The notes under the pieces: generated by a model | Seen by the model: the letters and a program-made list of their open reading frames with translations, nothing else | Databases searched by the model: none | Told to the model about the DNA's origin: nothing | Shown here: positions 1 to 58,320 of the stretch, in pieces | How positions within the stretch are numbered: the stretch's first letter is position 1 | Layout of the letters: every line of letters begins with the position of its first letter | Position numbers and translations under genes: made by a program | Assembly (NCBI GenBank): GCA_023144895.1 | Contig: JAGLEV010000001.1 | Coordinates: 1-58,320, forward strand | Reading direction: 5' to 3' | DNA length: 58,320 nt | Source: Thiotrichaceae bacterium | GTDB taxonomy: Bacteria > Pseudomonadota > Gammaproteobacteria > Thiotrichales > Thiotrichaceae

Positions 1-507
1 AGCACCTTGAAGCTGGGCAGAATCCAAATAAGCACCTTGAAATTGAGATTTCCTGAAACTAATATTAGGCAGAATACACTGTTCTAATCTAGTTAAGCGA
101 AAATTACGGTTTTTTTTATTTTGCATAGTGACAGAAAGCAATAAGGGTTGATCTTTTTTACCTGCCTTTATTTCTTGTAAAACTTCTAATTCTTCTTTAT
201 TAATGGGTACTAATATTTCACTATAAAGTGTAATACGAGGTAAAAACCATTGCCTAATTTTTAAGTAACTTTTTAACTTTTTGTCCATTATTTCTTCAAA
301 TTTTTGCAATGCCCTTAATTGGTCTAGATTAACCTCTGATTTAGAAAGAGGATATACTACTAAAAGCTGATAGCTTGTAATTATTACAATAAAAATGAAA
401 ATAAAACTAAGCAAGACGATCAATCTAAACTTTTCTTTAAAAAACTGTGACATGAGAGAGATTTTTTGTAGAATAATTTCTAATCGAGTAGTAAAAAAAT
501 AACTCAT
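1..507 (-). CDS. Pentapeptide-repeat protein, 3' part beyond window edge
   Basis: This frame is open from an ATG at 507 to the left edge (169 codons visible), so the gene is partial. It has a short cytoplasmic head, one membrane segment at about residues 28-50 (LIVLLSFIFIFIVIITSYQL), a charged linker, and near residues 150-169 the start of a pentapeptide array (FQGAYLDSAQLQGA). The DNA shows this as the 11-bp direct repeat AGCACCTTGAA at 1-11 and 31-41. The start overlaps the stop of the upstream gene as ATGA, and a GGAGGAG Shine-Dalgarno lies about 8 nt before it, so the two are translationally coupled. Pentapeptide repeats fold into a right-handed beta-helix; the function here is unknown. 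Confidence 0.75.
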   Translation of the reverse strand, partial: MSYFFTTRLEIILQKISLMSQFFKEKFRLIVLLSFIFIFIVIITSYQLLVVYPLSKSEVNLDQLRALQKFEEIMDKKLKSYLKIRQWFLPRITLYSEILVPINKEELEVLQEIKAGKKDQPLLLSVTMQNKKNRNFRLTRLEQCILPNISFRKSQFQGAYLDSAQLQGA

Positions 508-1070
508 GTTACTGTCTCCTCTAGTAATAATCCTCGAAAATTAAAGCCTAACAAGACGGCAATATATATGGTACTAATATGCCACCCGCTGATCACTGAA
601 CTTTGATAGTCTGCAAAGCGAAACCAAAAAGCAGTGAGGACTAATACAGGGAGGACATATAGACATAAACGCATAATAAAACGCACATACCTGTGGAAGT
701 GATCTCGTTTTAGTAATGTACCTTCGTATAAACCGATGGGGAGTATTTTTAAAATAGCAGGATGATTTACTTTTGTTTCTAATAAAAAAATTCGATAGGA
801 ATGAAATGTATACAATACATGAAAGTATAAAACCAATAAAAATAGCGGCATAACAATATAAAATTCTACCAAAGGAAGCTCAATATTAATCAAGGGCATG
901 TTAATCGGTGTTTGCATAAACAGCATTTTGTCTGTTGTGCCTAAAATAGCCAGAAAGATGTAGCTTAAAAATAAGATAAAAAATAACAAACGATTACGTG
1001 CATGGCGCATACTGGACATTAAGCCATCGTAATGGGATTCATTGACTGGAGTTTGGCTCGCTGGAATCAT
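504..1070 (-). CDS. Multi-pass membrane protein coupled to the pentapeptide-repeat gene
   Basis: A 188-residue protein with about four membrane segments, near residues 28-45, 66-90, 130-150 and 162-178. The stretch LPLVEFYIVMPLFLLVLYFH resembles, from memory, the membrane head found in front of pentapeptide repeats in some larger single-chain proteins. Here the membrane part and the repeat part are separate frames joined by a 4-bp ATGA overlap with a good ribosome binding site, which looks like a natural split and not a sequencing frameshift. It is probably the membrane anchor of a two-subunit complex with the downstream product. No enzymatic motif is visible. Confidence 0.7.
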   Translation of the reverse strand: MIPASQTPVNESHYDGLMSSMRHARNRLLFFILFLSYIFLAILGTTDKMLFMQTPINMPLINIELPLVEFYIVMPLFLLVLYFHVLYTFHSYRIFLLETKVNHPAILKILPIGLYEGTLLKRDHFHRYVRFIMRLCLYVLPVLVLTAFWFRFADYQSSVISGWHISTIYIAVLLGFNFRGLLLEETVT

Positions 1071-1167
1071 ACTTATTGCCTTGTGATGATAGTTTAGGGG
1101 GATTTAGGTTTGTATTTTAAAGGAATAAAGCCACAATACCTTATTATTTATCTTGAGGCTCTCATTA

Positions 1168-2055
1168 ATGCGGGAAGAAAAAATAGGAATAATCCTAGCA
1201 GTCCTTGGGGCAGCAATGTTTGGTCTGAAATCTATTTTTATTAAACTAGCCTTTGCTCAAGGCACGGATGCGGCAACCTTATTGGCTTTGCGAATGTTGA
1301 TTGCTGTGCCGCTTTATTTGATTGTTTTATGGTGGGCGCTACGTCAGTCAACAACGAGTTTGTTCGATTTAACGATTAAAGATATTTTTACTATTTTGCT
1401 ACTCGGTTTTTTGGGTTATTTCTTAGCATCAATTTTAGATTTTGAAGGTTTGAATCATATTAGTGCGCAGCTTGAGCGTCTCACTTTATTTACTTATCCT
1501 GTGATGGTCGCCTTACTCAATTGGCTATTTTTTAGAGAAAAAATAACCTTTCGTCTTTGGGTTTCTTTGTTGTTTACCTACTTAGGTGTGAGCTTTTTGT
1601 TTGCGTTTGAATCAGGTGATAGCAGTACCCAAGTGACTAAAGGTATCACTTTGGTTGCCTTAGCCGCTTTTAGTTTTTCTATTTATGTTATTTTTAGTAA
1701 GGGTTATATTCAGCGCTTAGGTAGTTTGATTTTCACCAGTATTGCTATGGTGTCTTCAACCTTCTTTGTTCTGCTATATTTCTTTACTGATCATGATCTT
1801 AGTGATTTAAATGTTAATTTAACCACGTGGGGTTTTGCGGCTTTATTGGGTATTGTCAGTACATTAATTCCCAGTTTTATGCTGAGTGAGGCTATTTCTC
1901 GTATTGGTAGCACTAAGACCAGTATTGCAGGTACTATCGGCCCTGTTTTTACTGTGATGTTGGCAGTGACTATTTTAGGTGAGGATTTTGGTTGGGCGCA
2001 TTTAATAGGTATGTTAATGGTTATTGCTGGAGTATTGTTTTTGGCAAAAAAGTAA
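1168..2055 (+). CDS. EamA/DMT-family transporter
   Basis: A drug/metabolite-transporter superfamily protein of about 295 residues with two EamA repeats and about ten membrane helices. Typical features are the N-terminal GAAMFGLKSIFIKLAF segment, the SAQLERLTLFTYPVMVALLNWLFFREKIT segment ending the first repeat (positions about 110-135), and the corresponding TKTSIAGTIGPVFTVMLAV segment in the second. The longest frame begins with TTG at 1153, but that codon lies inside the TTGAGG Shine-Dalgarno, so ATG 1168 (9 nt spacing) is the better start. Members export amino acids or metabolites; the substrate cannot be told. It is a stand-alone gene. Confidence 0.85.
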   Translation: MREEKIGIILAVLGAAMFGLKSIFIKLAFAQGTDAATLLALRMLIAVPLYLIVLWWALRQSTTSLFDLTIKDIFTILLLGFLGYFLASILDFEGLNHISAQLERLTLFTYPVMVALLNWLFFREKITFRLWVSLLFTYLGVSFLFAFESGDSSTQVTKGITLVALAAFSFSIYVIFSKGYIQRLGSLIFTSIAMVSSTFFVLLYFFTDHDLSDLNVNLTTWGFAALLGIVSTLIPSFMLSEAISRIGSTKTSIAGTIGPVFTVMLAVTILGEDFGWAHLIGMLMVIAGVLFLAKK

Positions 2056-2156
2056 TTGAACTTATTTGATACACAGCCCCTCTTAACCCTCCTTATTCAT
2101 GCAACAATAAGCAAAAGGCAAAACTCTTTACTATTATTGATAACTACCTCCTATTT

Positions 2157-3662
2157 ATGACTATTTATATGAATATTAAAACGGCTATTTCAACCCTTTC
2201 ATTAATTATTATCATGGGATATGTTCCCGCTATTGCAAATAATGATGCTAATAAAAAAACTTTTCATGGGCATAAATTCCCTAAGGGCTGTGCTAAAGAT
2301 CCCAATCATAGCCATTTGAATGGTCATAAGTATCATAAACACCGTATTAACTGTGGTCATCCTCATGCGCAAGATACACCTCATCCCCAGCAAGATTCTC
2401 AACCACAAGTTGAGATTCAGATTGCTGCCAAGCCAGTGACTACCAATGAAAAATCAATGGCTGCACCTGTATGGAGTACGAGCAATGTGACTCAAGGGTA
2501 TCCACAAAAAGAGAGTGTAACGAACCCTTCAAGGACACCAGTACAACAAGCGGTACCCATCCCAGAGATTAATCACCAACCCGTAAGACCTCAACTTGTT
2601 TCAAGACCGATAGCGCCTTCATCATCGTCACACCAACATCCAGCAATACCCAATTGCACTAATGCGATTCAACATGATCACAAGTATCAACAACGAGAGC
2701 ATAAGCATCGTTATGCTTGTCAGAAACCAACACAAGTACGTGCTGAGACTCCAGTGATAGAAATACCCGCAGCAGTACAAGCGACAGCTCAACAGCCACA
2801 AAACCAGCAAATCACAAGAAGACAACAAGAGCTGAGACAGCAACAACAAGCACAAGCCGCCGCAGTGAAAGCTCAACAGCTACAAAATCAGCAAATTGCA
2901 AGAAGACTACAACTGCTGAAACAGCAACAACAGGCAGGGCAAGCAAAGGCGGCACAAATTAGAGCCCAACAAGTACAAAGTCAACAGCTAGCACGAAGAC
3001 AGCAGGTGCTGAAACAGCAACAACAAGCAGGGCAAGCAAAGGCGGCACAAGTTAGGGCTCAACAAGTACAAAGTCAACAGCTAGCAAGAAGACAGCAGAT
3101 ACTGAAACAGCAACAACAAGCACGACAAGCACAAATAGCCAAGGTTAAGGCTCAACAAATAAAAAACCAACAAATGCTAAGAAGACAACAAGTGCTTAGA
3201 CAGCAACAACAGGCACGACAAGCACAAGTAGCCAAGGTTAAAGCTCAACAGATACAACGACAGCAAGCCATACGAAAACAACAGCAACAACAGGCTGTGC
3301 AACATGCTCCAGTCGCTAGCCCTCAGCAAGCAACAAAGCCGATGAAAAAGCCAGCATCTTGGGCGCACCAACATCCAGCCATACCCAACTGTACTCGCGC
3401 TGTTCAACATACTCATCAGTATCAACAAGCCGCACACAAGCATCGCTACGCTTGTCAGGCACAACCCAGAAGAATGAATGCTCAGGCACGAGTACAAGCT
3501 CGTAGAGCGGTGAGACATCAACCTAGGATGTCTAATGGGCGTGTTAATACAGCCGTTATTAGGGAGGAAATTAGAGCAACAGGTGTTTATAGAGGTCCTC
3601 TTGATGATATTGTCACACCAGAGTCACGACGTTCTTTAGAATCTTATAAAAAGAAACGCTAA
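2157..3662 (+). CDS. Secreted protein with His/Cys modules, Gln-rich 31-aa repeats and a peptidoglycan-binding-like tail
   Basis: A 501-residue protein not recognised as a whole. In order: a signal peptide ending near residue 27 (PAIA); a His/Cys module at 36-70; a Pro/Ser linker; a second module at 159-189 (HQHPAIPNCT...HKHRYAC); five Gln/Arg/Lys-rich repeats of 31 residues at about 211-380, probably a coiled coil; a third module at 404-434 almost identical to the second; and a tail at 463-501 (IREEIRATGVYRGPLDD) resembling half of a PG_binding_1 domain. It probably sits in the periplasm against peptidoglycan. The His and Cys spacing suggests metal binding, which is inference. The same module recurs in the protein at 4808. 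No clear ribosome binding site; ATG 2169 gives a more standard signal peptide and is an alternative start. Confidence 0.7.
   Translation: MTIYMNIKTAISTLSLIIIMGYVPAIANNDANKKTFHGHKFPKGCAKDPNHSHLNGHKYHKHRINCGHPHAQDTPHPQQDSQPQVEIQIAAKPVTTNEKSMAAPVWSTSNVTQGYPQKESVTNPSRTPVQQAVPIPEINHQPVRPQLVSRPIAPSSSSHQHPAIPNCTNAIQHDHKYQQREHKHRYACQKPTQVRAETPVIEIPAAVQATAQQPQNQQITRRQQELRQQQQAQAAAVKAQQLQNQQIARRLQLLKQQQQAGQAKAAQIRAQQVQSQQLARRQQVLKQQQQAGQAKAAQVRAQQVQSQQLARRQQILKQQQQARQAQIAKVKAQQIKNQQMLRRQQVLRQQQQARQAQVAKVKAQQIQRQQAIRKQQQQQAVQHAPVASPQQATKPMKKPASWAHQHPAIPNCTRAVQHTHQYQQAAHKHRYACQAQPRRMNAQARVQARRAVRHQPRMSNGRVNTAVIREEIRATGVYRGPLDDIVTPESRRSLESYKKKR
2785..3290 (+). repeat. Tandem 93-bp repeats inside the Gln-rich protein gene
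   Basis: About five in-frame units with a 93-bp period; for example GGGCAAGCAAAGGCGGCACA recurs at 2937 and 3030. Each unit encodes 31 residues around QNQQ-ARRQQ-LKQQQQA-QA. The two central copies are nearly identical at DNA level, which indicates recent duplication; the outer copies have diverged. Confidence 0.9.
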
Positions 3663-3675
3663 GCTGACAAAATCA

Positions 3676-3710
3676 TTATACTCTCTAGTCAATATTAATA
3701 GAGAGTATAA
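3676..3710 (+). promoter_or_regulatory. Perfect 12-bp hairpin over the efpL ribosome binding site
   Basis: Arms TTATACTCTCTA (3676-3687) and TAGAGAGTATAA (3699-3710) are perfectly complementary with an 11-nt loop. The right arm contains GAGAG (3701-3705), the only Shine-Dalgarno candidate for the ATG at 3714. In RNA the stem would hide the ribosome binding site. It could equally be a DNA operator or a terminator of the upstream gene, but there is no T-tract after it. Confidence 0.6.
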
Positions 3711-3713
3711 CTA

Positions 3714-4280
3714 ATGCCAAAAGCAGGTGATTTAAAACGTGGGATGATTGTTGAAATCAATGGTGATCCTCACGTGGTTAAAACGGTCGAATCAAGAAGC
3801 CCTTCGTCACGCGGTGCATCAACTTTATATAAAGTTCGCTTTAACAACTTAAAAACAGGAATGAAACTTGATGAGTCGTATAAAACGGACGACCTATTAA
3901 AAGAAGCCGATTGTTCTCGGATTACGGTTCAGTTTTCTTATCGGGATGGTGATAATTATATCTTCATGGACATGAGTGATTATAGTCAGTATGAGCTTAG
4001 CCCTGAGATGGTTGGAGAACAATCAGGTTATATTAGTGAGGGTTTAGAGGGAATAACCGCATTGTTAATGGATGGTCATGTGCTGGGTCTTGAGCTACCC
4101 GCAACGGTTATTTTACAAATTACAGAGACCGCGCCTAAATTGAAGGGTGCAACAGCAGCAGGTCGTACTAAACCTGCGACTCTTTCTACTGGTTTTGAAA
4201 TCCAAGTGCCTGAATACTTAGATACTAATGAATTTATAAAAATTAACACTCTGACGGGTAAGTTTATGTCACGTGAATAG
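3714..4280 (+). CDS. efpL: Elongation factor P-like protein EfpL (YeiP)
   Basis: A 188-residue EF-P-family protein that binds ribosomes stalled at proline-rich or related motifs and stimulates peptide bond formation. It matches the YeiP/EfpL branch and not canonical EF-P: it begins MPKAGDLKRGM, has SPSSRGA at the tip of domain I (arginine where EF-P carries a modified lysine or arginine), FMDMSDYSQYELS in domain II, and ends with PATLSTGFEIQVPEYLDTNEFIKIN in domain III. Length is normal. It stands between two secreted His/Cys-module genes and its ribosome binding site lies in a perfect hairpin. Canonical efp is not in this window. Confidence 0.92.
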   Translation: MPKAGDLKRGMIVEINGDPHVVKTVESRSPSSRGASTLYKVRFNNLKTGMKLDESYKTDDLLKEADCSRITVQFSYRDGDNYIFMDMSDYSQYELSPEMVGEQSGYISEGLEGITALLMDGHVLGLELPATVILQITETAPKLKGATAAGRTKPATLSTGFEIQVPEYLDTNEFIKINTLTGKFMSRE

Positions 4281-4590
4281 GTGGTCTATTTGAATGAGTG
4301 GTTTAATTCATAGCAGATGTTTTATCTTATTGATAAATAATCAGTTTAAAATATTGCTTCAGGTGGTGTAAAGTTAATATTTGGTAAATCAATGTAATCT
4401 ATACTGTTATTTGTATAAAAAATCACTCATTCTATTAATAAATATAAATTGTTCTTTGATTTGACCTATTTTTTGCTTGAAAAGTAACTCATTTGATGTT
4501 CTCATTGCTCCTAAGTCAATGTTCTAAGTGGAGAAGCTACATAAGCTTTTAAGCATGGCACCTGAAGTCAGATTGGGTGTATTTTAATTC

Positions 4591-4642
4591 TTGTAATTTG
4601 ATTGTAATTTGATCGTATCTTGTTGTATCTGATTGTAATAAA
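4591..4642 (+). promoter_or_regulatory. Array of five helically phased 10-11-bp direct repeats
   Basis: TTGTAATTTGA at 4591-4601 is repeated exactly at 4602-4612, followed by TCGTATCTTG, TTGTATCTGA and TTGTAATAAA ending at 4642. The period of 10-11 bp places every copy on the same DNA face, as in tandem sites for OmpR/PhoB-type response regulators. The factor is unknown. The array ends about 165 bp before the start of the SH3/His-module gene. Confidence 0.5.
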
Positions 4643-4760
4643 TACCTAAGTTCTCATGTGGAGCTGTGTTTTCGGAGCAAAAATTTGAGTTGACCTAAAA
4701 AGGGATACTTGGAGTAGTTTTAAGGTGCTAATTGGAATCTATAATTTCAATGGACTATCA

Positions 4761-4789
4761 TTGACAGTGTTATCGTTGAATTTTAAAAT
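4761..4789 (+). promoter_or_regulatory. Sigma-70-like promoter candidate
   Basis: TTGACA (4761-4766), a 17-bp spacer and TAAAAT (4784-4789) make a near-consensus promoter. Transcription would begin near 4796, leaving only about 12 nt before ATG 4808 and cutting into the AAAGGA ribosome binding site. It may therefore be fortuitous. Confidence 0.35.
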
Positions 4790-4807
4790 TAGAGAAAGGA
4801 TAATCTT

Positions 4808-5590
4808 ATGTCTAGACAAACCCCGCTTAAAAAAGCACTGTGTGCTTCTGTTTTAGCTTTTAGTTTTATTGCTATTTCCCCAATAGCTCTTGCCGGAACA
4901 TTTACTGTTACTGGTGTTTCTCCAAGTGATGTACTTAACCTCCGCATTACTGCAGGTTCAGGAACAGAAGTTGTTGCTCATATTCCACCTGGTGGCTCAG
5001 CCATTCTTCTTACAGGACAGGAAGAGAAAATTGGTAGTACGACATGGGTTGAAATCAACTGGCAAGGTATTACAGGTTGGGTCAACAAGCGTTTCTTAGC
5101 GGCTGAAGCAAAGAAAAGAGCACCAGTACAAAGAGCCGCACCTGTTACAGTACGCGCAACTAAAGCAAATACTGGTGATGCTAATCGTCACTTACACCCT
5201 AAGAATAAGTGTACTAACTCTATAACTCATAGCCATCCAAACGGCAGTGTATCGCATAAGCATCGCTATAGTTGTAGTGGAAACGGTGGTAATGCTGGAA
5301 AGACGAATAGTGCAAATACACATCGTCACCCACCACATAGTTGTACACGCTCTGTGACACATAACCATCCTAATGGCAGTGTGTCTCATAAACATAAGTA
5401 CAGTTGTAATCCTAACAAGATTAGAAATGCTCCAACTCGTCAGCAAATGGGACCTAAAAAGGCAAAGCATAGAAGTTCAGATGCTAATGCTCATACACAT
5501 GGTGCTAATGACATGACTGAGTCTCGTACTCATAGTCATCCAAATGGTGCTCATGCACATAAGCATCAGTATATGAATACAAAGCTGTAA
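4808..5590 (+). CDS. Secreted SH3-domain protein with three His/Cys modules
   Basis: A 260-residue protein with a signal peptide ending at about residue 29 (PIALA), a bacterial SH3-type domain at 31-97 (VLNLRITAGSGTEVVAHIPPGG...GWVNKRFL), a basic linker, and three His-rich modules at 128-156, 171-200 and 228-255. The first two follow HxHP-C-T-x-S-[IV]-T-H-x-HPNGSVSHKH-Y-S-C; the third keeps the histidines but has lost both cysteines. Bacterial SH3 domains usually bind peptidoglycan, so this protein probably also sits at the wall and displays the modules there. AAAGGA precedes the ATG. It is related to the 2157-3662 product only through the module. Confidence 0.75.
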   Translation: MSRQTPLKKALCASVLAFSFIAISPIALAGTFTVTGVSPSDVLNLRITAGSGTEVVAHIPPGGSAILLTGQEEKIGSTTWVEINWQGITGWVNKRFLAAEAKKRAPVQRAAPVTVRATKANTGDANRHLHPKNKCTNSITHSHPNGSVSHKHRYSCSGNGGNAGKTNSANTHRHPPHSCTRSVTHNHPNGSVSHKHKYSCNPNKIRNAPTRQQMGPKKAKHRSSDANAHTHGANDMTESRTHSHPNGAHAHKHQYMNTKL

Positions 5591-5599
5591 TTTGACTCT

Positions 5600-5629
5600 A
5601 GGTAGCATCATGTTCTTATGGTGCTACCT
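5600..5629. terminator. Hairpin between convergent genes
   Basis: AGGTAGCATCAT (5600-5611) pairs with ATGGTGCTACCT (5618-5629) over 12 bp with one G-T wobble and a 6-nt loop. It lies in the 49-bp gap between two convergent genes. There is no T-tract on either side, so a bidirectional terminator is inferred from stem strength and place. Confidence 0.55.
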
Positions 5630-5639
5630 TCAGTGAGCC

Positions 5640-6959
5640 TTAGTGATTCGTTCGATTCAATAGGCTTTTTAGTGTTTTCAAAACAATAATAATATATAAG
5701 AAAACAGAATGATTTTTAATGTAATAAAGGTCATAGGCTAATTTTTCTCTAGTTAGCTGGCTATCTGCCTTATGATGAGGTGCTATTTCTTGCATTACTT
5801 GCGCCCAACCTGATAAACCGGGTGTGACTAAGTGACGCATATTATAATGTTTGATTTCCTTACTATATTTCTTAACCAGTTCAGGTATCTCTGGACGTGG
5901 TCCAATAAACGACATTTCCCCACGTATCACATGCATGACTTGTGGTAACTCATCTAATCCTGTTTTGCGTAAGATATAACCCAGTTTTGTTATGACTTTT
6001 TCATGATCAATGATCTGTAGCGTACCAAAGTGATCAGGTGACATTGATCTAAACTTGCGTAATTGGAAAACTTGTCCACCTTTACCGACTCGTGGCATTT
6101 CAAAAAAAGCGGTTCCGCCATCACGGGTAATTAAGAAGTAGAGAATAGGTAAGACAGTGATATAGATGATAGTGACGGGTATAGCAAGTATTAGGTCAAA
6201 GGCTCTTTTAGTCGTCTTAGATAAGCCACTTTCATTAATTTTTAGATTTTTTATCAACCACTTATCACTAACTTTTTCAAGGTCAATACGGTCTGAAAGC
6301 TCTTCTTTGAGAGTAATTAAGTCAACAATCTGGATGTTTTTTGCGACTAAATCATAGAGTACTTCAGTATGTGGATAATGATCAATATCGACAATGACGG
6401 CATCAATTTTCCTATCACCTGAAGCCAGAGCATAAAGATCAATAGTATTGTGAATATCGAGTTTTTTCGTGATGTTAAAGCCCAGCAGGTTGTCGCTATC
6501 TGATGAGGACTCAATTTCACTATCATCGCCAATTAATATCACTTGATAATCATTGCTACCAAGTAATTTGTTTTTATAAACTTTCCATAGGTAGATAAAA
6601 GCAAAAAGTAGGATGGAGAATATAATAAGGTTGGCTCTTGGCGTAATAATATGATTACCCAAATAGGATGCCATATAGAAATATAATGCCATGATCAATA
6701 GGGAGATAGCATGAGCAGGGAGTAACTTGTCAAAGACTTGTTTCTTCCCAGCAATAAAATGCTTGTCATTGAGTCCAGAAATGTAGAGTATGACTTCGTA
6801 TATGAGAAATAGCGGGAAGAATAGGATAAAATGATCCATCCACTCTGATCGAAAATAGGTGAAATTTCTTACTCCTACTGCGACCAATAGAGAGAAATAA
6901 AAGATAAAAAAATCTTCTATAAAAAATGACACGAATGCTCTGTTTATTTTATTTTTCAT
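5640..6959 (-). CDS. Polyprenyl-phosphate sugar-phosphate transferase (WcaJ/PglC-type bacterial sugar transferase)
   Basis: A 439-residue membrane enzyme expected to transfer a sugar phosphate from a UDP-sugar to undecaprenyl phosphate, starting an exopolysaccharide or O-antigen unit. The N-terminal part has about four membrane helices, followed by a cytoplasmic nucleotide-sugar-dehydratase-like linker (about 125-245). The C-terminal catalytic domain has KRAFDLILAIP, RVGKGGQVFQLRKFRSM, the TGLDELPQ Asp-Glu pair, FIGPRPE, PGLSGWAQV and YDLYYIKNHS. Length fits the large polyPGT class. No other polysaccharide genes adjoin it, so the product is unknown. Confidence 0.88.
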   Translation of the reverse strand: MKNKINRAFVSFFIEDFFIFYFSLLVAVGVRNFTYFRSEWMDHFILFFPLFLIYEVILYISGLNDKHFIAGKKQVFDKLLPAHAISLLIMALYFYMASYLGNHIITPRANLIIFSILLFAFIYLWKVYKNKLLGSNDYQVILIGDDSEIESSSDSDNLLGFNITKKLDIHNTIDLYALASGDRKIDAVIVDIDHYPHTEVLYDLVAKNIQIVDLITLKEELSDRIDLEKVSDKWLIKNLKINESGLSKTTKRAFDLILAIPVTIIYITVLPILYFLITRDGGTAFFEMPRVGKGGQVFQLRKFRSMSPDHFGTLQIIDHEKVITKLGYILRKTGLDELPQVMHVIRGEMSFIGPRPEIPELVKKYSKEIKHYNMRHLVTPGLSGWAQVMQEIAPHHKADSQLTREKLAYDLYYIKNHSVFLYIIIVLKTLKSLLNRTNH

Positions 6960-7106
6960 AATAAAATCAATATTAATTTGTTAGTTGAGAAAAATTGGGT
7001 TGTTTTTCTGTCAAGCGGGTGTGTGATTAAGAATGACTAATCATTAATATTGATATTTAGTAATTTTTTATGGACTTAGATCGATAGTCAGCAGTGTTTC
7101 TTGATA

Positions 7107-7125
7107 TCTGGTAATAAAGACCAGA
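7107..7125 (+). promoter_or_regulatory. Small hairpin in the oppA leader
   Basis: TCTGGT (7107-7112) and ACCAGA (7120-7125) flank a 7-nt loop, about 35 nt before the oppA start. It may be a leader stem or an operator; nothing more can be said. Confidence 0.25.
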
Positions 7126-7160
7126 CTTGTGTATTTTAAATCAACAAATAAGGAGAGCGA

Positions 7161-8744
7161 ATGAGATATAAAAGCGGTCATGTGATATTGATTATTTTAA
7201 TGCAATTATTGATGTCATCAAGCCTAGCGACGACATTAAATAGAGGCAATGGCGTTGAGCCAAAAACGTTAGATTTTCATAAGTCTACAGGGGTTTCTGA
7301 GGCGAATATTTTACGTGATTTATTTACAGGGTTAGTGGTTGATGATGCGGATGGCAAAATAAGCGCAGGAGTGGCAAGCGAATGGCAACAAAGTGATGAT
7401 GGTTTACGTTGGACTTTCAAGCTTAGGAAGGATAGTCACTGGTCTGATGGTAGTGTTGTTACCGCACATGATTTTGTTTATGCTTTTAAACGTGCTGTCA
7501 ACCCTGCAACTTTATCGGAATATGCTTTTATTTTATGGCAGATTAAACACGCTAAGGGAATTAGCAAGGGAGAGATAAAAGATATTAATCAGCTAGGTGT
7601 TACGGCGAGTGATGATTATACCTTGTTGATTACATTAGAGCATCCTGTGCCCTATTTGCCTAGCTTATTAACCCACAATATGGCTTATCCCTTATCAAAA
7701 AAGACTATTGATAAGCACGGCAAGCAATGGATGAAACCAAATAAAATGGTGTCTAATGGAGCTTATCAGCTGGCTGAATGGGTACCTCATTCACATATTA
7801 AGCTAACAAAGAATCCGCATTTTTATGCGGCTGATTCTGTCTCTATTGATACGGTTGTTTATTTTCCAATTGAAGATAAAGGTGCTGAATTAAAGCGTTT
7901 TCGTAGTGGAGAGCTGGATATAACGGAAGATGTGCCTTCTTCTCAAATGAATTGGATTAAAGAGAATCTTGCTGATAATTTTCATAATGCACCTTATATG
8001 GGGACTTATTATCTAGCAATGAATCTAGATAAAGCGCCTTTTACTAATAACCCTACCTTGCGACGTGCTTTAAGTTTGGCGCTTCGACGTAATATTTTAA
8101 CAGAAAAAATTACCCAAGCAGGCGAGTTTGCTACTTTGAACTGGGTGCCTTCAGGGGTGAATAATTATAAGGTTGTGAGTACTGAAGAGGGCAAAATGTC
8201 CTCAAAACAACGTTTGGCTTTAGCAAAGAAACTGTATGCTAAAGCAGGGTTTTCTAAAGAAAATCCTGTAGAAATTGAGCTACTTTATAATACTAGTGAG
8301 AATCATAAGAAAATTGCTATTGCTATTGCAGCGATGTGGAAACAGACACTGGGTGTAAAAACAACGTTGCGTAATGAAGAGTGGAAGGTTTATTTGCATT
8401 CACGAACTCAGCGCCAATTTCATTTAATGCGAGCAAGCTGGATAGGAGATTATAATGATGCCTCGACCTTTTTGGATTTACTCCGCTCAGATATTGGTAC
8501 GATGAATCCCTCAGGCTGGAAGAATGCAAAGTATGATCAGTTACTCAAAGGTGCCGCAGTAGAAACTGAGCCATCAAAGCGTGAGGCGTTAATGCAGAAA
8601 GCGGAAGTTATTATGCTAAATGAAACACCTATTATTCCTATTTATCATTATACTTCCAAGCATTTAGTGAGTAAAAAAGTGACAGGGTGGAATGATAATG
8701 TGATGGATGTACATCCTAGTCGTTACCTCAGTATTACCCCTTAG
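7161..8744 (+). CDS. oppA: Oligopeptide ABC transporter substrate-binding protein
   Basis: A 527-residue periplasmic SBP_bac_5 protein that captures peptides for the OppBCDF permease. A signal peptide ends near residue 23 (SSSLA). Strong OppA signatures are NRGNGVEPKTLDFHKSTGV, ILRDLFTGLVVDDADGK, WTFKLRKDSHWSDGS, PVPYLPSLLTH, LLYNTSENHKKIAIAIAAMW and the C-terminal PIIPIYHYTSKHLV. There is a good ribosome binding site (AAGGAG). It stands alone: oppBCDF begins 9 kb downstream on the same strand, with metH and others between. Confidence 0.92.
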   Translation: MRYKSGHVILIILMQLLMSSSLATTLNRGNGVEPKTLDFHKSTGVSEANILRDLFTGLVVDDADGKISAGVASEWQQSDDGLRWTFKLRKDSHWSDGSVVTAHDFVYAFKRAVNPATLSEYAFILWQIKHAKGISKGEIKDINQLGVTASDDYTLLITLEHPVPYLPSLLTHNMAYPLSKKTIDKHGKQWMKPNKMVSNGAYQLAEWVPHSHIKLTKNPHFYAADSVSIDTVVYFPIEDKGAELKRFRSGELDITEDVPSSQMNWIKENLADNFHNAPYMGTYYLAMNLDKAPFTNNPTLRRALSLALRRNILTEKITQAGEFATLNWVPSGVNNYKVVSTEEGKMSSKQRLALAKKLYAKAGFSKENPVEIELLYNTSENHKKIAIAIAAMWKQTLGVKTTLRNEEWKVYLHSRTQRQFHLMRASWIGDYNDASTFLDLLRSDIGTMNPSGWKNAKYDQLLKGAAVETEPSKREALMQKAEVIMLNETPIIPIYHYTSKHLVSKKVTGWNDNVMDVHPSRYLSITP

Positions 8745-8816
8745 AAGTGACAAGGGTAGAACATGACAATGTTGTGTTTCTACTCATACTTTAAAATAGC
8801 TTATTGAAAGATAAAT

Positions 8817-8843
8817 AAAGGATGTTCACTGATTCCATCCTTT
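8817..8843 (+). terminator. Hairpin after oppA
   Basis: AAAGGATG (8817-8824) and CATCCTTT (8836-8843) form an 8-bp stem with an 11-nt loop between oppA and the next gene. No T-tract follows, so terminator function is tentative. Confidence 0.4.
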
Positions 8844-8881
8844 GATACCATGGCAACAAGCTAGTAACTACTGATTATATT

Positions 8882-9433
8882 ATGACCTCAATGCTCGTAC
8901 AGAAACATCCTATTAAAGGCAGCCGTGAATTTCAACTGATCGATAATGAAATTCAGTACACTATCCAATCTCCATTCAAAACGAGCTCATTAAGCGTTCT
9001 TTTGGATATATTGGAAGCAAAGCCTGTTATCTCTGGCTCAATGCTTTCATTTATCAGTAAGGTGAATAAAGAGCCACTGGTTGAATTCTTTCTAAATAAG
9101 CCCAACAAGGAAACATTTGATCAGTTTGTTAAAGACATGCAGCTGAAAATTACTGAAAATGATCTTGGTCGCTTTCGTACGGGAGATGAGGGTGTCAATG
9201 TCAATCTCTTAAGACTGAATGAATCGATTGAATTGTTGCAGAAGAATGTAAATCCAAGTGAAATCAAAGGGCTTCTCTCTGCACTCATTGAACTAGCAAC
9301 GAATCCCACTGAGATTCAATGCCAGAGTCGTGTTGCTGAGGAGTTTAATGAGTTAGGTTTTGCACAAAGTCAGGTCGTTTTCCATGCTCCCTATCTCAAT
9401 TTTTTGTTTTGTGGAAACAGATATATTGAATAA
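8882..9433 (+). CDS. Hypothetical cytoplasmic protein
   Basis: A 183-residue soluble protein I do not recognise. Residues 1-85 alternate strands (FQLIDNEIQYTIQSPF) and end in a helix (ETFDQFVKDMQLKI), a pattern like small PH-like folds; the second half is helical (LNESIELLQKNV, IKGLLSALIELATNP). No signal peptide, membrane segment or catalytic motif is visible. A helical repeat of charged residues suggests a folded, expressed protein. The ribosome binding site is weak, and Met4 (8891) is an alternative start. It lies between oppA and the glutaredoxin gene, same strand, without clear linkage. Confidence 0.6.
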   Translation: MTSMLVQKHPIKGSREFQLIDNEIQYTIQSPFKTSSLSVLLDILEAKPVISGSMLSFISKVNKEPLVEFFLNKPNKETFDQFVKDMQLKITENDLGRFRTGDEGVNVNLLRLNESIELLQKNVNPSEIKGLLSALIELATNPTEIQCQSRVAEEFNELGFAQSQVVFHAPYLNFLFCGNRYIE

Positions 9434-9487
9434 TGATGAAACATTTTTATTTTTTATCATTAAATAAGTTTAACGAGACAAATAACT

Positions 9488-9745
9488 ATGCCCGCAAAAA
9501 TAGAAATATATGGTACAACCAGTTGTAATAAGTGCGTTAATGTTCGAGAGTTTTTGGATAAGAACAATGTCGAATATATTGATTATATGATTGATCTGAT
9601 GCCACTTGAAAAAGATGAAATGACTCGACGTTGTGGACTCAAATACTACCCACAAATATTCATTAATAACCAACATATTGGTGGAGAAGAAGAACTGCTG
9701 ATGCTCGAGCATGAAGGGAAGTTGCAAGAGCTATTGGATTATTAA
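9488..9745 (+). CDS. Glutaredoxin with CNKC active site
   Basis: An 85-residue thioredoxin-fold protein of normal glutaredoxin length. The N-terminal strand is followed by TTSCNKCVNVREFLD (redox pair Cys14-Cys17), then the cis-proline segment YYPQIFINNQHIGG at about 54-67 and EEELLMLEHEGKL, as in GrxC-type proteins. The active site is CNKC instead of the usual CPYC or CGFC, which should change its redox potential or pKa. It is expected to reduce disulfides or glutathione mixed disulfides in the cytoplasm. A 54-bp gap separates it from the hypothetical gene upstream, so co-transcription is possible. Confidence 0.85.
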   Translation: MPAKIEIYGTTSCNKCVNVREFLDKNNVEYIDYMIDLMPLEKDEMTRRCGLKYYPQIFINNQHIGGEEELLMLEHEGKLQELLDY

Positions 9746-9790
9746 CGTTCAAAGGGTCACTAAAGACAGGATCGATTTTTATTGACCTTT

Positions 9791-9827
9791 GATGGCAACC
9801 AGAGGATTGTATCCTTGGTTAGCCATC
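9791..9827. terminator. Long bulged stem between convergent genes
   Basis: GATGGC-AACCA-AGGAT (9791-9807) pairs with ATCCT-TGGTT-GCCATC (9811-9827) with single-base bulges. A second repeat, CAAAGGGTCA near 9751 and TGACCTTTG near 9783, lies outside it. The position between the convergent glutaredoxin and HELVH genes suggests a bidirectional terminator, although T-tracts are short. Confidence 0.5.
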
Positions 9828-9847
9828 GTTTGCTGGTCAATGAATGG

Positions 9848-10426
9848 CTAATGATACCGAAGCTTCTGATTTTTCAGAGCAAGCTTTAACTCCAAGCCTT
9901 TAAATTGAGAAAAGGTATAATTGTAATCCTTTCGATAGCTTTCAAAGGGTTCATTCAGTACCGCTTTTGGATTATCGCTCAATGAGTACGCCATGCCTTC
10001 TCTTATCCATAGGGGAGATACCCAGCTTTTGATAATACCAAAATTTTCAGAATGCCAGTAATGGACTAACTCATGTTTTATCTCATGGGGTTTCCAGCCA
10101 TCAGGACCAATAACCATTCCAAAATCAGCCACGGCATTGACTTTTGATCTTGAAAAACCAAATTTTTCATAACAATGGCTCGTTGAGCAAAATATCATTT
10201 TAGGATTATTATTAAAGGGTGTGAGCTTTGACTCAATATCATTTAATGTACGAGTATAAAGTTTTTTAGCCGTTTCTATTTTGGATAAATCATCAATACA
10301 TAGCCATGTTTCCACGCATTGAACCCCCGTGAGCTCTGGTAATAACACCCTGACAGGTTTAATAAAGAAATAAGCAACGATTGAAAGGAGCAGAGATAAA
10401 ATAACTATATTTTTTAGTAGCTTCAT
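9848..10426 (-). CDS. Membrane-anchored HExxH putative metallopeptidase
   Basis: A 192-residue protein with one N-terminal membrane segment (residues 5-24), then a region with two pairs of cysteines (CVETWLC at about 37-43; CSTSHC at about 80-85). The motif HEIKHELVHYWH is followed about 20 residues later by WIREGMAYSLS. HELVH is a gluzincin-type zinc site, and the Glu of REGMA is in the right place to be the third ligand, as in M1/M48-like peptidases and small peptidase-MA-like domains. The catalytic domain should face the periplasm, where the paired cysteines could form disulfides. Substrate unknown. The protein is short for a peptidase, so it could act on cell-wall or lipoprotein substrates or be a minimal domain. 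Confidence 0.65.
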   Translation of the reverse strand: MKLLKNIVILSLLLSIVAYFFIKPVRVLLPELTGVQCVETWLCIDDLSKIETAKKLYTRTLNDIESKLTPFNNNPKMIFCSTSHCYEKFGFSRSKVNAVADFGMVIGPDGWKPHEIKHELVHYWHSENFGIIKSWVSPLWIREGMAYSLSDNPKAVLNEPFESYRKDYNYTFSQFKGLELKLALKNQKLRYH

Positions 10427-10504
10427 GTGACCTCATTGTGTTGTGTTTAAATCAGCTTTCTTATTATTGGTAGAATAAACTTATTTAAATTTCAATGGTA
10501 TATG

Positions 10505-10570
10505 CTATCTTTTGCTGATGACACTTTGATGAACTGAAGTCCATCTCTACAAAAGATAGATTTAAATCTA
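10505..10570. promoter_or_regulatory. Nested palindromes upstream of the HELVH gene
   Basis: CTATCTTTTG (10505-10514) and CAAAAGATAG (10550-10559) are perfect 10-bp inverted arms 35 bp apart. The overlapping TAGATTTAAATCTA (10557-10570) is a perfect 14-bp palindrome. They lie between psd and the HELVH gene, both read leftward, so they could be the psd terminator or an operator for the HELVH gene. Confidence 0.35.
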
Positions 10571-10659
10571 ATCAGAAGATTTGAGATCACTATGTGCTAA
10601 TAATTTAAACGATTCTAATGGGCAATAGTTAAAAGGAGTCTTATTCATGACAGGCTGTA

Positions 10660-11520
10660 TTATTTAATACTTTTCATCAAACCTTGACCTAATTGCACCT
10701 TAGTCCCTGTTGTACTATCAATCTGCCACTCAAAATCAGCCGATTCCATCAATAACACAATCGTCGACCCCATATTAAAACGCCCCATTTCTTCTCCTTT
10801 ATTGAGCTGAATATCTTGATCATGATAGGTCTTTGTATTGATCGATTGACTTTGTGGTGGAGTGACTAAGCCATCCCAAACCGTTTCAATTGCGGCAACA
10901 TTGATAGCGCCCACCAGTACCATTGCCATACGACCATACTCAGTATCAAACAGGCTGACGACACGTTCATTTCTCGCAAATAACCGTGGTACTGTATTCA
11001 CTGTAAATGGTGCGACGCTAAATAGTCGCCCAGGAACATGAATTTGGTGCGTCAACTTGCCAGTACAGGGCATGTGAATACGGTGATAGTCACTAGGAGA
11101 GAGGTAAATCGTGGTAAACATGCCATTAGCAAAAGGGTCACTTAATGCTTTATCACCACCTAGTAACTCTAGCGCAGTATAAGATTGCCCTTTCGCTTGG
11201 AATATTTCCCCTTCATTAATAGGCAATGCTTGGCTAATCGTACCATCGACAGGGCAACACAAAGACTGTTTTGTTTGATCAATCGGGCGAAGACCTTCTT
11301 TTAATTCGCGGGTAAAAAATGCATTAAAAGTTTTGAACTCACTTAAATCCTGAACCTTGGCTTCATTAAGGTTGATATTAAATATTTTGCTAAACTTGCG
11401 TATAATCGTGGGCAGATGAGCACTTTCAATACGAGTTAGTTTATAAATTAACCTTGAGATGAGATGATGTGGAAGTAAGTAAAAAGGGTAAGCCTTTATA
11501 ATTTCCTTGAACTTTTGCAT
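10660..11520 (-). CDS. psd: Phosphatidylserine decarboxylase proenzyme
   Basis: A 286-residue inner-membrane enzyme that converts phosphatidylserine to phosphatidylethanolamine. It carries the family landmarks: FKTFNAFFTRELKEGLRPI, CPVDGTISQ, YLSPSDYHRIHMPCTGKL, PGRLFSVAPFTVN, and the self-cleavage site GST at residues 251-253 (FNMGSTIVLL), where the serine becomes the pyruvoyl group. Length equals the usual proteobacterial proenzyme. It is divergent from prmB, 77 bp away. Confidence 0.95.
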   Translation of the reverse strand: MQKFKEIIKAYPFYLLPHHLISRLIYKLTRIESAHLPTIIRKFSKIFNINLNEAKVQDLSEFKTFNAFFTRELKEGLRPIDQTKQSLCCPVDGTISQALPINEGEIFQAKGQSYTALELLGGDKALSDPFANGMFTTIYLSPSDYHRIHMPCTGKLTHQIHVPGRLFSVAPFTVNTVPRLFARNERVVSLFDTEYGRMAMVLVGAINVAAIETVWDGLVTPPQSQSINTKTYHDQDIQLNKGEEMGRFNMGSTIVLLMESADFEWQIDSTTGTKVQLGQGLMKSIK

Positions 11521-11597
11521 AATAATTTATTTTGCCAATAAGATAGAATGAGTGCTTTGGATGAGAATAACTTTCGCAACAATGATACGAGATACAC

Positions 11598-12527
11598 GTG
11601 ACAGATAAAACAAGCAATCACAAATTAGTAGAACTTTATACCATTAAAGATTATATCCGCTGGGCAGCCAGTGAATTTGCTCGGTCTCATCTCGCCTTTG
11701 AACATGGGATGGACAATGCGCTTGATGAAGCGGTTTATATCGTTTTACGTTGTTTACATTTACCGATTGACACCGCCGCAATCTATTGGGATGGACGACT
11801 ATTATTGAGTGAGCGCCAAGAGGTGCAAGAAATAATCCAACAACGTATTAGTACTCGTAAACCAGCCGCTTACTTATTAAATGAAGGTTGGTTTGCAGGT
11901 TTACCATTTTATATTAATGATAATGTGTTGGTACCACGCTCACCTATTGCTGAATTGATTGCCCAACGTTTTGAGCCTTGGCTAGATCCTGAAGAAACAC
12001 ATCATATTCTGGATTTATGTACAGGTAGTGGCTGTATTGGTATTGCCTGTGCTTATGCTTTTGCAGGGTCTAAGGTTGATATTAGTGATTTATCACCTTT
12101 AGCACTTGAAGTGGCTGAGAAAAATATTCAACGTCATCACTTGGCTGATTATGTCACTACCATTGAATCTGATTTATTTACTCATATTCCCGCTAAGCAA
12201 TATGATTTAATTGTTAGTAATCCACCGTATGTTGATGCCGAAGATATGTCAGCTTTGAGTCAGGAGGGTCAGTGTGAACCTGTAATGGGCTTGGCGGCGG
12301 GTAATGATGGGTTGTCGATTGTTCATACGATGTTAGCACAAGCTGTAAATTATTTGAGTGAGCAGGGCGTGTTAGTTGTTGAGGTGGGTAATAGCCAATA
12401 TGCCTTACAGCAATATTATCCTGATGTTCCCTTTGAATGGCAGTCTTTTGAGCAAGGTGGTGATGGAGTTTTCTTATTAACTAAGCACCAATTGGAGATT
12501 TTTTTTACAAAGTCACTCGATGATTGA
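11598..12527 (+). CDS. prmB: 50S ribosomal protein L3 glutamine N5-methyltransferase
   Basis: A 309-residue SAM-dependent methyltransferase of the PrmB/HemK family, which methylates a glutamine of ribosomal protein L3. The N-terminal IKDYIRWAASEFARS and DEAVYIVLRCLHLP segments distinguish PrmB from PrmC. The catalytic half has LDLCTGSGCIGIACAYAF (SAM loop, about residues 138-155), DLSPLALEVAEKNI, and SNPPYVDAEDM, the NPPY substrate motif at about 210. The start is GTG 11598; no in-frame ATG is upstream. Confidence 0.93.
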   Translation: MTDKTSNHKLVELYTIKDYIRWAASEFARSHLAFEHGMDNALDEAVYIVLRCLHLPIDTAAIYWDGRLLLSERQEVQEIIQQRISTRKPAAYLLNEGWFAGLPFYINDNVLVPRSPIAELIAQRFEPWLDPEETHHILDLCTGSGCIGIACAYAFAGSKVDISDLSPLALEVAEKNIQRHHLADYVTTIESDLFTHIPAKQYDLIVSNPPYVDAEDMSALSQEGQCEPVMGLAAGNDGLSIVHTMLAQAVNYLSEQGVLVVEVGNSQYALQQYYPDVPFEWQSFEQGGDGVFLLTKHQLEIFFTKSLDD

Positions 12528-12633
12528 ATACTTTTTTGCATCTATTCATTGTGGTAAAGGTGTTGAGGGTAAGTGTGGTAATTAAGACTTCATTGAAATA
12601 GAAAAACTGCATCACAATGAATAAAAAGAAAGC

Positions 12634-12672
12634 AGCTTCGAGTTTGACAAAACGATAGTCTCACTCGAAGCT
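12634..12672. terminator. Inverted repeat after prmB
   Basis: AGCTTCGAGT (12634-12643) and ACTCGAAGCT (12663-12672) are perfect 10-bp arms with a 19-nt loop, between prmB and the convergent methyltransferase gene. CTTTATTG follows on the plus strand, and an A-rich run precedes it, giving a T-rich tail on the minus strand. A bidirectional terminator is likely. Confidence 0.55.
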
Positions 12673-12737
12673 ACTCTTTATTGAGTAAGCTCATGTTATT
12701 CTATCTCTAAGCTTTTCAATTGAATTTAGAACAAAAT

Positions 12738-13592
12738 CTATGTATTCAACAAGGTAATGTCAAACTCATTGATTAACAAATTCTTATCCTCATAATCAGA
12801 GTAAGGTCTTGTAAAATTAGTCTTAGCAACAGGCAGTGCATCCCAAGTGTATCGCTTTTCATTGCTGACTTTAAAACCTACATTCTCAAAACTATCAATC
12901 ATTTGATTATGACGAATACGATTAGTATAGAAACCAGAAGTAGAAAAAAGACGAGACTCCCATGTCTTATCTGAAAATCTCAAATTATTAAGACTTTGTT
13001 CAAAATGATCTTTTAGGTCAATAACATGAGAACAAACACCCTCAGGTTTTAGAATACGACGTAGCTCTGCCATGACATCATCGAATTCATGTAATCGTAC
13101 ATGTTCAAGTACAGCATGTGACCAAATAAAATCGATTGACTCATCAGGAATATTACGAAGTGACTCCAAGCCATTAGTGAGATAACTCATATCAATATTT
13201 TCAAAAAACTCATCTCTAGATTTTGCTTTTGGCTTAATAAAATCGATAGTAAAACCCTTTTTTTCTAAAAATTGCAACGCATTGGTATAAGGTGTGAGCT
13301 CCTTGGTGGCAATATCTCCTACATCCACTAAATAAACTTTTTTCGCACCTAATGCAGAAATAATTAATGCTGACAACAATGAGTCACCAGGTCCGAGTTC
13401 TAGCGCGGTGAAATCTTTTTTAAGCCAAGGTTTTGCTGTTTGATAATGTTTATTAACAACATCAAAAGCATAGGCTGAGTTATCCATATCACCGTGTCGG
13501 AAGATAGAAAACTTTCTAAGAAAAGATCTCGCAATAGGCGTTCTGGAAAGGATTAACTTAGCTGGGATTTTCATCCACCATTTTATATTCAT
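12738..13592 (-). CDS. SAM-dependent class I methyltransferase
   Basis: A protein of about 284 residues with a Methyltransf_11-type core: FTALELGPGDSLLSALI (SAM-binding motif I), VYLVDVGDIA, and PDESIDFIWSHAVLEHV followed by DVMAELRRILKPEGV. The N-terminal 60 residues are basic and helical. Proteins of this type often occur in surface-polysaccharide gene clusters, but none adjoins it, so the substrate is unknown. The longest frame begins with GTG 13601, which lies inside the AAGGTG ribosome binding site; ATG 13592 is 8 nt after it and is preferred. Confidence 0.82.
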   Translation of the reverse strand: MNIKWWMKIPAKLILSRTPIARSFLRKFSIFRHGDMDNSAYAFDVVNKHYQTAKPWLKKDFTALELGPGDSLLSALIISALGAKKVYLVDVGDIATKELTPYTNALQFLEKKGFTIDFIKPKAKSRDEFFENIDMSYLTNGLESLRNIPDESIDFIWSHAVLEHVRLHEFDDVMAELRRILKPEGVCSHVIDLKDHFEQSLNNLRFSDKTWESRLFSTSGFYTNRIRHNQMIDSFENVGFKVSNEKRYTWDALPVAKTNFTRPYSDYEDKNLLINEFDITLLNT

Positions 13593-13818
13593 CTTTATCA
13601 CCTTGTTATAATTATATTTTGTATGCTTAGATATAGTTGCTTTTCCTTACTTTGTTTCTCATCAATAGGATAGGCGGTAGATACCGTGAGAGTTTTGCAA
13701 GAACATTTTTTCACAATCTCTAACTCAGAAAATTAATACCTACAATACCTACAAGACCCTCTCATTGTATTATCCCTGTGCTAAACTCCTCTTTTTCAGA
13801 TAGCCAGTATGAATTGAT

Positions 13819-16800
13819 ATGTCATTAAAAAAACAAATAATTAGCAATCTTCAACAACGTATTTTAGTTCTTGATGGTGCCATGGGGACGATGATTCAAC
13901 GTCATAAATTGACAGAAGAGGATTATCGTGGAGAACGTTTTGCTGATTGGCATTGTGATGTTAAGGGAAATAATGATTTATTAGTATTATCTCAGCCAGA
14001 AATTATTCAAAGTATTCATGAGGAATACTTAAATGCTGGGGCGGATATTCTTGAAACAAATACATTTAATTCAACTCGTATTGCCATGGCAGATTATGAG
14101 ATGGAAGACCTCTCTTATGAAATTAATGTAGAGGCGGCACGGTTAGCGAGTGAGTCAGCGAAGAAATTTAGTACCCCAGAAAAGCCACGTTATGTTGCAG
14201 GAGTATTGGGACCAACAAACCGTACCGCCAGCATTTCACCTGATGTGAATGATCCTGGCTTTCGTAATGTCAGTTTTGATGAGTTGGTTGAGGCTTATGT
14301 TGAGTCAACCAAGGCACTGATTGAAGGGGGGGCTGATATTATAATGATTGAAACCATCTTTGATACGTTAAATGCTAAAGCCGCTGTTTTTGCCGTTAAA
14401 AAAGCATTTAATGAAATAGGTGAGAGTTATCCCATTATGATTTCAGGAACGATCACAGATCGCTCAGGGAGAACGCTATCAGGTCAAACAACCGAAGCAT
14501 TTTATAATGCATTGAATCATGCAGAACCGATTTCTTTTGGTCTGAACTGCGCACTAGGTCCTGATTTATTACGTCAATATGTTAAAGATCTGTCTAGTAT
14601 TTGTAATACGCGTATTTCGGCGCATCCCAATGCAGGTTTACCTAATGAGTTTGGTGAATATGATCTTTTTCCCAATGAAATGGCGGCTCATATTCGCGAG
14701 TGGGCAGAAAGTGGTTTCTTAAATATTGTCGGGGGCTGTTGTGGGTCTTCTCCTGATCATATTGCAGCGATTGCTAGAGCCGTTGCTGATGTGAAACCGC
14801 GTGAGATTCCTGAGCTTCCTGTTCAATGTCGCTTATCAGGTTTAGAGCCTTTTAATATTGGTAAAGATAGCTTGTTTGTTAATGTTGGTGAGCGTACCAA
14901 TGTCACAGGTTCACTGCGTTTTAAGCGTTTAATTAAAGAAGAAGATTATGATACGGCATTAGAAGTTGCCTTGGATCAGGTGAATGCAGGCGCTCAGGTC
15001 ATTGATATTAATATGGATGAAGGCTTGCTAGAGTCGAAGGAGTGCATGGTACGCTTCTTAAATCTTATTGCTTCAGAGCCTGACATTTCTCGTGTGCCGA
15101 TTATGGTGGATTCCTCTAAGTGGGACATTATTGAGGCGGGCTTAAAATGTATTCAGGGTAAGGGGATTGTTAACTCGATTTCGATGAAAGAGGGGGTTGA
15201 TAACTTTCTTCGACAAGCAAGGCTGATTCGTCAATACGGTGCGGCTGTGATTGTCATGGCGTTTGATGAGAAGGGACAAGCCGATACGCGTGAACGTAAG
15301 ATAGAAATTTGTAGTAAGGCTTATCATTTGCTGGTTGATACAGTGGGCTTTCCTCCTGAAGATATTATTTTTGATCCCAATATTTTTGCTATTGGTACGG
15401 GTATTGAAGAGCATCATAATTATGCGGTTGATTTTATTGAAGCTACGAAAGAAATTACAGACACCTTGCCCCATGCTTTGATTTCTGGTGGTGTGTCGAA
15501 TGTCTCATTCTCATTTCGTGGTAATAACCCTGTCCGTGAAGCTATTCATGCGGTGTTTTTATACCATGCCATTCAAAATGGTATGCAAATGGGTATTGTT
15601 AATGCGGCTCAATTGGCAATTATCGATGATTTACCCAAGGCATTACGTGAAGCGGTTGAAGATCTTGTATTGAATAAGCGAGAAGATGCGACTGAGCGTT
15701 TAATGGATATTGCGGGAGATTATCTGGGTGATGGTGTTAAAAAAGGTCCCAGTAAAGAGGATGCAGAATGGCGTAAGTTACCTATAGAAAAGCGTTTAGA
15801 ACATGCATTGGTTAAAGGTATTGATGCCTTTGTTGTTGAAGATACTGAGGCTGTTCGTGCGAAACTGGGGCGACCGATTGAAGTCATTGAAGGTCCGCTT
15901 ATGGACGGCATGAATGTGGTCGGTGATCTTTTTGGTGATGGTAAAATGTTCTTACCACAGGTGGTTAAATCTGCTCGTGTGATGAAAAAAGCGGTGGCTT
16001 ATTTGATGCCTTATCTTGAAGATGAAAAAGAGGGTTGTGAATTAAAGGCTAATGGCAAAATCCTTATGGCAACGGTAAAGGGTGATGTTCATGATATTGG
16101 TAAGAATATTGTTGGCGTGGTTTTACAGTGTAATAACTATGAAATTATTGATATGGGGGTGATGGTAGCGACTGACGATATTATTAATAAAGCGATTGAG
16201 GAAAAGGTTGATATTGTTGGTTTATCTGGCTTGATTACTCCCTCTTTAGAAGAAATGACTTATGTTGCTAGTGAGATGGAACGTCGTGGTCTGAATATTC
16301 CTTTATTAATTGGTGGAGCAACCACTTCAAAGGTGCATACTGCCGTAAAGATTGATCCCTCTTATCATGGTGCGGTCATTCATGTTGCTGATGCTTCGCG
16401 AGCCGTTGGTGTGGCGGGGCAGTTGTTATCAGAGGCTAAAAGGGATGCTTATATTGCTGAAATTAAACAAATGTATGATGATGTTCGTGTGAAGCGAGCA
16501 AAGAATCAACGAGTTAAAAAGTCAGCAACGTTGGTACAGGCACGAGCGAATAAAGCCCCTATTGACTGGAGTGCTAGTCAGCCGATAGAACCGCACTTTC
16601 TTGCCACACAACAGGCTTCAACGGATGAATATAGTGTTGAATACCCAGAAAAAGGTGGCGTAGTGATTGAGTTCAATGATTATGAGTTGAATGATCTTGT
16701 TGAACGCATTGATTGGACGCAGTTCTTTAGAAGCTGGCAGTTAGCAGGAAAGTTTCCCGCTATTTTAAAAGATAAGGTTGTGGGTAAAGAGGCAACAGCA

Positions 16801-17562
16801 CTCTATGAGGATGCTCAGACAATGTTGAAAAAAGTATTGTCTGAAAAGTGGATAGAAGCTCGTGCGGTTATTGGTTTTTTTCCTACGAATGCTGTGGGTG
16901 ATGATTTGGAGCTTTATGGTAATGAGAAACGTGACTCGGTATTAATGAACTTGCATCATATTCGGCAACAGATGGATCGGGGCGATAGAGAAGGGCGACG
17001 ACCTAATTTTTGTTTAAGTGATTATATTGCTCCTAAAGCAACGGGTGTTAAGGATTGGCTTGGTGCCTTTGCTGTTACCGCAGGGGTGAATGCAAAAGAA
17101 CGAGTCGAAGCGTATCGTAAAGAACTTGATGATTATAACGGCATTTTATTGGAAGCTATTTGTGACCGTTTTGCGGAGGCGATGGCAGAACGAATGCATG
17201 AACGAGTGCGTAAAGAGTTCTGGGCATATGATAAAGATGAAAGTCTGAGTAATGATGAGATTATTAAAGAAGGCTATCAAGGTATTCGTCCTGCACCAGG
17301 CTATCCTGCATGCCCTGATCATACGGAGAAAGGATTATTGTGGTCATTACTGGGGGTGGAAGAGCGTATTGGAATGCAGTTAACGGATTCTTATGCCATG
17401 TTCCCCGCCGCTTCTGTGTCGGGTTGGTTCTTTGCCCATCCTGAAACACGTTACTTTGGTACCGGTAAAATACAACTTGATCAGGTCGAGGATTATGCTC
17501 AACGTAAAGGTTTTAGTGATGCTGAAGTGAATAAGTGGTTAGCACCGATTATTAGTGATTAG
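13819..17562 (+). CDS. metH: Cobalamin-dependent methionine synthase
   Basis: A 1247-residue four-module enzyme that moves a methyl group from methyltetrahydrofolate through cobalamin to homocysteine. In order: the homocysteine domain with [12 protein letters not shown] and the zinc ligand [10 protein letters not shown] near 305; the pterin domain ([18 protein letters not shown], about 352); the B12 domain with [19 protein letters not shown], whose histidine ligates cobalt, at about 755; and the activation domain ending [27 protein letters not shown]. All modules are intact at the usual length. No cobalamin or SAH riboswitch was recognised in the 226 bp upstream. It is likely monocistronic. 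Confidence 0.97.
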
Positions 17563-17590
17563 ACTTGGTGTTTAATGGTCTTTAATGTGA

Positions 17591-17628
17591 ATTAAGAGCG
17601 GGTGCTTAACTTACATTTAGCTCTTAAT
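17591..17628 (+). terminator. Inverted repeat after metH
   Basis: ATTAAGAGC (17591-17599) and GCTCTTAAT (17620-17628) are perfect 9-bp arms with a 20-nt loop, about 30 bp after the metH stop. The loop is long and no T-run follows, so confidence is limited. Confidence 0.35.
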
Positions 17629-17697
17629 ACATATTAAGCGCTTGGCTTTGAAAAAAATAGCGGAAAATATGGGAATTTTTGAAAATAACTGTTACTT

Positions 17698-17745
17698 TTT
17701 ACTGTAGTAGACCGTAGAGATTTTCTTCAGTCTCATGACAGTAAA
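17698..17745 (+). promoter_or_regulatory. Inverted repeat upstream of oppB
   Basis: TTTACTGT (17698-17705) and ACAGTAAA (17738-17745) are perfect 8-bp arms, ending 18 bp before the oppB start. It could be an operator for the oppBCDF operon or a leader hairpin. There is no good Shine-Dalgarno between it and the start codon. Confidence 0.3.
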
Positions 17746-17763
17746 CAATCATAGAATTTTTAT

Positions 17764-18684
17764 ATGTTTCGATATCTCATTAAGCGGCTTAAAATTGCAA
17801 TTCCTACCTTGTTCGTAGTGATTACCGCCGCCTTCTTCCTCATTCGTCTAGCACCAGGAGGGCCGTTTGATACAGAGAAGCCAATCCCTCCAGAAATTGC
17901 TGCCAATATTGAAAAGGTTTACCATCTGAATGAGCCATTACTAGTGCAGTACGGCTATTATATTTGGAATCTACTACACGGTGATTTTGGTCTTTCTTTT
18001 AAATACCAAGATTACACCGTCACCGAGTTAATTTTGCAGGGTTTTCCAGTATCCTTGAGCTTAGGTGTCACGGCGATGTTTTTGGCACTGATTATTGGTA
18101 TTGGCTTGGGGTTTTTTGCTGCGATTAGACAGCACTCTTGGTTAGATCACATGATAATGAGCTTTGCAATGATTGGCATTGCTATTCCTAACTTTGTGGT
18201 TGCACCTTTATTGGCATTGATTTTTGGTGTTTTGCTGGGATGGTTGCCCACAGGGGGTTGGGGCTCATGGCAGCAAATGATTTTGCCTGTCATTGCCTTG
18301 AGTTTGCCACAAGTTGCCATTATTGCCCGAATGACTCGTGCTAGCTTATTAGAAACCCTACACAGCCCCTACATGGATACTGCTAGAGCCAAAGGTATGC
18401 CAATGCGTATTATCTTATTCCGTCACGCCATTAAGCCTACTTTATTACCCGTTATCTCATGGCTAGGACCTGCAACAGCCGCTTTAATTACAGGCTCTGT
18501 TGTGATAGAACAAATCTTTGGTTTACCGGGTATTGGGCGCTACTTTGTCAATGGTGCATTAAATCGAGATTACACCTTAGTAATGGGTGTCGTGGTGTTC
18601 TATGCCGCCTTGATTATCTTAATGAACTTACTGGTTGATTTGCTTTATGCTGTGATTGATCCACGCATTAGGAGGGACAACTAG
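17764..18684 (+). CDS. oppB: Oligopeptide ABC transporter permease OppB
   Basis: A 306-residue inner-membrane permease subunit with six membrane helices. It aligns closely with E. coli OppB from the first residues (MFRYLIKRLKIAIPTLFVVI), through HGDFGLSFKYQDYTVTELI, to the cytoplasmic EAA loop TARAKGMPMRIILFRHAIKPTLLPV and GLPGIGRYFVNGALNRDYTLV. It pairs with OppC to form the channel. It is the first gene of a tightly overlapping oppBCDF operon. Confidence 0.95.
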   Translation: MFRYLIKRLKIAIPTLFVVITAAFFLIRLAPGGPFDTEKPIPPEIAANIEKVYHLNEPLLVQYGYYIWNLLHGDFGLSFKYQDYTVTELILQGFPVSLSLGVTAMFLALIIGIGLGFFAAIRQHSWLDHMIMSFAMIGIAIPNFVVAPLLALIFGVLLGWLPTGGWGSWQQMILPVIALSLPQVAIIARMTRASLLETLHSPYMDTARAKGMPMRIILFRHAIKPTLLPVISWLGPATAALITGSVVIEQIFGLPGIGRYFVNGALNRDYTLVMGVVVFYAALIILMNLLVDLLYAVIDPRIRRDN

Positions 18685-19553
18685 TGTCGACACAAAGCAA
18701 GCAATTACTCTCTCCAAATCAAGTCATCTTTAAGTCTTTAATCAATAATAAAATTATGTTGCTTAGTCTGATTATCTTGATATTGATTGGTCTAGCGACG
18801 GTCTTAGCACCACTGCTAAGCCCTTGGGAGCTAGGCGAAGTGGACTGGGATAATATCAATACTGCTCCAGACTGGGTAACACAACACTATTTTGGTACTG
18901 ACCCCAATGGACGGGATTTATTTGTTCATACCCTACATGGTGGCCGTACTTCGCTGATGGTCGGCATACTTGCTGCAATGGTCAGTTTATTTATTGGTGT
19001 CTTTTACGGTGCGATTGCAGGCTATTTAGGGGGTTGGACAGATACTTTAATGATGCGTTTTGTTGATGTGTTGTATGCCTTGCCTTTTATGTTCTTTGTT
19101 ATTTTGCTAACCGTTTACTTTGGTAAAAGTATCTGGTTAATCTTTATTGCTATTGGTGCGGTAGAGTGGCTGACGATGGCGCGGATTGTTAGAGGTCAAA
19201 CATTATCATTAAAAGAACGCGCTTTTGTCAGTGCCGCAAAAGTCGCTGGAGCAGGGCATTTTGCTATTATCCGTCGGCATATTATTCCTAATGCACTCGG
19301 ACCTGTGATTGTTTATGTCACTTTAAGTGTGCCGCAGATTATTTTATTTGAATCCTTCTTAAGTTTTCTGGGTCTAGGAGTACAAGAGCCGATGACGTCA
19401 TGGGGTGTTTTGATTAATGAAGGAGCGCAACAAATGGAATCAGCACCATGGTTATTGATTTTTCCTGCAACATTTTTGGCAGTGACTTTATTTTGTTTGA
19501 ATTTTATTGGTGATGGTTTACGTGATATTTTAGACACCAAGGATCGCACATGA
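18684..19553 (+). CDS. oppC: Oligopeptide ABC transporter permease OppC
   Basis: A 289-residue permease subunit. The N-terminal OppC-N segment has one membrane helix, followed by HYFGTDPNGRDLFVHTLHGGRTSL and the EAA loop SAAKVAGAGHFAIIRRHIIPNALGP, as in OppC/DppC proteins. The GTG start at 18684 overlaps the oppB stop by one base (TAGTG) and is preceded by GGAGGG, showing translational coupling. It forms the channel with OppB. Confidence 0.94.
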   Translation: MSTQSKQLLSPNQVIFKSLINNKIMLLSLIILILIGLATVLAPLLSPWELGEVDWDNINTAPDWVTQHYFGTDPNGRDLFVHTLHGGRTSLMVGILAAMVSLFIGVFYGAIAGYLGGWTDTLMMRFVDVLYALPFMFFVILLTVYFGKSIWLIFIAIGAVEWLTMARIVRGQTLSLKERAFVSAAKVAGAGHFAIIRRHIIPNALGPVIVYVTLSVPQIILFESFLSFLGLGVQEPMTSWGVLINEGAQQMESAPWLLIFPATFLAVTLFCLNFIGDGLRDILDTKDRT

Positions 19554-20509
19554 CAGCCCCTTTATTGAGTATTGATGATTTACAGATTCGCTATTCTCTT
19601 GATGATCAAACCATTCATGCTTTGCGTGGTGTGACTTTAGACATTTATGCAGGGCAAAGTACTGCAGTTGTTGGTGAATCGGGTTCAGGAAAGAGTCAAT
19701 TATTTCAAGCCGTGATGGGGCTGCTGTCATCAAGTGCTGAGGTTTCTGGCTCTATTCACTTTGCCAATCAATCATTACTAGAGGGAGAGAGTCCTGTGAA
19801 GTCATTGCGTGGTAAAGAAATGAGCCTGATTATGCAAAATGCAATGACGGCTTTAAACCCTTATTTAAAAATTGGTGTGCAATTAATAGAGGTTCTACAA
19901 TACCACCAAGGTATGAGCTATCAAGAATCTCATCAATCTGCGATAAACATGTTAGAAAAAGTCCAACTAAAGCAAGCCGCTCAGTGTTTACAACGCTATC
20001 CCCATGAATTATCAGGAGGGATGCAACAACGTGTTTTAATTGCGATGGCTTTATTATGTCATCCTAAATTATTGATTGCTGATGAGCCAACAACGGCTTT
20101 AGATGTGAGTACTCAACAAGAAATTGTTAATTTATTAGCACAAATTCATCAATATGAAAAAAATGCTCTGGTTTTTATTACTCATGATTTATCGTTGGTG
20201 TCTAAACTCTGTCAGCGTATTGTCGTGATGTATGCTGGGCGAGTGATTGAAGTAGGGGATGTGAGTACGCTAATGACCAAGGCACAACATCCCTATACTC
20301 AAGCATTATTACAAGCTGCTTTTATTCAAAAGCAGGATCGAGATAAGCCTTTAGTTCATATTAAAGGTGTCCCCATGAATCCAATGGAAGAAGACCAAGG
20401 CTGTGCTTTTGCACCTCGGTGCCATCAGGTAATGGCACAATGTAATCAAGAAATTCCCATGATGGATGACTCAGGTGTTGCTTGTTTTATTGCTAAAGGA
20501 GAGAGGTGA
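19550..20509 (+). CDS. oppD: Oligopeptide ABC transporter ATPase OppD
   Basis: A 319-residue ATP-binding subunit. Walker A is GESGSGKS (about 42-49), the signature is LSGGMQQRV, Walker B is LLIADEPTTALD, and the switch histidine is in ITHDLSLV. The C-terminal oligopeptide-type extension carries CAFAPRCHQVMAQC, with cysteines typical of this subfamily. ATG overlaps the oppC stop by four bases (ATGA). It powers peptide import with OppF. Confidence 0.94.
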   Translation: MTAPLLSIDDLQIRYSLDDQTIHALRGVTLDIYAGQSTAVVGESGSGKSQLFQAVMGLLSSSAEVSGSIHFANQSLLEGESPVKSLRGKEMSLIMQNAMTALNPYLKIGVQLIEVLQYHQGMSYQESHQSAINMLEKVQLKQAAQCLQRYPHELSGGMQQRVLIAMALLCHPKLLIADEPTTALDVSTQQEIVNLLAQIHQYEKNALVFITHDLSLVSKLCQRIVVMYAGRVIEVGDVSTLMTKAQHPYTQALLQAAFIQKQDRDKPLVHIKGVPMNPMEEDQGCAFAPRCHQVMAQCNQEIPMMDDSGVACFIAKGER

Positions 20510-21270
20510 TGTCAGTGAGCCCTTTGTTAGCGGTGCAAGATTTAACCGTTTCCTATCCATCCTCTGTGGGTCATATTGAGATTATTAAACAATTAAGTTT
20601 TGCTATTGCTCAAGGTGAGGTCGTTGGCTTAGTGGGAGAATCAGGTTGTGGTAAGTCAACCTTGGCAAAAGCTGTGTGTCATTTAGCTAGCTATCAAGCA
20701 GGTTCGATACAATGGCGTGGTAATGATTTGGCTCACTTGAATCCACAACAGCTACAACAATATCGACAAGGTTTGCAGCTTATTTTTCAATCCCCTCAAG
20801 ATGCTTTAGATCCAAGAATGACCATTGCTCAGTCAATCATGGAGCCATTAGATTATCTTACTTCATTGAACTTAAAAGAAAAGCAAGCAAGACTAGTCGC
20901 GGTGCTAGCCGAGGTTGGCTTGGAGCAGGCTTTTGCAGGACGCTATCCCCATGAGCTATCGGGTGGGCAGTGTCAGCGGGTTAATATTGCTCGGGCTTTA
21001 ATTGTAAAACCTCAGTTATTGGTCTGTGATGAGGCGGTCAGTTCTTTGGATGTATCGATGCAGTCGCAGATTATTAATTTATTAAGGCAGCTACACTATC
21101 AGCATGGTATGAGTTTATTGTATATTTCTCATGACATTAATAGTGTGCGCTATCTTTGTGATCGCATGATGGTGATGCGTAACGGTCAAATAGTTGAGGA
21201 TATTGCTACGGATAGGATTGAGGATACCAAGCATTTGTATACTCGTCGCTTGTTGAGTTTATCGATTTAG
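20509..21270 (+). CDS. oppF: Oligopeptide ABC transporter ATPase OppF, short form
   Basis: A protein of about 253 residues with Walker A GESGCGKST, signature LSGGQCQRV, Walker B LLVCDEAVSSLD and switch ISHDINSV. It is shorter than usual OppF (about 320-335) because it ends soon after the nucleotide-binding domain and lacks the C-terminal oligo/HPY extension that its partner OppD keeps. The longest frame begins GTG 20506, but ATG 20509 overlaps the oppD stop by one base (TGATG) after AGGAGAGG and is preferred. Confidence 0.9.
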   Translation: MSVSPLLAVQDLTVSYPSSVGHIEIIKQLSFAIAQGEVVGLVGESGCGKSTLAKAVCHLASYQAGSIQWRGNDLAHLNPQQLQQYRQGLQLIFQSPQDALDPRMTIAQSIMEPLDYLTSLNLKEKQARLVAVLAEVGLEQAFAGRYPHELSGGQCQRVNIARALIVKPQLLVCDEAVSSLDVSMQSQIINLLRQLHYQHGMSLLYISHDINSVRYLCDRMMVMRNGQIVEDIATDRIEDTKHLYTRRLLSLSI

Positions 21271-21623
21271 TGGATAAGTAGACCTTTGTGTAGTATGAAT
21301 ACCTCATACAAAGCTTTATCATGATTATTTTCTTTTTGCAGTCGATATGTTAGGCTTTAGCAGATCACAAACTGGGCTTTTAAATCAGCAATTTATATCA
21401 ACTATCTACTATTCTGGCTAATGTTCTCTCATCTTTTTCAATAGACCGTTAATTTGCTATTTTGGGGCATTTATCCGACAAATGAAAAAAATAGCAAAAA
21501 ATAGCATGGGTTTGATCTCTAGAGAGATAAGGTTTTTGAAAAATTACTATAATCACATCATACTTTATTTTATCTATCAATATGATAGCTATCACTCTAT
21601 TTAATTTAATATACTAATTTATA
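21271..21623. other. 353-bp intergenic region after oppF
   Basis: It holds a hairpin just after oppF (about 21284-21313; CTTTG...TATGA paired with TCATACAAAG, with a bulge), which may end the opp transcript, and an 11-bp inverted repeat at 21453-21499 upstream of the next gene. No coding frame or RNA gene was recognised. Confidence 0.5.
21453..21499. promoter_or_regulatory. 11-bp inverted repeat upstream of the CBM9-like protein gene
   Basis: TTTGCTATTTT (21453-21463) and AAAATAGCAAA (21489-21499) are perfectly complementary with a 25-nt spacer. The right arm sits in GAAAAAAATAGC, which also occurs upstream of oppB near 17650. It may be an operator; a hairpin is also possible. Confidence 0.35.
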
Positions 21624-24083
21624 ATGAAAACACGCACATTTATTCTTGTTATTACTGTCTTATTTCCAGTAATGGGGTTCGCTGCTTTTGTTTTATTGTC
21701 AAAACAAATAGCACCAGAAAGACAGGCAAAGCTCTTGATTTCTGAAAAAGCGACATTATCTAAAAATATAGCACCAAGAGAAGCCAACGCTTCCGACTCA
21801 GAGAGAGCAATCAATACACCGTCTGGCTTGAAAGTTATCTATCCAAAGTCGAATAATCGCCAATCTCCATTAGGTATTAATGCCAATGAAGCCTTTGAGC
21901 AAGATGCCAGTATTCCTTTTATTGACTTATTTCGTGTTGCCACACCTTTTCATGAAAATATACGTTGTCGTGCACAAGATAAGCCTTGTTTAACGAGTGC
22001 TGAGGTTGAATATGATAAAAATGGCTGGCCAAAGAAGCTTAATGGAGGTCAGGCAGGAGTCTTTTTCTTACGCAATGTTGCTTTGGCTGCATTTCCTAAA
22101 GGTCTTTATGATGTCCTTTATGATGGTGAGGGAGAGCTGGAATTTAAACAAAATGCTGAGCTAGTCTCCCGTCATGCTGGTAATGATAAGATCAAATTAA
22201 GTGCTCGCTCTGATGGTTTTATGACTGCCGTGTTGATTATAAAAAAATCTAATCCTGACAATCCCATTCGTAATATTCGAATTCTAATGCCAGGAGGGAT
22301 TTGTCAGAATAATCCTTATCAGCATGTGGCTAGTGCATCAGATTGTTCAAGTGATGCACCTTTTATGTCTTTCAAAAAGGAGCATAAGGCCATTGTTTTT
22401 AATCCTGATTATTTGAACTTTATGAAGGACTTCAGCTTGATTCGCTTTATGCCAATGTCAGGGATAACACGAAATAAAGATAAACATTGGGGGCAGCGTC
22501 CTCATTTAGAGGAAGCAACATGGGGAGGAATTTATGGTTCTCGTGGTGTGCCTTTAGAAGTGCAGGTTGACCTTGCTAATCGCTTAAATGCAGATCCTTG
22601 GTTGAATGTGCCACATGGGGCAGATGACGACTATATGACACGTTTTGCACAATATGTTTATGATCATCTGTCAAAGAATTTAACCCCACATATTGAATAC
22701 ACTAATGAAGCATGGAATGCGACCTTTATTCATAACGAGCACATGCAAAAGATGGGCTTAAAGGAAGGTCTTGATAAGAATGCTTTACGTGCAGGTTATT
22801 TTTACTATGCCAAGCGTTCGCTAGAATATTTTAAGATATGGGAAGGTATTTATGGTGGGCATGATCGCTTTGTACGGATTATTGGTGGCTGGGATACACG
22901 ACCTGATATTAGTGGAGTCATTCTTGCCTATAAAGATACTTATAAACAGGTGGATGCCTTAGCTATTGCGCCTTATGTTGGTGGTAATTTACGCGGGTTT
23001 AGAGCCTCAAAAACAGTGGATGAAATTTTCCATTTATTGACCGATGAAAAGTCTTATCGCTCTTTACCTAAGGTATTGGATGAGATTAGTAAGCAAGCAG
23101 ATTTAGCGAAAAAATTTGGTGTACACCTGATCGCTTATGAAGGCGGGCAAGGTCTAGTTGATTGGGCAACAAAAAAGCCAGATCAGCATCCGAATCCTTT
23201 GTTTTTTGGAGCTAACCGTGATGAGCGTATGGCAAAGCTTTATCTTCAAATTTACCAACAATGGAAAAAGCGGGGCGGGGATATGTTTGTATCCTTTAGT
23301 GCGCCAAGAAGTTGTAACTGGAATGGTTGCTGGGGTTTGAAAGAGCACATTCGCCAAGATCTAGATAAAGCACCTAAGCTAAGAGCTTCTCTGGATTATA
23401 TTGGCTCAACTAAACGCTGGTGGGATTATGCCAAAGAGAAAAACAAGGCAAAGTCAGCAAACATCCAACACTATTTGAAAGTTAAGGGTGGAAAAGAGCC
23501 GCGTATTGTGACTCGCCCTGCAAAAAAACCAGAGCATAATTTTCGCTTAGAGACACCTCGTGCATTGTATATGCAGCTTGAAGGTGAGGAGTGGGATAAG
23601 CGTGATTTGTCGGCAAAATGGCAAGTGAAATGGAATAAAGAAAGCTTATTTCTCAATGTGAAGGTTTATGATAAAGAAGAAAAATCAGACTCAGATGATC
23701 CACGACAGGATGATTCAATCGAGTTCTTTATTGATGGTGATAATAGTCGTAATGCAAAATATGATGGTAAGAATGACTTTCATTTTGTCTTTCCTCGTGA
23801 TCAATCAAAAGTCTCACTAGGCATTAATTCACCTTCTGGAGTCGGTAGTGACCTACCATTTACTATTGTTAAAAAATATGATGGTTATGAATTACATGTT
23901 GAAATCCCTTGGAAAATGATTGGTGTGACACCTAAGGTTGCTAATAAAATAGGTTTTGATGTCATTGTGAATGATGATGATGACGGTGGTGATCGTGATG
24001 CGCGTATTGCTTGGGCAACCGATAGTTTAAAAGTAGACCGTAATCCTCGAAAGTTTGGTGTTGTTTTGATTAGTGGTCGATAG
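21624..24083 (+). CDS. Secreted glycosidase-like protein with C-terminal CBM9-like domain
   Basis: An 819-residue exported protein with an N-terminal signal anchor (residues 5-26). The middle, about 75-610, looks like a TIM-barrel glycoside hydrolase: HIEYTNEAWNATF (NE, probable acid/base) at about 358, and LIAYEGGQGLVDWA (probable nucleophile Glu) at about 508. The C-terminal 180 residues (ALYMQLEGEEWDKRDLSAKW to FGVVLIS) resemble a family 9 carbohydrate-binding domain with an acidic loop DDDDGGDRDA. It probably acts on an outer polysaccharide. From memory, similar proteins are often labelled cellulose-binding. The exact GH family is not identified. It has its own upstream region and no partner genes. 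Confidence 0.75.
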   Translation: MKTRTFILVITVLFPVMGFAAFVLLSKQIAPERQAKLLISEKATLSKNIAPREANASDSERAINTPSGLKVIYPKSNNRQSPLGINANEAFEQDASIPFIDLFRVATPFHENIRCRAQDKPCLTSAEVEYDKNGWPKKLNGGQAGVFFLRNVALAAFPKGLYDVLYDGEGELEFKQNAELVSRHAGNDKIKLSARSDGFMTAVLIIKKSNPDNPIRNIRILMPGGICQNNPYQHVASASDCSSDAPFMSFKKEHKAIVFNPDYLNFMKDFSLIRFMPMSGITRNKDKHWGQRPHLEEATWGGIYGSRGVPLEVQVDLANRLNADPWLNVPHGADDDYMTRFAQYVYDHLSKNLTPHIEYTNEAWNATFIHNEHMQKMGLKEGLDKNALRAGYFYYAKRSLEYFKIWEGIYGGHDRFVRIIGGWDTRPDISGVILAYKDTYKQVDALAIAPYVGGNLRGFRASKTVDEIFHLLTDEKSYRSLPKVLDEISKQADLAKKFGVHLIAYEGGQGLVDWATKKPDQHPNPLFFGANRDERMAKLYLQIYQQWKKRGGDMFVSFSAPRSCNWNGCWGLKEHIRQDLDKAPKLRASLDYIGSTKRWWDYAKEKNKAKSANIQHYLKVKGGKEPRIVTRPAKKPEHNFRLETPRALYMQLEGEEWDKRDLSAKWQVKWNKESLFLNVKVYDKEEKSDSDDPRQDDSIEFFIDGDNSRNAKYDGKNDFHFVFPRDQSKVSLGINSPSGVGSDLPFTIVKKYDGYELHVEIPWKMIGVTPKVANKIGFDVIVNDDDDGGDRDARIAWATDSLKVDRNPRKFGVVLISGR

Positions 24084-24160
24084 TACTCATTTCATTAATG
24101 AACCTCTAGACAATAGGGGGTATTTTTGGGCATAATCATTGATAGCCTGTTTTTTATCAG

Positions 24161-24190
24161 CAATTCCCGTTAGATTTTAACGGGAGATTG
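24161..24190 (+). terminator. Strong hairpin after the CBM9-like protein gene
   Basis: TCCCGTTA (24165-24172) and TAACGGGA (24178-24185) form a perfect 8-bp stem with a 5-nt loop. The stem extends with CAAT/ATTG across a one-base bulge. It lies about 80 bp after the stop codon and has no T-tract on the plus strand. Confidence 0.5.
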
Positions 24191-24315
24191 ATCGTACCCA
24201 TTCTTCTAAAAAATTAAATATTACAAAGCTTTATAAGACTACTTTCATACGGCTCACAGAAGCAACGAGAACGACTGGTTTTTTATAGGTCATTTATTAA
24301 ATTAGGGTGTTGTCG

Positions 24316-25197
24316 ATGAGTCGTAAAAAGCTGTTTTCAAAGTTTAAAGATGGATCTGCATATTTTGGGTTTCTTGATATTGATATCAAAGGTAAATATC
24401 AAGGCTGTGGAGGGTTTTGTCGTTATATTTTTCAGTCTTTAGCGGCTGGTATTTTTGTCGCTGTGATGACTTCTTTATTATTTCTGTGGCAAGGCAATGA
24501 TGCTGCACGTTATATGATTTTATCCTCGATCGGTGCTAGTGCTTTTCTGGTTTTTGGCGCTCCTGGACTAGCGACATCAAAACCTTTAAAGGTCATCTTT
24601 GGACATTCTATTGCAGTCATTGTTGGGGGCGGGGTATTTTTTCTTCGAGAGGAAATCTTTGGTGCAGGTTTTGTGCCAACGGCTTTTGTGGTAGCCGCTT
24701 TGCTATCAGTGTCACTAGCAACTTTCTTTATGATTGCCTTAAGCTTTGAGCATCCCCCTGCAACAGGAACCGCATTAGCATTGGCTATCTATACTTCTCA
24801 TCCATCTGAGCATATTTTTATTTTAGTTAGTTTCATTCTAGTCTCAGCGGCAGTGCTAGGATTTATTCATCATAAACGCTATAAGGAAGATGGTTTTAAA
24901 GCCATGACAGGTATTGATAGTGGTACTTTGAAAAAATTCAAACAATATCGCAAGCAAGGGGAAAACATATTATTAACCATACAGGACTTAGCAAAGGCAA
25001 AACCTAAAGATATTTATTTTGCACTAGGGGGGAATAGCGATGGAAGTACGGCTAAACACTTCTGTCATAAAAAAGTCGAGGTGAATAATTTTAATGATGA
25101 ATGCTGTCCTATCTTCCAAATGTGGATTGATCAAGCAAAGGGACAGATAGAGAAAGAAAAAGGTTATAGTCGTTGGACGCTACGAGATTTATTTTAG
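24316..25197 (+). CDS. HPP-family integral membrane protein
   Basis: A protein of about 293 residues. The membrane half (about 40-195) has five or six helices and the family motifs SSIGASAFLVFGAPGLATSKP and FEHPPATGTALALAI, the HPP signature. The C-terminal 100 residues are soluble, with two cysteines in DECCPIFQ. HPP proteins have been linked to nitrite transport in chloroplasts and cyanobacteria; the function here is open. The longest frame starts GTG 24307, but ATG 24316 follows AGGG at 8 nt and is preferred. Confidence 0.8.
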   Translation: MSRKKLFSKFKDGSAYFGFLDIDIKGKYQGCGGFCRYIFQSLAAGIFVAVMTSLLFLWQGNDAARYMILSSIGASAFLVFGAPGLATSKPLKVIFGHSIAVIVGGGVFFLREEIFGAGFVPTAFVVAALLSVSLATFFMIALSFEHPPATGTALALAIYTSHPSEHIFILVSFILVSAAVLGFIHHKRYKEDGFKAMTGIDSGTLKKFKQYRKQGENILLTIQDLAKAKPKDIYFALGGNSDGSTAKHFCHKKVEVNNFNDECCPIFQMWIDQAKGQIEKEKGYSRWTLRDLF

Positions 25198-25386
25198 GAT
25201 GCCATTTTTACCTATTATAACTGGTTGCTTGAGGCGTATAGGCTTAAAAAAGCTATGAATTTTAAGATGATTGTAATATAGTAGCGTGGCTAATGTCTGG
25301 TTCATCATGATGTAGGTTCCGATTAAAAATAATAAGGGGCTACTGTTGATCGATAGATAATTAACTTCTGCTTCACTGGTCTTCAA
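25189..25386 (-). CDS. Possible small membrane peptide
   Basis: A 65-residue open frame starting with TTG 25386, preceded by AGGAG only 3 nt away. It has one hydrophobic segment (PLLFLIGTYIMM) and a basic tail. It fills the gap between the HPP gene, whose end it overlaps by 9 bp, and the divergent transglycosylase gene 29 bp away. There is no homologue I recognise, and it may be chance. Confidence 0.25.
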   Translation of the reverse strand: MKTSEAEVNYLSINSSPLLFLIGTYIMMNQTLATLLYYNHLKIHSFFKPIRLKQPVIIGKNGILK

Positions 25387-25415
25387 AATCTCCTAAATTA
25401 AATATTAAAATACTT

Positions 25416-26276
25416 ATGTTTAAAATAATCTTAATGTTAGCACCTCTTGTAATTGCTCTAGTCGTTCCTGTTAGTCATGCAAGAACCAGCTCTTGTATTA
25501 GTGGGGATGCTCAATACTTACTAAAAAAGAGTAATAAATATTTAACGGAAATCACTGCTGCTGCAAAAAAATACAAGGTAGATTCTGACCTGATTCGTTC
25601 AGTCATTGCGATTGAATCTTGCTTCAATGGTAAGGCGGTATCTCATGCTGGGGCACAAGGCTTGATGCAGTTGATACCAGACACAGCAGATCGTTTTGGT
25701 GTGACGGATAGTTTTGATGCTAAACAAAACATTTTTGCTGGAGCTAAATATTTACGTTGGCTTTCATTACGTTTTGATGGCAACCTTGATAAAGTTCTTG
25801 CAGGTTATAATGCAGGAGAAGGGAAGGTTGATAAATATAATGGTATTCCCCCTTATAGAGAAACTCAGCGCTATGTTAAAAATGTTACTGCTACCTATAA
25901 TAAATTAAAAGGTAAACCTTCTGCATTTTCTTTGAGAGGCAATTCATTGATTGCATCACAAGATTTGGATACGATTCGTTTACCTCCAAGTGCTAAGAAA
26001 AAGTCTAATCACCAAACTAGAGCCAGAGTACGACGTGATAAACTAAGCAACTTTCGTCGGGTGAGAGCACGTAGAGTTACTAGAGTACCCAGCAGACGCA
26101 GTAATCGTAATGTACAACAGGCAAAAAGTGTTCCTGTAAAGCCATGGGGCAAGCCTGGACGACAAGGTCTTGCTGTCTTACGCCAGCGTGCTCCCCATTT
26201 ATTTAAAAAGGGAACCTCAAGACTGTTTAAAAAGCGGGTTAGGTTGGTTCCGAAATTACAGCGTATTTATCGGTGA
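25416..26276 (+). CDS. Lytic transglycosylase, SLT domain
   Basis: A 286-residue exported enzyme that cleaves peptidoglycan glycan strands. The signal peptide ends near residue 22 (VSHA). The catalytic domain at about 45-165 shows IRSVIAIESCFNGKAVS with the catalytic Glu, GAQGLMQLIPDTADRFGV, AGAKYLRWLSLRF, VLAGYNAGEGKVDKY and IPPYRETQRYV, the full SLT family signature. The last 110 residues are very rich in Arg and Lys without a known domain, and could bind glycan or other polyanions. It is convergent with the TusE-like gene, 12 bp apart. Confidence 0.9.
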   Translation: MFKIILMLAPLVIALVVPVSHARTSSCISGDAQYLLKKSNKYLTEITAAAKKYKVDSDLIRSVIAIESCFNGKAVSHAGAQGLMQLIPDTADRFGVTDSFDAKQNIFAGAKYLRWLSLRFDGNLDKVLAGYNAGEGKVDKYNGIPPYRETQRYVKNVTATYNKLKGKPSAFSLRGNSLIASQDLDTIRLPPSAKKKSNHQTRARVRRDKLSNFRRVRARRVTRVPSRRSNRNVQQAKSVPVKPWGKPGRQGLAVLRQRAPHLFKKGTSRLFKKRVRLVPKLQRIYR

Positions 26277-26288
26277 AACATGCAAGTA

Positions 26289-26633
26289 CTAACCAACACA
26301 CCAAGCGGTTGGTCGACGCATTCCTGCTAATTGCACACCTTGCTGCATATAGCCGTTAGGAAACATTTTAAATAGCTGTTTTTTAGCTTCCTTCTTTTTT
26401 ACACCACTAGCAATTAAAAAGTGTGTGGCCTCACGGACATCAGGTGTTATTTGATGCTCTTCATGATGGTCACGGATAAAGTGTAAAAGAGGGAAGTGTG
26501 ATTCATTAAAATCAAGACCATTCCATTCTGATGCCATTTTCCATGCAAGATCTTCACTCCAATCTTCTTTATTTTTTAGATAGCCATCAGGACAACGTTC
26601 TACTGATAGCTCTATTGGGGTTCTCATACTCAT
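26289..26633 (-). CDS. TusE/DsrC/DsvC-family sulfur relay protein
   Basis: A protein of about 114 residues. It matches the family at GYLKNKEDWSEDLAWKMA, HFPLLHFIRDHHEEHQITPDVREATHFL and KQLFKMFPNGYMQQGVQLAGMRRPTAWCVG. The conserved C-terminal cysteine is present but followed by two residues (Val-Gly), not the usual one. The second DsrC cysteine, expected 11 residues before, is Gln, so it is closer to TusE than to true DsrC. Such proteins carry persulfide sulfur. The longest frame starts at 26696; ATG 26633 fits the family start better. No tusBCD or dsr genes adjoin. Confidence 0.85.
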   Translation of the reverse strand: MSMRTPIELSVERCPDGYLKNKEDWSEDLAWKMASEWNGLDFNESHFPLLHFIRDHHEEHQITPDVREATHFLIASGVKKKEAKKQLFKMFPNGYMQQGVQLAGMRRPTAWCVG

Positions 26634-26972
26634 ATTAATAATCTCATAAAATGTGTTGTTTAAGGCATACCATAATAGCGCAATATGATGCTCCATTGTG
26701 GTGCGGCAGTCGAGCTTTGTATTGGTTGAATTCTAGCAAGCAGCTTATTTAAAATATTTTAAAAATAGTCATTGATGCGACTAAGTGGCTATTTTAATTT
26801 ACTTTTATAAAAAATATAATCGATATAAAATTTTCTTAATAATAGAAAGAGAGCAATATATGTGCCAATTGATGACAAGGAACAGATGTTCAATAAATAA
26901 CATAAATCTGTTACTCTATTAAGCACTTCTTTCCTGCTTTAAATTTATAAAATTACAAGGTTACTTTTAACA
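26634..26972. other. 339-bp divergent intergenic region
   Basis: This region separates the divergent TusE-like and cysZ genes and should hold both promoters. It includes AAAATAG (26762-26768) and CTATTTT (26789-26795), with an inner TAGTC/GACTA pair. No clear promoter consensus or RNA gene was recognised. Its first 63 bases also extend the TusE-like frame upstream. Confidence 0.4.
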
Positions 26973-27713
26973 ATGCTTACAGGTTTTTTTGCTGGATTTT
27001 CTTATATATTCAAGGGTTTTTCACTGATTAGTGAAAAAGGAGTACGCTCTTATGTTGTCATTCCTTTACTGATTAATATCGTTATTTTTTGCTTAGCAAT
27101 TTATTATGGACTAACTCAGTTTAGTGGTTGGTTAGATAGTTTATTAAGCCCTATCTCATGGTTGCCTGGTTGGCTAGAAGTCGGGGTTCAATGGGTTATG
27201 GCTCCTTTATTTACCCTATTGATTGTTGTTGTTGTCTATTATAGTTTTACCATCATTGCTAACTTCATTGCAGCACCCTTTAATGCACAATTAGCCTTGA
27301 GAGTAGAAGCTAAGCTACGGGGTCAATCAGTGGAGGCAATAGAAGATAATAGTGACTTTATGGCACTGACTCGGCGTACACTAGAAAGTGAGGTTAAAAA
27401 AATGATCCATATGATTAAATGGCTTATTGTTTTACTTATTCTGACATTCATTCCCGTGGTTAATTTGGTTGCTCCCTTTGTTTGGCTCCTTTATAGTGCT
27501 TGGATGTTAGCGTTAGAGTATGCAGACTACCCGATGTCCAATCATAATATGCTATTTAAAGAAGAAATCAATCTATTGAAAAGGCATCGTACAGCCTCTT
27601 TAGGCTTGGGTGCTGGTATCATGCTACTGACGGCAATACCTGTAGTAAACTTTTTTGCAATGCCAGTAGGGGTTGCAGCAGGGACGACCTTGTGGGTTCG
27701 TCGCTTATCTTAA
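26973..27713 (+). CDS. cysZ: Sulfate transporter CysZ
   Basis: A 246-residue inner-membrane protein with about four long helices. Typical features are GFSYIFKGFSLISEKGVRSYVVIPLLIN at the start, NFIAAPFNAQLALRVEAKLRG in the middle and ALEYADYPMSNHN toward the end, all strong CysZ landmarks. It imports sulfate for cysteine synthesis. cysM follows after a very small open frame, so the pair forms a sulfur-assimilation unit. Confidence 0.92.
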   Translation: MLTGFFAGFSYIFKGFSLISEKGVRSYVVIPLLINIVIFCLAIYYGLTQFSGWLDSLLSPISWLPGWLEVGVQWVMAPLFTLLIVVVVYYSFTIIANFIAAPFNAQLALRVEAKLRGQSVEAIEDNSDFMALTRRTLESEVKKMIHMIKWLIVLLILTFIPVVNLVAPFVWLLYSAWMLALEYADYPMSNHNMLFKEEINLLKRHRTASLGLGAGIMLLTAIPVVNFFAMPVGVAAGTTLWVRRLS

Positions 27714-27742
27714 TAGTATAAAATACTTAGGCTGAATAAATA

Positions 27743-27829
27743 ATGAAAAAAATGATTTATCGACTATTGATGATGTGGGTCTTTAAACGCTTAATGGACT
27801 TTGTCAAACGTAAATTTATGCGTCGTTAA
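27743..27829 (+). CDS. Possible 28-residue basic peptide between cysZ and cysM
   Basis: ATG 27743 to TAA 27829 encodes a strongly basic peptide with hydrophobic faces (MKKMIYRLLMMWVFKRLMDF, then VKRKFMRR). It would form an amphipathic helix. It lies 29 bp after cysZ and 15 bp before cysM, but its ribosome binding site is weak. It could be a small membrane-associated protein, a leader for cysM, or chance. Confidence 0.35.
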   Translation: MKKMIYRLLMMWVFKRLMDFVKRKFMRR

Positions 27830-27844
27830 AAAGAGGTTTTTGCT

Positions 27845-28738
27845 ATGCACTACCCAACAATCGAAGATACGATTGGTAATACACCCTTAGTACGTTTGCA
27901 ACGCTTAGCAGGTGATACCACCAATACCATTCTTGTCAAGCTAGAGGGTAACAATCCTGCTGGCTCGGTTAAGGATCGCCCCGCCTTGAGCATGATTCAA
28001 CGTGCAGAACAGCGTGGCGATATCAAATCTGGAGACACATTGATTGAGGCAACTAGTGGTAATACGGGAATTGCCTTAGCCATGGTTGCTGCTATTAAAG
28101 GTTATCAACTGATTTTAATCATGCCAGAGACCATGAGCCAAGAGCGTCGTGCTTCGATGCGAGCCTATGGCGCTGATTTGGTTTTAGTTTCAGCGGATGA
28201 GGGCATGGAAGGTGCTCGTGATTTGGGTGAGAAAATGCAGGCTGAAGGCAAGGGCATTTTGTTGGATCAATTTGCTAATCCTGATAATCCACAAGCTCAT
28301 TACCTCACAACAGGGCCTGAAATCTGGCAACAAACACAAGGTGAAATTACTCACTTTGTTAGTGCGATGGGGACTACGGGTACGATTATGGGCACTTCAC
28401 GATTCCTAAAAGAACAAAATCCAGAAGTAACAATAATCGGTGTAGAGCCAAAGGGTGATCAGGAAGCAATTCCTGGTATTCGACGTTGGCCTAAGGATTA
28501 TTTGCCCAAAGTGTTTGAAGCGAGTCGGGTGGATCAAAAGATGGATATGACTCAAAAGCTTGCTGAGCAAACTATGCGTGATTTAGCTGAGAAGGAAGGT
28601 ATTTTCTGTGGCGTTTCGTCAGGTGGAGCGGTCGCTGCAGCATTAGCATTATCAAAAAATCTTGATAATGCAACAATCGTCACTATTATTTGTGATCGAG
28701 GCGACCGTTATATTTCTACTGGAGTATTTCCTGCATGA
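27845..28738 (+). CDS. cysM: O-acetylserine (thiol)-lyase B
   Basis: A 297-residue PLP enzyme that makes cysteine (or S-sulfocysteine) from O-acetylserine. It follows E. coli CysM closely: TIGNTPLVRLQRL, KLEGNNPAGSVKDRPALSMI with the PLP lysine, EATSGNTGIALAM, MSQERRASMRAYGADLVLV, THFVSAMGTTGTIMG, EGIFCGVSSGGAVAAAL and CDRGDRYISTGVF. The MSQERR segment separates CysM from CysK. Its last four bases overlap the next gene (ATGA). Confidence 0.95.
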   Translation: MHYPTIEDTIGNTPLVRLQRLAGDTTNTILVKLEGNNPAGSVKDRPALSMIQRAEQRGDIKSGDTLIEATSGNTGIALAMVAAIKGYQLILIMPETMSQERRASMRAYGADLVLVSADEGMEGARDLGEKMQAEGKGILLDQFANPDNPQAHYLTTGPEIWQQTQGEITHFVSAMGTTGTIMGTSRFLKEQNPEVTIIGVEPKGDQEAIPGIRRWPKDYLPKVFEASRVDQKMDMTQKLAEQTMRDLAEKEGIFCGVSSGGAVAAALALSKNLDNATIVTIICDRGDRYISTGVFPA

Positions 28739-29388
28739 CCCCTTTGATATTTTCTATCCAAACTATTTTGGATGTTGATCTCGCTCGACATAAGTATAAG
28801 TTGGATGGTTTAAGTGATATTGATGTTGCTAAAGCGACGTTTCATTTACAAAAACAATCCAAGGAAGATGTATTACCTTTGGCAATGCAACGTATTGTAC
28901 TCATTACGACAGTGCAATATCGTGACAATGAAATTAATGTGACATGTTATCGAAATACCAGTGAGGATGGTGAAGCCAGTTTACTCCGTTGTTTTCTGGA
29001 AGACTTAGCTAAGAATGATTACCAGCTATTACCATGGTCAAATGATGAGGGGGCGATTCCTTTATTATTACTTCGTTGTTATAAGCATGCCTTATCGACA
29101 CAGATATTACATAACGTGCAATGTAAGCAAGGGGTTAGTCAGCTAATTACTGGCTCAGATGAGACTTTATTGAGTTTTAATGATGCTAAAGATTTGCTAG
29201 GGTTTCCTCATAAAAATGAGGAAATTGACATTTGGCAATGTTGGGTAGATAAGGATTACGATAAAATCCAGCAACTTGGTAATCATTTGGTACTAAGCTA
29301 CTATATGCTGTATTGTCATTATCAGTGGGTGTCCGGTCGATTGTCTAAAGAGCGCTATCAACATCGCTTGGCGTTGCTGACAGTATAA
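28735..29388 (+). CDS. PolB-type 3'-5' exonuclease homologue lacking the catalytic acids
   Basis: A 217-residue protein resembling the DNA_pol_B_exo2 family of predicted exonucleases in order and spacing: FSIQTILDVDLAR, LSDIDVAKATFHLQKQ, LPLAMQRIVLITTV, FLEDLAKNDYQLLPWSNDEG, SFNDAKDLLGFPHK and a C-terminal WVSGRL. All four DEDD acids appear lost: the first motif FD-E reads FSIQ, the GFD-type Asp is in GAIP, and the last ETD reads NHL. It should therefore be catalytically dead, perhaps a binding protein. It is translationally coupled to cysM. The assignment is from remembered family patterns. Confidence 0.7.
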   Translation: MTPLIFSIQTILDVDLARHKYKLDGLSDIDVAKATFHLQKQSKEDVLPLAMQRIVLITTVQYRDNEINVTCYRNTSEDGEASLLRCFLEDLAKNDYQLLPWSNDEGAIPLLLLRCYKHALSTQILHNVQCKQGVSQLITGSDETLLSFNDAKDLLGFPHKNEEIDIWQCWVDKDYDKIQQLGNHLVLSYYMLYCHYQWVSGRLSKERYQHRLALLTV

Positions 29389-29460
29389 TTCTGTGTTTAG
29401 AAATATGTGATTTTAGAGTTGCCATGAGCGTGCGACCTGCATACAATTAGGCATTTTTTG

Positions 29461-29477
29461 GGTCATCTGACCTTTTT
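29461..29477 (+). terminator. Possible short terminator after the cysM unit
   Basis: GGTC-ATCT-GACC followed by TTTTT (29461-29477). The stem is only 4 bp (5 with an unfavourable loop), so this is weak. It lies just before the hflK ribosome binding site. Confidence 0.3.
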
Positions 29478-29497
29478 AATAATTAATGGAGCATTAT

Positions 29498-30616
29498 ATG
29501 CCCTGGAATGAACCAGGTGGGGATAAAGACCCATGGGGTGGTAATAATAAAAAAACCTCTAGTAAAAACAATAACCCTGCTGACAAAGTCACAGAGTTAT
29601 TTTCTAATCTGTCCAATGGTGGTGATCATAAGTTATTACTACTTATCCCTATTGCATTATTAGTGCTTTGGTTTATCACAGGATTTTATACTATTGAGTC
29701 AGGGCAACGTGGTGTTGTACTGCGTTTCGGTGCTTTTAGTGCCGTTGAAAAGCCTGGTCTACACTGGCTCGCAAGACCAATAGATAAAGTAATTGTTGTC
29801 GATATTGATCGAAACAGAACAGCCTCTGACCAAACCACCATGTTAACCAAAGATGAAAATATTGTTGATCTCAAAATAGAAGTTCAATATTTAGTCAAAG
29901 GGGTAGATGATTACCTTTTCAATGTGATGTATGCCGATTTTGAAGCGATGCAGGAGAGAGGCGTTTTATATAATGTCATGCGTTCCGCTGTTCGTGAAGT
30001 GGTTGGTAGAAGTGATCTTGATTTTGTTATCAAAGAAGGTCGTCAACAGATTGAACAAGAAACTCATACCTTAATGCAAGGTATCTTGGATAAATATAAA
30101 ACGGGTCTTTTAGTTAAGAAAGTTAATCTCAAAGATGCAACGGCTCCAGAACAAGTTAAAGAGGCATTCTTTGATGTAACACGTGCACGTGAGGAGTTTA
30201 ACCGCTCTAAAAATAAAGCAGAAACTTATGCTAATAAAGTCATCCCTGATGCTCGTGGTAAAGCCGCTCGTATTGTTGAGTATGCGAGTGCTTACAAGCT
30301 AGAGGTGGTTTCTAAAGCAGAAGGTGAAGCATCACGCTTCAGCCAGTTACTGACGGAATATAGCAAAGCACCTAAAGTGACACGTAAGCGCCTTTATCTC
30401 GATATGATGGAAGAGGTTTTATCACGCAGTAAAAAAGTTATCTTGGATGCAAAATCGGGTAATCAGGTGCTTTATTTACCTATTGGTAATGCTGGAACGA
30501 TGCCAGCTAGCCCACCAATGCCTCCACTCAATGTTATCGAAAAATTACAACAGCCAGCAAAAGATACGACGAATCGTACCAGTAGCCCAAGTGGTAAGTT
30601 AAGGGAGTTTAGATAA
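29498..30616 (+). CDS. hflK: FtsH protease modulator HflK
   Basis: A protein of about 372 residues with a Gly/Pro/Asn-rich cytoplasmic head (MPWNEPGGDKDPWGG), one membrane helix (about 48-66) and a band-7/SPFH domain on the periplasmic side (TIESGQRGVVLRFGAFSAVEKPGLHW). The longest frame starts at ATG 29486, but GGAG lies inside that extension; ATG 29498 is 6 nt after GGAG and matches other HflK starts. With HflC it forms the large cage around FtsH that limits membrane-protein degradation. Confidence 0.95.
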   Translation: MPWNEPGGDKDPWGGNNKKTSSKNNNPADKVTELFSNLSNGGDHKLLLLIPIALLVLWFITGFYTIESGQRGVVLRFGAFSAVEKPGLHWLARPIDKVIVVDIDRNRTASDQTTMLTKDENIVDLKIEVQYLVKGVDDYLFNVMYADFEAMQERGVLYNVMRSAVREVVGRSDLDFVIKEGRQQIEQETHTLMQGILDKYKTGLLVKKVNLKDATAPEQVKEAFFDVTRAREEFNRSKNKAETYANKVIPDARGKAARIVEYASAYKLEVVSKAEGEASRFSQLLTEYSKAPKVTRKRLYLDMMEEVLSRSKKVILDAKSGNQVLYLPIGNAGTMPASPPMPPLNVIEKLQQPAKDTTNRTSSPSGKLREFR

Positions 30617-31497
30617 TGAAAGTATCACAAGGATTACTCATAGCATTAGGTCTTATGATGCTATTGATTTATTCATCTATTTATACGGTAGATCAGCGTG
30701 AACGAGCGATTAAATTTCGATTTCAAAAAATTGTTGATGCTGCGCATCCCATAGAGCCAGGTTTACACTTTAAATGGCCAACAACCATTATTGATCGTGT
30801 GAGAAAGTTTCCAGCTCAGGTTCTGCCCTTACAGGTAGCAAAACAACGTTTCTTAACGGGTGAGAAAAAGTTTTTAGAAGTTGATTTCTTTGTTGAATGG
30901 CGCATCGAGAATTTTGATGTCTTTTATCGTTCAACACGAGGTAATATCGATAGAGCCACACCGCTATTAGAAAGTATCATGACCGCAGGCTTACGTGCTG
31001 AATTTGGTAAACGAAGTATTCAAGAGGCGGTTACTGCTCAACGTGGTGAGATTATGTCTTCATTATTAGTGAATTCAAAATCTGCAACCAAAGAATTGGG
31101 TGTAAAGATTGTTGATATTCGTGTCAGCCGTATAGACTTTCCAGATGATACCAGTGATGCTATTTATGAGCGTATGAAATCAGAGCGTCATCGTGTTGCT
31201 CAGGATTTCCGTTCACGTGGTGAGGAAGAGGCAACAAAGCTAATGGCTACGGCTGATCGTAAGTCAAAAGTTTTATTGGCTAGTGCCTATAAGAAATCAG
31301 AAATACTTCGTGGTGAAGGTGATGCTAAAGCGGCGGCTATTTATGCAGCTGCCTATGGAAAGAATGAAGAGTTTTATGCTTTCTATCGCTCTTTATCAGC
31401 TTACAAAAAATCATTAGGTGGAACCGATGATACCTTAGTGATTGAACCAAGCTCAGAGTTTTTCCAATACTTTAAAAGTATGGGTAATAGTGAGTAG
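30616..31497 (+). CDS. hflC: FtsH protease modulator HflC
   Basis: A 293-residue band-7 protein with one N-terminal membrane helix (residues 5-22). It shows YTVDQRERAIKFRFQKI, PGLHFKWPTTIIDRVRKFPAQ, DRATPLLESIMTAGLRAEFGKRSIQE and ERMKSERHRVAQDFRSRGEEEA, the HflC pattern. ATG overlaps the hflK stop by one base (TAATG). It is the partner of HflK in the periplasmic complex. Confidence 0.95.
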   Translation: MKVSQGLLIALGLMMLLIYSSIYTVDQRERAIKFRFQKIVDAAHPIEPGLHFKWPTTIIDRVRKFPAQVLPLQVAKQRFLTGEKKFLEVDFFVEWRIENFDVFYRSTRGNIDRATPLLESIMTAGLRAEFGKRSIQEAVTAQRGEIMSSLLVNSKSATKELGVKIVDIRVSRIDFPDDTSDAIYERMKSERHRVAQDFRSRGEEEATKLMATADRKSKVLLASAYKKSEILRGEGDAKAAAIYAAAYGKNEEFYAFYRSLSAYKKSLGGTDDTLVIEPSSEFFQYFKSMGNSE

Positions 31498-31502
31498 TTT
31501 CA

Positions 31503-31694
31503 ATGGAGCTTAATTGGACTGACTTAATTAATGCACTGGCTTTATTTTTGATCTTTGAGGGACTTTTGCCATTTGCAAGCCCTCAGGGTCTAAAAAAAGC
31601 GTATCATTCAATTTTGTCTATGTCTGAGAACTCAATTCGTATAATGGGCCTATCTAGCATCCTTATTGGTTTATTTGTCCTATTCTTAAATTGA
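31503..31694 (+). CDS. DUF2065 small membrane protein (YjeT family)
   Basis: A 63-residue protein with two membrane helices (about 8-24 and 46-62) and the family motif FEGLLPFASPQGLKKAY. It begins 5 bp after hflC and belongs to the hflK-hflC-yjeT-purA order conserved in many gammaproteobacteria. Its role is unknown. Confidence 0.85.
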   Translation: MELNWTDLINALALFLIFEGLLPFASPQGLKKAYHSILSMSENSIRIMGLSSILIGLFVLFLN

Positions 31695-31761
31695 ATGAGG
31701 TGCAAACCTTTGGTCATTGCTCTTGGAGCATCATTTAACTCAAATATTGGTTTTATTCACC

Positions 31762-32946
31762 ATGACAGATAATCGTTATTGGCTTCTTCCTGAAGGGATT
31801 GCAGAGGCATTGCCTCAACGCGCTAAACAGCTAGAGGCATTACGCCGTCAACTTCTTGATCTTTACACTAGCTGGGGATATGACTTAGTTATGCCACCTC
31901 TGGTCGAGTTTATGGAGTCGCTCTCAACAGGGACAGGCGAAGAACTAGACACACAAACATTTAAGCTAACGGATCAGGTATCAGGGCGTTTAATTGGTGT
32001 ACGTGCCGACATGACCCCACAGGTTGCACGTATTGATGCCCATCGCCTTTCTCATGGACAAGTGAATCGCCTCTGCTATTTAGGACCAGTGTTACGTGCT
32101 AGAGCAAATCATGCAACAGGTGGATCTCGATCCCCCTTACAAGTGGGTGCTGAGCTATTCGGTCATTCTGGTGTAGAAAGTGATTGTGAAGTGATTGCAA
32201 TGGCACTGGAGACTTTACAGGCTTGTACAGCGGAGAAAGTCACTGTAGATATTGGTCATATCGGCATCTTTAATTTATTGATAGAGAAAATAGGGCTTAA
32301 TAAAGATCAAACAGTCTTGCTTTCAGATATGCTCATTAGAAAATCTGTACCAGAGATTGAACAATGGTTAGCAGATGCTGATTTTGATGACTCATATAAG
32401 AAATTAATCTCAAGTTTGCCAACACTGAATGGTGCATCATCTCTACTGGATGATAACAGGCAATTGTTTACAGCAGTCAGTGCTGATTTAGTAGAAATTA
32501 TTCAGTATATTAAAAGTTTAATTAGCAGGATAGAACGCTGTTTCCCTGATGTAGAGATTACGATTGATTTGGGTGAGATTCGTGGTTATGCCTATCATAC
32601 AGGAATGATCTTTCAGGTTTATGTGCCTAGTATTAAGCGTGAAGTATTACGTGGTGGACGTTATGATGGCATTGGTAAAGCGTTTGGTCATGCTCGTTCA
32701 GCAACGGGTTTTTCGGCAGATTTACGATTATTACATAGCTTATTGGATCAGGATAAAACCGAGACAGAAAGCCGTATATTTGCACCCGTGACGATAGATC
32801 GTGATTTAGATAAAGTAGTTGCTGATCTACGCAAGCAAGGACATAGTGTTATTAAAGGATTAGATTCACAGCATACTGCAAAACAGCATAGCTGTGATCA
32901 ACAGATTGAATTTTCGAATAAGCAATGGGTTGTTAACCCAATCTAG
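31762..32946 (+). CDS. hisZ: ATP phosphoribosyltransferase regulatory subunit
   Basis: A 394-residue HisRS-like protein without tRNA ligase activity that activates the short form of HisG in histidine synthesis. Motifs are WLLPEGIAEALP, LLDLYTSWGYDLVMPPLVEF, DQVSGRLIGVRADMTPQVARID, and RGYAYHTGMIFQVY. The longest frame begins with TTG 31717; ATG 31762 places the protein start (MTDNRYWLLPEG) as in relatives. It is between DUF2065 and purA, a common order in pseudomonads and related bacteria. Confidence 0.92.
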   Translation: MTDNRYWLLPEGIAEALPQRAKQLEALRRQLLDLYTSWGYDLVMPPLVEFMESLSTGTGEELDTQTFKLTDQVSGRLIGVRADMTPQVARIDAHRLSHGQVNRLCYLGPVLRARANHATGGSRSPLQVGAELFGHSGVESDCEVIAMALETLQACTAEKVTVDIGHIGIFNLLIEKIGLNKDQTVLLSDMLIRKSVPEIEQWLADADFDDSYKKLISSLPTLNGASSLLDDNRQLFTAVSADLVEIIQYIKSLISRIERCFPDVEITIDLGEIRGYAYHTGMIFQVYVPSIKREVLRGGRYDGIGKAFGHARSATGFSADLRLLHSLLDQDKTETESRIFAPVTIDRDLDKVVADLRKQGHSVIKGLDSQHTAKQHSCDQQIEFSNKQWVVNPI

Positions 32947-34257
<1,311 letters not shown>

Positions 34258-34270
34258 TTAGTTTTATGTC

Positions 34271-34299
34271 AAAAGGGGTGTATTGAACACTCCTTTTTT
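34271..34299 (+). terminator. Rho-independent terminator after purA
   Basis: AAAAGGGGTGT (34271-34281), loop ATTGA, then ACACTCCTTTT with T-run to 34299. The stem is 7 bp with one G-T pair plus A-T extensions and is followed by six T. It ends 42 bp after the purA stop. Confidence 0.85.
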
Positions 34300-34392
34300 C
34301 TATTTGATCTGTAGAGTGAGATATTGCCTATTTGGCAATTGTTTTAAATATTAAGTCCCAATGATTGATGGTACTTAGCTTAATAAAAATAA

Positions 34393-35161
<769 letters not shown>

Positions 35162-35178
<17 letters not shown>

Positions 35179-36226
35179 CAACCACCTCCAGTTTACGTTC
35201 TTGATGGAAGTGACTTAGTGGCATATTGAGTAATTCAGCCGCTTTAGATTCAGTGCTCCAGCCTTCAGCTAGGGCGCGATAGACCATCTGCTTAAATAAA
35301 AAACTTTTTTCTGCTGGAATCGGTTCACCAGGTTCATGCTGATGCCAGCCTTTTTTCTTAAATTGTCGGAAATGAGATTTTAGTATAGTGAGACTCATTA
35401 AGCCCGTATCGTGCAATCGAAATAAACAGGCAGACATACTTAGCCCAAATTCTTGTTTTAATAAATATAATTCACGAAGCTCTACATTGCGTATCGTCTC
35501 ACCAAAATGCTGGTATAAAGCACTTTGTGGTAATAAGAAAGCTGAGGCAAAGCGATTACATGCCTTTTCTTCATCAATTTTCTCATCAAGACGGTCATGT
35601 AATAATAAATGCCCAAGCTCATGCGCAAGGGTGAAGCGCTGACGATCTCCTGTCCAGTTTGATGAGACAACAATGATTGCTTGTTTATTATGGTAAGCCA
35701 TTAAGCCATCAAACTTTTCTTCATTTTCTATATCCGTAAATAATACCCATATTCCTAAGGTTTCCAAGGTGTCAACAAAATCTGCCATTGGGTTATTTCC
35801 TAGCTCCCATTGCTTGCGTAATTGCTCGGCAATTTTTTCTATCTCATCAAGTTTAGTAATATATTTTGGTAAGCTAGTAGGTAGGGTGAAGCTTTTAATG
35901 GGAAAGATGGGATATAAGTTAACAAGCTCCTGCCAGCGTTCAACTTGCTCAAGAACTTCTGCTTCAATTTTGCGTAATAGCTTCTTTGTTGCACCAGGGC
36001 GCTTACGAAACTCAACACCCGATAAGGTGATATTAATAGGGCGGAAGAAATACTCAGTTCGCACACCATAAGCTTTAGCCAGTTTAATCAGCTGAGTAGA
36101 GTTAGGGACATTTTTACTATCTTCATATTTTTTAATGGCACTATGCGATACATCCACACGGTCAGCGGCACCTCGCAAGGATAGATTGGCGGCTTTGCGT
36201 GCTCGTTTTAATCGTGTAGCTAACAT
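35162..36226 (-). CDS. XRE-family regulator with ImmA/IrrE metallopeptidase domain
   Basis: A 354-residue two-domain protein. Residues 1-60 are a Cro/C1-type helix-turn-helix (LRGAADRVDVSHSAIKKYEDSKNVP). Residues about 150-260 are an ImmA/IrrE zinc peptidase (FTLAHELGHLLLHDRLDEK, then EKACNRFASAFLLP). The C-terminal 70 residues contain another helix-turn-helix-like stretch (WSTESKAAELLNMPLSHF). By analogy with ImmA-type systems it should repress its own operon and could cleave a regulator, controlling the downstream PIN protein. A palindromic operator lies right before the gene. Confidence 0.88.
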
Positions 36227-36240
36227 AATACTGCTCCAAT

Positions 36241-36283
36241 AAGGTTTACAATGTTATATTATATTGTAATTTTTGTAAACCCT
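36241..36283 (-). promoter_or_regulatory. Palindromic operator/promoter of the XRE-PIN operon
   Basis: GGTTTACA (36243-36250) and TGTAAACC (36273-36280) are outer inverted arms; TTACAAT (36246-36252) and ATTGTAA (36263-36269) form an inner pair. On the minus strand TATAAT (within 36254-36265) could be a -10 element. The place, 15-55 bp before the start codon, fits autorepression by the XRE domain. Confidence 0.6.
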
Positions 36284-36396
36284 TGTTTTTTATTGTACGA
36301 ATGGTCAATAATTGATTATGATGATGACTATAGTTTTAGAACAAATTAAAGTATGGTTACCTTACTTCATTCTATTTCATCAATGAGCCGATTTAT

Positions 36397-36789
36397 ATGA
36401 CAAATTTTGTATTTTCATCACAGGTTAACCAACCTATCGATCAAGCAATTGAAACTTTAAAAGCCACTTTAATGAATCACCACTTAGGTATTGTTAGTGA
36501 TGTTAATGTTGCCAGTATTATTAAAACTAAGTTAGATGAAGAGATAGGTAGCTATCGTATCTTGGGTGCATGCAATCCTAAAATGGCAAAAGATATGATC
36601 GAAGCCGTGCCAGAAGCGGGTGCTTTATTGCCTTGCACGATTGTTGCTAGAGCAGTGGAGGGTGGAACGATGTTTGACTTTATGGATCCAATGGCAGTGT
36701 TATCCCTTGCTAATAATGATGTAATGAATGCTGTTGCTGTTGAGGCGACTAAAAAACTAAAAGCAGTCATTGTAGAATTAGAACAATAA
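36397..36789 (+). CDS. DUF302-domain protein
   Basis: A 130-residue cytoplasmic protein with the DUF302 fold: QPIDQAIETLKATLMNHHLGIVSDVNV at the start, YRILGACNPKMAKDMIEAVPEAGALLPCTIVAR in the middle, with Cys in both the GACN and LPCT motifs. Small DUF302 proteins occur widely, often near sulfur or redox genes, without a defined role. The next gene follows after 15 bp. Confidence 0.85.
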   Translation: MTNFVFSSQVNQPIDQAIETLKATLMNHHLGIVSDVNVASIIKTKLDEEIGSYRILGACNPKMAKDMIEAVPEAGALLPCTIVARAVEGGTMFDFMDPMAVLSLANNDVMNAVAVEATKKLKAVIVELEQ

Positions 36790-36804
36790 GCCCGTTTTAG
36801 CTTA

Positions 36805-37932
36805 ATGATGAAATATCGAAGTGAAATCGATGGATTAAGAGCCTTCGCCGTTGTTCCTGTCGTGCTTTTTCATGCGGGGTTTACAGGATTAAGCGGGGGA
36901 TTTATTGGTGTTGATATTTTCTTTGTTATCAGTGGTTATTTAATTAGCTCGATTATTTTAGGTGAGCTAGAGAAGGGCACTTTTACTCTTACTAGCTTCT
37001 ATGAGAGAAGAGCACGACGTATTTTACCCGCACTCTTTTTTGTACTCCTAGTTTGCTTACCTTTTGCATGGATTTATTTATTTCCTAGTGAGCTTATTGA
37101 TTTTGGTAAAAGCTTGATCGCTGTACCTTTATTTTCCTCTAATTTCCTATTCTGGCAGAGCAGTGGCTATTTTGCACAGGATTCTGAAAGTATTACCTTG
37201 TTACACACATGGAGCTTAGCGGTAGAAGAGCAGTTTTATGTTTTCTTTCCTCTGATTATGATGGTGTTGTGGAGGTTTGGCACCAAGGTATTGTTCTTTT
37301 TCTTAGCAGTTATTGGAGTGATGAGCCTTGCTTACACCGAGATTGGATGGCGGAACTATCCTGATGCTAATTTTTTCCTAATTTTTAGCCGTGCATGGGA
37401 ATTATTAATCGGTGTGGCTGTTGCATTTTATCTTATCTTTAAACGCCCATCGATTAGTCTACTCACATCACAAATTCTTAGCCTTATTGGGCTTCTTGCT
37501 GTTGTAGGATCCATTGTTTTCTTAGATAAAAGTTATCCTTTTCCTAGTCTTTACGCCTTAATTCCCACTTTAGGCGCTGCTTTTATTATTGCATTTTGTC
37601 GCTCAGGCACCATAGTGCATAGTCTTTTATCAAACCGTGTCATCGTCGGTATTGGGCTTATTTCATATAGTACCTATCTATGGCATTTACCTCTATTTGT
37701 ATATGCAAAGATGATTTTAGATGAGCCATCTTTGCCCATAATGGCTTTATTGGCTAGCCTATCTTTGTTGCTCGGCTTTATTAGTTGGCGGTTTGTTGAA
37801 AAACCTTTTAGAGATAAAAATAACTACACAAGAAAACAAATTTTCATCGCAAGCTTAGTTGGTAGTTTCGTTTTTATCCTTATTGGAGCGAGTTTGGTTT
37901 ATATGCAGGGTGCGGAGTTTCGATATGAGTAA
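36805..37932 (+). CDS. Acyltransferase 3 family membrane protein without SGNH domain
   Basis: A 375-residue protein with about ten membrane helices. It begins with the acyltransferase-3 signature YRSEIDGLRAFAVVPVVLFHAG and has FIGVDIFFVISGYLI, SFYERRARRILPALF, LLHTWSLAVEEQFYVFFPL and SYSTYLWHLPLFVYAK. It probably O-acylates a surface glycan from the inner membrane. Close OafA-type relatives carry a periplasmic SGNH domain of about 250 residues after the last helix; here the frame stops just after that helix (AEFRYE). The gene is either naturally short or truncated. No SGNH gene follows. Confidence 0.85.
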   Translation: MMKYRSEIDGLRAFAVVPVVLFHAGFTGLSGGFIGVDIFFVISGYLISSIILGELEKGTFTLTSFYERRARRILPALFFVLLVCLPFAWIYLFPSELIDFGKSLIAVPLFSSNFLFWQSSGYFAQDSESITLLHTWSLAVEEQFYVFFPLIMMVLWRFGTKVLFFFLAVIGVMSLAYTEIGWRNYPDANFFLIFSRAWELLIGVAVAFYLIFKRPSISLLTSQILSLIGLLAVVGSIVFLDKSYPFPSLYALIPTLGAAFIIAFCRSGTIVHSLLSNRVIVGIGLISYSTYLWHLPLFVYAKMILDEPSLPIMALLASLSLLLGFISWRFVEKPFRDKNNYTRKQIFIASLVGSFVFILIGASLVYMQGAEFRYE

Positions 37933-37942
37933 CAGCAATTTA

Positions 37943-37957
37943 AATCAATAATATCAA
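37943..37957. repeat. Left copy of 15-bp direct repeat (attL candidate)
   Basis: AATCAATAATATCAA lies 10 bp after the acyltransferase stop and 27 bp from the integrase stop. It is identical to 40379-40393. Confidence 0.45.
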
Positions 37958-37984
37958 AGCTCGAGCCCGTCAATAAACTGAAAA

Positions 37985-38980
37985 CTAATCCCATAAATCT
38001 TCACCTGCATGATGCTCAAACATTTTAGCCTTGCGCATATAGTGCTGTACAGTGCGAATATCTTGCTTAGTAATATCAGCAATTTGTAATACATCTTTAC
38101 CTTGAATGGCAGCAGAGGTAACAAAGCCACTTCTTAAGCTATGACCAGAGTATTCGCTAGCATCTAAACCAATAGTCGCACAATAGTGTTTAATCCTACT
38201 ACTATAGGTCACAGCAGAGAGGGCTTTATTTTCGTTAAGGTTAATCTGTTGACCTCGGCGTATACGACGAAATACTGGACCTGATTCAATTCCACTCGCT
38301 TCCAGCCAATCTTTTATTGCTTTAACCGCACAATAAGGCGAGTCAGGATGCCCAAAAATAGGCTTGTCTAATCCTTTTCCTGCCTGATCTGTTTTGGAGC
38401 GTTTCAAATAAACCCGTAAGTGCTCTTCTATGAAATGTAGCTGATCTCGATCTAAGCTAACGACTTCACTGCGTCGAAAACCTCCAGAAAAACCAAGTAA
38501 TAACATTGCCTTATCTCTCTTTCCTGTGAGACTGGAATCATCAATAGAGTCAATGATCTTCTTTAGATCATCAATATACATCGCTTTTTTCTGATTAACT
38601 TGACTTCCTAGCTGGCGCGTGACGGCTCTCATCATCTTTTTACATATAACAGCCTCGGTAGGGGAGTCTAAGCCTGCATTGTGGTGATAATAGCGTATTG
38701 CGGCAAAACGACGACGTATTGTATTTATTTTTAACTTTCTATCCACTAAGAATTGCAGATAAAGCACGGTCGTTTGGTCAAGGGCAGGGAGGTGATTTTG
38801 TTCAATTTCTTTAGTAAATAGTTGAAAATCCTTCCAATCTTTCTCGTAGGCCAAGTGTGTAAGAGGAGCCATATCAGCAACGAGAGTCGATTTTGTTCTT
38901 TCTATTAAAGAATCAATCTCTTGCTGGGTAGCAGGGGGTTGGTTGGGCTGTTTTATAGGTAAATTATTGTTTTTATCCAT
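37985..38980 (-). CDS. Tyrosine-type site-specific recombinase
   Basis: A 331-residue phage-integrase-family protein with an N-terminal SAM-like core-binding domain (about 20-125) and a catalytic domain. Visible catalytic residues are Arg in LGFSGGFRRSEVVSL, Lys in KRSKTDQAG, the His-x-x-Arg pair in GHSLRSGF, and Tyr in TVQHYMRK. The usual second His (GH motif) reads TKQD, with Lys in its place. A Gln/Pro-rich N-terminal tail is unusual. The gene diverges from the KfrA-like gene across an inverted repeat and ends beside a 15-bp repeat that may be its attachment site. Confidence 0.92.
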   Translation of the reverse strand: MDKNNNLPIKQPNQPPATQQEIDSLIERTKSTLVADMAPLTHLAYEKDWKDFQLFTKEIEQNHLPALDQTTVLYLQFLVDRKLKINTIRRRFAAIRYYHHNAGLDSPTEAVICKKMMRAVTRQLGSQVNQKKAMYIDDLKKIIDSIDDSSLTGKRDKAMLLLGFSGGFRRSEVVSLDRDQLHFIEEHLRVYLKRSKTDQAGKGLDKPIFGHPDSPYCAVKAIKDWLEASGIESGPVFRRIRRGQQINLNENKALSAVTYSSRIKHYCATIGLDASEYSGHSLRSGFVTSAAIQGKDVLQIADITKQDIRTVQHYMRKAKMFEHHAGEDLWD

Positions 38981-39042
38981 AGCGTAGTTTCATTTAAGCC
39001 TAAATGTATCAAAAAATAGAGTATAGCATAGACCACCCTGCT

Positions 39043-39119
39043 TTACTTTCGAGAATGAAAGTTATCGAAAGTAACTAATATTATTTGTAACTGTAGTTAT
39101 GTACTATGTTACAATGTAC
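39043..39119. promoter_or_regulatory. Palindrome-rich divergent regulatory region of integrase and KfrA-like genes
   Basis: TTACTTTCGA (39043-39052) and TCGAAAGTAA (39065-39074) are perfect 10-bp arms with a 12-bp spacer. TAACTGTAGTTA (39088-39099) is a second short palindrome, and ATGTAC recurs at 39099 and 39114. These probably bind the KfrA-like protein or the recombinase and control both genes. Confidence 0.55.
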
Positions 39120-39146
39120 GTCATATCAAATAACTATGGTTACACA

Positions 39147-40217
39147 ATGATTGACAAAATAGACATTACTGAGACTATTGCTAAAGAATTAAGCATTTTG
39201 ATCAATAATAATGAGATAAAGACACCAGAAAAGGCTAAACAGGTAGCAGGGGAGCTATTAAGAAGGGGAGTCCAGCCAACATGGAGAATAATTAGGGAAA
39301 TCCTTGGAACAGGGAGCGCTTCAACGCTACAGAATGCTGTTAATCTTTATTGGAGTGAATTAGGTGCTCATCTGGATAATTTAGAAAAAAGACCTGAACT
39401 ACCTAAGAATTTGGTTAAAGACTTTAATAACCTATGGGATAAGGCGTTGCAAATAAGCGAAAAAAAGCTAGAAAAACGTCTATCGGATGCCTTTGAGAAG
39501 GCAAAAGAAATAGAAATTACAGTCAATAAAGAAAAAGAGGCGCTGTCTGCACAGCTATTAGAGGCTAATAATTGTAATATAGCGAATGAGAATCAATTAC
39601 AATCACTACAAAAAGACCATCATCGCCAAGCCGAACAATTAGCCACGACAAAAAAAGAGCACACATTACTTGAATCAAAGCTTAAAGAAAATAAGCAAGA
39701 CTTTGCTCAGCAGATTAAGGATGAGCGAAATACTCATAATGAGCGCTATACGACACTACAAGAATCTTATTATGAAATAGAAAAACAAAAATCACAGGCG
39801 CAACAAACACTAGCTAATGAGAAATCTCAACAGTCAATGGTAGAAAAACAAAATAAGCAAAGCCTGAGTGACTTAAAACAAGATCGACAATTAGAGCTAG
39901 ATCGCCAAGCAAAACAATATGATTCAATGATCTCACATTATGCCAGTGAGATTAGCCACTTTAAAACCAAGCTAGATAAAGCTGACGCGCTCTATAGTCT
40001 GGAAAATAAAAAATGGCAGTCTCATAATGAAAAAAGCATTCTAACACTTGCCGATGTCCAAGCTCAGCTAATGCTAATGACACAAAACAATACACGACTA
40101 GAAAAAGAAAAAACGACGCAAGCACAGCTTCTAGATAAACAGCTCGATGACTTGCAAAAGATTAATAAGCACTCTGTGAAGCTGGAGACCCGCCTTGAAA
40201 TGCTGAAAAAGAAATAA
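39147..40217 (+). CDS. KfrA-like DNA-binding protein with long coiled coil
   Basis: A protein of about 356 residues. The N-terminal 95 residues resemble the KfrA_N helix-turn-helix region (AGELLRRGVQPTWRIIREILGTGSASTLQNAVNLYWSEL), and the rest is a highly charged, Gln-rich coiled coil to the end. Plasmid KfrA is an autoregulator that may link plasmids into clusters. Here it is chromosomal and divergent from a recombinase. The longest frame starts at 39099, but that extension overlaps palindromic promoter-like DNA; ATG 39147 (MIDKIDITET) is preferred, although its ribosome binding site is weak. Confidence 0.75.
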   Translation: MIDKIDITETIAKELSILINNNEIKTPEKAKQVAGELLRRGVQPTWRIIREILGTGSASTLQNAVNLYWSELGAHLDNLEKRPELPKNLVKDFNNLWDKALQISEKKLEKRLSDAFEKAKEIEITVNKEKEALSAQLLEANNCNIANENQLQSLQKDHHRQAEQLATTKKEHTLLESKLKENKQDFAQQIKDERNTHNERYTTLQESYYEIEKQKSQAQQTLANEKSQQSMVEKQNKQSLSDLKQDRQLELDRQAKQYDSMISHYASEISHFKTKLDKADALYSLENKKWQSHNEKSILTLADVQAQLMLMTQNNTRLEKEKTTQAQLLDKQLDDLQKINKHSVKLETRLEMLKKK

Positions 40218-40231
40218 GCGCTTATAAATTT

Positions 40232-40258
40232 GCAGTAGGCGACATAGTAACCTACTGC
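40232..40258 (+). terminator. Terminator after the KfrA-like gene
   Basis: GCAGTAGG (40232-40239) and CCTACTGC (40251-40258) form a perfect 8-bp stem with an 11-nt loop, 14 bp after the stop codon, followed by TTTATAAT. Confidence 0.6.
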
Positions 40259-40376
40259 TTTATAATGACTTATTTTTACCATTTAACATAATATAGATTA
40301 TGCGCACTTATTATTATGGTTAATTTTCATGATAATTTCCAATCTTGGATAAGATTTCAGAAATTCTAGGACAATA

Positions 40377-40643
40377 TCAATCAATAATATCAATCAATAA
40401 TGATGTTGCTGCGCCACCCACTGCGCCACCAATCATACTTCCAATAGGACCACCCACAGCACCACCAACGATACTACCTGCTGCTGTCCCTGCAACTTTT
40501 CCTGCCACACCAACAACCTTGCCAGCGACTTGAAATGGTACTTTTGCCACACCAACGGCACCACCGACAACTTGCTGTGAACTACACGCCGAAATATTTG
40601 AAGACATTATGATAACGGCCAATACATAGGATAGTTTTTTCAT
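40377..40643 (-). CDS. Glycine-zipper lipoprotein
   Basis: An 88-residue protein with a lipoprotein signal (MKKLSYVLAVIIMSS then lipobox ISAC, Cys20). It continues in an alternating Gly/Ala/Val stretch (VGGAVGGPIGSMIGGAVGG) typical of glycine-zipper outer-membrane lipoproteins. The plus-strand proline-rich frame across it is an antisense shadow. Its last codons lie in the right copy of the 15-bp repeat bounding the integrase cassette. Function unknown; such proteins often affect envelope stability. Confidence 0.75.
   Translation of the reverse strand: MKKLSYVLAVIIMSSNISACSSQQVVGGAVGVAKVPFQVAGKVVGVAGKVAGTAAGSIVGGAVGGPIGSMIGGAVGGAATSLLIDIID
40379..40393. repeat. Right copy of 15-bp direct repeat (attR candidate)
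   Basis: AATCAATAATATCAA overlaps the last codons and stop of the lipoprotein gene and matches 37943-37957 exactly. The neighbourhood contains further ATCAAT units, so part of the match may reflect low complexity. Confidence 0.4.
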
Positions 40644-40659
40644 GTGATTTACTCTAATT

Positions 40660-40785
40660 TATTATTATTATTTTTAGTAACAGATTTTTTTAACTTACTG
40701 CGCTTCTTACGACTACTCGATAACATATCTGCGGCGGCTAGTGTTTTCTGCTCCGCCTCTAGTTTTAGTTACTCTGCGACAAAGC
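40660..40785 (-). pseudogene. Possible coding remnant between recC and the lipoprotein gene
   Basis: On the minus strand a frame from about 40770 to 40660 reads LKLEAEQKTLAAADMLSSSR followed by KKRSKLKKSVTKN and a stop. It has protein-like composition but no start, and an in-frame stop just before it. It may be the tail of a decayed gene; evidence is compositional only. Confidence 0.2.
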
Positions 40786-40843
40786 ATATATTAATTTACT
40801 TCATCGCCATAAAAACCTGACAGAATGGACAGAAACCCACTGT

Positions 40844-43800
40844 TTATACTTGCGACACCAGCTCTTTCTTATTAAGCCACAAGGTATCAAGCAACTCGCA
40901 TTCTCTTATAAAATCTTTATTAATTAATGCTTCCAGCTCCTTTTCTGAATACTCTGGGTAAAGAACGGTATAAGCTAGATCATACTTAGCCTCTGCCTTT
41001 ATTGCATCTTCAGCCGCTTTAACTGCTTTACCTTTAGATTTTGCTGATACCGAGTCACTATTTTTTTTCTCCTGATAAGCCAAAGCGGGCTTTATATACA
41101 AGGCACTAGGTTGTTTTCTACTAGAAAGATAATGGTTTAGATAATGGTCTAATTCTTTTTGATAATCACAAGCTTTCTCTTGACCAAACTGCCACTGCTG
41201 GTTTTTTCCGAATAAATACGTTTGTTTTATACTTCCACTAGAATCTATATTAACAATACAGTGACGTATCCATGCATTAATATAATCACTGGTCTTTAAA
41301 TTAGCATGGCGGTAAATCAATAATGCATTCTCATAAACGCCATGGATATAACCATGAACAGCTAATGATTTTAGTTTACAATCAACGACTTTAGGCTCTA
41401 TTTTTTCACCAAGATTCAACGATTTAATCTTGCTAACAAAGGTATTAATCTTCTTCGCTTGCTCATTAAAAAGCAACTGACCCGCAGCGCCATTAGTCCA
41501 GCGACCTTCTGCTTTGAGCCGTCGATAAAAATCGGGATCACCACCCTCCCCGCTTAATGCCTGCTCCAGCCAATCCTGATCTATTTGGTATTGATCCAAT
41601 CCATTAACGGTAAAATCTTCCGTATTGCTTTTTTCTATTGGTGTCGCTGGAATCACTATACCTAATTGATTTTTCAAAAAATCACGCTGCGGATGACGGT
41701 AAAAACTTAACAAATCATCAAGATTTATTGATTCAATCGATGGACTATCAACCAAGCCTTCCCACCAAGTATGTTCATCAGTCTTGCTATAATCAGCCAA
41801 AACTTTCGCCATTTTTAAATTATCAGCACTGTAACTAAATAACTTAGAACTTAATGAAAAATAATCAGAATGATAATGATGCAAGGGATGAACCGTTACT
41901 AATTCACTTTCTTCTAAGTCATATTGGTCATGTAAAGTATCGAGTAATTCAGTCATAATAATCGAAGGTGCTATCTTAATATTATCACGCTGGGACTGAC
42001 CAATATAGGAAACAATCAATTGATGCTCGGCAGACAATATGATTTCTAGTACTTGATAGCGTTCATCATTACGATAAGACTTATCTCCTACTCTAAATTC
42101 CTGAGCCATTAAATCAAAAGCAGCAGGTCTATCGGCATGAGGAAATTCAGACTCATTCATACCCATTAAAATAATGACTTTAAAAGGAATAGCTCGCATC
42201 GGCAACATAGAACAGAAAGTGAGTTGCCCACGCATAAATCCTGTAGCAGATTGATGATTATTCGCCGTATCTTCAAGCCAATTTTGGATGACTTCAAGTG
42301 TAACCTTATGCGTATAATGCTCAGAAAATTCATTTAACTGTGCAATAATTTCAGTGAGTTGAGTATGACCCTCTTGAAAGTCATCAATACTAGAGATTAA
42401 TTCATAGCTTAGCTTGAGTAATACCCCAGCCCAGTTTTCTAGATTATCGTTATTGCTCAGTTGCTTTTTAGTTTTACTGAGTAACTGGAAGAAATCGATT
42501 AAGCGTCCAAGCACCTGACCTTGCTGACCTTCAATTGTATTAAAGGGTAAAATATTAATACAAAATTCACTATCATCGGATTGCATAAATCCCATTAACA
42601 TACGGTCAAGTGATGCTAACCATGTATTTTCTGTAAAAGGTTCAAAACCTAAAGACTGGCGATGTTCACCTGATTCTCCCCAGCGAGTACGTGTTTCTTC
42701 TAACCAGTGACGTAATAACTCTAAATCACTGGCTAATAAGCCAAAGCGGGTATAAATAGCACGATTTTCTAGGAAGTCGAGTAGAGGGTCTAACTCCCAG
42801 CGCCCTTGACAAAGGTGTAAAAAATCAAGAAAAAGCCGAATGGGTTGATCACCACCCTGCACTATTGATCGATCTGCAACACTATGAGGTACATCATTAA
42901 AAACAGCGCCAATAAAGGCACTATAAGGCTGAATATCAGGTGCCATAATAATAATGTCACGAGGCGTTAATTCAGGGTTTTCAGCAAAACAAGCCAACAC
43001 CTGATCCTTAATCACCTCAACCTCACGCAAACGACTATGGCAACAGTGCAATTGCAAACTAGTATCCGCTTTGAGTGTTATGCGACTATCGCTATTATGC
43101 AGGATGTCATTTTTAAGTTGTGCTAATAATGTTCCAGAATCATCTTCAGTAAAACTATCAATCTCTAATTCAAAATCACCTGTTTCAATCATCAGTTGCT
43201 GAAAATCTCGTCCCTGCTGTCCTAATCCTGATAATATAGGATTACTCACATGATGAAGCTCCTCATCAGAATAAAGTAATTTAGCCTTTAATGTGGGTAC
43301 ATCTGCCCAATAGCTTTGTGCTGGATTGAGTAAGTAAAAATGAACTTCAATATGCTGGGCAATCGCCTTTAAAAATCGCATATACAAAGGTGACATCGCA
43401 TTGATGCCAAAGACACATAAGCGCTCTGGCAAGAACATTCGCGCTTGATCACTGGGCATTTCATGTAATTTATCCAGCGCGGTTTGCCATAATAGACCCG
43501 TGCAAGCACTATGATCACTCGCAGGATAATGCTGTTCTAACTGATTCCATAAGTAAGATTGCCAGATTTCTGCAGGATTGGAGCTATTTATTTCATTTTT
43601 CTGCCATGATTCAAACCATTCAGGACGCATAAATTGGTATTGATCAAATAGTCTTGCTAAAGTTTTGGCTAGTTGGTAACGCTTTAATTCGACGCTACCT
43701 GAGTCATTAATATATTGATATACAACACGACTTTGCTCTACTGGTAACCCACGTAAAAGACTCTCTAGCTGCCATAATAATGATTCTTTATCAACCAAAG

Positions 43801-44053
43801 GGCTTGTTGTATTTTGAGGCAGAATATTATCAACTAAGGAGGTAAAGAACTTGCCAGGATAATGAAAATCAAAATTAGCCCACAGAGAACGCTGATCAGC
43901 CAATTGCTGACACACCCAGCGTTGCATTCCTTGGCTTTGAATTAAAAATTGTTCAGTTGCCAGTGGCGTAGATAAAGGTGTATCAAGTATTTTATTAAGA
44001 TGCACCAATAAGTTACTTGAGCGATTGGATGTGTGTAATATAAACATAAGCAA
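40844..44053 (-). CDS. recC: Exodeoxyribonuclease V subunit gamma
   Basis: A 1069-residue protein, the RecC subunit of RecBCD, which splits DNA strands at ends and recognises Chi. The start FILHTSNRSSNLLVHLNKIL, QSQGMQRWVCQQLADQRSLWANFDFHYPGKF, RLCVFGINAMSPLYMRFL, HCCHSRLREVEVIKDQVL, and FCSMLPMRAIPFKVIILMGMNESEFP followed by RNDERYQVLEIILSAEHQL fit RecC. Length is near normal (E. coli 1122). recB and recD, usually nearby, are not in the window: downstream lie the lipoprotein and the integrase cassette. Met3 (44047) is an alternative start. Confidence 0.93.
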   Translation of the reverse strand: MLMFILHTSNRSSNLLVHLNKILDTPLSTPLATEQFLIQSQGMQRWVCQQLADQRSLWANFDFHYPGKFFTSLVDNILPQNTTSPLVDKESLLWQLESLLRGLPVEQSRVVYQYINDSGSVELKRYQLAKTLARLFDQYQFMRPEWFESWQKNEINSSNPAEIWQSYLWNQLEQHYPASDHSACTGLLWQTALDKLHEMPSDQARMFLPERLCVFGINAMSPLYMRFLKAIAQHIEVHFYLLNPAQSYWADVPTLKAKLLYSDEELHHVSNPILSGLGQQGRDFQQLMIETGDFELEIDSFTEDDSGTLLAQLKNDILHNSDSRITLKADTSLQLHCCHSRLREVEVIKDQVLACFAENPELTPRDIIIMAPDIQPYSAFIGAVFNDVPHSVADRSIVQGGDQPIRLFLDFLHLCQGRWELDPLLDFLENRAIYTRFGLLASDLELLRHWLEETRTRWGESGEHRQSLGFEPFTENTWLASLDRMLMGFMQSDDSEFCINILPFNTIEGQQGQVLGRLIDFFQLLSKTKKQLSNNDNLENWAGVLLKLSYELISSIDDFQEGHTQLTEIIAQLNEFSEHYTHKVTLEVIQNWLEDTANNHQSATGFMRGQLTFCSMLPMRAIPFKVIILMGMNESEFPHADRPAAFDLMAQEFRVGDKSYRNDERYQVLEIILSAEHQLIVSYIGQSQRDNIKIAPSIIMTELLDTLHDQYDLEESELVTVHPLHHYHSDYFSLSSKLFSYSADNLKMAKVLADYSKTDEHTWWEGLVDSPSIESINLDDLLSFYRHPQRDFLKNQLGIVIPATPIEKSNTEDFTVNGLDQYQIDQDWLEQALSGEGGDPDFYRRLKAEGRWTNGAAGQLLFNEQAKKINTFVSKIKSLNLGEKIEPKVVDCKLKSLAVHGYIHGVYENALLIYRHANLKTSDYINAWIRHCIVNIDSSGSIKQTYLFGKNQQWQFGQEKACDYQKELDHYLNHYLSSRKQPSALYIKPALAYQEKKNSDSVSAKSKGKAVKAAEDAIKAEAKYDLAYTVLYPEYSEKELEALINKDFIRECELLDTLWLNKKELVSQV

Positions 44054-44479
44054 TAGATAATAATAGGTTAGGTCTACTTTAACACCTAGCTACTACGGAC
44101 ACAATTACACAGCAACTACCGATAATTAAACGCTTAATATTCAAGACGTGAAAATGATTTTATTAAAAGACTGCGTGAATCTAAGCCATATTATGCTCAA
44201 ATACAAACCTATATCTCCAGCCAGCAGTTAGAATGACTCAGTAGCAACTTTACTAAAGAAGCAAAAAGTCGCTATTTAGGATAATATTATATCGAGACTG
44301 ATGACTCACTAATGTCTCTAGCTGTTTCTGTTTTCCTCTAGAAACTATTGAAATGTAATTTTAAGGTATTATATGAACCGTTAAGCTTTTTTCACTACTA
44401 ACTATAAGAATCATAATAATTATAAGTGGATAGAAAACAACCTTTGTTCTTTCATTCTCATAATAAGGATTAAAATAAA
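44054..44479. other. 426-bp divergent intergenic region with possible coding remnant
   Basis: This region separates divergent recC and the beta-propeller-like gene and must hold their promoters. On the plus strand, 44138-44290 reads like decayed coding sequence: RENDFIKRLRESKPYYAQIQ continuing to a TGA at 44234, then LSSNFTKEAKSRYLG to a TAA, in the same frame. There is no start codon. No RNA gene was recognised. Confidence 0.3.
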
Positions 44480-45511
44480 ATGACAAACACCCTAAAAATA
44501 AAAGCCATCAGCAAAGCAATTAGTCTCATTTTTACTTTATATCTAGGTGCATCAGGAGCAACCAATGCTGCACCCTTAGTAGACAATCTAATTTTCAGCC
44601 ATAATACTTCAAAATTAATTTACACCAATCGCGCAGGAACAAAAATTACAGCGATGGATACACAAACAGGTAAAATATTACATGAAGTTGATATTAATCT
44701 ACCCCTTCGTGCAAAATTAATTAATGCCACACCTGATGGATTTAAATTGCTATTGACTAGCCCTAAAGGAATCTCGGTTATACATAATGGTACAGGAAAG
44801 ATATTGCGCACCTTACCTCATCCACAAGGCTATAAAATAACTAAGAAACGTCACTTAATGGTGCAAAATAAGAATGGTAGCCTAATAGCCATACCTTATA
44901 CAAAAGGTAATAAAACGACTATATTTACCATTCACACAGGTTCTGGAAAAATTATAAACCCGCTTGATCTAGATAAAGTACAGCCAATCCAGTCCATAGG
45001 ATTTAGTCAGGATAACCGTTTATTGGCTTATACACATAGAACCATGACGGGGTTAATGTTATTTGTTTATGACCTCTATCGTAAAAAACCGATTGAATCT
45101 ATTCTATTATTAAGACATCGTTATCAGTCAAAACAGTTGAGTCATCGACTAGAATTCAGCCCTAATGGAAAAAAAATATTACTCGCTTTCAAAGATAAAA
45201 TTAGTGTAGCAGATCGTCAGTCAGAGATGGTTCACGATTGGAAAGTTTATAATGCAGATGCGGTATTTTCAGCAAATAGTCGTAATATTATTTATAAAAG
45301 TAGTGCCGCGGGAAGCTTCCCTACTGTTGTTAATTTAGCCTCTGGGCAGAAGCATACGATCCAAACGAAGACAAAAAAGACTTCCTTTAAGTTACTACAA
45401 AGTTTTAATAAAAACCTCATTGCGATTCCTTTAGCAGGATCAACAAGCTTTATTCTGCTTAATGGACATGGGAAGCTAGTTCGAGTGGTTGAAGAGAAGC
45501 AGAAGATTTAA
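44480..45511 (+). CDS. Secreted beta-propeller-like protein
   Basis: A 343-residue protein with a signal peptide ending near residue 31 (GATNAA). It is composed of repeated strands with spacing of about 40-45 residues: NTSKLIYTNRAGTKITAMDTQ, GKILHEVDI, DGFKLLLTSPKGISVIHNGT, DNRLLAYTHRTMTGLMLFVYD and NGKKILLAFKDKISVADRQ. The pattern is that of WD40/YVTN-type propellers, which usually bind partners and do not catalyse. No closer identity. AAGGA precedes the start. It is convergent with the next gene, 3 bp apart. Confidence 0.65.
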   Translation: MTNTLKIKAISKAISLIFTLYLGASGATNAAPLVDNLIFSHNTSKLIYTNRAGTKITAMDTQTGKILHEVDINLPLRAKLINATPDGFKLLLTSPKGISVIHNGTGKILRTLPHPQGYKITKKRHLMVQNKNGSLIAIPYTKGNKTTIFTIHTGSGKIINPLDLDKVQPIQSIGFSQDNRLLAYTHRTMTGLMLFVYDLYRKKPIESILLLRHRYQSKQLSHRLEFSPNGKKILLAFKDKISVADRQSEMVHDWKVYNADAVFSANSRNIIYKSSAAGSFPTVVNLASGQKHTIQTKTKKTSFKLLQSFNKNLIAIPLAGSTSFILLNGHGKLVRVVEEKQKI

Positions 45512-45514
45512 CGG

Positions 45515-45856
45515 TTAAAGAAAAGGTACCCAGCTTAAAGCCTCTAACGTAGCGTCACCTAATTCACCTGTAGGGTCGATAGCATTCACTAAAGGCATAA
45601 GATCACCATTAGTATGTAGAAAAATCGCCATACCAAAAATAAAAAGATGAAAAAAGAAAGAGAGATAACTGAGCATCATTCCCCAAAGTGCAATACCACT
45701 ACCACCGTACTGGTAGGGAAATTGATAGGCTCTTGAGCGTGCGATATGGCTAGTAATAATACCAAGAATAGAGGTAAAAAAACCAAGGAATGGGATCAAG
45801 GAAAGGAATCCGAGAAATAGCGAAGTAAAGGCCAAACCTGTTCTGTGGTCGCTCAT
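45515..45856 (-). CDS. Small membrane protein, DUF4190-like
   Basis: A protein of about 113 residues with two or three membrane helices: TSLFLGFLSLIPFLGFFTSILGII near the start, and GIALWGMMLSYLSFFFHLFIFGMAIFL in the second half. The pattern LFLGFLSLIP-FLG-FTSILGIITSHIARSRA resembles DUF4190. The longest frame begins at 45868, but GGAG lies inside that extension; ATG 45856 follows at 6 nt. Function unknown. Confidence 0.65.
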   Translation of the reverse strand: MSDHRTGLAFTSLFLGFLSLIPFLGFFTSILGIITSHIARSRAYQFPYQYGGSGIALWGMMLSYLSFFFHLFIFGMAIFLHTNGDLMPLVNAIDPTGELGDATLEALSWVPFL

Positions 45857-46103
45857 TATTAACTCCATATAAACTATAATAGGAAAGCTTAAAGTTAATA
45901 AGCTAGATTACTTCTCTATACTAGAAGAAAAAGCTAATAAAATCTTCCTATTAAGCGCCCATTCATCTTATCAACCCAACAGTTGATAGGGTATTAGGGC
46001 GATTAAGGGTGAAAACCCAATCACTTCCCAAGTAACCTGTGATTTTTTAGTGTATATAAAATAATAGGAGTCGCTATATTATTCCACATCGACAAGATGG
46101 ATT

Positions 46104-47417
46104 TTAGTCCATTATTTTAAGCTTTAAACCCACTCCAGAAGCTGAATCGACAAAATTAGGAAATGAAGTATTCACATTGGCACAATCATTAATAACAATA
46201 GATTCTTGGGCTACCTGACCCGCGATAACAAATGACATAGCGATACGGTGATCACCATGACTATCCACTTCACCCCCCGTTAATGTGCCACCTTGAATAA
46301 TAATACCGTCTTGTGTTGATTTTGCATCAATTCCACAAGTGACTAATCCATCTGCCATCACTTGAATACGGTCACTTTCTTTAACACGTAATTCTTCAGC
46401 ACCTGTCAATGTCGTCATTCCTTTAGCACAAGCCGCAGCAATAAAAATAACAGGGAATTCATCAATGGCTAGAGGAACTAGGTTCTCAGGAATATCAATA
46501 CCTTTTAAAGCAGCAGACTGAATGCGAATATCTGCCACAGGTTCGCCGCCTATTTCACGTTCATTCTCCAAACGAATATTAGCACCCATTAACGTTAAAA
46601 TATCAATAACACCCGTGCGAGTTGGATTGACTCCCACATGTTGCAAGGTAATATCAGCGTGAGGAATAATACTTGCAGCCACCATAAAGAAAGCAGCAGA
46701 TGAAATATCCGCGGGGACATCAATCATCTGACCCGTTAATTGACCTTTACCTGATAGGCGCATCGTCGAACCTTCAGTGATCACATCATAACCAAAGCCA
46801 CGTAACATACGCTCAGTATGATCACGCGTGGGAGCAGGTTCAGTCACTGAAGTCTCACCCTTAGCATAAAGCCCTGCTAATAGTACCGCAGACTTTACCT
46901 GTGCGCTGGCAACAGGGAGGTCATAATGAATGCTTTTAAGTTGAGTGCTGCCTTTGATTGTTAATGGTGGTGTATCACCTTCATCACCAGAAATATCGGC
47001 ATTCATTTGTGTTAATGGCAAAATAACACGAGCCATGGGACGAGTAGATAAAGAGCGATCACCTGTTAAAGTGACATCAAAAGATTGCCCACTCATAAGC
47101 CCAGACATGAGGCGCATCGAAGTACCCGAATTACCCATATCCAAATCATGCTCTGCGGGCTTCAATCCATGCAATCCCACACCTGTAATCGTTAATGAGG
47201 TGGCATCATGCTCAGTGATTTTAACGCCCATACTTCTAAAGGCATTTAATGTTGCTAAACAGTCTTCACCATTTAAAAAGCCAGAAACCTTTGTCTCACC
47301 TTCAGCCAAAGAACCCAACATAATGGAACGATGAGAAATAGATTTATCACCCGGTACACGCAAAGTGCCCGTCAAAGTGCCATTAGCTTGGGTGATATAG
47401 CGAATATTTTTACTCAT
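46104..47417 (-). CDS. aroA: 3-phosphoshikimate 1-carboxyvinyltransferase (EPSP synthase)
   Basis: A 437-residue enzyme of the shikimate pathway that joins shikimate-3-phosphate and PEP. It shows LRVPGDKSISHRSIMLGSLA, LDMGNSGTSMRLMSGLMSG, GDRSLSTRPMARVILPL, TEPAPTRDHTERMLRGFGYD, IDEFPVIFIAAACAKG, and EELRVKESDRIQVMADGL. The NSGTSMRLMSG form is nearer to the Bacillus-type branch than to the E. coli-type sequence (NAGTAMRPL). It lies 21 bp after gltD, probably in one transcript with gltB and gltD. Confidence 0.96.
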   Translation of the reverse strand: MSKNIRYITQANGTLTGTLRVPGDKSISHRSIMLGSLAEGETKVSGFLNGEDCLATLNAFRSMGVKITEHDATSLTITGVGLHGLKPAEHDLDMGNSGTSMRLMSGLMSGQSFDVTLTGDRSLSTRPMARVILPLTQMNADISGDEGDTPPLTIKGSTQLKSIHYDLPVASAQVKSAVLLAGLYAKGETSVTEPAPTRDHTERMLRGFGYDVITEGSTMRLSGKGQLTGQMIDVPADISSAAFFMVAASIIPHADITLQHVGVNPTRTGVIDILTLMGANIRLENEREIGGEPVADIRIQSAALKGIDIPENLVPLAIDEFPVIFIAAACAKGMTTLTGAEELRVKESDRIQVMADGLVTCGIDAKSTQDGIIIQGGTLTGGEVDSHGDHRIAMSFVIAGQVAQESIVINDCANVNTSFPNFVDSASGVGLKLKIMD

Positions 47418-47438
47418 AGTATCTTTCTGTAGTTTTGG

Positions 47439-48890
47439 TTAACGAGGTAAGCTAGTTTCATTCATTAGGTAGTGATCAACAGCATGAGCACATTGACGAC
47501 CTTCACGAATAGCCCAAACGACTAAGGATTGTCCACGACGCATATCACCTGCCGCAAACACTTTATCTAAAGAGGTGTAATAAGCCTTATCACCCTCAGT
47601 AGAACCTTTCACATTACCCATAGCATCATATTCAACACCTAGCTCATTAAGCATACCTTCTTGAACAGGATGCACAAAACCCATCGCCAAGGTCACAATA
47701 TCAGCCTTTAGTTCAAACTCAGAACCCGCAACTTCGGTCATCTGCCAGCGACCAGAATCTTCTTGATTCCATTCTACTTTGACACAAATAACCGCAGCCA
47801 GTTGACCCTTGCTATCCGCAATAAAACGCTTAGTTGCTACCGCAAATAGACGCTTACAACCTTCTTCTTGAGAGGTTGATGTACGCATTTTATTCGGCCA
47901 CTCTGGCCAGACTAACGCCTTATCTTCTTTCTCAGGAGGGCGTGGCATAATTTCAATTTGGGTAATGGAAGCAGCGCCATGACGTGATGAAGTACCAATA
48001 CAATCAGATCCTGTATCACCACCACCAATCACGACAACATGCTTATCTTTCGCTGAAATCCTAGTAGATTCTGGCAATAGACCTTGGACTACTTTGCTAT
48101 TAGACTTTAAAAAGTCCATCGCAAACATCACACCACCAAGATCACGACCCTCAATGGCAAGGTCACGTGGCTTTTCAGCCCCGCCCGTTAAGATCACAGC
48201 ATCATTATCCGCGATTAATTGCTTAGCAGTAACATCAACACCAATATGTGTATTTAGCTGGAGATCAACGCCCTCTTCAACGAGTTGTTGTACTCGACGT
48301 TCAACCACATCTTTAGCTAACTTAAAGTCAGGAATACCAAAGCGGACTAAACCACCCGCTTTAGGTTCTTTCTCATAAAGCACAACGTCATGCCCTACTC
48401 TCACTAACTGCTGTGCGGCTGCCATGCCCGCAGGGCCAGAACCCACAATAGCAATTTTCTTACCCGTATTTTTTGTCACTCTTTCAGGCTTAATCCAGCC
48501 TTCTTCAAAACCACGATCAACAATGGCACACTCAATGGTTTTAATTGTGACAGGCTCATCAGTAATATTTAAAGTACATGACTCCTGACAAGGCGCAGGA
48601 CAAATACGACCCGTAATTTCAGGGAAATTATTGGTGCTATGTAATGCAACTAATGCTGACTTAAAGTCCTCCTTATAAACCAAATCATTCCAGTCAGGAA
48701 TCAGGTTGTTAACGGGACAACCTGTATGGCAAAAAGGAATACCACAATCCATACAGCGTGCACTTTGGCGATTTAATTCATCATTATCCAAAGGAATAAC
48801 AAATTCATCAAAGTTGTTAATACGCTGATCGACTATTTGATAAGTCCGATCAATACGAGAGAATTCTTTAAATCCTGTAATTTTACCCAT
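47439..48890 (-). CDS. gltD: Glutamate synthase small subunit
   Basis: A 483-residue NADPH-dependent beta subunit. The N-terminal cysteines CMDCGIPFCHTGCPV and CPAPCQESC ligate two 4Fe-4S clusters. FAD binding is at KKIAIVGSGPAGMAAAQQL (about 145) and NADPH binding at VVVIGGGDTGSDCIGTSSRHG (about 290). The C-terminal FAAGDMRRGQSLVVWAIREGRQCA closes the FAD site. It passes electrons to GltB to make glutamate from glutamine and 2-oxoglutarate, and begins 18 bp after gltB. Confidence 0.96.
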   Translation of the reverse strand: MGKITGFKEFSRIDRTYQIVDQRINNFDEFVIPLDNDELNRQSARCMDCGIPFCHTGCPVNNLIPDWNDLVYKEDFKSALVALHSTNNFPEITGRICPAPCQESCTLNITDEPVTIKTIECAIVDRGFEEGWIKPERVTKNTGKKIAIVGSGPAGMAAAQQLVRVGHDVVLYEKEPKAGGLVRFGIPDFKLAKDVVERRVQQLVEEGVDLQLNTHIGVDVTAKQLIADNDAVILTGGAEKPRDLAIEGRDLGGVMFAMDFLKSNSKVVQGLLPESTRISAKDKHVVVIGGGDTGSDCIGTSSRHGAASITQIEIMPRPPEKEDKALVWPEWPNKMRTSTSQEEGCKRLFAVATKRFIADSKGQLAAVICVKVEWNQEDSGRWQMTEVAGSEFELKADIVTLAMGFVHPVQEGMLNELGVEYDAMGNVKGSTEGDKAYYTSLDKVFAAGDMRRGQSLVVWAIREGRQCAHAVDHYLMNETSLPR

Positions 48891-48908
48891 ATCTAGTTCT
48901 TATCCTCT

Positions 48909-51900
48909 TTAGACTACATTTTTCTGTTGCATTTTAATTAATGCGCCACGATAGTCGACGGGCATTACCTTAATAAAATGTTGTAAGTTATTATCCCAAT
49001 CTGCCAGCAATGAAGCGGCAAGACTAGAATCGGTTTGTTTTTGGTGTTCACCAATTAGTGCCTGTAAACGGGTACTATCCGCTGTCAATAAATCACTAAT
49101 ATTCGCATCTTCAGCATCGGCAGTAATGGACTCGAGCACGACCATTTGAGTATTACACTTGCTAGCAAACTCACCTTCAGGATCATAAATATAAGCAATA
49201 CCCCCCGACATTCCTGCCGCAAAGTTACGCCCAGTTTCACCCAGACAGACCACGATACCACCTGTCATGTATTCACAACCATGATCTCCTAGCCCTTCAA
49301 CAACAGCGGTTGCACCAGAGTTTCTTACAGCGAAACGCTCACCAGCAACACCATTAAAGTAACACTCACCCGCAATCGCACCATACAACACCGTGTTACC
49401 AACAATAATATTATCAGTAGCAACTTTTAAGCCTGTGTCTTTTGTGGGATGAATGATTAATTTACCACCTGATAGACCTTTACCCACATAATCATTACCT
49501 TCACCAGAAAGCTTAATGGTTACACCGCGTGTAACCCAAGCACCAAAGGATTGACCTGCTGTACCTGTTGCATTGATGGTTATCGTATTTTCAGGCAAAC
49601 CTTTATGACCATAACGTTCAGCAATACGCCCTGAAAGCATCGTGCCAAAGGTTCTATTGCAGTTCTGAATGTTGATATCGATAGTGACGGCTTCAGCATT
49701 GTCTAGCGCAGGAGTTGCTTGCTTAATCAGTTCATTATCGAGTGCAGCATCTAAACCATGATCTTGCTCTTGAGTACAGTAAATTGCATCATCTTGAGCA
49801 GGCTCTGGCTTATACAACATGCTGGATAAATCCAAGCCTTTTGCTTTCCAGTGATCAATCGCTTCACGCATATCCATTCGGTCTGATTGACCAATCATTT
49901 CATCAAAAGTACGGAAGCCTAGTTGAGACATTAGCTCACGCACTTCCTCAGCAACAAAGAAGAAGTAATTAATCACATGCTCTGGCGTACCCGTAAAACG
50001 TTTACGTAATTCAGGGTCTTGTGTTGCCACGCCAACAGGACAGGTATTAAGATGACATTTACGCATCATAATACAGCCCTCAGCAATCAATGGGGCTGTC
50101 GCAAAACCGACCTCATCAGCACCAAGTAAAGCGGCAACCACCACATCACGACCCGTACGCATACCACCATCAGCTTGCACACAAATACGATCACGTAAGC
50201 GATTCATTACCAAGGTCTGATGCGTTTCTGCTAAACCTAATTCCCAAGAAGATCCTGCATGTTTTAATGACGTTAAAGGAGAAGCTCCTGTTCCTCCATC
50301 AAAACCTGAAATGGTTAAGTGATCAGCATGTGCTTTAGAAACACCCGCAGCCACTGTTCCAACACCGACTTCTGATACTAATTTAACCGAGACGCGTGAT
50401 GTTGGATTGACATTTTTTAAATCATGAATTAGCTGAGCTAAATCTTCGATAGAATAAATATCATGATGAGGTGGTGGTGAAATTAAACCAACTCCTGGTG
50501 TTGAGTGACGAACACGACCAATACGTTCATCAACTTTAAAGCCGGGAAGCTGCCCTCCTTCACCTGGTTTTGCACCCTGTGCCATTTTAATTTGAATATC
50601 ATCGGCATTGACCAGATATTCTGTGGTAACACCAAAACGCCCCGAAGCCACTTGCTTGATTGCTGATCGTTCGGGGTTAGGCGTACCATCAGCCAGTGGC
50701 TTAAAGCGCTCAGGTTCTTCGCCACCTTCACCTGTATTCGACTTGCCACCGAGTTTATTCATAGCGATAGCTAATGTCGAATGTGCCTCATATGAAATAC
50801 TACCAAAGGACATCGCCCCTGTAGCAAAACGTTTCACAATCTCTTTAGCAGACTCAACTTCATCCAAAGGAATCGCTGTCTCAGCAAAGTTAAAGTCTAA
50901 TAAGCCACGGAAGTTAAGTAGTGTTTCATTTTGCTCATTAATTAACTGAGAGAATTCTTTGTAAGTCTCGGAATTATTAGCACGAACCGCGTGTTGTAAT
51001 TTACTAATGCTATCAGGAGTCCATGCATGTTTTTCACCACGGGTGCGATAAGCATAATCACCACCAACATCCAGTTGATCAGCATAAATTTGATCACTAC
51101 CAAAGGCATTATCATGTAAACGAACCGCTTCTTTAGCGACTTCTGTTAAACCAATACCTTCAATTTTTGTTGAGGTTCCTGTGAAATAAGTATCAACAAA
51201 GTCTTTTGTTAAACCAACCGCATCAAATATCTGTGCACCACAATAAGACTGATAAGTAGAAATACCCATCTTCGACATCACTTTCTTAAGACCTTTACCC
51301 ACCGCCTTAATATAATTTTGACTGGTCTCTGTAGCACTTAAGCTAGGTGCCAATGAAGTATCACTCGCCAAAGTATCAAAGACCAACCAAGGGTTAATCG
51401 CCTCAGCACCATAACCTGCCAAGGTAGCAAAGTGATGGTTTTCAATTGCGGCAGCTGTTTCAATCACTAAACCTGTTTCTGTTCTTAGCCCTGCTTTAAT
51501 TAAGTGCTGATGGACTGAAGATGTTGCTAATAGTGCTGGAATGGCTAAACGATCACTGGCAATCGCTCTATCTGATAGAATCAAAATATTATAATGACCT
51601 TCTACCGCTTTTGTTGCCTCATCACAGATTGCCTGTAATGCTACCTGCATACCCTCTGCACCCATAGACGCAAGATAGGTAATATCCAATGTCTTTGTAC
51701 GGAATGCATCACCTGCTGTATCCGTAATATGACGAATTTTATTCAGGTCTTCATTCGACAGCACGGGCTGAGAAACTTCTAAATATTTCTCATCACCCGC
51801 AGAATCAGTCCCTAAAAGATTCGGTCTTGGCCCTACTAAGGACACCAATGACATCACGATTTCCTCACGAATAGGATCAATCGGTGGGTTCGTTACTTGT

Positions 51901-53468
51901 GCAAAGTTTTGTTTAAAGTAGTTAGAAAGATGTCGTGAACGATTCGATAAAACAGCTTGTGGGTTATCCGCTCCCATAGAGCCTAAACCTTCCTCACCAT
52001 TATTCACCATCGGTTGTAAAATAAACTTAAAATCTTCTTGAGTATAACCAAAAGCTTGTTGGGCATTTAATAAGGTTTTACCTGTCAATGCTTCAAAAGG
52101 TACTTCATCTTTTAGGGTTAAATCTTTGACTAAATATTGAGATTTATTCACCCATTCTGCATAAGGGTACTCTTTAGCAAGTTCTGATTTTAGTTCAGCA
52201 TTATCAATAATACGACCTTGCTCCAAATCAATCAGGAACATTTTACCGGGTTGTAAGCGCCATTTTTTAACAATTTTATGTTCTGGTATTTCCAATACGC
52301 CCATTTCCGATGCCATCACCACAAGGTCATCATCCGTAATAAGGTAGCGTGCTGGACGTAAGCCATTTCTATCAAGCGTTGCACCAATCTGACGACCATC
52401 AGTAAAGGCAACCGCTGCAGGGCCATCCCATGGTTCCATTAATGCAGCATGGTATTCATAAAACGAGCGACGATCTTCATCCATTAGCTCATTATTATTC
52501 CACGCTTCAGGGATTAGCATCATCATTGCATGAGTCAGACTATAACCACCAGCAACCAGTAACTCTAAAGCATTATCAAAACAAGCTGAGTCTGATTGAC
52601 CTTCAGGAATAAGGGGCCAGATTTTATCCAGATCATCACCAAGAATATCTGATTTCATTGAATGACGACGTGCCGCCATCCAGTTGACATTACCTTGATT
52701 GGTATTGATCTCTCCATTGTGGGCGATCATTCTAAAAGGATGTGCCAAGTTCCATGTAGGAAAGGTATTGGTTGAGAAGCGCTGATGAACTAGTGCTAAG
52801 GCAGAAGTCATTGCCTCATCATTTAAGTCTTTATAGTATTCGCCGACTTGTCCAGCAAGCAACATGCCTTTATAAACAATCGTACGTGTTGACATTGAGC
52901 TAACATAAAAATAACCTGATCCTGCTTGATCAGCAACTTTCGTATCCATGATTTTATGGATAATAAAAAGTTTACGCTCCAAGCCGTCTTGATCAGCAAT
53001 ACTGTCATTCTTACCAATGAAAATTTGTGACACATTCGGCTCTGTGGGTAAGACACTTTGACCTAGTCCTGAGTTATCAACAGGAACAGTACGCCAACCC
53101 AGTACTTTTTGTCTTTCATCAGCAATGACTTTTTCAAGAATACCTTGGATATTTTTACGCTCCTCTTCATCAGGAGGCAAAAATAGCATACCAACACCGT
53201 ACTCTCCCTCTGGAGGAAGGTCAAAATCGACATTGGCACGAAAAAAGCCATCAGAAATTTGCATTAATAAACCCGCACCATCACCTGCTAGCTTATCAGC
53301 ACCAACGGCACCACGATGAGTTAAGCGGTCAAGTATGGTCAGACCTTGCTGAACAATTGAGTGTGATTTCTCGCCTTTAATATGTGCAACAAAACCAACA
53401 CCACATGCGTCATGTTCATTACGGGGATCGTATAATCCTTTTGAAGAAGGTAAAACTCCTGGATGCAT
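48909..53468 (-). CDS. gltB: Glutamate synthase large subunit
   Basis: A protein of about 1519 residues with a short propeptide ending at NEHDA before the catalytic Cys22 of the glutaminase domain ([15 protein letters not shown]). The central and FMN domains follow ([40 protein letters not shown]). The 3Fe-4S site is [15 protein letters not shown] at about 1140, and the C-terminal GXGXG beta-helix domain contains [11 protein letters not shown] and [11 protein letters not shown]. Intact. The longest frame begins GTG 53474; ATG 53468 is 10 nt after GAGG and is preferred, but the intermediate TTG is possible. Confidence 0.96.
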
Positions 53469-53474
53469 CAACAC

Positions 53475-53832
53475 TTAACCTCATTAGTTGGGTTTATTTC
53501 TTTAGAGAGCCACTTTTAAAACATAGGGGAACACAGATAGGATGTGTTATACAGTGCTCAGGACTCAAGTCTCATATAAACCAGTTTATAAATTTTTAAC
53601 GTAACGTCGCCTTGTATTTTAAGGCATTGTACCTTTTGTCGATATATTTCCACACCTACTAATATAGGGTATACAGACAAAAGGTCGCGTATTATAACTG
53701 AATGAGTTAGATAAGGCTAAATTTATAGTATTTCCCTTCATAGAGCCAAGTAAAATAAGCTAATATCTTATGCTACACTTTGGCTGAATTTGTAATTCAT
53801 GTCCTCTTCCATCCAATGAATAAAGAAAATCT
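53475..53832. other. 358-bp divergent intergenic region between gltB and parE
   Basis: The region must contain promoters for both genes. It has a small stem GCCTT/AAGGC (53609-53625) and a 10-bp inverted repeat at 53631-53685, annotated separately. Nothing coding was found. Confidence 0.5.
53631..53685. promoter_or_regulatory. 10-bp inverted repeat between gltB and parE
   Basis: ACCTTTTGTC (53631-53640) and GACAAAAGGT (53676-53685) are perfect arms with a 35-bp spacer. It could be a split operator controlling gltB or parE. No regulator is suggested by the sequence. Confidence 0.4.
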
Positions 53833-55719
53833 ATGACATCAGAATATAATGCGGCGGATATTGAAGTACTTAGCGGTCTTGACCCAGTACGAAAACGTCC
53901 AGGAATGTATACCGAAACAAGTCGCCCTAATCATCTAGCACAAGAAGTTATTGATAATAGTATCGATGAAGCATTAGCAGGACATGCTTCACTCATTAGT
54001 GTCACTTTACATATAGATGGCTCTGTGACAGTCAGTGATGATGGTCGTGGTATGCCTGTGGATATTCACCCCGAGAAAAAAGTATCAGGTGTTGAAGTTA
54101 TCTTATCAACACTTCATGCGGGTGGTAAGTTCTCTGATAAAAACTATCAATACTCTGGTGGCTTACATGGCGTAGGGGTTTCTGTTGTTAATGCCTTATC
54201 CAAGCGTTTAGAAGTAACGATTAAACGTGATGCTCAGGAGTATCAAATTGTCTTTGAAGATGGTTATAAATCTTCTGATCTAAAAACCTTAGGTAAGGTA
54301 GGTAAAAAAAACACGGGAACAAGCCTAAGGTTTTGGCCTGATAAACAGTATTTTGATGTTATTAAGTTTTCAGTAAAAAAGCTTATTCATATCTTACGTG
54401 CTAAAGCGGTACTGTGCTCAGGTCTTAGAATCACGTTTACCAATGAACCCGAAGGCACTCAGCAAGAATGGCTTTATGAAGATGGTTTAAAGGATTACCT
54501 GCAATCTGCTATTACTGGCTATGTATCACTACCTATCACCCCTTTTGTAGCAAAATTTGAAAATAACTTAGGCTCATTGGAGTGCGCTTTGGCTTGGCTA
54601 CCAGAGGGTGGTGAGAGTGTTTTAGAAAGTTATGTCAACCTCATCCCCACGATTCAAGGTGGAACTCATGTTAATGGTTTGCGTACTGGAGTAACGGAAG
54701 CATTGCGCGAGTTTTGTGAATTTCGTTCTTTATTGCCACGAGGGCTTAAGCTCGCTCCTGATGATGTCTGGGAGAAGGTTTGCTTTGTTCTTTCAATGAG
54801 AATGCAAGACCCTCAGTTTGCAGGACAAACAAAAGAGCGACTCTCATCACGCCAAGCCGCTAAGTTTGCATCAAGTGCGATTAAAGATTCATTTAGCCTG
54901 TTCCTCAATAAAAATGCAGAGATTGGTGAGAGTTTAGCCGAACATGTTATTTCTAATGCCATGAAGCGGTTGCGTGCTAGTAAAAAAGTGGTACGTAAAA
55001 AGATTTCTAGTGGACCTGCTTTGCCGGGCAAGTTAGCAGACTGTAGCTCACAAGACCTTAATTTAACCGAGCTATTTCTGGTTGAAGGAGATTCTGCAGG
55101 AGGTTCTGCAAAACAAGCACGATCACGTGAGTTTCAAGCGATTATGCCCTTGCGAGGTAAGATATTAAATACGTGGGAAGTCCACCCTGACCAAGTCTTG
55201 GCGTCTAAAGAAATCCATGATATTTCTGTCGCCATTGGTGTTGACCCTAATGATGATGATTTGTCTAAGCTACGTTATGGCAAGGTCTGCATACTCGCTG
55301 ATGCGGACTCTGATGGTGCGCATATTGCGACGCTTATCTGTGCCCTATTCCTCAAACACTTCCGACCTGTTGTTGAGGCAGGGCATTTATTTATTGCTAT
55401 GCCACCCTTGTATCGTGTTGATGTGGGTAAAGAGGTTTTTTATGCCTTAGATGCGAGTGAGCGACAAGCCATACTCGATAAAGTTGAAGCCAAAAAGCAA
55501 CGTGGCAAGATAACGGTAACACGATTTAAGGGGCTGGGTGAAATGAGCCCTTTACAGCTACGTGAAACCACGATGTCCCCTGATACTCGTCGCTTAATTC
55601 GTTTAACCATTAGTGAGGATGGAGAGGCTGACCGTGTTATGGATAAATTATTAGCCAAAAAACGAGCCGCTGATAGAAAATCTTGGTTACAGTTAGAAGG
55701 TAATCTTGCCCGCATCTAA
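53833..55719 (+). CDS. parE: DNA topoisomerase IV subunit B
   Basis: A 628-residue GHKL ATPase subunit that decatenates chromosomes with ParC. It shows EVLSGLDPVRKRPGMYTETS, DNSIDEALAGHA, SDDGRGMPVDIHPEKKVSGVEVILSTLHAGGKFSD, GGLHGVGVSVVNALS, and the TOPRIM parts LVEGDSAGGSAKQARSREFQAIMPLRGKILN and DADSDGAHIATL. The length (about 630) and PRKRPGMYTETS form favour ParE over GyrB. parC is not in the window. Its end overlaps murI by 14 bp. Confidence 0.95.
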   Translation: MTSEYNAADIEVLSGLDPVRKRPGMYTETSRPNHLAQEVIDNSIDEALAGHASLISVTLHIDGSVTVSDDGRGMPVDIHPEKKVSGVEVILSTLHAGGKFSDKNYQYSGGLHGVGVSVVNALSKRLEVTIKRDAQEYQIVFEDGYKSSDLKTLGKVGKKNTGTSLRFWPDKQYFDVIKFSVKKLIHILRAKAVLCSGLRITFTNEPEGTQQEWLYEDGLKDYLQSAITGYVSLPITPFVAKFENNLGSLECALAWLPEGGESVLESYVNLIPTIQGGTHVNGLRTGVTEALREFCEFRSLLPRGLKLAPDDVWEKVCFVLSMRMQDPQFAGQTKERLSSRQAAKFASSAIKDSFSLFLNKNAEIGESLAEHVISNAMKRLRASKKVVRKKISSGPALPGKLADCSSQDLNLTELFLVEGDSAGGSAKQARSREFQAIMPLRGKILNTWEVHPDQVLASKEIHDISVAIGVDPNDDDLSKLRYGKVCILADADSDGAHIATLICALFLKHFRPVVEAGHLFIAMPPLYRVDVGKEVFYALDASERQAILDKVEAKKQRGKITVTRFKGLGEMSPLQLRETTMSPDTRRLIRLTISEDGEADRVMDKLLAKKRAADRKSWLQLEGNLARI

Positions 55720-56521
55720 GCCTTATTGTAATGACCCCATCGGTATCTTTGATTCAGGTGTCGGTGGTCTCTCTATATTAAAACAGGTAGCCACTGTGCT
55801 ACCTAATGAGCATTTATTGTATTTTTCCGACTCAGCCTATGCCCCTTATGGTGAGAAAAGTACGGACTTTATTAAAATGCGCTGCCAACAATTAGCTAAT
55901 TTTTTAATAAGCCATAAGGCAAAGGCATTGGTTGTTGCCTGCAATACAGCAACAACAGAAGCAATAGCCGATATGAGACAGCATACTGATATACCTATCA
56001 TTGGTGTAGAGCCTGCTATTAAGCCTGCAACGAAGCTAAGCAAGACTCAGGCTATTGGCGTTATGGCAACCCATCGTACGATCAATAGCTCCCGCTATCG
56101 TGATTTACTGGCGCAACATGCGAGTCAAATCCAAGTTTATAATGTGGTGTGTTATGAGTTGGCTGAAATTGTAGAGCAATACCCACAAGGCAATCAGCGC
56201 TCAATGGTGCTAATAGAGCAATACACTAAAGAAATGCGTGAAAATAGAGTTGATGTTCTCGTGCTGGGCTGTACACACTACCCCTTTCTCACTGAGCAAA
56301 TTCGGCAGGTCATGGGGGAACATATCACTCTTTTGGAAACAGGAATTCCAGTGGCTTTGCAAGTAGAAAATATCCTTAAACAACATAGCCTATCCTGCAC
56401 TTCATTACAGCAAGGAAAAATAGAGTTTTTCAGTAGTCTTGATACTCCAGCACACACAGATTCTATTCATCAGCTTTGGGGAAGGAATGTTACGGTGAAG
56501 AAAGTTGATTGGGTGCAATAA
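55706..56521 (+). CDS. murI: Glutamate racemase
   Basis: A 271-residue enzyme that supplies D-glutamate for peptidoglycan. Motifs are IGIFDSGVGGLSILKQV with the first Asp/Ser pair, the catalytic VACNTATTEA (Cys near 78), and the second cysteine in LGCTHYPFL (near 189), so both acid/base cysteines are present. The start is TTG 55706 within parE, preceded by AGAAGG at 5 nt; there is no in-frame ATG before the conserved region. Its last 32 bp overlap the convergent hydrolase gene. Confidence 0.93.
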   Translation: MPASKPYCNDPIGIFDSGVGGLSILKQVATVLPNEHLLYFSDSAYAPYGEKSTDFIKMRCQQLANFLISHKAKALVVACNTATTEAIADMRQHTDIPIIGVEPAIKPATKLSKTQAIGVMATHRTINSSRYRDLLAQHASQIQVYNVVCYELAEIVEQYPQGNQRSMVLIEQYTKEMRENRVDVLVLGCTHYPFLTEQIRQVMGEHITLLETGIPVALQVENILKQHSLSCTSLQQGKIEFFSSLDTPAHTDSIHQLWGRNVTVKKVDWVQ

Positions 56522-57416
56522 ATTGTTGAATAAGCTTGAGTACCCGCTTAGGTGCTTCCTCTTGAGGCATATGTCCAACATCTGCCAACAATGTCAGTTG
56601 GCTATTTTTTAATGAGGCATGCAATCTATGCCCATACTGTGGTGGTACGACATTATCCTTATCGCCCCAAATAATTAATGTCTCATGTGGTAAGTTCTGA
56701 TATTTACTGGCGACATTCTTTATATCATCAGGAATCATCTGTGCAACCGTCTGAGCTAAGGCATAACGTGAACCACTTCGTTTAAAGTTAGCGGTTGCTT
56801 CTTTCACTCCATCAGCAGGAATTTTAGATTCATTGTAAAAAGCATATTGATAGGCTTTTTTAGCTTGAAAAGAGGGAGAGACAAAATACAAGCCCGCAAG
56901 ACCTAAAAATGGTCGCTTAAGTTCGCGCAACATAGAAGGAAGTTTTTGCTGGTAAGCAGCGACATCGATTAACACTAAGCGATTAACACGATGTACTTTA
57001 GGTCTATCCAATAAAGCCAAGGTTAAAGCGACTCCACCACCCAGCGAATGCCCAATAATCGTCGCATTTTCAATTTGCTGATCATCCATTAATTGACGAA
57101 CAGCCAGTGCTTGATCATAGACAGAATAATGTCCATCCTTTGGTTTTGGCGACTGTCCAAAGCCTTTTAAATCAACAGCAATAACACGATAATCTTTAGC
57201 GAGATCATCAATAAGATAACGCCAAGTAAAACTACTTTCTGCTAAGCCATGTAATAGTATTAAAGGCTGACCTTGACCCTTTTCACGATAGAATAATTTA
57301 ACCGTTGAGCGATACTTATTATCCTCTGTAATTCTTTTTTCCCATGTGACAGGGCTCACTGAACAAGCGACCAAGAGAGAACACGATAATAATACTAACA
57401 CTGGGATTAATTGCAT
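56490..57416 (-). CDS. Alpha/beta-hydrolase lipoprotein
   Basis: A protein of about 308 residues. A lipoprotein signal (MQLIPVLVLLSCSL, lipobox LVAC) precedes an alpha/beta-hydrolase domain: PLILLHGLAESSFTWR (oxyanion loop), VIAVDLKGFGQSPKP, IIGHSLGGGVAL with the nucleophile Ser, IWGDKDNVVPP with the acid, and VGHMPQEEAP with the catalytic His. The triad is complete. It is probably anchored in the envelope; substrate unknown. The longest frame begins with TTG 57446, but ATG 57416 starts the signal sequence. It overlaps the end of murI by 32 bp. Confidence 0.85.
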   Translation of the reverse strand: MQLIPVLVLLSCSLLVACSVSPVTWEKRITEDNKYRSTVKLFYREKGQGQPLILLHGLAESSFTWRYLIDDLAKDYRVIAVDLKGFGQSPKPKDGHYSVYDQALAVRQLMDDQQIENATIIGHSLGGGVALTLALLDRPKVHRVNRLVLIDVAAYQQKLPSMLRELKRPFLGLAGLYFVSPSFQAKKAYQYAFYNESKIPADGVKEATANFKRSGSRYALAQTVAQMIPDDIKNVASKYQNLPHETLIIWGDKDNVVPPQYGHRLHASLKNSQLTLLADVGHMPQEEAPKRVLKLIQQFIAPNQLSSP

Positions 57417-57742
57417 TTTATCAACGACCAAGGGCTTAGGGCTCAATATTTAAACAGCCCATCTGCAAGATAATATAACAGATTGTAGAGCTCTTTTAAC
57501 TATGGCATAGAAGCAAAGGATACGACAAAGTAACAGACCAGTAGTGTGGCTACTCAGTTAAAGCGATAAGCCATTGGTCACTTATACTTTCACCCAATTA
57601 AATGAAAAAGCGCATGGGTATAAACAATCGGTAGGTCGGTAGAATTGATTAAATTAACATGTTATTAGTATCACATTATCCAACCTACAAAGAGGGTTAC
57701 CCTAGTCAAGCAAGACAAAGGATAGCCCTTTTTGGTGTTTAC
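57417..57742. other. 326-bp intergenic region
   Basis: The region separates two leftward genes. It holds the probable terminator of the thioredoxin-like gene (57689-57733) and the upstream region of the hydrolase gene. Nothing else was recognised. Confidence 0.4.
57689..57733 (-). terminator. Inverted repeat after the thioredoxin-like gene
   Basis: AAAGAGGGTTA (57689-57699) and TAGCCCTTTTT (57723-57733) pair over 11 bp with two G-T wobbles and a 23-nt loop, 9 bp after the stop of the leftward gene. On the minus strand the tail is CTCTTTGT, only partly T-rich. Confidence 0.4.
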
Positions 57743-58231
57743 TTACTTGTAACGTTGTTGCTGAGAAATATAACGTCTAATGGCTTTAGGGCTAATATTG
57801 CCAGTTTGCATTGCTTTTAACTTACCTGATGGTGAAAATATAAGGTAAGTTGGCGCACCTTTTAATGGTCGCTTAGCAACACGACGAACAAAACGATCAA
57901 ACTCTCGAGTATTTGTTACAAACGTTGGAAAGTTCACTTTAAAGCGCTTAAATGTTTTTAAGGCAACACCTCGATTACCATCAAGAGAAACCCCTACAAG
58001 CTGAGCATTAGGAAAAGTTCCCTTCGCTCTAACGAGCTCTGGCATTGACTTCATACAAGCTCTACAGCGTGAGTGCCATGCTTCAACAATAAGCCACTTA
58101 CCTTTACCAATAAATTTTGATAAATTTGCTTGCTTTCCTCCCATATCAGTCATTGCATAACTGCTTGTACTTATTAATGTGCTTAGCATTGTAAAAACCA
58201 AAGCCCATAAGGCAACTCTTTTATAGATCAT
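57743..58231 (-). CDS. Exported thioredoxin-like (TlpA-type) protein with CRAC motif
   Basis: A protein of about 162 residues with a signal peptide (MIYKRVALWALVFTMLS, cleavage near STSSYA) and a thioredoxin fold. The active site is EAWHSRCRACMKSMPELV, a CxxC of sequence CRAC, and the cis-proline loop is GAPTYLIFSPSGKLK. The C-terminal tail is basic. It probably acts in periplasmic thiol chemistry such as cytochrome or disulfide reduction. The longest frame starts at 58237, directly against GAGGG; ATG 58231 is 6 nt after it and is preferred. Confidence 0.82.
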   Translation of the reverse strand: MIYKRVALWALVFTMLSTLISTSSYAMTDMGGKQANLSKFIGKGKWLIVEAWHSRCRACMKSMPELVRAKGTFPNAQLVGVSLDGNRGVALKTFKRFKVNFPTFVTNTREFDRFVRRVAKRPLKGAPTYLIFSPSGKLKAMQTGNISPKAIRRYISQQQRYK

Positions 58232-58320
58232 AAACATCCCTCAACCCTTTGTGTATATTTCGGTAAATTAATATGTAAAATTATAATTAGTAGAATAAGC
58301 CGACAACTGAAAATAAATAG

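Follow-up and report, generated by a model that had tools for sequence, protein, structure and literature searches.

The window, by which we mean the whole 58,320-nucleotide stretch of Thiotrichaceae DNA analysed here, holds a gene for a tyrosine recombinase and a divergent gene for a coiled-coil protein with a KfrA_N domain, both situated between the two copies of a 15-bp repeat (Table 1). All of these elements had been named in the original prediction and were recovered: the two proteins matched the Pfam profiles Phage_integrase and KfrA_N, AATCAATAATATCAA was present exactly at both ends, and its right copy occupied, as had been stated, the 3′ end of a lipoprotein gene, namely the last codons of an ORF at 40377–40643 on the reverse strand. 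Two further features within the same interval had been overlooked, a 28-bp palindromic core between the genes and a canonical XerCD dif site beyond the end of kfrA.

Table 1 Features of the recombinase–kfrA locus (coordinates are positions in the window)
Feature	Position	Strand	Basis or remark
Left copy of 15-bp repeat	37943..37957	+	Probably not an att site
Tyrosine recombinase (TnpS/Cre-like), 331 aa	37985..38980	-	Pfam Phage_integrase 1.7e-13; alignment; profile match to Cre structures
KOPS-like GGGCAGGG, pointing to dif	38782..38789	+	Only GGGNAGGG on + strand of window
Probable recombination core, dif-like 11-6-11: ACTTTCGAGAA / spacer TGAAAG / TTATCGAAAGT	39045..39072	+	Conserved in five pairs
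Conserved repeats TTGTAAC...TGTTACAATGTAC; proposed kfrA promoter region and operator/accessory site for the KfrA-like protein	39086..39119	+	Intergenic alignment
KfrA_N/TnpT-like putative DNA-binding protein with coiled-coil tail, 356 aa	39147..40217	+	Pfam KfrA_N 1.7e-14; alignment
Terminator-like hairpin GCAGTAGG/CCTACTGC, between kfrA and dif	40232..40258	+	Sequence
Canonical XerCD dif site TGCGCATAATCTATATTATGTTAAAT	40281..40306	-	Pattern search, up to 3 mismatches; sole match in genome
Right copy of 15-bp repeat	40379..40393	+	Inside 13-bp tandem repeat, lipoprotein 3′ end; probably not an att site
KOPS-like GGGNAGGG, pointing to dif	41544..41551	-	Only one on - strand of window

The proposed search for recombinase–KfrA pairs elsewhere was run and found divergent pairs in four further Thiotrichaceae genomes: a Leucothrix mucor MAG (G023, locus L092), two Cocleimonas MAGs (G066, L093, and G017, L094, where the contig end cuts the pair) and G003 (L095). 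The pair loci differ throughout, with rimP flanking the pair in G023 and glyA in G003, for example. This recurrence at different loci supports the recombinase and the KfrA-like gene as a unit of their own, and this part of the original prediction stood; the other part, an integrative cassette bounded by att repeats, did not, and what is a real and conserved module was thus misread as an att-flanked cassette. In another genome, G010, the recombinase gene lies directly behind sucD and kfrA lies with the core on another contig (L174:1987-3176, L081:9059-10084).

A close recombinase was present in 6 of 63 genomes of the order, which is a patchy distribution, and a scan of 84,980 species genomes returned only five loci, all in Thiotrichaceae, with two short peptide patterns strict enough for more distant pair members to escape. 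Recombinase identities conflicted with those of PurA: 59% versus 84% between the window genome and G003, which belong to the same genus, 80% versus 78% between the window genome and G023, and 60% versus 89% between G017 and G023. Such a conflict agrees with horizontal transfer or with old paralogues that were lost differentially.

Residues R170, K196, H280, R283 and Y314 of the recombinase, which we take from motif knowledge to be catalytic, were invariant in an alignment with five relatives. The comparison of G023 with G066 revealed purifying selection on the gene (dN 0.085, dS 0.95); this, like the persistence of all parts of the module in G010 after their separation, speaks for a function. 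The recombinase is 26% identical to TnpS of Tn4651 and falls outside the TnpS clade (18 rows, support 100/99), which excludes the Thiotrichaceae clade in a tree that separates the two and leaves the deeper branching order unsettled. A protein search of IMG/VR returned no relatives of the pair, phage matches being weak only, and the pair had no defence match in PADLOC. Elsewhere in the window, at 34645–36226 on the reverse strand, a gene for an HTH and IrrE-like peptidase protein (PADLOC RmrA, 9e-52) overlaps a gene for a PIN-like protein (weak PDC-S70 match), and the two look like a toxin-antitoxin or defence pair.

The start of kfrA was placed by comparison with relatives, the first ATG of the frame being at 39099. 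The KfrA-like proteins of the relatives are 36–47% identical to the window protein, and because these proteins diverge so fast their binding sites can only be guessed. No tblastn match to the window protein was found among 72,556 plasmids, no solved structure was found by sequence, and BLASTP detected no similarity to TnpT of Tn4651. The Pfam KfrA_N profile, however, recognised this transposon helper at 2.6e-26 (L142:964-1962; tnpS and tnpT of pWW0 were identified by position, size and domain content in a record that leaves the genes unnamed), a protein described in 2020 as being without apparent homology to other proteins (PMC7157771). On plasmids, KfrA proteins control their own genes and assemble into filaments on specific DNA (PMC7821693). 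The element had been described as having no cargo apart from a filament-type DNA binder; in the KfrA-like gene we would rather see the second component of a system of the TnpS/TnpT type.

The core, ACTTTCGAGAA-N6-TTATCGAAAGT, was found at the same intergenic position in five of five pairs, with one arm base differing in G066 and with TGAAAG, TGTACG, TGTATG or TGGACG as the spacer. Each of the six recombinase-bearing genomes contained exactly one core when up to 3 mismatches were allowed, and the reversed pattern, used as a control, produced zero matches in the same six genomes. In the alignment of the five elements the core is followed by the repeat block around TTGTAAC...TGTACAATGTAC, which was also compared in G010. 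We infer that recombination would take place at the core and that the KfrA-like protein may bind the repeat block.

More distant recombinases (~33–38% identical), on chromosomes as well as plasmids, have near-identical arms upstream of their genes. Those of Thiothrix-like genomes (~33–35% identical) have ACTTCCGAGAA-N6-TTATCGGAAGT close upstream and no KfrA_N neighbour, and the cores that accompany a Methylobacterium plasmid recombinase (pVL1_6) and a recombinase on an IMG/VR contig agree with that of the window at all 22 arm bases. From the cores of these relatives, a recombinase travelling with its own two-arm site is a recurrent pattern in the group. The alphaproteobacterial plasmid-type recombinases L197 (pVL1_6) and L173:5886-8233, one by a divergent parA, have cores with the 22 window arm bases, and these are probably plasmid multimer-resolution sites. 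Matches of a shorter core pattern on two viral contigs (L233 and L234) were discarded; they fall within coding genes, have no recombinase near them and appear coincidental.

The module sits at the replication terminus of the window genome, next to dif, the site at which the chromosomes come apart after replication. The cumulative GC skew has its maximum at 39590, with a height reached in none of 2000 block shuffles, GC skew is +0.10 to the left of dif and -0.085 to its right, and the sole two GGGNAGGG motifs of the window converge on dif. XerC and XerD are also encoded in the genome and score above the NCBIfam cut-offs. The dif site lies 64 bp past the kfrA stop and 1.2 kb from the core, a proximity that is a post hoc observation, as the search had asked whether a canonical system exists and proximity was unsought. 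In two other genomes dif likewise lies past the kfrA stop, at 39 bp (G023) and 2.7 kb (G066), its side and relative orientation matching those in the window. In G017, dif is on a different contig from the module and its assembled flanks are without kfrA or the pair; in G010 it is on a third contig, apart from both the recombinase and kfrA with the core; and in G003 the pattern search found no dif. Thiothrix-like genomes hold a solo recombinase with its core at the aspS locus, with dif ~6 kb off in four of them and 15 kb off in one, and a second recombinase paralogue in G081 and G082 lies ~0.5 Mb from dif. The termini of Thiothrix-like genomes, in addition, show two overlapping inverted dif-like sequences ~25 bp apart (L083:13913-13965; L183:14879-14931; L185:14329-14381).

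Taken together, the pair and its core probably constitute a stand-alone site-specific resolution module, which may be a second self-contained dif/Xer-like system. The most likely mechanism would be Cre/TnpS-like strand exchange between two cores, in which the TnpS/Cre-like recombinase, one protein on both arms, would bind the 28-bp core and recombine two copies of it, while the KfrA_N/TnpT-like protein would bind the repeats by the core, repress the divergent promoters and help to build the synapse, favouring resolution. A genome with one core would supply the substrate when replication or multimerisation yields two copies of it, in the form of sister chromosomes, a chromosome dimer or a plasmid that carries the module. 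A narrower version, in which a single recombinase and a KfrA-type accessory filament protein act on their own dif-like site ~1 kb from dif, at the replication terminus of bacteria retaining XerC, XerD and dif, and help to separate sister chromosomes as a second dif/Xer-like system, is put forward tentatively and as the doubtful part of the proposal. Patchy presence, the non-universal proximity to dif, the position of the recombinase outside the TnpS clade and the fast divergence of the KfrA-like protein all count against the resolution module.

The 15-bp repeats were the basis of the earlier reading, a two-gene integrative cassette with the repeats as attL and attR, which we now consider highly improbable. 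In its favour, the relatives hold the pair at different loci, and an exact repeat of this length at both ends exceeds all of 3000 Markov resamplings of the two short flanks with dinucleotide frequencies kept; because the longest word common to the resampled flanks was 13 nt, the 15-nt repeat is more than simple chance. No third exact copy of AATCAATAATATCAA occurs in the window. (Other repeated 15-mers, CAGCAACAACAAGCA and similar, cluster at 2837–3295, mostly 93 bp apart, and are probably a repetitive protein segment.) The right copy, however, is half of a 13-bp tandem repeat, (ATATCAATCAATA)x2, and is for that reason of low sequence complexity. None of the three other complete pairs (L092, L093 and L095) has a direct repeat of 9 bp or longer shared between the 400-bp stretches at its two ends, and a search widened to 600 bp gave none that convinces. 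In G005, which has no pair, a 48%-identical lipoprotein gene adjoins recC, its opposite flank not being syntenic with the window, and the 15-mer is absent from its 3′ end. The probable core, moreover, is intact between the two genes, which speaks against a circle integrated here with attL and attR as its boundaries. With the repeats absent from the other copies and the core internal, the att model was rejected, and the 15-bp repeats are probably not attachment sites of the element.

It is conceivable, though rather unlikely, that the locus is a relic or passenger: a transposon or plasmid, since lost, would have left behind its cointegrate- or plasmid-resolution module, which would now have no role on the chromosome. 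Such an origin would agree with the TnpS/TnpT architecture, with related same-core recombinases being common on plasmids, some of them by parA, with the recombinase tree conflicting with PurA, and with the patchy presence; yet no complete copy has a damaged ORF, core or operator block, the recombinase is under purifying selection, the parts were retained in G010 after separation, and neither a trace of TnpA nor terminal repeats could be seen. We give less credence still to an IMEX-like event in which XerCD inserted the pair by dif, exploiting dif as the attachment site. Mobile elements are known to integrate at dif (PMC9765430), and the short distances from the kfrA end to dif in the window and G023, with side and orientation alike, would be explained. 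IMEX elements, however, leave two dif-type sites, whereas the window genome has one at up to 3 mismatches, and the recombinase end carries no convincing dif or half-dif (best half-arm 8–9 of 11). Two genes separate dif from kfrA in G066, and the assembled dif flanks of G017 lack the pair.

A stand-alone resolution module, the reading that we prefer, would link the TnpT transposon helper, plasmid KfrA proteins and single-recombinase dif modules, which are usually described apart, and would offer a recombination module free of a transposon with a core that is directly testable. That a single chromosome terminus has two distinct two-arm recombination sites, ~1 kb from each other, also makes it possible to ask if recombination there may be duplicated, replaced or parasitised.

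With regard to known systems, the window protein shares a KfrA_N head and a long alpha-helical tail with plasmid KfrA (RK2/R751, RA3), but is chromosomal and paired with a recombinase and core. Plasmid recombinases by parA (Methylobacterium pVL1_6 and others) are ~35–38% identical to that of the window and likewise have the core upstream of the gene; unlike it, they are plasmid-borne and have no KfrA_N neighbour.

In the TnpS/TnpT/rst cointegrate-resolution system of Tn4651-subgroup Tn3 transposons, as in the module, the genes for a tyrosine recombinase and a KfrA_N helper diverge, and the space between them holds a two-arm core and, next to it, a repeat block. The resolution site, rst, lies between tnpS and tnpT, where TnpS acts on the inverted repeat of the core and TnpT on an accessory inverted repeat (PMC7157771; PMC4619425). 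The window module differs in being without TnpA or terminal inverted repeats, in its terminus position, and in the distant sequences of its helper and recombinase. No Tn3 transposase (PF01526) was found in eight Thiotrichaceae genomes (the window genome and seven others), compared to six of six tested genomes with TnpS-clade pairs that carried one on the same contig, and the pair ends showed no shared Tn3-type terminal inverted repeats. Because of the missing Tn3 transposase and the separation of the clades in the tree, the module was not classed as a TnpS/TnpT member.

Single-recombinase dif/Xer systems (XerS/difSL, XerH/difH and XerL/dif) resemble the module in having one recombinase, a two-arm site of 28–30 bp and a terminus position, the likeness of the recombinase sequences to XerS, XerH and XerL being known from weak profile matches only. 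The genes for XerS and XerH usually form a module with their linked sites (PMC2731167; PMC9765430); the same linkage, with one two-arm site per genome, is seen here, but it is broken in G010. In contrast to these systems, the window module is not the sole dif/Xer system of its genome, where it coexists with XerC, XerD and a canonical dif site, and it has a KfrA_N partner.
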